Assembly (NCBI GenBank): GCA_016200125.1
Contig: JACQFK010000403.1
Coordinates: forward strand, 1 to 26,540
Origin: Planctomycetota bacterium
GTDB taxonomy: Bacteria; Planctomycetota; MHYJ01; JACPRB01
Direction of reading: 5' to 3'
DNA: 26,540 nucleotides
The notes below the pieces were generated by a model. The model worked only from the letters and a program-made list of their open reading frames with translations. It searched no databases and was not told the DNA's origin. Positions 1 through 26,540 of this stretch are shown piece after piece. Position 1 is the stretch's first letter, and every line of letters begins with the position of its first letter. The position numbers and the translations under genes were made by a program.

Positions 1-146
1 CGGCGCCTTCCTTCGCCGATTCCCGCCCGCCGGGAAAGGGACGTTCGGATCAGGACTTCCCTGATGGGCCCGCCGCCGTCATCCCCGGGCATCCCCTGTC
101 CTGAAAAACGTTCGACTTGACCCGGCGAATTCCCTAGGATCCGGGC
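1..146. other. non-coding left edge of the window
   Basis: I see no convincing gene here. The stretch ends in the leader of the alpha/beta hydrolase gene. A TTGACC at 117-122 and a TAGGAT at 135-140 look like promoter boxes, but they are only 12 bases apart, too close for a normal sigma-70 promoter. Confidence 0.5.
135..140 (+). promoter_or_regulatory. TAGGAT element just before the hydrolase gene
   Basis: The hexamer TAGGAT lies six bases before the ATG at 147. Read as a -10 box it would give a leaderless or nearly leaderless mRNA. Its internal AGGA could instead be a Shine-Dalgarno site at a normal distance, so the sequence alone does not decide. The same hexamer precedes gntR and dapA. 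Confidence 0.4.
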
Positions 147-1001
147 ATGAAATGCTTCTCCCCCTTCCTCGTCGCGCTCGCCTTCGCTCCGGTCCAGGAC
201 GTGAAGCGCGACATCCCCTACGGCGACCCGGCGATCGAACGCCAGGTGCTCGACATCCACGCCCCGAAAGACGCGAAGAACCTGCCCGTGGTCTTCTGGA
301 TCCACGGCGGCGGCTGGCAGGCGGGAGACAAGTCCCTCGTCCAGGAGAAGCCGAAGATGTTCGTGGAGCGCGGCTTCGTGTTCGTCTCGACCAACTACCG
401 CCTGCTCCCCAAGGTCGAGATGCTGACGATCTTCCAGGACGTCGCGAAGTCCATCGGCTGGGTCTACAAGCACATCGGCGAGCACGGCGGCGATCCGAGC
501 CGCATTTACGTCATGGGGCACTCCGCGGGCGCGCAGCTCGCCGCGCTCATGTGCATCGACGACCGCTACCTCAAGGCCGAAGGCGTCCCCTTCTCGGCGC
601 TCAAAGGCTGCGTCCCCGTCGACGGCGACACCTACGACGTGCCCGCGATCATCGAGACCGCCGAGACCCGCCGCCGCGTGCACGGCGAGCCGCAGGCGAA
701 GGTCGGACATCGCGAGAAGTTCGGCAACGACCCGGAGAAGCATCGCGACTACTCGGCCGTGACGCACGTGGCCAAGGGCAAGGGGATCCCGCCCTTCCTG
801 ATCCTCTACGTCGCCGACCATCCCGACACCACCGCCCAGGCGAAGCGGCTGGCGTCGGTCCTCAAGGCCTCCGACATCCCGGTCACCGCGTTCGGCGCCA
901 AGGACACGCAGCACTCGAAGCTCAACGACAACCTCGGCACCGCCGGCGATCCGGCGACCAAGGCGATCGACGATTTCCTGGCGGGCTTGCTGAAGAAATA
1001 G
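147..1001 (+). CDS. exported alpha/beta hydrolase (esterase/lipase type)
   Basis: A 284-residue serine hydrolase of the carboxylesterase/lipase-like alpha/beta fold, probably cleaving an ester; the substrate cannot be told. The oxyanion-hole motif HGGGW is at residues 53-57. The nucleophile elbow GHSAG is at 124-128, with Ser126. Asp224 (in VADHPD) and His256 (in TQHSK) are the likely rest of the triad. The first 16 residues are hydrophobic after one Lys and look like a short Sec signal peptide, so the enzyme may act outside the cytoplasm. The ATG at 147 is the only start that keeps this signal. The gene stands alone and converges on the DUF1501 gene with a nine-base gap and no visible terminator. 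The fold is certain; the chemistry beyond 'esterase-like' is inference. Confidence 0.88.
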
Positions 1002-1010
1002 GCCCGCCCG

Positions 1011-2438
1011 CTACGCGAGGATCGCGTCGATGCGGTGGCCGTGGACGTCGGTGAGACGCCGGTTGAGGCCGTTGTGGTACCAGGTCACCCGCGTGTGCTC
1101 CAGGCCCAGCAGGTGCAGCACCGTGGCGTAGAAATCCCACACCGTCGCGATCCGGTCCACCGAGCGGCGGCCGAACTCGTCCGTGGCCCCGTGGCTGACG
1201 CCGCCCTTCACGCCCGCGCCCATCATCCAGCAGGTGAAGCCGTCGGGATTGTGGTCGCGGCCCTGCGTGCCCGCCTGGTGCGTCGGCATGCGGCCGAACT
1301 CGGTGGTCCAGAGGACGAGCGTCTCGTCGAGGAGGCCGCGGCGCTTGAGGTCGCTGAGCAGGGCCGCGGTGGGCTGGTCGAAGACCGGGGCGTGGCGTTC
1401 GTAGTCGGCCTTCAGGGTCTTGTGGGCGTCCCAGTTGAGCAGCCCGTCGACCCCCGAGGCGCGCGAGGCGCAGTAGAGGTTCACGTAGCGCACGCCGCGC
1501 TCGAGGAGCCGGCGCGCGAGCAGGCAGTTGCGGGCGTAGGAGGCCTTGATCGGATTCGGATCGGCCGTGCCGTATTCCTTCTGGATGCTGTCCGGCTCGG
1601 ACCCGAGGTTCGTGACCTCGGGGGCCGACAGCTGCATCCGCGCGGCGAGCTCGTAGGAGGCCATGCGGGCCTGCAGCTCGCTGTCGCCCGGATGGGCCCG
1701 GGCATGGCGGGCGTTCTGACCCGCGAGGAATTCCCGAAGGGCGTCCTCCGACCCGGGCGCCGACTCCTCCGCCGGGCGCAAATTCCGGATCGGCTGATGC
1801 TCCGCCAGCACGATGCCCTGGTGCTCGGCGGGCAGGAAGCCGTTGCTCCAGTTCGCCTTCCCGTTGGGCGGCTCGCCGCGCAGATCCGGAATGGCGACGT
1901 AGCCGGGCAGGTTCTCGCTCTCCCGCCCCAGCGCATGGCTCACCCAGGATCCCGCCGCGGGAAAGCCTTCGGTAGCGTGGCCGGTGTTCATGAACACGCA
2001 GCCGGGACCGTGCGTGTTGGTCTTGGAGACCATCGAGTGGATGAAGGCGATGTCGTCCGCGTGGCGCGCCATGTGGGGCAACAGGCTGGAGATCCGCTTC
2101 CCGCTGCGGCCGGCCGGGACGAAGGGCCAGGGGCTCTTCATGAGCGCGCCGTTCTTCCCCTGGAAGGAGACCATGTTCTCCTCGCCCGGCAGGGGCTTGC
2201 CGTCCATGCGCTCCAGCTCGGGCTTGTGGTCCCAGAAGTCGACGTGGGAGACCGCGCCGGGGCAGAAGATCTGGAGCACCCGCTTCGCGCGCGCCGGGTA
2301 CTGCGGCGTGCCCCGCCCAGGAGTCCAGGCCGGCGGCTCCTGCGCGAGGAGGTCGCGGGCGAGGAGGCTCGCCAGTCCGACGCCGGCGAGCCCCGTGGCG
2401 AAGTCGCCGAAGAAGTCGCGCCGCGAAATAGCGTCCAT
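1011..2438 (-). CDS. DUF1501 family protein, Tat-exported
   Basis: A 475-residue member of the DUF1501 family, which is related to the alkaline phosphatase/sulfatase fold and greatly expanded in Planctomycetes; its biochemical role is not established. The N-terminus carries a twin-arginine type signal, SRRDFF at residues 5-10, followed by a small hydrophobic stretch ending near LLAQ (30-33), so export in the folded state is likely. Family-typical stretches are visible: the early [17 protein letters not shown], the HGPGCVF segment and the late TTEFGRMP...GRDHNPDG region. The gene starts seven bases after the stop of the cytochrome/DUF1553 gene, the usual order for this pair, and the two products are thought to work together. 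It is the last gene of the gntR operon. Confidence 0.92.
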
Positions 2439-2445
2439 CCGGTCC

Positions 2446-5196
<2,751 letters not shown>

Positions 5197-5215
5197 CAAG
5201 GTTCTCCGGTCCTGA

Positions 5216-5914
5216 TCAGCCCGACGTGACGACGGCGGCCTTCCCGAACAGCTCCCGCTCCAGGACGAAGGCGGCCGACTCGAGGTGGCGCCCCATCGCC
5301 GCCGCGGCGCCGTCCGCGTCGCCCTTCGCGAGGGCCTCGACCACCGCGAGATGCTCGGCATTCTCCTCCATGCGGGAGAAGTTCGACCGCGCCGTCCGGC
5401 GCTGGTGATGAAGGTCGCGCAGGGTGCGGTAGAGGATCCGGTAGCGGCCGAGCTCGCTGGCCAGGCGCTCATTGCCGCAGCGGGCGGCGATGAGCTCGTG
5501 GAGCCGCGAGTCGAGCCGGCGGGTCTCCGCGGACCAGCGGGCGTCGCGCGGGGAGCGGATCTGGCGGGACAGGGCGGCCGCCAGTTCCTGGAGCTCGACG
5601 GGGGCGATCCGGCCGCAGGCGCAGCGGGCGGCCTCGGCTTCGAGGACGCGCCGCAGGTGGCAGATCTCCCGGAGCTGCCGGGGCCCGAAGGGCAGGATCA
5701 CGGCCCCCCGGCGCGGCAGGAGTTCCACGACGCCCGCGCCCGCCAGCTCGACCAGCGCCTCGCGCACCGGCGTGGCGCTGACGCCGAGCTTCCGGGCCAG
5801 GGGCCCGACCTTGAGCCGTTCGCCCGCCGGCCGGCGCCCGCCGAAGACGTCGGCCAGCAGCGAGGCCGCAACCCGCGCGCGCCGGGACCCGTGTTCGACC
5901 TCCGCCAGGGGCAT
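5216..5914 (-). CDS. GntR-family transcriptional regulator, FCD (FadR) type
   Basis: A 232-residue regulator. Residues about 10-72 form the GntR winged helix-turn-helix; the recognition helix region reads LGVSATPVREALVEL and the wing is around LLPRRGAVIL. Residues about 80-215 form an all-helical FCD effector domain. The usual metal-site pattern is present: Asp135 and His139 (LDSRLHE), His188 (ENAEHLA) and His210 (MGRHLE), so a carboxylate ligand bound through a metal is likely. The gene is first in an operon with the cytochrome/DUF1553 gene (19-base gap) and the DUF1501 gene, and is divergent from dapA. It probably controls its own operon and perhaps dapA through the palindrome at 5939-5962, which lies at the expected -35 position of gntR. 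The effector is unknown. Confidence 0.92.
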   Translation of the reverse strand: MPLAEVEHGSRRARVAASLLADVFGGRRPAGERLKVGPLARKLGVSATPVREALVELAGAGVVELLPRRGAVILPFGPRQLREICHLRRVLEAEAARCACGRIAPVELQELAAALSRQIRSPRDARWSAETRRLDSRLHELIAARCGNERLASELGRYRILYRTLRDLHHQRRTARSNFSRMEENAEHLAVVEALAKGDADGAAAAMGRHLESAAFVLERELFGKAAVVTSG

Positions 5915-5919
5915 CGGCT

Positions 5920-5925
5920 ATCCTA
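5920..5925 (-). promoter_or_regulatory. TAGGAT element just before gntR
   Basis: On the minus strand TAGGAT ends five bases before the ATG of gntR. It may be a -10 box of a leaderless transcript or, through its AGGA core, a ribosome binding site. No good -35 is seen at 16-18 bases; that position is taken by the palindrome at 5939-5962. Confidence 0.4.
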
Positions 5926-5938
5926 CGCCCCCAAGAAT

Positions 5939-5962
5939 ATATAGTTTGTCAGAAAACTATAT
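5939..5962. promoter_or_regulatory. perfect inverted repeat, candidate operator between gntR and dapA
   Basis: Two perfect nine-base arms (ATATAGTTT and AAACTATAT) flank a six-base centre (GTCAGA). The site is AT-rich in a very GC-rich region. It starts 25 bases before gntR, covers the expected -35 position of that gene, and lies 43 bases upstream of the dapA -35 box. A palindrome in this place is the usual arrangement for an autoregulated GntR protein. The arm core ATATAGTT is also the unit repeated twice at 6977-6992. Confidence 0.65.
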
Positions 5963-6005
5963 TTTTCAGGGCTGCCGGCTTCCCAGGGAAACCTGCCGCT
6001 TGGGC

Positions 6006-6034
6006 TTGACAGCGTCCCTCACCCTGCCTAGGAT
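6006..6034 (+). promoter_or_regulatory. dapA promoter, sigma-70 type
   Basis: A perfect -35 box TTGACA (6006-6011) and a -10 like box TAGGAT (6029-6034) are separated by exactly 17 bases. The dapA ATG is ten bases after the -10 box, so the 5' leader would be only a few bases long. Confidence 0.7.
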
Positions 6035-6044
6035 TTAAGCCCCT

Positions 6045-6914
6045 ATGAAGCTCCACGGCTCGTTCGTCGCCCTCGTCACGCCCTACTCGAAGGGCGAGGT
6101 CGACCTCAAGAAGGTGAAGGAGCTCGTCGACTTCCACGTGAAGAACGGGACGAGCGGGATCTGCCCCGTCGCCACGACCGGCGAGGGCCCCGTCCTCAGC
6201 CACGACGAGAAGGCGAACATCATCAAGACCGTCGTCGAGGCCGCGAAGGGCAAGGCCTTCGTCTTCCCGGGCACCGGCACCTACGACACGCGCGAGTCCA
6301 TCGAGCAGACCCGGATGGCCAAGGAGCTCGGCGCCGACGGCGCGCTCATGGTCACCCCCTACTACAACAAGCCCACCCAGGAGGGGCTCTACCGCCACTA
6401 CGAGGCGGTCGCCAAGGCCGTCCCGATCCCGATCATGCTCTACAACGTCCCCAGCCGGACCGGCGTCAGCATGGCCCCCGAGACGACGGCGCGCCTCTCG
6501 AAGATCAGGAACATCGTGGCCCTCAAGGACGCCTCGGGCAACGTCGAGCAGGTGACCCAGCTCCGGGCCCTCAGCGACATCCAGATCCTGTCGGGCGAGG
6601 ACTCGCTCACGTTCTCGATCCTCTGCCTCGGCGGCGTCGGCGTGGTCTCCGTGGCGGCGAACATCATCCCCAAGCAGGTCGCCGAGATGACGGCCGCGAC
6701 CGTGATGGGCGACGTCGAGAAGGGCCGCCAGATCCACGACCGCTACTTCGAGCTCTTCAAGAACCTCTTCATCGAGACGAACCCCATCCCCGTGAAGACC
6801 GCCCTCAAGAAGATGGGGATGTACAACGGCGAGATGCGCCTGCCGATGTGCGAGATGTCGGCCGCGAACGAAGAGAAGCTCGAGAAGACCCTCAAAGCCT
6901 GCAAAGTCATCTGA
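6045..6914 (+). CDS. dapA: 4-hydroxy-tetrahydrodipicolinate synthase
   Basis: A 289-residue TIM-barrel aldolase that condenses pyruvate with aspartate semialdehyde, the first committed step of lysine and diaminopimelate synthesis in the cytoplasm. The key residues fall at the same numbers as in the E. coli enzyme: Thr44 and Thr45 (in ATTGEG), Tyr106-Tyr107 (in TPYYNKPTQEG), Tyr133 (in YNVPSRTG), Arg138 for the substrate carboxylate, and the Schiff-base Lys161 (in LKDASGN). This full set argues for true DapA rather than N-acetylneuraminate lyase or a sugar-acid aldolase. It is a single-gene unit with its own promoter, divergent from gntR. A catabolic role under GntR control is possible but not indicated by the active site. 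Confidence 0.95.
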   Translation: MKLHGSFVALVTPYSKGEVDLKKVKELVDFHVKNGTSGICPVATTGEGPVLSHDEKANIIKTVVEAAKGKAFVFPGTGTYDTRESIEQTRMAKELGADGALMVTPYYNKPTQEGLYRHYEAVAKAVPIPIMLYNVPSRTGVSMAPETTARLSKIRNIVALKDASGNVEQVTQLRALSDIQILSGEDSLTFSILCLGGVGVVSVAANIIPKQVAEMTAATVMGDVEKGRQIHDRYFELFKNLFIETNPIPVKTALKKMGMYNGEMRLPMCEMSAANEEKLEKTLKACKVI

Positions 6915-6959
6915 ACCCTGCCTCCCCACCGCATTCTCGGCACTTTCCTCCCACCGGGC

Positions 6960-6988
6960 TTGAATCTGTATGGATAATATAGTTATAT
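6960..6988 (+). promoter_or_regulatory. promoter of the HTH-PIN operon, leaderless type
   Basis: TTGAAT (6960-6965) and TTATAT (6983-6988) are 17 bases apart. The ATG at 6995 is six bases after the -10 box, so transcription would begin at or next to the start codon. No Shine-Dalgarno site is present. The -10 box lies inside the ATATAGTT tandem repeat, so a protein bound there would block the promoter. Confidence 0.55.
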
Positions 6989-6992
6989 AGTT
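6977..6992 (+). repeat. two tandem copies of ATATAGTT, candidate operator
   Basis: The eight-base unit ATATAGTT is repeated twice without a gap, ending two bases before the ATG of the HTH gene. Excisionase-type HTH proteins are known to bind direct repeats, and antitoxins usually repress their own promoter, so this is a natural autoregulation site. The same word forms both arms of the palindrome at 5939-5962. Confidence 0.6.
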
Positions 6993-6994
6993 GT

Positions 6995-7603
6995 ATGAAG
7001 CTTATAGGGACTCATGAGGTTCTGGAGATCTTGGGAATCAAGCTCCCCACCCTCTACGCCTGGGTGCAGAGAGGAAAACTTCACCCTCAGAAGGTAGGCA
7101 AACTCCTCAAGTTCGATGAGGCCGAAGTGCGGGGAGTCATTCAACCCAGATCAGTATTCGCCTGGTTGATTACGGGTCCTGTGGAAACGGCCATCTCCAG
7201 CGCCCGGCGGCTGCTCGATACGGTGCCTCCGGACTACCGGCTCATTTACCTGGAACCGCCGGAACCTGGACGCGCCCATGTCCGGGTCCAGGCCTTCGAC
7301 GTCCAGACCGCGTCGTGGGTCGAGCCCTGGCTCACCCAGGGAAGCCCCACCCTCCGAGCGATGCAAGGAGCCGCGGAGGGACGCGGCTTTCTCTTCCTCA
7401 GGACGCCTGAACCCTGGCGTGTCCTGGAAATCCGCCCCGAGGAGATCGGAGATCGCTCGTACCTGACGCTGTTCATCGAGCGCATCCGGAAGCCCGGGAC
7501 GGGCGATCTTTCGGAGGCGTTGGAGCGCCTTGAAAAGGGATTCATCCAGGGCGAGGCCAGGCCGTGGTCGCGCGAAGAGCTCCACGATCGGGGTCGTCGT
7601 TGA
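6995..7603 (+). CDS. excisionase-type HTH protein with unknown C-terminal domain (probable antitoxin)
   Basis: A 202-residue protein. Residues 1-50 are a MerR/excisionase-like helix-turn-helix (HTH_17 type), recognised by EVLEILGIKLPTLYAWVQRG and the following KVGKLLKFDEAEV. Residues about 62-200 form a separate domain that I do not recognise; it contains YRLIYLEPPEPGRAHVRV, GRGFLFLRTPEPW and DRSYLTLFIERIR and is predicted mixed alpha/beta. The gene overlaps the PIN toxin gene by four bases (TTGA) and precedes it, the normal antitoxin-toxin order. The most likely role is DNA-binding antitoxin, with the C-terminal part touching the toxin; this is inference. The start of the gene uses more A/T-ending codons than its neighbours, which fits horizontal acquisition. 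Confidence 0.8.
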   Translation: MKLIGTHEVLEILGIKLPTLYAWVQRGKLHPQKVGKLLKFDEAEVRGVIQPRSVFAWLITGPVETAISSARRLLDTVPPDYRLIYLEPPEPGRAHVRVQAFDVQTASWVEPWLTQGSPTLRAMQGAAEGRGFLFLRTPEPWRVLEIRPEEIGDRSYLTLFIERIRKPGTGDLSEALERLEKGFIQGEARPWSREELHDRGRR

Positions 7604-8025
7604 AGCGCAGCGGTCAGGTCCTGGTGGACACGAATATCCTGATCCACGCGTACGAGAAACCGCGCACGCCGAAAAGCGACATCGCGCGCCGCCTGATTCG
7701 TGAACTCTGGAACGAACAGCGGGGCGTGGTGACCCTTCAGAATCTGTGCGAATTCTCCTCCGTCTGCCTGACGAAGCTGCGGCCGCCCCTGCCCCTTGAC
7801 GACATCCTGACCCTTCTGGGGGATTTCCGGCGCGCTTTCAAGATCCTCGCTCCCGGCGAGTCCACGCTGGAAACGGCGCTCCTGGGGGTCAAGACCCACG
7901 GACTGTCCTTCTGGGACGCGATGATCTGGGCCGCGGCCAAGAACGGGGGGGTTGAAGAGATCCTCACCGAGGATTTCCAGAGCGGGCGCGAAGTGGAAGG
8001 CGTGCTGTTCACAAACCCGTACTAA
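7600..8025 (+). CDS. PIN-domain ribonuclease (probable VapC-like toxin)
   Basis: A 141-residue PIN-domain protein. The four acidic residues that bind Mg2+ are all present: Asp10 (VDTNIL), Glu51 (LCEFSSV), Asp106 (FWDAMIWAAA) and Asp125 (TEDFQ), so it should be an active endoribonuclease cutting RNA. Its length is normal for a VapC-type toxin. I chose the TTG at 7600, which overlaps the TGA of the HTH gene as TTGA, with a GGGG at 7590-7593 upstream; a GTG at 7564 would add 12 residues but overlap more deeply. Translational coupling to the antitoxin is likely. The gene ends in a four-base overlap with the convergent NTF2-like gene. Confidence 0.88.
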   Translation: MKRSGQVLVDTNILIHAYEKPRTPKSDIARRLIRELWNEQRGVVTLQNLCEFSSVCLTKLRPPLPLDDILTLLGDFRRAFKILAPGESTLETALLGVKTHGLSFWDAMIWAAAKNGGVEEILTEDFQSGREVEGVLFTNPY

Positions 8026-8441
8026 CGCCCCGCCTCCTCCGCGCTCGTCACCTTCCAGACGCCGCCTTCCTTCTTCAGCTTCAGCCGGAGGCCGAACTCC
8101 TGCCGGAGCTGGAGCGCCCCGATGATGACCCGCACGCTCGCGTCCGCGTCGTCGCCCGAAACCTGGATGTTCGGCGGGTCCATCCTCGCCGGCGTGATCC
8201 GCTGCGACACCGCCTGCCGGATCCGCTTTACGATGCCGTCGTAGGTCTGGTCGCCGTTGCGGTAGTTGGGAGACAGCAGCGCGATCACCCCCTCCGCATT
8301 CCCCTCCTCCGCCGCCTTCAGGCCCCCTTCCAGCAGCTTCTGGATGACCTTCTCCTCGCTGCTGGAGAACAGGAACACGGCCGCCGCGGCGATCACGATG
8401 AAGCCCCCGACGCCCAGGAGGACCTTGACGTTGAAGTTCAT
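8022..8441 (-). CDS. small membrane-anchored protein, NTF2/SnoaL-like
   Basis: A 139-residue protein of unknown function. Residues about 7-25 are a hydrophobic anchor with a Lys before it, so the rest probably faces the periplasm. Residues about 30-135 look like an NTF2-like fold: early helices with LKAAEEGNAEGVIALLSPNY, then alternating strands ending in LKKEGGVWKVTSAE, where the GVWKV strand is common in such domains. This assignment comes from pattern only. It is the last gene of the PKD-nifS-cutA operon, overlapping cutA by four bases (ATGA), and converges on the PIN gene with a four-base overlap at the stop codons. Confidence 0.65.
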   Translation of the reverse strand: MNFNVKVLLGVGGFIVIAAAAVFLFSSSEEKVIQKLLEGGLKAAEEGNAEGVIALLSPNYRNGDQTYDGIVKRIRQAVSQRITPARMDPPNIQVSGDDADASVRVIIGALQLRQEFGLRLKLKKEGGVWKVTSAEEAGR

Positions 8442-8752
8442 CGCGTCGACTCCCGGATCCAGCGGAGATAGTCCGGATGGCCGGAGGCGATCGGGAGCGT
8501 CAGCACCTCCGGAACGGAATAGGAATGCAGCTCCTTCACGCGGGCGGCGAGCTTCTTCGAGAGCGCGGCGCGCGACTTGACGAGGAGCAGCACCTCGCGG
8601 CCTTCCTCGATCCTCCCCTCCCAGCGGTAGATCGACGCGACGCCGGGGACGACGTTCACGCAGGCGGCCAGCTTTTCCCGGACCAGCGTCCGGGCGATGC
8701 GACCCGCCTGCCGCCGGTCCTTGCAGGTCACGAAGCTGATCGTCTCGCTCAA
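8438..8752 (-). CDS. cutA: divalent-ion tolerance protein CutA
   Basis: A 104-residue CutA1-family protein, normally a very stable trimer with a PII-like ferredoxin fold. It is linked to copper and other divalent metal tolerance, though the molecular role is still debated. Family motifs are clear: FVTCKDRRQAGRIARTLV (7-24), the conserved ACVNVVPGVASIYRWEG (30-46), and LHSYSVPEVLTLPI (75-88). I chose the TTG at 8752, which overlaps the TGA of the cysteine desulfurase gene as TTGA and gives the normal family length; an upstream start would add 38 unrelated residues. Being next to a cysteine desulfurase suggests a link to metal or sulfur handling, but that is only context. Confidence 0.93.
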   Translation of the reverse strand: MSETISFVTCKDRRQAGRIARTLVREKLAACVNVVPGVASIYRWEGRIEEGREVLLLVKSRAALSKKLAARVKELHSYSVPEVLTLPIASGHPDYLRWIRESTR

Positions 8753-9867
8753 CGCGCCACCGGCGAGATCTTCCGCAGCCGATCGATCACCCCCGGCACG
8801 ATCGACAGCGTCCCGTCGATCTCCTCGTCGGTCGTCAGCGCCGACAGGCTGAAGCGGACGGAGCACTTGGCGATGTCGGCGGGGATTCCCATCGCCGCCA
8901 GGACCGGCGAAGGCTTCGTGGCCATCGACGCGCAGGCCGAGCCCGTCGAGATGCAGACGCCGGCGGCGTCGAGCGCGAGAATCGCCGCCTCGCCGTCCAC
9001 CCCCTCGAACGCGACGTTGAGGATGTGCGGCGCCCGTCGCTCCGCGGGACCCGCGACCCGGACGCCGCCCAGCCGCTCGAAGCCCGCGCGCAGCCGGGTG
9101 CGAAGCTCCTCCATGCGGCCGGGAGACGCGAGCTTCATCGCGGCCGCCAGACCCGCCGCGCCCGCCACGTTCTCCGTGCCCGCGCGCCGCTCGAACTCCT
9201 GGCCGCCGCCGACCAACTGCGGCGACAGCGGCGTCCCCTTGCGGATCCAGAGGCCGCCCGTGCCCTTGGGCCCGTGCATCTTGTGCGCGGAGAACGTCAG
9301 CAGGTCGACGTCCTGCAGCGCCAGCGGGACCTTGCCGACCGCCTGCGCCGCGTCCGTGTGGAGCAGGACGCCCGGAGCCGCCTTCCGGATCGCGGCGATC
9401 GGCTGCAGCGAACCGACCTCGTTGTTCACCGTCATCACGGAGATCAGCGCGGTGCGGGGCGTCAGCGCCGCCGCGATTTTCGCGGGATCGACGAGGCCCT
9501 CGGCGTCGACCGGGACGCGCGTCACCCGCCAGCCCTGCCGCTCGAGGCGGGCGAAGGCCTCGAGCACGCTGGGATGCTCGATGGCCGTCGTCACCAGATG
9601 GTCGGCGCGGCCGCGGAGGGCCTCGGCGGTCCCGGCGATCGCGAGGGCGTTCGACTCGGTCGCGCCCGACGTGAAGACGATCTCCTTGGGATCCGCGCGC
9701 AGGCAGGCCGCGACGGCCTCCCGGGCGTCCTCGAGCGCGCGGCGCGCCCGGCGGCCCGCCGCGTGAAGGCTCGAGGCGTTCCCGTAGTCGCGGTCGAGGA
9801 AGGGTTCCATCGCCGCGCGCACCTCGGGCCGGATCCGCGTCGTGGCGGCGTTGTCCAGGTAGATCAT
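8749..9867 (-). CDS. nifS: cysteine desulfurase, NifS/IscS type
   Basis: A 372-residue pyridoxal-phosphate enzyme that takes sulfur from cysteine, giving alanine and an enzyme persulfide for Fe-S clusters, thiolated tRNA or molybdopterin. It starts with the typical MIYLDNAATT. Visible active-site residues are His98 (IEHPS), Asp172 and Gln175 (TDAAQ), the PLP lysine Lys196 (FSAHKMHGPKG) and the persulfide Cys312 in STGSACAS, which places it in the group I IscS/NifS class. The ATG at 9867 overlaps the stop of the PKD gene (ATGA), and its own stop overlaps cutA (TTGA). No IscU or other Fe-S scaffold gene is in the window, so the acceptor of the sulfur is open. The moaD/moaE genes elsewhere in the window need a sulfur donor, but linking them is speculation. 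Confidence 0.95.
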   Translation of the reverse strand: MIYLDNAATTRIRPEVRAAMEPFLDRDYGNASSLHAAGRRARRALEDAREAVAACLRADPKEIVFTSGATESNALAIAGTAEALRGRADHLVTTAIEHPSVLEAFARLERQGWRVTRVPVDAEGLVDPAKIAAALTPRTALISVMTVNNEVGSLQPIAAIRKAAPGVLLHTDAAQAVGKVPLALQDVDLLTFSAHKMHGPKGTGGLWIRKGTPLSPQLVGGGQEFERRAGTENVAGAAGLAAAMKLASPGRMEELRTRLRAGFERLGGVRVAGPAERRAPHILNVAFEGVDGEAAILALDAAGVCISTGSACASMATKPSPVLAAMGIPADIAKCSVRFSLSALTTDEEIDGTLSIVPGVIDRLRKISPVAR

Positions 9868-11498
9868 TTCCGCTGGAGGTCGTCGTAGTAGCGGCGGACG
9901 TGCTCGCGGTAGGCGGGCGGGATCTGCTCGCGCTCGATGGCGTCCTCCGCGGCCCGCTGGAACTGAGGCAGCACCTGCTCGAGGGGAACCTGGGAGGGCT
10001 GCCCCTCGCCCTTGGGCTTGTTCCGGTCGGTGTAGATGAGCTCCTTCTCCACGAGGTTCTTGCCGGGGTTGGGATGGCGGAGCTCGTCGGGAACCAGGTT
10101 GACTTTCGGGCGCTGGGTCGGATCGCCGAAGGTCTTCCCGACCGCGCCGCCCGCGCCGGAGGGGTTGCGCTCCCTGCTCTTGGTCTCCTGGTTCTTCCTG
10201 TTCTGGCTCCCGCCGCCCCCGTCGCCCGGGCTCTTCACGAGGATGTAGCGGACCTTCTCCTCCTCGTCCTCGCCCTGCGGCCCCTTGACGCGGAGCCGCA
10301 CCGTATAGTGGCCCGGGGTCTTGTAGACGTGGGTGGGGTTGCGGTCGTGGCTGACGCGGTCCGCGCCCGCGCGCAGGTCGCCGAAGTCCCAGGACCACTC
10401 CGACAGCAGGCCGCTGGACAGGTCCTCGAAGTAGACCTCGAGCGGCGCCTCCCCTTCGCGCGGCATGGCGCGGAAGTCGACCAGCGGCTCGTCCGGATGG
10501 GCGACCTTCACGTACTTGCCGCGGATCCGCTCGTCCTTGCCGAGGTCGTTCTCGACCGTCAGCCGGACCGTGTAGAGTCCGGGCTCCGTGTACGCGTGGA
10601 CCGGCGACTCCTCCACGGACCGCTTCCCGTCGCCGAAGTCCCAGGTGAAGCGCTTCCCGTTCTTCGAGAGATTCTCGAACGCCACTTCCAGCGCGCCGCG
10701 GCCCTTGAGCGGCTTGCCGCGGAAGTCGGCCGCCGCCCGGTCCGCCGGCAGCACCTCGATCGCGACGCTCTTCTCCGAGAACCCGCCCGGCCCCCGGAGG
10801 AGCAGCTTCGCAACGTAGTTCCCCGGCTGCTCGTAGACGTGGACGATCTTGTCTCCCAGCCCGGTCCGCCCGTCGCCGAAGTCCCAGCGGAACTCGTCGA
10901 TGGCGCCGATCGAGCCGTCCTGGAAGAACACCTCGAGCGGCGCGGGGCCGCGGACCGTCGACGCGTCGAGATCCGCGATCGGCGCCTCGTAGAGCTGGGG
11001 CGGGTAGGCCCAGAGCAGGCCCCCGATCGCCAGCGAGAGCGCGATCCCCCAGCGGTAGCCCAGGGGAGCCCGGGGCAGCACCCGCGCGGGCTCCGTGTCG
11101 CGCGCCACGCGGACCGCGTCGCGGAAGAGCGCCGGGACGAAGGGCCCGCCGTCGCCCGCCGCGGCATACTCCAGCGCGGACAGGAAGCGCTCCTCCCCGC
11201 CGGAGGCGCGGTCGAGCTGCCAGGCGATGCGCGCGGGGGGCGTGGGCCGGAGCAGGAGCGACGCGGCCGCGAAGGCGGCCGAGAGCGCGAGGGGGAGGAG
11301 CAGGGTCGCCGCCACCATGCCGCGCTGGGACAGGTGGGGCGCGGCGAATCCGAGCTCGAACGCGAGGCGGTCGACGAGCAGCATCGCGGCGCCCGTGAGG
11401 GTCATCACGAAGGCCGACTCGAGAAAGAGGTCCAGCCCGCGCACCCAGAGGTGGCGGCGGCGGAAGCGCCCGAATTCCCGGAGGATTTCCTCGCTCAC
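9864..11498 (-). CDS. membrane protein with three PKD domains
   Basis: A 544-residue protein of unknown function. Membrane segments lie at about residues 25-45, 61-82 and 150-166. The loop between the second and third (about 85-145) resembles the N-terminal part of large DUF4175-like membrane proteins. Three PKD domains follow at about 173-252, 256-333 and 338-423, each with a WDFGD core and a Y-x-x-PG-x-Y turn. Next is a Gly/Ser/Asn-rich linker and a basic helical tail ending QIPPAYREHVRRYYDDLQRK. PKD domains are usually extracellular binding or spacer modules, so the protein probably projects from the membrane. I chose the GTG at 11498 because a TACAAT box lies seven bases before it; an ATG at 11552 would add 18 residues. 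It opens the nifS-cutA operon. Confidence 0.82.
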   Translation of the reverse strand: MSEEILREFGRFRRRHLWVRGLDLFLESAFVMTLTGAAMLLVDRLAFELGFAAPHLSQRGMVAATLLLPLALSAAFAAASLLLRPTPPARIAWQLDRASGGEERFLSALEYAAAGDGGPFVPALFRDAVRVARDTEPARVLPRAPLGYRWGIALSLAIGGLLWAYPPQLYEAPIADLDASTVRGPAPLEVFFQDGSIGAIDEFRWDFGDGRTGLGDKIVHVYEQPGNYVAKLLLRGPGGFSEKSVAIEVLPADRAAADFRGKPLKGRGALEVAFENLSKNGKRFTWDFGDGKRSVEESPVHAYTEPGLYTVRLTVENDLGKDERIRGKYVKVAHPDEPLVDFRAMPREGEAPLEVYFEDLSSGLLSEWSWDFGDLRAGADRVSHDRNPTHVYKTPGHYTVRLRVKGPQGEDEEEKVRYILVKSPGDGGGGSQNRKNQETKSRERNPSGAGGAVGKTFGDPTQRPKVNLVPDELRHPNPGKNLVEKELIYTDRNKPKGEGQPSQVPLEQVLPQFQRAAEDAIEREQIPPAYREHVRRYYDDLQRK

Positions 11499-11505
11499 CC
11501 GGAGG

Positions 11506-11511
11506 ATTGTA
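11506..11511 (-). promoter_or_regulatory. TACAAT -10 box before the PKD gene
   Basis: TACAAT matches the -10 consensus at five of six positions and ends seven bases before the GTG at 11498, which fits a leaderless transcript. No Shine-Dalgarno site and no clear -35 box are seen. Confidence 0.45.
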
Positions 11512-11550
11512 TCAGTCCGCGGGGAGAGAAGGTAGAGTGGACCTCCGACC

Positions 11551-12438
11551 ATGAACCCCGTCCGATTCGAGCGCCGCGGGGGCGGCCAGGCCAAGGGATG
11601 CATCGTCTACATCGTCGCCGTCCCCGCCCTCACGTTCATGATCTGGATCGTCGTGGGAGGCTCGCTGAACTGGCTCTTCACCCACGTGCTCCGCACGACC
11701 CAGCAGACCGCGAGCGCCATCATGTTCGCGTTCCTGCCCATCATCTTCCTCGCCGTGCTCCGGGGAACCTGGCAGGACTTCCGGGGAGGGAAAGCCGCCG
11801 TCAGCGTCTCCGCCGACCGCATCGACGTCGAGATCGCGCAGGGGCGCCGGACCTTTCCCTTCGCCTCGCTCGGCTCGATCCTGCTCAAGCCCTACTACGA
11901 CGATCTCGCCGTGTTCCTCTGTCCCGTCAAGGGAAGGCCCTTCAAGCTGCCGCCCGACATCGCCTCCTTCGACGCCGTCCGCGACGCGTTCGAAGCCACC
12001 CTGATCCCCCATCTGACGGCCCGCCTGGGAGAGCGCCTGGAGGCCGGCGAAGCCCTGCGGCTGGAGGAGAGCCGCCTGCTCGCGCTCCTCCGGATCCCCT
12101 GGGGCCTCCTCAGCATCCTCGCGGGGATCCCCATCGTCGCGACGATCTTCCACGCCCACCTGGGCCTGGACCTGCTGAAGGCGGGACCGCGCTCGATCCG
12201 CCGGGGATGGCGCGGGCTGGGCGGCGGACTGGAGGTCCATTCCGGAGGCCTGGCCGCCTGCAGCGGCGTCGTCCGCACCCCGATCCCCTGGGAGAGCCTC
12301 TCGATCCGGAAGCTCGACGACGACGGCCTGGTGCTGGCGTCGAGAAAAGGGGGCGGGCTCTCGGTGTCGCCCTACGCGGCGAACGCCTGGCCCGCCGCCC
12401 GTTGGATCGCGGAGCGAATCTCCCGGCCCCCGGCTTGA
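11551..12438 (+). CDS. membrane protein of unknown function, PH-like
   Basis: A 295-residue protein I cannot name. Two membrane segments are near the N-terminus (about 17-43 and 55-71) and a third is at about 183-202. After the second, residues about 80-155 read like a bacterial PH-type domain (DRIDVEI, FPFASLGSILLKPYYDDLAVFLC, then a helix). After the third, residues about 222-290 look like a shorter second copy of such strands plus helix (GGLEVHSGG, IPWESLSIRKLDDDGLVLAS, then AARWIAERI). The two-copy reading is inference. It is divergent from the PKD gene, with start codons about 50 bases apart, and lies 58 bases before murJ, so it might belong to the same envelope unit. A TAGAGT at 11533-11538 is a possible -10 box. 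Confidence 0.7.
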   Translation: MNPVRFERRGGGQAKGCIVYIVAVPALTFMIWIVVGGSLNWLFTHVLRTTQQTASAIMFAFLPIIFLAVLRGTWQDFRGGKAAVSVSADRIDVEIAQGRRTFPFASLGSILLKPYYDDLAVFLCPVKGRPFKLPPDIASFDAVRDAFEATLIPHLTARLGERLEAGEALRLEESRLLALLRIPWGLLSILAGIPIVATIFHAHLGLDLLKAGPRSIRRGWRGLGGGLEVHSGGLAACSGVVRTPIPWESLSIRKLDDDGLVLASRKGGGLSVSPYAANAWPAARWIAERISRPPA

Positions 12439-12496
12439 CTTCCGGGTCGGATCGATCCACACTCCTTATGCCCTCCCGGGACGGCATTGGAGAGAG

Positions 12497-14050
12497 ATGG
12501 GGAAATCGTCGTTCATCCGCTCGGCCGGCATCGTCAGCGCCTGCACCCTCCTCTCGCGGATCCTCGGCTTCGTGCGCGACATGCTCTGCGCGCGTTACTT
12601 CGGAGCCACGGCGACCTGGGACGCCTTCTCCGTCGCCTTCCGGACGCCCAACCTCTTCCGCCGCCTCTTCGGCGAGGGCGCGCTGACGGCCGCGTTCCTG
12701 CCGGCCTTCGTCGAGCGAGTCGACGGCGGCAAGCCCGACGAGGCGCGCGCGCTGCTGAACCGCCTCGTGACGGCGCTCGCGCTTTTCCTCGCCCTGATGG
12801 CGGCGTCCGGAATCGCGATCACGTACGTCCTGCCGCAGGACGACAAGACCCGTCTCATGGCGCCGCTCCTGCGGATCATGCTGCCTTACCTGCCCCTCAT
12901 CTGCGTGGCGGCGATCCTGAGCGCGGCGCTCAACGGCCTGCGCGGCTACTTCGCCCCCGCTTTCGCCCCGGTCCTCGTCAACGTCGTCCTCATCGCCGCG
13001 CTGCTCCCCTGGTGGCGGGACATCCGGACTCAGGCCTGGGCGGTGGCCGTCGGCGGACTCGTCACGCTGCTCTTCCTCGTCCCGCCCCTCTTCGCGCGCT
13101 CCATGGCGCTCCGCCCCCGGCTCGATCTCGGGGACCCGGCGTTCCGCGACGTGGTCCGCAAGTCCCTGCCGGTCATCTTCGGTCTCGCGCCCGTCCAGCT
13201 CAACGAGCTCGTGGGCAGCCTGATCGCGCAGTACTGCATCCAGGGCGACGGCGCGGTCTCGGTGCTCTACTACGGCAACCAGCTGACCCAGCTGCCGCTG
13301 GCGCTGATCGGCACCGCCGTGGCGACCGTCGTGTTCCCCCTTTTCTCCTCGCCCAAGGAGGACTTCAAGGAGGTCTTCCGGAAGTCCCTGCGCTTCGTCC
13401 TCTTCCTCTCCGTGCCCGCGACGATCGGGCTCATGGTGCTCGCGCGGCCGATCGTCTCGCTGCTCTTCCAGCACGGCGACAAGTTCGGGCCCCTGCAGAC
13501 CGACCGGACCGCCTGGGTCACGATGTTCTACTCGGCGGGGCTCTGGTGCTACTGCGCGAACCAGATCCAGGTCCGCGCCTTCTACGCGAAGAAGGACACG
13601 CTCACGCCCGTCAAGGTCAGCGCGGCGATGGTCGCGCTCAACCTGGGGCTCACGCTCGCGCTCGTCCGGAGCCTGGGCGAGCGGGGCATCTCGATCGCCA
13701 ACTCGGCGACGGGCTTCGCCTCCTTCCTCGCGCTCAACGCGCTGCTCCGCCGGAAGCACGGCGACCTCGATCTCAAGCCGGTCTATGCTGGCTTCCTCAA
13801 GAGCCTGGCGGCCGCCGTGCTGATGGGCGGCGCCGCCTGGGGCGTCTACCAATTGATGGGCGGCGGCCTCGGCGATACAATCGCCCACAAGCTCGCCCTC
13901 GCATTCGTGCCGATCGCCGCCGGCCTGGCCGTCTACCTGATCCTGGCGCGGCTCCTGGGAATGGACGAGGCGCGGCTGCTCTTCCGGAGAGGCCATGACG
14001 CTCGCGGACTTCCAGGACCTGATCAAAAGGACCTACCACCGCCGGGATAA
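12497..14050 (+). CDS. murJ: lipid II flippase MurJ
   Basis: A 517-residue inner-membrane protein of the MOP superfamily that moves lipid II across the membrane for peptidoglycan synthesis. The N-terminus is characteristic: LLSRILGFVRDMLCARYFG (19-36), Asp42, and PNLFRRLFGEGALTAAFLPAF (51-71). Further family segments include the LYYGNQLTQLPLALIGTAVATVVFP stretch and AFYAKKDTLTPVKVS later on. Length and about 14 hydrophobic segments fit the family. The ATG at 12497 follows GGAGAGAG directly, a ribosome binding site that is close but usable. The 3' end overlaps the MazG-like gene by 56 bases, so the last residues are Gly/Pro-rich and probably not essential. A TTGACT at 12435-12440 may be part of its promoter. 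Its presence implies a peptidoglycan wall. Confidence 0.95.
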   Translation: MGKSSFIRSAGIVSACTLLSRILGFVRDMLCARYFGATATWDAFSVAFRTPNLFRRLFGEGALTAAFLPAFVERVDGGKPDEARALLNRLVTALALFLALMAASGIAITYVLPQDDKTRLMAPLLRIMLPYLPLICVAAILSAALNGLRGYFAPAFAPVLVNVVLIAALLPWWRDIRTQAWAVAVGGLVTLLFLVPPLFARSMALRPRLDLGDPAFRDVVRKSLPVIFGLAPVQLNELVGSLIAQYCIQGDGAVSVLYYGNQLTQLPLALIGTAVATVVFPLFSSPKEDFKEVFRKSLRFVLFLSVPATIGLMVLARPIVSLLFQHGDKFGPLQTDRTAWVTMFYSAGLWCYCANQIQVRAFYAKKDTLTPVKVSAAMVALNLGLTLALVRSLGERGISIANSATGFASFLALNALLRRKHGDLDLKPVYAGFLKSLAAAVLMGGAAWGVYQLMGGGLGDTIAHKLALAFVPIAAGLAVYLILARLLGMDEARLLFRRGHDARGLPGPDQKDLPPPG

Positions 14051-14279
14051 GAAGCGGGGCATCGACAAGAACTTCCTCTGGCTCACCGAGGAGGTCGGCG
14101 AGCTCGCCGAGGGCGTCCGCAAGCGGGACAAAAAGGAGATCTTCGAGGAGGCGGCCGACGTCCTCGCCTGGCTCTCGACGATCTGCTCGCTCTCAGGCGT
14201 CGACCTCGAGAAGGCGGCGCTCGCGAAGTACGGGAAGGGTTGCCCGCGCTGCGCGGCGATCCCCTGCGCATGCCCCTAG
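13995..14279 (+). CDS. small MazG-like nucleotide pyrophosphohydrolase with Cys tail
   Basis: A 94-residue all-alpha NTP pyrophosphohydrolase of the MazG type, expected to split a (d)NTP to the monophosphate and pyrophosphate. The metal-binding pattern is visible: EEVGE at residues 32-36 and EEAAD at 51-55. The C-terminus has CPRC...CAC (Cys83, 86, 91, 93), a likely zinc knuckle found in a subset of small MazG-like enzymes. The ATG at 13995 has a good GGAGAGG site before it and lies inside the end of murJ. The gene overlaps the following membrane-anchored protein by ten bases, and dUTPase lies further downstream, so this looks like a nucleotide-pool cleaning group. Substrate preference cannot be read from sequence. 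Confidence 0.87.
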   Translation: MTLADFQDLIKRTYHRRDKKRGIDKNFLWLTEEVGELAEGVRKRDKKEIFEEAADVLAWLSTICSLSGVDLEKAALAKYGKGCPRCAAIPCACP

Positions 14280-15352
14280 CCGTCCCCGTCCTCCTGACCG
14301 TGGTCGTCGCCCCGCTCCTGGTCTTCGCGGCCGTCTGGCTCCGCGCGCGGTCCAAGGAGAGGCGCCGCGACGCCTATCTCGACGCCGCCCGCGAGGATCT
14401 CCGGGCCGCGGGGGCCGAGCCGCTCGGCGAGGGCTTCTTCCGCTGGAACGGCCGGGCCGGGAAGGTCGAAGCGTCTACCAATCCGCTCTTCGGCCGCGGC
14501 TACTCGGTGCGCGTGGCCGCCTGGTCCGACACGCTCCACGAATTCGAGCTCAAGCGCGGGAAGAAGGTGGCCCCGGAGTTCGAGCGCTTCAAGCCGCTCC
14601 TGGAGAAGTGGGACTCGGCGGGGAAGATGTTCACCGAGTGCTACGCGGCGGGGGTGACGGAGGACCCGCGCGTTTCCGGGACCTTCAAAACGCTGCTCGA
14701 CCTGTCGACGATTCCCCTGGCGAAGACCTACAAGGGCGGGACCTTCACCTACCGCGAAGGCTTCGAGGCGAAGGTGCCGCAGTGGCACTGGCGCCACGAC
14801 GTGCGCCCGCGGCTGCCCAGGGACGTGAAGCGGTTCTGCTTCAGCTACTGGAGCGAGGGGCCCCTGCTCAACCCGGTGATCATGCGCGTGCTCTGGGAGC
14901 TCTCGGGAAGCGCGCACCGCTACTTCATCACCGACACGGAGGACCTGCGCTTCCTCGACTACGGCTTCAGCCGGCGCGACATCGCCTGCTGGGGGGCCCT
15001 CGTCGAGCTGATGAAGCCCGACATGCCGGTCGCGGCCGACCTCCTCACGGACGGCGAATTCTTCGGCGGCCTGCTCGTCGCGAAGGATCTTCCGCCCGGC
15101 TTCGAGTCCGAGGGGATGCCGCGGATCGAGTTCCACGAAGCGGCCGTCAAGGCGCTGCGGAAATGCGACTTCTACGCGCGCCGGCTCTATGATGACGAGT
15201 TCTCCTGGTTCAGCGGGGAGTACGAGATCGTGAGCGCCTATCCGATGGACGTGCGGGGCGCGCTGTCGAAGGTCGCGGGCGAGATCGGCGCGCAGGTGAT
15301 GGACATCGACCGCCGCTTCCACAAGCGGCTCGTCGTGCCGCTCAACTACTGA
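14270..15352 (+). CDS. membrane-anchored protein of unknown function
   Basis: A 360-residue protein I do not recognise. Residues about 2-23 form one hydrophobic anchor followed by a strongly basic stretch ([10 protein letters not shown]), which suggests the anchor keeps the large C-terminal part in the cytoplasm. The soluble part starts with a strand/helix region containing [14 protein letters not shown] and GYSVRVAAW. It later has YRYF-like aromatic stretches ([22 protein letters not shown]) and a C-terminal region rich in Asp, Tyr and Phe ([21 protein letters not shown]). I see no catalytic motif I can name. The ATG at 14270 overlaps the MazG-like gene by ten bases, and dut starts eight bases after its stop. 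Alternative starts upstream would run deeper into the previous gene. Confidence 0.75.
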
Positions 15353-15360
15353 GGACGAGG

Positions 15361-15810
15361 ATGTCGACGCTCGAGGTGAAGATCCGCCGGCTCCCGGGCA
15401 ACGAGGATCTTCCCCTGCCCTCCTACCAGAGCCGGGACGCCGTGGGCCTGGATCTCCACGCGGCGGTGACCGCGGACGTGGAAGTCTCGGCGGGCGCGAC
15501 GGCCGCGATCCCCTGCGGCTTCGCGATGGCGCTGCCCCCGGGCTTCGAGGCCCAGGTGCGGCCGCGGTCGGGGCTCGCCGCCAAGAACGCCATCTCCCTC
15601 GTCAACACGCCGGGGACGATCGATCCGGACTACCGCGGCGAGGTGAAGGTCCTGCTGATCAACCACGGGAAGGAGCCCTTCACGGTCACGCGCGGGATGC
15701 GGATCGCCCAGATGGTCGTGATGCCCGTGCCCCGCGTCGCCTGGTCCGAGGTGTCCGAGCTTCCGCCCACCGCGCGCGGCGAGGGCGGCTTCGGCCACAC
15801 GGGAAGATGA
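15361..15810 (+). CDS. dut: dUTP diphosphatase
   Basis: A 149-residue trimeric dUTPase that turns dUTP into dUMP and pyrophosphate, keeping uracil out of DNA and feeding dTMP synthesis. All five family motifs are present: motif 1 VGLDLHAA (28-35), motif 2 [10 protein letters not shown] (67-76), motif 3 [17 protein letters not shown] (85-101) with the catalytic Asp88 and uracil-stacking Tyr91, motif 4 RGMRIAQMV (111-119) and the flexible motif 5 [12 protein letters not shown] (138-149). Motif 5 has His where Ser is commonest. The ATG follows GAGGACGAGG, a good ribosome binding site. The stop overlaps the next gene as ATGA. It sits with the MazG-like gene in one transcription unit. Confidence 0.96.
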
Positions 15811-16226
15811 TGGGACAGGATCTCTTCAAAGGATCCGCGCGGACGAAGCTCGACCGGATGGCGGCGGCGATGCGGGTGCTCCACAAGGCGCTCATCGACT
15901 CGACCCAGCGCGACTACGAGCGGGTGAACGGCCGGGTGGCCAACCCCTACGCCCTCTTCACGCTGGTCGCCAACGATCCGGCCTTCGCCTGGCTGCAGCC
16001 CATGACGCGGCTGATCGTGGAAATCGAGGACCTGGTGGGCCGCGTCCTGCCTCCCCCGGCGGCCCCGGACGTCGCCGGGATGCGGAAGAGGATCGACGGT
16101 CTGCTCGTCGCCGAAGGCGACCCCTTCTCGACGCGCTATCTTGCGCTGGTCCAGTCGAGCCCGGAAGTCGCCGCCGAGCACGGCCGCTTCCACGGGGTGC
16201 TCAACGACATCGCCGCGGGACGCTAG
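15807..16226 (+). CDS. conserved hypothetical protein, all-alpha
   Basis: A 139-residue protein without a name that I can support. It appears fully helical, with a long N-terminal helix pair ([21 protein letters not shown]) and the segment [23 protein letters not shown]. The latter resembles a small family of bacterial hypothetical proteins in which a short linker NP-x-x-L-x-x-L-x-x-D-P-x-F-x-W-L joins two helices; this is from memory of the pattern. The ATG at 15807 overlaps the dut stop (ATGA); a second ATG three bases later is equally possible. It converges on the FMN reductase gene: the two TAG stops share the same CTAG at 16223-16226. A cytoplasmic role is likely, as there is no signal or membrane segment. 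Confidence 0.75.
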
Positions 16227-16795
16227 CCCTTCAGCTTCGCGATCGTCTCCGCGAGCGTCTTCCCCAGCTTCTGGACCGACGCGGCCTGCTTCGCGTCCTT
16301 GAGCGAGCCGTCGGAGTTGAACGCCTCGTTCGCCTTCGAGACGGAGACCTGGTCGGGCAGCACGATCACCTTGATGTTGCCCAGCATCATCCGCACCACG
16401 ACGAGGGCGCGGCTCCCCCCGAGCTGGCCCGGCGACGCGCTCATCAGGACGGCCGTCTTCCCGACGAAGGCCGACAGCGCCGATTCGCCCGGCTCGGAGC
16501 GGGACACCCAGTCGATCGCGTTCTTGAGGACGCCGGGGATCGAGCTGTTGTACTCGGGCGAGGAGATCATCAGGCCGTCGTGCCCGAGGAACAGCTTCTT
16601 CAGCCGCTTCGCCTGCTCGGGCAGGCCCGAGGCCGCCTCGAGGTCGCCGTCGAAGAGCGGCATCGGGAAGTCGCGCAGGTCGACGAGCGTCACCTCGGCG
16701 CCCGCCGCGCGAGCGCCTTCGACCGCGACCTTGATCAGCTTCTTGTTGAAGGATTCGCCGCGGGTGCTGCCCGCGAAGGCCAGGATCTTGACCAT
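16223..16795 (-). CDS. NAD(P)H-dependent FMN reductase family protein
   Basis: A 190-residue flavodoxin-fold protein of the NADPH-dependent FMN reductase family (the group with ChrR/YieF- and ArsH-like enzymes), which binds FMN and passes electrons from NAD(P)H to quinones, chromate or other acceptors. The phosphate-binding loop GSTRGESFN is at residues 9-17 and the isoalloxazine loop SPEYNSSIPGVLKNAIDW at 79-96. The start could be the ATG at 16801, which overlaps the previous stop as ATGA, or the ATG at 16795. I prefer 16795 because GGGGGA lies six bases upstream and MVKILAFAGSTR is the usual beginning. It is the last of six overlapping genes. The physiological acceptor is unknown. Confidence 0.9.
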   Translation of the reverse strand: MVKILAFAGSTRGESFNKKLIKVAVEGARAAGAEVTLVDLRDFPMPLFDGDLEAASGLPEQAKRLKKLFLGHDGLMISSPEYNSSIPGVLKNAIDWVSRSEPGESALSAFVGKTAVLMSASPGQLGGSRALVVVRMMLGNIKVIVLPDQVSVSKANEAFNSDGSLKDAKQAASVQKLGKTLAETIAKLKG

Positions 16796-16797
16796 AA

Positions 16798-17211
16798 TCA
16801 TTCCCCCAGGACCTTGACGAGTTCCTGCTTGAGCCGCTCCTTCGCCTCCTCGGACGGCAGCCGGGAGAACGCGATCGTCACCTGCGTCAATCCGGGTCCG
16901 TTCATCCCCAGGAAGTTGAGCCTCCACGGAGGAGGCGTCTCCGGCGGCCGGTACGACCGCCACAGCGGATACCGCTCTTCGTAGGCCACGATCGGCCACT
17001 CCGGATCCGGCGCCGCCGCGAGCAGGGAGAAGCGCTGATCGAGGAGCAGCCGCGCCCGGACGAGCCACTCGGTCGCCTTCTCCGTCCACTCCCGGTGGAA
17101 GCGCTGCTCGTGTCCCGGATCGTCGGGATTGGTGGCGAAGTTCAGGCAGGGCGTCTCGCTCGAGAGATGGAAGTAGACCGACGTCTGCTCCACGCGCGAC
17201 GACCCGCTCAT
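16798..17211 (-). CDS. hypothetical protein in the moaDE-yjbQ operon
   Basis: A 137-residue protein I do not recognise. It has no signal peptide or membrane segment. Notable features are an early strand (SVYFHLSS), a helical centre with several Trp ([20 protein letters not shown]), an aromatic and Pro-rich patch ([31 protein letters not shown]), and a charged last helix ([18 protein letters not shown]). The frame is supported by tight packing: its ATG overlaps the YjbQ stop as ATGA, and its stop overlaps the first possible start of the FMN reductase gene. The C-terminal helix pattern resembles a small alpha/beta protein, but I will not assign a function. Confidence 0.7.
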
Positions 17212-17627
17212 TCCCCGATGACCTTGACGAGCACCCGCTTGCGGCGCTTCCCGTCGAACTCGCCGTAGAAGATCTGTTCCCAGGGGCCGAAGTCGAGCTT
17301 GCCGGCCGTGACCGCCACCACCACCTCGCGGCCGAAGAGCTGGCGCTTCAGGTGGGCGTCGGCATTGTCCTCCCCGGTGTCGTTGTGGCGCCACTGCGAG
17401 GTCGGCTCGTAGGGCGCCAGCCGGTCGAGGAAGCGCTTGAAGTCGTTGTGGAGCCCGCGCTCGTCGTCGTTGATGAAGACGCTCGCGGTGATGTGCATCG
17501 CGTTGACGAGGACCATCCCCTCCTTCACGCCGCTCCTGCGGACCAGGTCCTCGACGGTCGGCGTGATGTTGATGAACTCCACGCGCTCCTTCGTCTCGAA
17601 CCAGAGATGCTCGGTGAGTGATTTCAT
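17208..17627 (-). CDS. yjbQ: YjbQ family protein (UPF0047, secondary thiamine-phosphate synthase)
   Basis: A 139-residue cytoplasmic protein of the YjbQ/UPF0047 family, annotated as secondary thiamine-phosphate synthase because the E. coli member shows weak activity of that kind; its main role is unsettled. Family hallmarks are all present: [16 protein letters not shown] (41-56) with the conserved His45, the [21 protein letters not shown] segment (79-99), and [13 protein letters not shown] (114-126). The ATG at 17627 overlaps the moaE stop (ATGA) and the stop overlaps the next ATG. Sitting directly behind moaE is interesting because thiamine and molybdopterin synthesis share a ubiquitin-like sulfur-carrier logic, but no direct link is shown. 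Confidence 0.93.
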
Positions 17628-18028
17628 CCGCTGATCCAGGCCTTGCCCGTCTCGTAGAATTCTTCCTTCCAGATCGGCGCCATCTTCTTGAGGGTCTCGA
17701 TCGCGTAGCGGCAGGCCTCGAAGGCCTCGGCCCGGTGAGGCGACGAGACCGCGATCACGACGCTCGCGTCCCCGATCGCGAGCGACCCCGTCCGGTGGGC
17801 GATGTGCATCGCGCCCGTCTTCCAGCGCTTCTCGGCCTCGGCGGCGATGGCGGCGAACTCCTTCTCCGCCATCTCCTTGAAGGCGCTGTAGGAGATGGCC
17901 GTCACCTTCTTCCCCTCGTGATGGTCGCGCACCGTGCCCACGAAGAGCGCCACCGCGCCGCAGCCGTCGCGCCGCACCGCCGCGTAGGCTTCGTCGATCG
18001 AGAGGGGCTCGGTCGTGACCTTGAACAT
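17624..18028 (-). CDS. moaE: molybdopterin synthase catalytic subunit MoaE
   Basis: A 134-residue large subunit of molybdopterin synthase. With thiocarboxylated MoaD it inserts two sulfurs into precursor Z to make the dithiolene of molybdopterin. Typical motifs are [14 protein letters not shown] (29-42), [17 protein letters not shown] (78-94), the [19 protein letters not shown] stretch (96-114) and KMAPIWKEE (115-123), which carries the catalytic lysines. The start ATG and the stop of moaD share one base (TGATG), giving the expected coupled production of the two partners. Neither moaA, moaC nor moeB is in the window, so the rest of the pathway must lie elsewhere. Confidence 0.96.
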
Positions 18029-18252
18029 CAGCCGCCTCCCACGGGAGGGATGAGCGACACCACGTCGCCTTCGCGAACCGTCGCCGACGCGTCGACATAG
18101 TCGGTCCCCAGGGCGAAGCGCACCGAACGGTCGAGCTTGAGGCCCGTCGCTGCCGCCACGTCGCCGACCGTCGTGCCGGTCACGACCACCTCGAGCCGCG
18201 GCTTCCCGGCCTGCTCAGCGAGGGGGCCGAAGAGCTGGACGGCGACCTTCAT
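18028..18252 (-). CDS. moaD: molybdopterin synthase sulfur carrier subunit MoaD
   Basis: A 74-residue ubiquitin-like beta-grasp protein. Its C-terminal double glycine is adenylated and thiocarboxylated, and then donates sulfur within molybdopterin synthase. The fold pattern is clear: [22 protein letters not shown] at the start and the [15 protein letters not shown] end, where the usual Gly-Gly is here preceded by a third Gly. The ATG at 18252 overlaps the VOC gene stop (ATGA), and its own stop overlaps the moaE start by one base. Its small size and the tail distinguish it from ThiS mainly by the partner gene moaE next door. Confidence 0.94.
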
Positions 18253-18587
18253 CGGGGCTGCACCACTTCGATCCGGTTGCCCGACGGATCGCGCATCCAG
18301 AAGCGCCCGGCCTCCTCCTGGTCGATTTCCGCGCCGTGTTGCTCGGCCGTCCGCCGCGCCTCGGCGAGGTCGGCCACCTCGACGGCGAAATGGCGCTTCG
18401 ACCGCGGCTGCGCGGCGGGGTCCTCCGCGATGTGGACCTGGCAGTCGCCCAGCTGGAACCAGGCGCCCTTGCCGCCGCGGTCCAGCCGGGGAACGGGCTC
18501 CAGCCCCATGACCTCCGTGTAGAACTTGACCGCGGCGTCGAGCCGGTCGACGCGGAGATTGACGTGAGTCAATCGTAAGCATCTCAT
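18249..18587 (-). CDS. VOC (glyoxalase/bleomycin-resistance fold) protein
   Basis: A 112-residue vicinal-oxygen-chelate protein, a single-domain unit of two beta-alpha-beta-beta-beta modules that dimerises to form a metal site. Likely ligands are His8 (LTHVNLRV), His66 (KRHFAVEV) and Glu107 (NRIEVVQ). The middle DAAVKFYTEVMGLEPVPR and the end FWMRDPSGNRIEVVQP are typical. Such proteins include glyoxalase I, dioxygenases and drug-binding proteins, and this one cannot be placed more precisely. It is the first gene of the moaDE-yjbQ unit. The ATG at 18587 has TAAAAT seven bases upstream and no ribosome site, so a leaderless mRNA is likely. It is divergent from the GT2 gene. Confidence 0.88.
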   Translation of the reverse strand: MRCLRLTHVNLRVDRLDAAVKFYTEVMGLEPVPRLDRGGKGAWFQLGDCQVHIAEDPAAQPRSKRHFAVEVADLAEARRTAEQHGAEIDQEEAGRFWMRDPSGNRIEVVQPR

Positions 18588-18594
18588 CGCGAGG

Positions 18595-18600
18595 ATTTTA
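18595..18600 (-). promoter_or_regulatory. TAAAAT -10 box before the VOC-moaDE operon
   Basis: On the minus strand TAAAAT ends seven bases before the ATG at 18587. It matches the -10 consensus at five of six positions. No -35 box is seen at the usual distance. Confidence 0.45.
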
Positions 18601-18603
18601 CCC

Positions 18604-18631
18604 TTGACCCCCCGTCGCGCGCGAATATAAT
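18604..18631 (+). promoter_or_regulatory. promoter of the GT2-epimerase operon
   Basis: TTGACC (18604-18609) and a perfect TATAAT (18626-18631) are separated by 16 bases. The start codon of the glycosyltransferase is 40 bases further on, leaving room for a leader with a GGA-type ribosome site. This is the strongest sigma-70-like promoter in the window along with that of dapA. Confidence 0.75.
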
Positions 18632-18671
18632 ACCGACTCAATTCATTCGAGAGACAGGCGAGGGACGGAAG

Positions 18672-20180
18672 GTGAAGTCGCTTCTGGCGCTTCCGATCAC
18701 GGGCACGGGCAACACCATCGGACTGGTCGTCATGTACACCTACTTCGTGGTGCTCGGCGTTCTGTGCCTTTACGGGTTCCATCGCTATCTCATGGTGTAC
18801 CTCTACTACCGCCACGCCAAGCGCGATCCGAAGATCGAGAAGACATTTGAGCAGCTGCCCCCCGTGACGGTGCAGCTCCCGATCTACAACGAGATGTACG
18901 TGGCGGAACGGCTGATCGACGCCTCCTGCCTGATCGATTACCCGCGCGAGAAGCTCCAGATCCAGGTGCTCGACGACTCGACGGACGAGACCGTCGAGGT
19001 GGCCCGGAAGAAGGTCGAGGAGTGGAAGGCGCGGGGCGTGGACATCGAGTACATCCACCGCAGCGACCGCACGGGCTACAAGGCGGGCGCGCTCGACCAC
19101 GGCCTGGCCACCGCCAAGGGCGACTTCGTGGCGCTCTTCGACGCGGACTTCGTCCCCCAGCCCGACTTCCTCCAGAAGACGATCCACTACTTCACCGAGG
19201 ACAAGGTCGGCTGCGTCCAGGCCCGCTGGGGCCACATCAACAAGGAATACTCGTTCCTCACGCGGCTCCAGTCGGTCTTCCTGGACGGCCACTTCATGAT
19301 GGAGCACGCCGCCCGGAACCGCGGCGGCCGCTTCTTCAACTTCTCCGGCACGGCGGGCATGTGGCGCAAGAGCACGATCGCCGACGCCGGCGGCTGGCAG
19401 CACGACACGCTCACGGAGGACCTCGACCTGTCGTTCCGCGCCCAGCTCAAGGGCTGGCGCTTCGTCTTCCTCCCCTGGGTGGTGACGCCCGCGGAGCTGC
19501 CGGTCGACATGAACGGCTTCAAGAGCCAGCAGCATCGCTGGGTCAAGGGCTCGATGCAGACCTCCAAGAAGCTGCTCGCCGACGTCCTTCAGGCGCGCAT
19601 CCCCTTCCACGTGAAGATGGAGGGCGCGCTCCACCTGACCGGCAACACCGCCTACATCCTCACCCTGCTCCTGACGCTCATGCTCTTCCCCGTGACCTAC
19701 TTCCGCCCGAAGCTGGACATGAAGACGAGCGTGCTGCTCGACCTGGCGGTCTTCGCGCTCGCGACCCTCTCGGTCTGCATCTTCTACCTCGCCTCGCAGC
19801 GCGAGATCTACGGCTGGCGCGGCGTGGTGCGGACGATCTTCTACACGCCCTTCCTGCTCGCCATGGGCATCGGCATGTGCCTCTCGAACGCGCGCGCGGT
19901 GGTCGAGGGCTTCTTCACCCGCGGCGGCGAGTTCGTGCGGACGCCGAAGTACGCCCTGCAGGCCTCCCGCGAGAGCTTCGTGTCGAAGAAGTACAAGGTG
20001 ACCTTCAAGAAGTTCCTCCCCTTCGTCGAGCTGCTCATCGGCCTGGGCTTCGGCTGGGTCATCTATTACTCGTTCCTCAACGGCATGTACGGCGCCATCC
20101 CCTTCCAGATGCTCTTCTTCACCGGCTTCACCTACGTGGCCTTCCTCTCCCTCTTCCAGGGGAAGCTGACCTCGCGCTAG
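18672..20180 (+). CDS. processive family 2 glycosyltransferase, cellulose-synthase-like
   Basis: A 502-residue inner-membrane beta-glycosyltransferase. The cytoplasmic GT-A domain has the full D,D,D,QxxRW set: VLDDS (99-103), FDADF (156-160) for metal and UDP binding, TED (248-250) with the catalytic Asp, and QQHRW (286-290). One membrane segment precedes it (about 17-46) and about five follow (321-343, 354-375, 387-408, 449-468, 474-495), the layout of BcsA-like synthases that extrude the chain. There is no PilZ domain, so no sign of cyclic-di-GMP control. The product is probably a beta-linked cell-surface polysaccharide or glycolipid. The start is a GTG at 18672 after GAGGGACGGAAG. The epimerase gene follows after four bases. 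Confidence 0.93.
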   Translation: MKSLLALPITGTGNTIGLVVMYTYFVVLGVLCLYGFHRYLMVYLYYRHAKRDPKIEKTFEQLPPVTVQLPIYNEMYVAERLIDASCLIDYPREKLQIQVLDDSTDETVEVARKKVEEWKARGVDIEYIHRSDRTGYKAGALDHGLATAKGDFVALFDADFVPQPDFLQKTIHYFTEDKVGCVQARWGHINKEYSFLTRLQSVFLDGHFMMEHAARNRGGRFFNFSGTAGMWRKSTIADAGGWQHDTLTEDLDLSFRAQLKGWRFVFLPWVVTPAELPVDMNGFKSQQHRWVKGSMQTSKKLLADVLQARIPFHVKMEGALHLTGNTAYILTLLLTLMLFPVTYFRPKLDMKTSVLLDLAVFALATLSVCIFYLASQREIYGWRGVVRTIFYTPFLLAMGIGMCLSNARAVVEGFFTRGGEFVRTPKYALQASRESFVSKKYKVTFKKFLPFVELLIGLGFGWVIYYSFLNGMYGAIPFQMLFFTGFTYVAFLSLFQGKLTSR

Positions 20181-20184
20181 CCCC

Positions 20185-21108
20185 ATGAAGATCCTCCTGA
20201 CAGGAGGGGCGGGGTTCATCGGGTCCCATCTCCTCGAACGTCTGCTCGCCCGAGGCGACGACGTCGCGGTCATCGACGACTTCAACGACTATTACGACCC
20301 GGCAATCAAGCGGCGCAACCTCCCCAAGGGGGGCTTCCGGCTCCACGAGCGAGACATCCGCGAGTCGGCGGGGATCGTCGCGCAGGAAAAACCCGGCCTG
20401 GTCGTCCATCTCGCCGCGCGCGCGGGCGTGCGGCCGTCGCAGAGCAACCCCGCGCTCTACGAGTCGGTCAACGTGGCCGGCACGCTCGGGCTCCTCGAGG
20501 CCTGCCGGAAGGCGGGGGTCGGTCGCTTCGTGTTCGCGTCGAGCTCCTCGGTGTACGGCGACGCCGCGGCGCCCTTCCGCGAGGACGACGACAACCTCCG
20601 GCCGATCTCCTTCTACGGCGTGACGAAACTGCTGGGCGAACACTACGTCCGCGTCTATTCGCATCTGCACGGGATCCAGGCGACCTGCCTGCGCTTCTTC
20701 ACCGCCTACGGGCCCCGCCAGCGGCCCGACATGGCGATCCACGCCTTCACCGCCGCCGTTTCCCAGGGCCGCGAGATCCCGATGTTCGGCGACGGAACGA
20801 CCGAGCGGGACTACACGTACGTCACGGACATCGTCGAGGGAATCCTCGGGGCGATCGCGCATCCCGAGCCCTACGGGGTCTACAATCTGGGGGAGTCGCG
20901 GACGATCCCGCTCCGGCGGCTGATCGAGCTGATCGGCGAGAACGTCGGCCGGGCCCCGAAGATCCGGCAGATGCCCGAGCAACCCGGGGACGTGAAGCGG
21001 ACTTTCGCCTCGATCGACAAGGCCCGGAGCCGGCTGGGCTACGCGCCCAAGGTCGCCATCGAGGAGGGCCTCCGCGAGTTCATCGCCTGGTACAGGTCGC
21101 AGGCCTAG
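20185..21108 (+). CDS. NAD-dependent sugar-nucleotide epimerase (UDP-glucuronate 4-epimerase like)
   Basis: A 307-residue extended short-chain dehydrogenase. The NAD-binding GGAGFIGSH is at residues 7-15, the catalytic Ser region FASSSSVYG at 117-125, and the Tyr-x-x-x-Lys pair is Tyr144 and Lys148. The segments DDFNDYYDP (31-39) and LRFFTAYGPRQRPDMAI (169-185) are typical of UDP-glucuronate 4-epimerases of the CapI/LpsL group, which make UDP-galacturonate. The N-terminus lacks the hydrophobic anchor some relatives have. It follows the GT2 gene by four bases and probably supplies its donor sugar. Other 4-epimerases or 4,6-dehydratase relatives cannot be fully excluded, but the YGPRQRPDMA stretch favours the uronate type. 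Confidence 0.9.
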   Translation: MKILLTGGAGFIGSHLLERLLARGDDVAVIDDFNDYYDPAIKRRNLPKGGFRLHERDIRESAGIVAQEKPGLVVHLAARAGVRPSQSNPALYESVNVAGTLGLLEACRKAGVGRFVFASSSSVYGDAAAPFREDDDNLRPISFYGVTKLLGEHYVRVYSHLHGIQATCLRFFTAYGPRQRPDMAIHAFTAAVSQGREIPMFGDGTTERDYTYVTDIVEGILGAIAHPEPYGVYNLGESRTIPLRRLIELIGENVGRAPKIRQMPEQPGDVKRTFASIDKARSRLGYAPKVAIEEGLREFIAWYRSQA

Positions 21109-21109
21109 G

Positions 21110-21367
21110 ATGAAGCACACGATCGATTCCGAAGGCGACGGGGACTTCGACGACGGAGTGCCGGAGTACCATCCCGAAGCGGACGACGCCGGCGTCTTCC
21201 GGTGCCCCAACTGCCACGCGGAGATGTACGGCGATTCGCCGCGCTGCCCCTCCTGCGGCGACTACGTCACGCCCGGCGCCCGCGCCTCCCTCCCCTGGTG
21301 GATCTGGATCGCCCTGATTCTCGTCGGCCTGGGGCTCGTGGTGGGGATCGCCCGCTCCATTCGTTAG
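21110..21367 (+). CDS. small zinc-ribbon protein with a C-terminal membrane anchor
   Basis: An 85-residue protein: an acidic N-terminus (1-28), one zinc ribbon CPNC...CPSC (Cys32, 35, 46, 49), and a single membrane segment at about 63-80 ending in a basic RSIR tail. The positive residue pattern suggests the ribbon faces the cytoplasm. Its role is unknown; similar tail-anchored ribbons are often adaptor proteins. The ATG follows the epimerase stop by one base, so it is translated from the same mRNA. It converges on the six-ribbon protein with a 12-base gap. Confidence 0.75.
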   Translation: MKHTIDSEGDGDFDDGVPEYHPEADDAGVFRCPNCHAEMYGDSPRCPSCGDYVTPGARASLPWWIWIALILVGLGLVVGIARSIR

Positions 21368-21379
21368 AGCCGCGGCCGC

Positions 21380-22789
21380 CTACTGGAACTCCTCGAGCTT
21401 CCAGTCGGGATCGTCGAGGGCGCCCACGACGCGCAGCGCGAGCGTCACTGCGCCGGTCTGCGCGTCCGACGTCCCCTCGACGGTCATCGTGTCCCCGCAG
21501 GCCGGGCACTGGATGGTGTGGCCGGCGTCGTCCGCGGAGAGCAGGAGCTCGGCGCCGCACTCGCAGGGGACGATCTGCGCGTCGGCGTCGACGGCGGGAG
21601 GCGCGTCGCCCTCGTGCGAGCCTGCCGCGGTCTCGAAGACCGCCGCCTCCGTAAAGGACATCTCCATCGGCTCGAGCTCTTCGAAGGATACCAGATCCCC
21701 CACCGCGGGCGCGGGCGCCGAAGAGGGCGCCTTTGCCGCCGGAGGCGGGTCGCTGAAGACGGGCTTGATCATGGTCATCGTGGAGTGCGGGTGGCGCCAC
21801 TTCTCGAGGCGGATCCGGCGGCCGCAGCCCGGGCAGGACGCGTCGCTCTTCGACATCACGACGTGCGCCTCGATCGCCCGGCCGCAGGTGCAGGTCCAGG
21901 CGGGCGAGCCCGCCGGGGGAGGAGGCGGCGGCGCTCCCGGCGCGGCGGCGGCCGCCGCGGGCGCCGCAGTAGGACCCGACGTGAAGATGGGCCGCATCTT
22001 GACCCCCTGGGTCTCCGGATCCTTGTCGATCTCCACGTGGCCCTTGCGGCCGCACTTCTTGCAGGCGAAGTCCCGGCCCGTCCGCGAGGTGCGCGGAGGC
22101 TGGATCTCGCCGCACTGGCAGAGGAATTCGCCCAGCGTGAGAGGCCGCGTCGGGGGCGGCGCGGCTCCGCGCGGCTTCGCCCCCGGCACCGGGGCGGGTC
22201 CCGGCGGGGGCGGCGCGTCGATCTCGACGACGTGGAATCGGTCGCAGGCGGGACACTGGATGGGACGGCTCTCCGTCCCCGCGCGGATGAGGACCCGGTC
22301 GCCGCAGACGCAGTCGAAGAACTGCGCCCCCTTCTTCACGCGCGCCTTGAGCGGGGCGCGGAGGTGAAGCGGCAGGAGCGGTGCCGAAGGCTTCGCCCGC
22401 TCGAACTTCTGGATCTTGCCGATCGCCTTGGGCGGCGGCGGGGCCTCCTCGATCCTCATCAGCTTGCCGCAGATGCAGCGCGGCGGGTTCCTGCTCTGCG
22501 ACGCCGGGACGCGCTTGCTGTTGCCGCATCCGCAGAGCGCTTTGACGAGGTCCTGCGGCGCGGCGGGCGCGGCGGGCGCCGCGGCCGTCGCCTTCGGCGC
22601 CGCCTTCTTCTGGGTCATGGCGACCGGCACGGTCTTGCGGCTTTTCGGATCGCGTCCCCAGGCGACGGTGACGCTGGCTCCGCAACGGCAGGGGCGCGGC
22701 TTGCCGAAGGACCGGGCGTCCAGCGTCAGATTGGCGCCGCAGCTGCAGGCGACGGTATACTGGGCCCGACCGCTCGAATTCCCCGCCAT
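21380..22789 (-). CDS. protein with six zinc ribbons of fixed spacing
   Basis: A 469-residue protein of unknown function built from six zinc ribbons joined by Pro/Ala-rich linkers. The Cys pairs are 15/17-34/36, 86/88-105/107, 160/162-179/182, 224/226-243/246, 300/302-319/322 and 409/411-428/431. Each begins C-x-C-G, and in all six exactly 16 residues separate the second and third Cys. The first two end C-x-C and the last four C-x-x-C. There is no signal peptide or membrane segment and no enzymatic domain, so it is probably a cytoplasmic scaffold or a nucleic-acid or protein binding protein. I chose the ATG at 22789, which has GGGAGG upstream; a GTG at 22825 would add 12 residues. A TACAAT at 22819-22814 may be its -10 box. 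Confidence 0.82.
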   Translation of the reverse strand: MAGNSSGRAQYTVACSCGANLTLDARSFGKPRPCRCGASVTVAWGRDPKSRKTVPVAMTQKKAAPKATAAAPAAPAAPQDLVKALCGCGNSKRVPASQSRNPPRCICGKLMRIEEAPPPPKAIGKIQKFERAKPSAPLLPLHLRAPLKARVKKGAQFFDCVCGDRVLIRAGTESRPIQCPACDRFHVVEIDAPPPPGPAPVPGAKPRGAAPPPTRPLTLGEFLCQCGEIQPPRTSRTGRDFACKKCGRKGHVEIDKDPETQGVKMRPIFTSGPTAAPAAAAAAPGAPPPPPPAGSPAWTCTCGRAIEAHVVMSKSDASCPGCGRRIRLEKWRHPHSTMTMIKPVFSDPPPAAKAPSSAPAPAVGDLVSFEELEPMEMSFTEAAVFETAAGSHEGDAPPAVDADAQIVPCECGAELLLSADDAGHTIQCPACGDTMTVEGTSDAQTGAVTLALRVVGALDDPDWKLEEFQ

Positions 22790-22869
22790 GACCGGAAGCC
22801 TCCCGCGGGGAAAATTGTACACCACAAGAAAGCATTAAGTATCAGGCATCAGTCAGAAAGGAGAAGCGC
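22790..22869. promoter_or_regulatory. divergent intergenic region, AT-richer than its surroundings
   Basis: This 80-base gap separates the six-ribbon gene (minus) from the first creatininase gene (plus). It holds TACAAT on the minus strand (22819-22814). It also holds a full Shine-Dalgarno site AAAGGAG at 22857-22863, six bases before the ATG at 22870. I see no convincing -35 boxes and no palindrome. Confidence 0.45.
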
Positions 22870-23700
22870 ATGCGGCGGGCGATCATCGCGGCAACGCTGC
22901 TCGCCGCCTCCTGCCGGGAAGGGGTCCCGGATCCGATGACGCCCGACCCGGAGGGGACGCGGCCCATCGCCGCCCACCGCACGCTCTTCATCGAGGAAAT
23001 GACCTGGATGGAGGTCCGCGACGCCCTCCGCTCCGGCATGGACAGCGTCCTGGTCGCCGCCGGCGGCATCGAGCAGAACGGGCCCTACGTCGCGACCGGC
23101 AAGCACAACTACGTCGTCCGCGCCGCCGCGCAGACGATCGCAGTGAAGCTCGGCAACGCCCTGATCGCGCCGATCGTCGCCTTCGTTCCCGAGGGGGATT
23201 TCGATCCGCCGACCGACCACATGAAATACCCCGGGACCCTGGGAGTATCCGAGGAGACCTTCCGCCGCCTGCTCGTCGACGTCTGCTCGAGCCTCCGGAC
23301 CCACGGCTTCCGCCACATCCTCCTGATCGGCGACCACGGGATGACTCAGGACGGCCTCGAACAGGTCGCGGCCGACCTGGCGAAGAAGTGGACGGACGGC
23401 CGGACGAAGGTCCACTATATACCCGAGTACTACGACGACGACGTCGTGACCCCCTGGCTCGAGAAGCAGGGGCTCAAGCAGACGGACGAGGGCTTCCACG
23501 ACGACTTCATGATGGAAGCGCAACTGATGGCCATCGACCCGACGACCGTGCGGATGAAGCAGCGGATCGCGGCGGGGAAGTTCCGCATCAACGGCGTGGA
23601 GCTCGCCCCGGCCGCGAAGACGATCGAATGGGGCCGCAGGATCCTGGAGTTCCGCGCGGATCTCGCCGTCGCCGCCATCCGGAAGGCCATCGGTCGATGA
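22870..23700 (+). CDS. creatininase-family protein A, probable lipoprotein
   Basis: A 276-residue protein of the creatininase fold (the family with creatinine amidohydrolase, MftE-type peptidases and FAPy deformylase, all metal-dependent). A short signal ends in AAS-Cys15, a possible though imperfect lipobox. The usual first metal motif (E-x-H-G-x-H) reads EQNGPY here (68-73), so both His are replaced. The following KHN (78-80) sits where the family usually has an Asp. The second motif, usually NGHGGN, reads GDHGMT (154-159), keeping the His. HMKYPG (117-122) matches the family HxxFPG segment. It may use a changed metal site. It is followed within 15 bases by a close paralogue. Reaction unknown. 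Confidence 0.85.
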   Translation: MRRAIIAATLLAASCREGVPDPMTPDPEGTRPIAAHRTLFIEEMTWMEVRDALRSGMDSVLVAAGGIEQNGPYVATGKHNYVVRAAAQTIAVKLGNALIAPIVAFVPEGDFDPPTDHMKYPGTLGVSEETFRRLLVDVCSSLRTHGFRHILLIGDHGMTQDGLEQVAADLAKKWTDGRTKVHYIPEYYDDDVVTPWLEKQGLKQTDEGFHDDFMMEAQLMAIDPTTVRMKQRIAAGKFRINGVELAPAAKTIEWGRRILEFRADLAVAAIRKAIGR

Positions 23701-23714
23701 AGGAGGGAACTCTC

Positions 23715-24563
23715 ATGCGAAACTTCGCCGCCGCAAGTCTGGCGATCCTGGCCGCGGGACTCCTGTCCGCCGCGGTCCAGGACAAGAAACCCACCCCGAT
23801 GACCCCCGACCCCGACGCTCCGCGGCCCATCGCCGCCCACGAGACGCTGTTCGTCGAAGAGATGACCTGGATGGAGGTCCGCGACGCCCTCAAGGCGGGC
23901 AAGGATACGGTGATCGTCGCCACCGGCGGCGTCGAGCAGAACGGGCCCTACCTCGCGACCGGAAAGCACAACGTCGTGCTCCGCGCCACCACGCAGGCGA
24001 TCGCGGCCAGGCTCGGGAACGCGCTGATCGCGCCCATCGTGGCCTTCGTCCCCGAGGGCGACATCGACCCGCCGACCGGCCACATGAAGTACCCGGGCTC
24101 GATCAGCGTGACCGAGGAGACCTTCCGGAGCCTGCTGACCGACATCTGCGCCAGCTTCCGCACCCACGGCTTCAAGCACGTCATCATGATCGGCGACAGC
24201 GGCGGAAACCAGGCCGGGATGAAGAAAGTCGCGGCGGACCTGAGCGCCAAGTGGGTCGACGGGAAGACGCGGGTCCACTTCATCCCCGAGTACTACGACT
24301 ACGGCGGCCTCGCGAAGTGGATCAGGGAGCAGGGCATCCAGGAGGTGCCGGAGGGCCATCACGACGACTTCGCCATGGAGGCGCAGATGGCGCTCGTCGA
24401 TCCGACCACGGTGCGGATGAAGGAGCGGATCGCGGCGGGTAAGTACCGGATCAACGGGGTGGAGCTCGCGCCGCTGGAGAAGACGATCGAGTGGGGCCGG
24501 AAGATCGTGGCCTACCGGGCGGAGCTGACCGTGGCGGCGATCAAGAAGGCGATGGGACGCTAG
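23715..24563 (+). CDS. creatininase-family protein B, secreted paralogue
   Basis: A 282-residue tandem duplicate of the preceding gene; most residues are the same after the signal region. It has a normal Sec signal peptide (about 1-20, ending LLSAA) and no lipobox, so it is probably periplasmic or secreted rather than anchored. The first metal motif is again EQNGPY (74-79) with KHN after it. The second motif reads GDSGGN (160-165): here the His is lost but the GGN is kept, the reverse of copy A. I chose the ATG at 23715 because AGGAGG lies eight bases upstream; an ATG at 23697 overlapping the previous stop would put Lys/Glu before the signal. The 3' end overlaps folD by 23 bases. Confidence 0.85.
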   Translation: MRNFAAASLAILAAGLLSAAVQDKKPTPMTPDPDAPRPIAAHETLFVEEMTWMEVRDALKAGKDTVIVATGGVEQNGPYLATGKHNVVLRATTQAIAARLGNALIAPIVAFVPEGDIDPPTGHMKYPGSISVTEETFRSLLTDICASFRTHGFKHVIMIGDSGGNQAGMKKVAADLSAKWVDGKTRVHFIPEYYDYGGLAKWIREQGIQEVPEGHHDDFAMEAQMALVDPTTVRMKERIAAGKYRINGVELAPLEKTIEWGRKIVAYRAELTVAAIKKAMGR

Positions 24564-25401
24564 CCCGGCGCGCGCAGGCGGCGATGTTGCGCAGCAGGAT
24601 GGAGTGGCAGACGGGGCCCACGCCGCCCGGCACCGGCGTGATCACGCCGGCGATCTCCTTCGCCTCGTCGAAGACGACGTCGCCCACGAGCTTGCCGTCC
24701 TTGGTCTCGTTGATGCCGACGTCGATGACCACGGCGCCGGGCTTGATCATGTCCCCGCGGATCAGCCCCGCCCGGCCCGCCGCGGCGAACAGCAGGTCGG
24801 CCCGGCGCGTGTGGGCGCCGAGATCCGCCGTGGCGGTGTGGCAGAGCGTCGGCGTGGGCGCCTCGGCCTTCGACTGGAGCAGGAGCAGCGCGATCGCCTT
24901 CCCCACCAGGGCGCTCCGGCCCACGATCACGGCGTCGAGCCCCTTGAAGCTCGGCCGCGCGAGGCGCGCGAGCTCCACGGCGGCGCTGGCCGCGCAGGGC
25001 GCGGGCCGGTGCGCGCCGAAGGCCAGCCGCCCGAGGTTCTCCGGATGGATCCCCTCGATGTCCTTCGAGGGCGCGATCGCTCCCATCACCGCGTCCGGGT
25101 CGACTCCCGAAGGAAGCGGCGTGTGGACCGTGATGCCCGTGACCTGCGGGTCGCGGTTCAGGTCGCGGATGAGCGCGAGGATGCCCGCCTGGGTCGATCC
25201 GGGCTCGAGGGCGCGGACCTCGTAGGCCACGCCGGCCTCGGCGCAGGTCTTCTTCTGCGCACGCAGGTAGTAGCGCGCCGCCGGACTTTCGGGATTGTGG
25301 ACGGCGACGACCTTCGGCGGCGCGGCCAGCTGCTTCAGCTCCTGGAGCGCCGCGTCGCGCAGCGGCTGCGCGTCCTTCGAGGTCAGCAGCTGCGCACTCA
25401 T
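24541..25401 (-). CDS. folD: FolD-like methylene-THF dehydrogenase/cyclohydrolase with altered active site
   Basis: A 286-residue FolD family protein; the normal enzyme turns methylene-THF into methenyl-THF with NAD(P) and then into 10-formyl-THF. The NAD(P) domain is well kept (VIVGRSALVGK 158-168, VVIDVGIN 224-231, VITPVPGGVGP 253-263). In the catalytic cleft Tyr45 and Cys53 match E. coli Tyr50 and Cys58. However, the catalytic Lys54 is replaced by Gln49 (YYLRAQKK), Gln98 by His93 (TVHTPLP) and Asp121 by Glu116 (KDIEGIHP). The usual PCTP is PCAA (135-138). The start ATG overlaps the fhs stop (ATGA). By context it serves one-carbon metabolism; cyclohydrolase activity is doubtful. Confidence 0.9.
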   Translation of the reverse strand: MSAQLLTSKDAQPLRDAALQELKQLAAPPKVVAVHNPESPAARYYLRAQKKTCAEAGVAYEVRALEPGSTQAGILALIRDLNRDPQVTGITVHTPLPSGVDPDAVMGAIAPSKDIEGIHPENLGRLAFGAHRPAPCAASAAVELARLARPSFKGLDAVIVGRSALVGKAIALLLLQSKAEAPTPTLCHTATADLGAHTRRADLLFAAAGRAGLIRGDMIKPGAVVIDVGINETKDGKLVGDVVFDEAKEIAGVITPVPGGVGPVCHSILLRNIAACARRASVPSPS

Positions 25402-26540
25402 GGGTTCAGCCCGATCAGGTTGCCGTTCTCGTCGATGTCCATGCGCTCCGACGCCGGCTCCGTGGGCAGACCGGGCATCGTCATCACGTCCCCGAGGAGC
25501 GGATAGAGGAATCCGGCTCCCGCGGAGGCGCGGACCTGCTGGATCGGCACGCGGAAGCCCGTGGGCGCCCCGCGGAGCTTCGAGTCGTGCGAGATCGAAA
25601 GGTGCGTCTTCGCCATGCAGACCGGCAGGCCGCCCAGGCCCCACGCCGTGTAGCGGTCGATCTCCTCTTCCGCGCGGGGGGAGAAGTCGACCCCGTCGGC
25701 GCCGTAGACGTCGCGCGCGATCGTCTCGATCTTCTCGCGGACCGGCCGGGTGACGTCGTAGAAGGGGCGGCATTCCGAGGGGGTTTCGCAGGCCTTCGCG
25801 ACGGCCCGGGCCGCCGCCTCCGCGCCCGCCCCGCCCCGCCCGTAGGCTTCGATGATCTCCACGCCCGCGGCGCCCGCCGCCTTCGCGGCGCGGACGACGG
25901 CCTCGATCTCCCGCTCCGTGTCGTCCGGGAAGCGGTTGATCGCGACCACGGCCGGGACGCCCGCGCGCCGGACGATCCCGATCATCCGCGCGAGGTTCGC
26001 GCTCCCCTTCTCCACCGCGTCGACGTTTTCCGCCAGCAGGGCCCCCGGAAGGGGCCGGCCCGGCTTCACGCCGTAGCTCCCGCCGTGCAGCTTGCAGGCG
26101 CGGACCGTCGCGACGATCATCGCCGCGTCCGCCGCGAGCCCGCTCACCCGGCACTTGATGTCCACGAACTTCTCGAAGCCCAGGTCGGCGCCGAAGCCGC
26201 TCTCGGTGACGACGAAGTCGGCGCAGCGGACGGCGATCAGATCGGCGATCACCGAGCTGTTGCCGTGCGCGATGTTGCCGAAGGGCCCCGCGTGGATGAA
26301 GGCCGGCGTGTTCTCGATCGTCTGGAGCAGGTTGGGTTTGAAGGCGTCGCGCAGGAGCACCGCCATCGCCCCGGCGCCCTTCAGGTCCTCCGACGAGACC
26401 GGCGCGCCGTCCCGGCTGCGCCCCACGAGGATCCGGCCGAGCCGGAGCCGCAGGTCGTCGTAGGAGGTCGACAGCGCGAGGATCGCCATCACCTCGCTCG
26501 CGACCGCGATGTCGAAGCGGGTGGAGCGCTCGCCCTTCTC
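25398..26540 (-). CDS. fhs: formate-tetrahydrofolate ligase, C-terminal part
   Basis: The gene is cut by the window end; 380 residues are visible, about the last two thirds of the usual 550 or so. The reading frame stays open to base 26540 and reads FDIAVASEVMAIL there, a family-typical segment, so the GTG and ATG near 26490 are internal. The enzyme joins formate to THF using ATP, giving 10-formyl-THF. Clear family stretches are HAGPFGNIAHGNSSVIAD (substrate region), TESGFGADLGFEKFVDIKCR, VVAINRFPDDTE, and the end GDVMTMPGLP...MDIDENGNLIGLNP. It overlaps folD by four bases, so the two are co-translated. The N-terminal ATP-binding part is not visible. Confidence 0.96.
   Translation of the reverse strand, partial: EKGERSTRFDIAVASEVMAILALSTSYDDLRLRLGRILVGRSRDGAPVSSEDLKGAGAMAVLLRDAFKPNLLQTIENTPAFIHAGPFGNIAHGNSSVIADLIAVRCADFVVTESGFGADLGFEKFVDIKCRVSGLAADAAMIVATVRACKLHGGSYGVKPGRPLPGALLAENVDAVEKGSANLARMIGIVRRAGVPAVVAINRFPDDTEREIEAVVRAAKAAGAAGVEIIEAYGRGGAGAEAAARAVAKACETPSECRPFYDVTRPVREKIETIARDVYGADGVDFSPRAEEEIDRYTAWGLGGLPVCMAKTHLSISHDSKLRGAPTGFRVPIQQVRASAGAGFLYPLLGDVMTMPGLPTEPASERMDIDENGNLIGLNP

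Follow-up and report, generated by a model that had tools for sequence, protein, structure and literature searches.

The window analysed here, 26,540 nucleotides of a Planctomycetota contig, ends in two genes of one-carbon metabolism, a folD-like gene and fhs, the coordinates of which are collected in Table 1. The TGA stop codon of fhs overlaps the ATG start codon of folD (ATGA), and the same overlap is present at L001, a locus from a named genome. Since the start of folD overlaps the stop of fhs, fhs and FolD are probably made together. A gene for FchA, the separate cyclohydrolase, was not found within the 26.5-kb window. On its other side folD is adjoined by tandem creatininase-family genes, which probably arose by duplication, and at the far end of the window a DUF1501 gene lies next to a PSCyt2/PSD1 gene. 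Both of these latter gene kinds are common in Planctomycetota and the pair is typical there.

Table 1. Genes of the window and codons of the altered FolD residues
Feature	Position	Strand	Evidence or conservation
fhs (formate-THF ligase), last 380 aa, truncated where the window stops	25398..26540	minus	FTHFS 502.5 bits
folD-like gene (286 aa) encoding a predicted methylene-THF dehydrogenase without the cyclohydrolase residues	24541..25401	minus	
Gln49 codon (CAG), E. coli Lys54	25255..25257	minus	Gln in 119/120 nearest proteins, 1 gap
His93 codon, E. coli Gln98	25123..25125	minus	His in 120/120 nearest proteins
Glu116 codon, E. coli Asp121	25054..25056	minus	Glu in 120/120 nearest proteins
Ala137-Ala138 codons, E. 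coli Thr142-Pro143 (PCTP to PCAA)	24988..24993	minus	119/120, 1 gap
Cys265-His266 codons, E. coli Thr267-Val268	24604..24609	minus	Cys 111/120, His 101/120
Creatininase-family gene	22870-23700		
Creatininase-family gene	23703-24563		
DUF1501 gene next to PSCyt2/PSD1 gene	1011-5472		

The active site of the window FolD

The protein passes the curated cut-offs of both Pfam FolD domains (PF00763, 78 against 32.8 bits; PF02882, 176 against 27 bits), and its fold, predicted with high confidence, matches the solved FolD/MTHFD structures. The NCBIfam equivalog and subfamily models of FolD scored lower (best 248.5 against a cut-off of 421, and the best 25 of 30 all below their cut-offs), which is a weak test as it was made without a canonical FolD of the same phylum for comparison. 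The Lys54 of the YxxxK motif is absent, and Gln98 and Asp121 are likewise replaced. The first-pass annotation had read Gln49, His93, Glu116 and PCAA in the places of E. coli Lys54, Gln98, Asp121 and PCTP, with Tyr50, Cys58 and the nucleotide domain retained; alignment, ungapped between the sites, bears out the replacements, and alignment and structure comparison the retained parts. The same annotation had considered Lys50 or Lys51 as a substitute for Lys54. The HMMER alignments, ungapped between the flanking Tyr and Cys, exclude both. A second histidine proper to the subclade of the window, His266, lies in the pocket region and is aligned with E. coli Val268.

Mutants of human Lys56 and Gln100 were reportedly the subject of an earlier study. 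In silkworm MTHFD, a Tyr-Lys-Gln-Asp set plus a Ser is named as crucial in PMC6443876. E. coli mutants are described in PMC5688156: K54N keeps about 19% of the dehydrogenase activity with cyclohydrolase undetectable, and Q98H about 8% of the dehydrogenase and about 1% of the cyclohydrolase. According to the same paper, both changes arose in carolacton-resistant E. coli, Val268 is a carolacton contact, and methenyl-THF can convert spontaneously to 10-formyl-THF. As Q98H alone drops the E. coli dehydrogenase to so low a level, an efficient dehydrogenase with the window's residues must owe its activity to compensating changes elsewhere in the protein.

Distribution of the altered site

Gln, His and Glu are kept across the 120 closest proteins (54-100% identity) wherever the sites are covered, and their retention down to 54% identity indicates selection, not decay. 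Among named genomes the top match is a Planctomycetota MAG, 75% identical to the window protein. In 80 loci from named genomes, 62 carry Lys, Gln and Asp, the canonical set, and 18 are devoid of Lys54, with Gln in every case; Glu121 accompanies it in 17 of these 18, L009 having Asp. The full Gln/His/Glu/Ala-Ala set occurs only at L001. The records of the Lys-less loci name Planctomycetota (anammox bacteria among them), Armatimonadota, Elusimicrobia, Anaerolineales, Ectothiorhodospiraceae, Inquilinus and Rhodospirillaceae, with one further bacterium left unplaced.

Of 246 Planctomycetota genomes sampled, 223 gave a match to the window protein. Typing, carried out among the matches listed, took in 62 canonical and 88 Lys-less genes, 150 in all, which belong to 149 genomes; since 74 of the 223 genomes fall outside the typed set, the typed FolDs lean towards window-like ones. 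Position 121 separates the two types completely (Asp in 62/62 canonical, Glu in 88/88 Lys-less genes). At position 98 all 62 canonical genes have Gln and the Lys-less ones vary (Gln in 60, His in 9, other residues in 19), which is the pattern that a role of this site in the lost activity would produce. The columns that best separate both types include 49, 116, 138, 140, 118, 264 and 266, which fall within or next to active-site motifs, together with sites located elsewhere, such as 35, 91 and 30.

In a FastTree tree computed after removal of the trait columns, a single branch (support 95) sets the 88 Lys-less Planctomycetota genes apart from all others. Hence the Gln54/Glu121 exchange is old and shared, and His98 marks the part to which the window belongs, a clade of nine rows (support 87) that comprises the window, G001, G201, G189, G162, G234, G147, G116 and G212. 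Outside this clade, His98 is also found in the Lys-less genes of G096 and G291. The comparison with FolD families that the first-pass annotation had proposed, together with the tree, thus reveals not a single oddity but a whole clade that spans several phyla, with Gln54/Glu121 widespread and His98 mainly in the window's part. Many independent losses of the lysine find no support in the trees, which need just one or two changes: the switch between canonical and non-canonical occurs once per phylum tree and twice in the joint FolD tree.

Elusimicrobiota hold further forms. In 26 genes (L367-L368 and L374-L397) Glu stands in the place of Lys54 and Pro or Ala in that of Gln98, and in four (L366, L369, L370 and L372) Lys54 is kept, Gln98 is replaced by Glu and the PCTP motif ends in TA. 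These two groups may have left the canonical state on a second occasion, for which the joint tree, with two changes, and the Elusimicrobiota tree alone, with one, give different counts.

The positions that we take to bind the NADP phosphate (162, 189 and 190 in the window protein) are relaxed in Lys-less FolDs. Arg162 is found in 62/62 canonical and 29/88 Lys-less Planctomycetota proteins, and at position 190 the canonical proteins have Arg or Lys in 56/62 cases and the Lys-less ones Arg in 13/88, counting in both comparisons the top letters only. A shift to NAD is possible in such proteins; for the window clade, which retains Arg162 (117/120), a cofactor switch of this kind is not proposed.

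Separate cyclohydrolase genes in the same genomes

Genomes were searched with the FTCD_C profile (PF04961), which represents the FchA family. Matches were present in 196 of the 246 Planctomycetota genomes vs 2 of 14 control genomes. For the typed Planctomycetota genes, the genome contained FTCD_C in 83/88 Lys-less vs 35/62 canonical cases (Fisher p 2.8e-8, related genomes counted). In a second set, for which 19 of the 62 canonical named-genome loci served as controls, FTCD_C occurred in 14/17 Lys-less vs 4/19 canonical genomes (p 6e-4), a comparison in which phylum is a confounder, since Planctomycetota supply 10 of the 17 Lys-less genomes and none of the 19 canonical ones; five of the other seven Lys-less genomes have FTCD_C. 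The three second-set genomes with a Lys-less FolD and no FchA (Jettenia, an Ectothiorhodospiraceae and a Rhodospirillaceae MAG) encode two or three FolDs each, at least one of them canonical.

The 79 Elusimicrobiota genomes, with 81 genes, show the same association. FTCD_C accompanies 46 of the 49 non-canonical genes vs 1 of the 32 canonical ones: 16 of 17 FolDs of the Gln..x..Glu type (the exception, G286, has a second, canonical FolD), 26/26 of the Glu..Pro/Ala..Asp type, 4/4 of the Lys..Glu..Asp type, and neither of the two odd FolD copies of G352, a possibly incomplete genome in which FchA is absent. The lone canonical genome with FTCD_C, G342, carries FTCD_N and FTCD_C in one open frame, like the FTCD of histidine breakdown.

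This last form is of importance to the counts, since those of the second set and of Elusimicrobiota may include FTCD-type proteins; the two forms were split for Planctomycetota, G342 and G352. FTCD_N was observed in 152 of the 246 Planctomycetota genomes, in a number of them outside an FTCD_C frame. When stand-alone FTCD_C is defined as neither fused nor next to FTCD_N, it is found in 50/87 Lys-less vs 9/62 canonical Planctomycetota genomes (p 8.5e-8); G014, G043, G040 and G167, where a weak FTCD_N is unplaced, enter these counts as stand-alone, though their FTCD_C may be of the other form. Of the roughly 37 remaining Lys-less genomes, 32 have only FTCD-type forms with fused or adjoining FTCD_N and five have none. 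A strict one-to-one rule, by which a Lys-less FolD needs a stand-alone FchA, therefore fails in Planctomycetota once the FTCD fusions are split off. In these genomes either the cyclodeaminase domain of FTCD, hydrolysis that occurs spontaneously or what is left of the FolD activity is enough, or the rule is looser. A second, canonical FolD was found where the Lys-less one lacks an FchA partner in G169, G254, G260, G263 and G286; G054, G092, G142 and G211, which may be incomplete genomes, have a Lys-less FolD with neither FchA nor canonical FolD. With only one change of the trait per phylum tree and two when the phyla are joined, related genomes enter the Fisher values as if separate, and independent-pair tests on the trees yielded one or two pairs only, with significance out of reach.

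Linkage of fchA, fhs and folD

In the sister group of the window (G234, G147, G116 and G212) the order is fchA-fhs-folD, FTCD_C and folD sharing a strand with FTCD_C ahead by 1816-1834 bases, so that fchA is linked to folD in four of the eight other genomes of the clade. G001 keeps fhs-folD, and in G201, where a contig ends, fhs likewise precedes folD. For G189 and G162 the 3.8 kb examined revealed no fhs next to folD, hence the fhs-folD pair is not kept clade-wide. Among the named-genome loci, L009 (Armatimonadota) has fhs-fchA-folD and L027 has fchA-folD; fchA was beside folD in none of the 62 canonical loci within flanks of up to 6 kb. In Elusimicrobiota, fchA shares contig and strand with 16 of the 17 Gln-type folD genes, with 33 bp to 7.1 kb between the matches and, in 15 of them, no more than 2.1 kb, as judged by eye. 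For Planctomycetota, among the matches listed, FTCD_C lies within 30 kb of folD on the same strand in 6/87 non-canonical vs 0/62 canonical genomes. The fhs-folD pair of the window is best seen as an fchA-fhs-folD operon from which fchA would have been relocated.

The first-pass annotation had suggested that a separate cyclohydrolase gene might exist in the genome. A search in G001, the 75%-identical relative, revealed a single FolD and one stand-alone FTCD_C, the latter on another contig. Stand-alone FTCD_C is likewise present in G201, G189 and G162; each of the four genomes also has a separate FTCD_N, and a cyclodeaminase role is therefore possible for their FTCD_C. The FTCD_C of G001 scored 108.7 against a cut-off of 275 with the NCBIfam FchA model, which was its sole NCBIfam match, and its best PDB match was FTCD, with FchA close behind. 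In a comparison of 76 FTCD_C rows, one of which (L429) gave no hit, the proteins of the four genomes formed one group (98), apart from the group with most folD-linked FchAs.

Function of the window FolD

The window FolD is probably a dehydrogenase only, its cyclohydrolase activity lost or nearly so and supplied by a separate FchA-type protein. Tyr45, the substrate pocket and the nucleotide domain would still support hydride transfer between 5,10-methylene-THF and 5,10-methenyl-THF. The step between methenyl-THF and 10-formyl-THF would be handled by the FchA-type protein, aided by spontaneous hydrolysis, and Fhs would join formate and THF into 10-formyl-THF. For the window's own lineage, this scheme would imply that its FTCD_C is a cyclohydrolase and not a cyclodeaminase. 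Dehydrogenase-only function beside a separate cyclohydrolase had been among the readings of the first-pass annotation, and it is favoured by the E. coli mutants, by the co-occurrence with FchA/FTCD_C, by gene linkage and by the gene content of G001.

The main competitor, though an unlikely one, is that the protein is still bifunctional, with His93, Glu116 and perhaps His266 replacing Lys54, Gln98 and Asp121 in opening methenyl-THF. The strict conservation of His93 and Glu116, with His266 in most of the nearest proteins (Table 1), would agree with such a role, as would the 37 Lys-less Planctomycetota genomes devoid of stand-alone FchA. Against it stand the nearly complete loss of cyclohydrolase in E. 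coli Q98H and the undetectable activity of K54N, and the fchA-folD linkage in a sister group that already carries His98. It is a good deal less probable that natural FolD inhibitors such as carolacton, produced by a myxobacterium, selected the change, with cyclohydrolase loss as a cost for which FchA compensates. The published carolacton-resistance changes of E. coli include K54N and Q98H, and the contact Val268 is His in this clade; the Lys-less clade, however, is wide, extending to Elusimicrobiota and anammox bacteria, and no tie was found between Glu121 or PCTA and such resistance.

The idea of another folate-like cofactor, also raised in the first-pass annotation, fares worse. That the substrate is another pterin, for instance H4MPT, is very improbable: Mch does occur in Planctomycetota (21 of 246 genomes), but in none of the eight other genomes of the window's clade, and in 2/87 typed Lys-less vs 15/62 typed canonical genomes, so the search gave no link to an H4MPT pathway. 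Moreover, THF is the substrate of Fhs, the product of the operon partner. Decay of folD into a pseudogene, which the altered catalytic residues might bring to mind, hardly deserves credence in view of the open frame, the sites retained in 120 proteins, the identical operon junction at L001, the high-confidence predicted fold and the fact that this is the sole FolD of G001.

From the preferred reading, dehydrogenase activity with a separate cyclohydrolase, a broader rule can be proposed tentatively, with rather more doubt than confidence. The letters of FolD would predict the cyclohydrolase provider across phyla: Lys54/Gln98/Asp121 would denote a self-sufficient enzyme, and any departure (Gln..x..Glu and, in Elusimicrobiota, also Glu..Pro/Ala..Asp and Lys..Glu..Asp) an FchA-dependent dehydrogenase. 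In the clade of the window the pocket would have been rebuilt with His93 and His266, maybe for an Fhs-FchA-FolD handover or for chemistry new to FolDs. Such a rule would correct many annotations, and would help to explain the retention of FchA-type genes in many Planctomycetota and Elusimicrobiota. A further prediction is that of bacteria whose FolD is naturally insensitive to carolacton-like inhibitors.

Comparison with known systems

The bifunctional FolD/MTHFD enzymes of E. coli (1b0a) and human (DC301, 1a4i) have the two-domain fold, Tyr50, Cys58 and the nucleotide domain in common with the window protein. They differ in that its near relatives replace Lys54, Gln98, Asp121 and PCTP, and all typed Lys-less Planctomycetota genes replace Lys54 and Asp121. 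The sources that name these proteins label them dehydrogenase/cyclohydrolase or bifunctional, and pathway reconstructions of one-carbon metabolism consequently credit a step that they probably cannot perform. The yeast monofunctional NAD-dependent MTD1 (PDB 1edz) would be a functional analogue, a dehydrogenase devoid of cyclohydrolase, as proposed here. Its match to the window FolD reaches E 0.0002 along a portion of the chain, and the structural comparison gives 22% identity. MTD1 has the active-site Lys and Gln replaced as well, by Thr57 and Tyr98.

Separate enzymes for the two steps are otherwise known from Methylobacterium, where MtdA is the dehydrogenase and FchA the cyclohydrolase, and Aluri is said to have dealt in 2016 with FolD, FchA and Fhs of C. 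perfringens. The FchA-FolD-Fhs sets of acetate-forming and acetate-oxidizing bacteria place a separate cyclohydrolase beside the dehydrogenase and Fhs; the likeness noted is one of gene set. An fhs1-fchA-folD set of this kind is described for T. acetatoxydans in PMC3584212. The principle is thus known; in the open PMC literature no description was found of a wide bacterial Gln54/Glu121 FolD clade tied to FchA as its dehydrogenase partner, or of a division between FolD and FchA according to residues. Further close counterparts are the E. coli Q98H (PDB 5o2a) and K54N mutants, altered at the same two positions and, in Q98H, to the exact residue of the window (PMC5688156). Those are laboratory point mutants with a weakened dehydrogenase, whereas the window shares its changes, along with D121E and PCAA, with a natural clade in which they have become fixed. 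Under the proposed residue rule, such natural enzymes would allow the two FolD activities to be told apart; in the papers cited these were studied with damaged point mutants.
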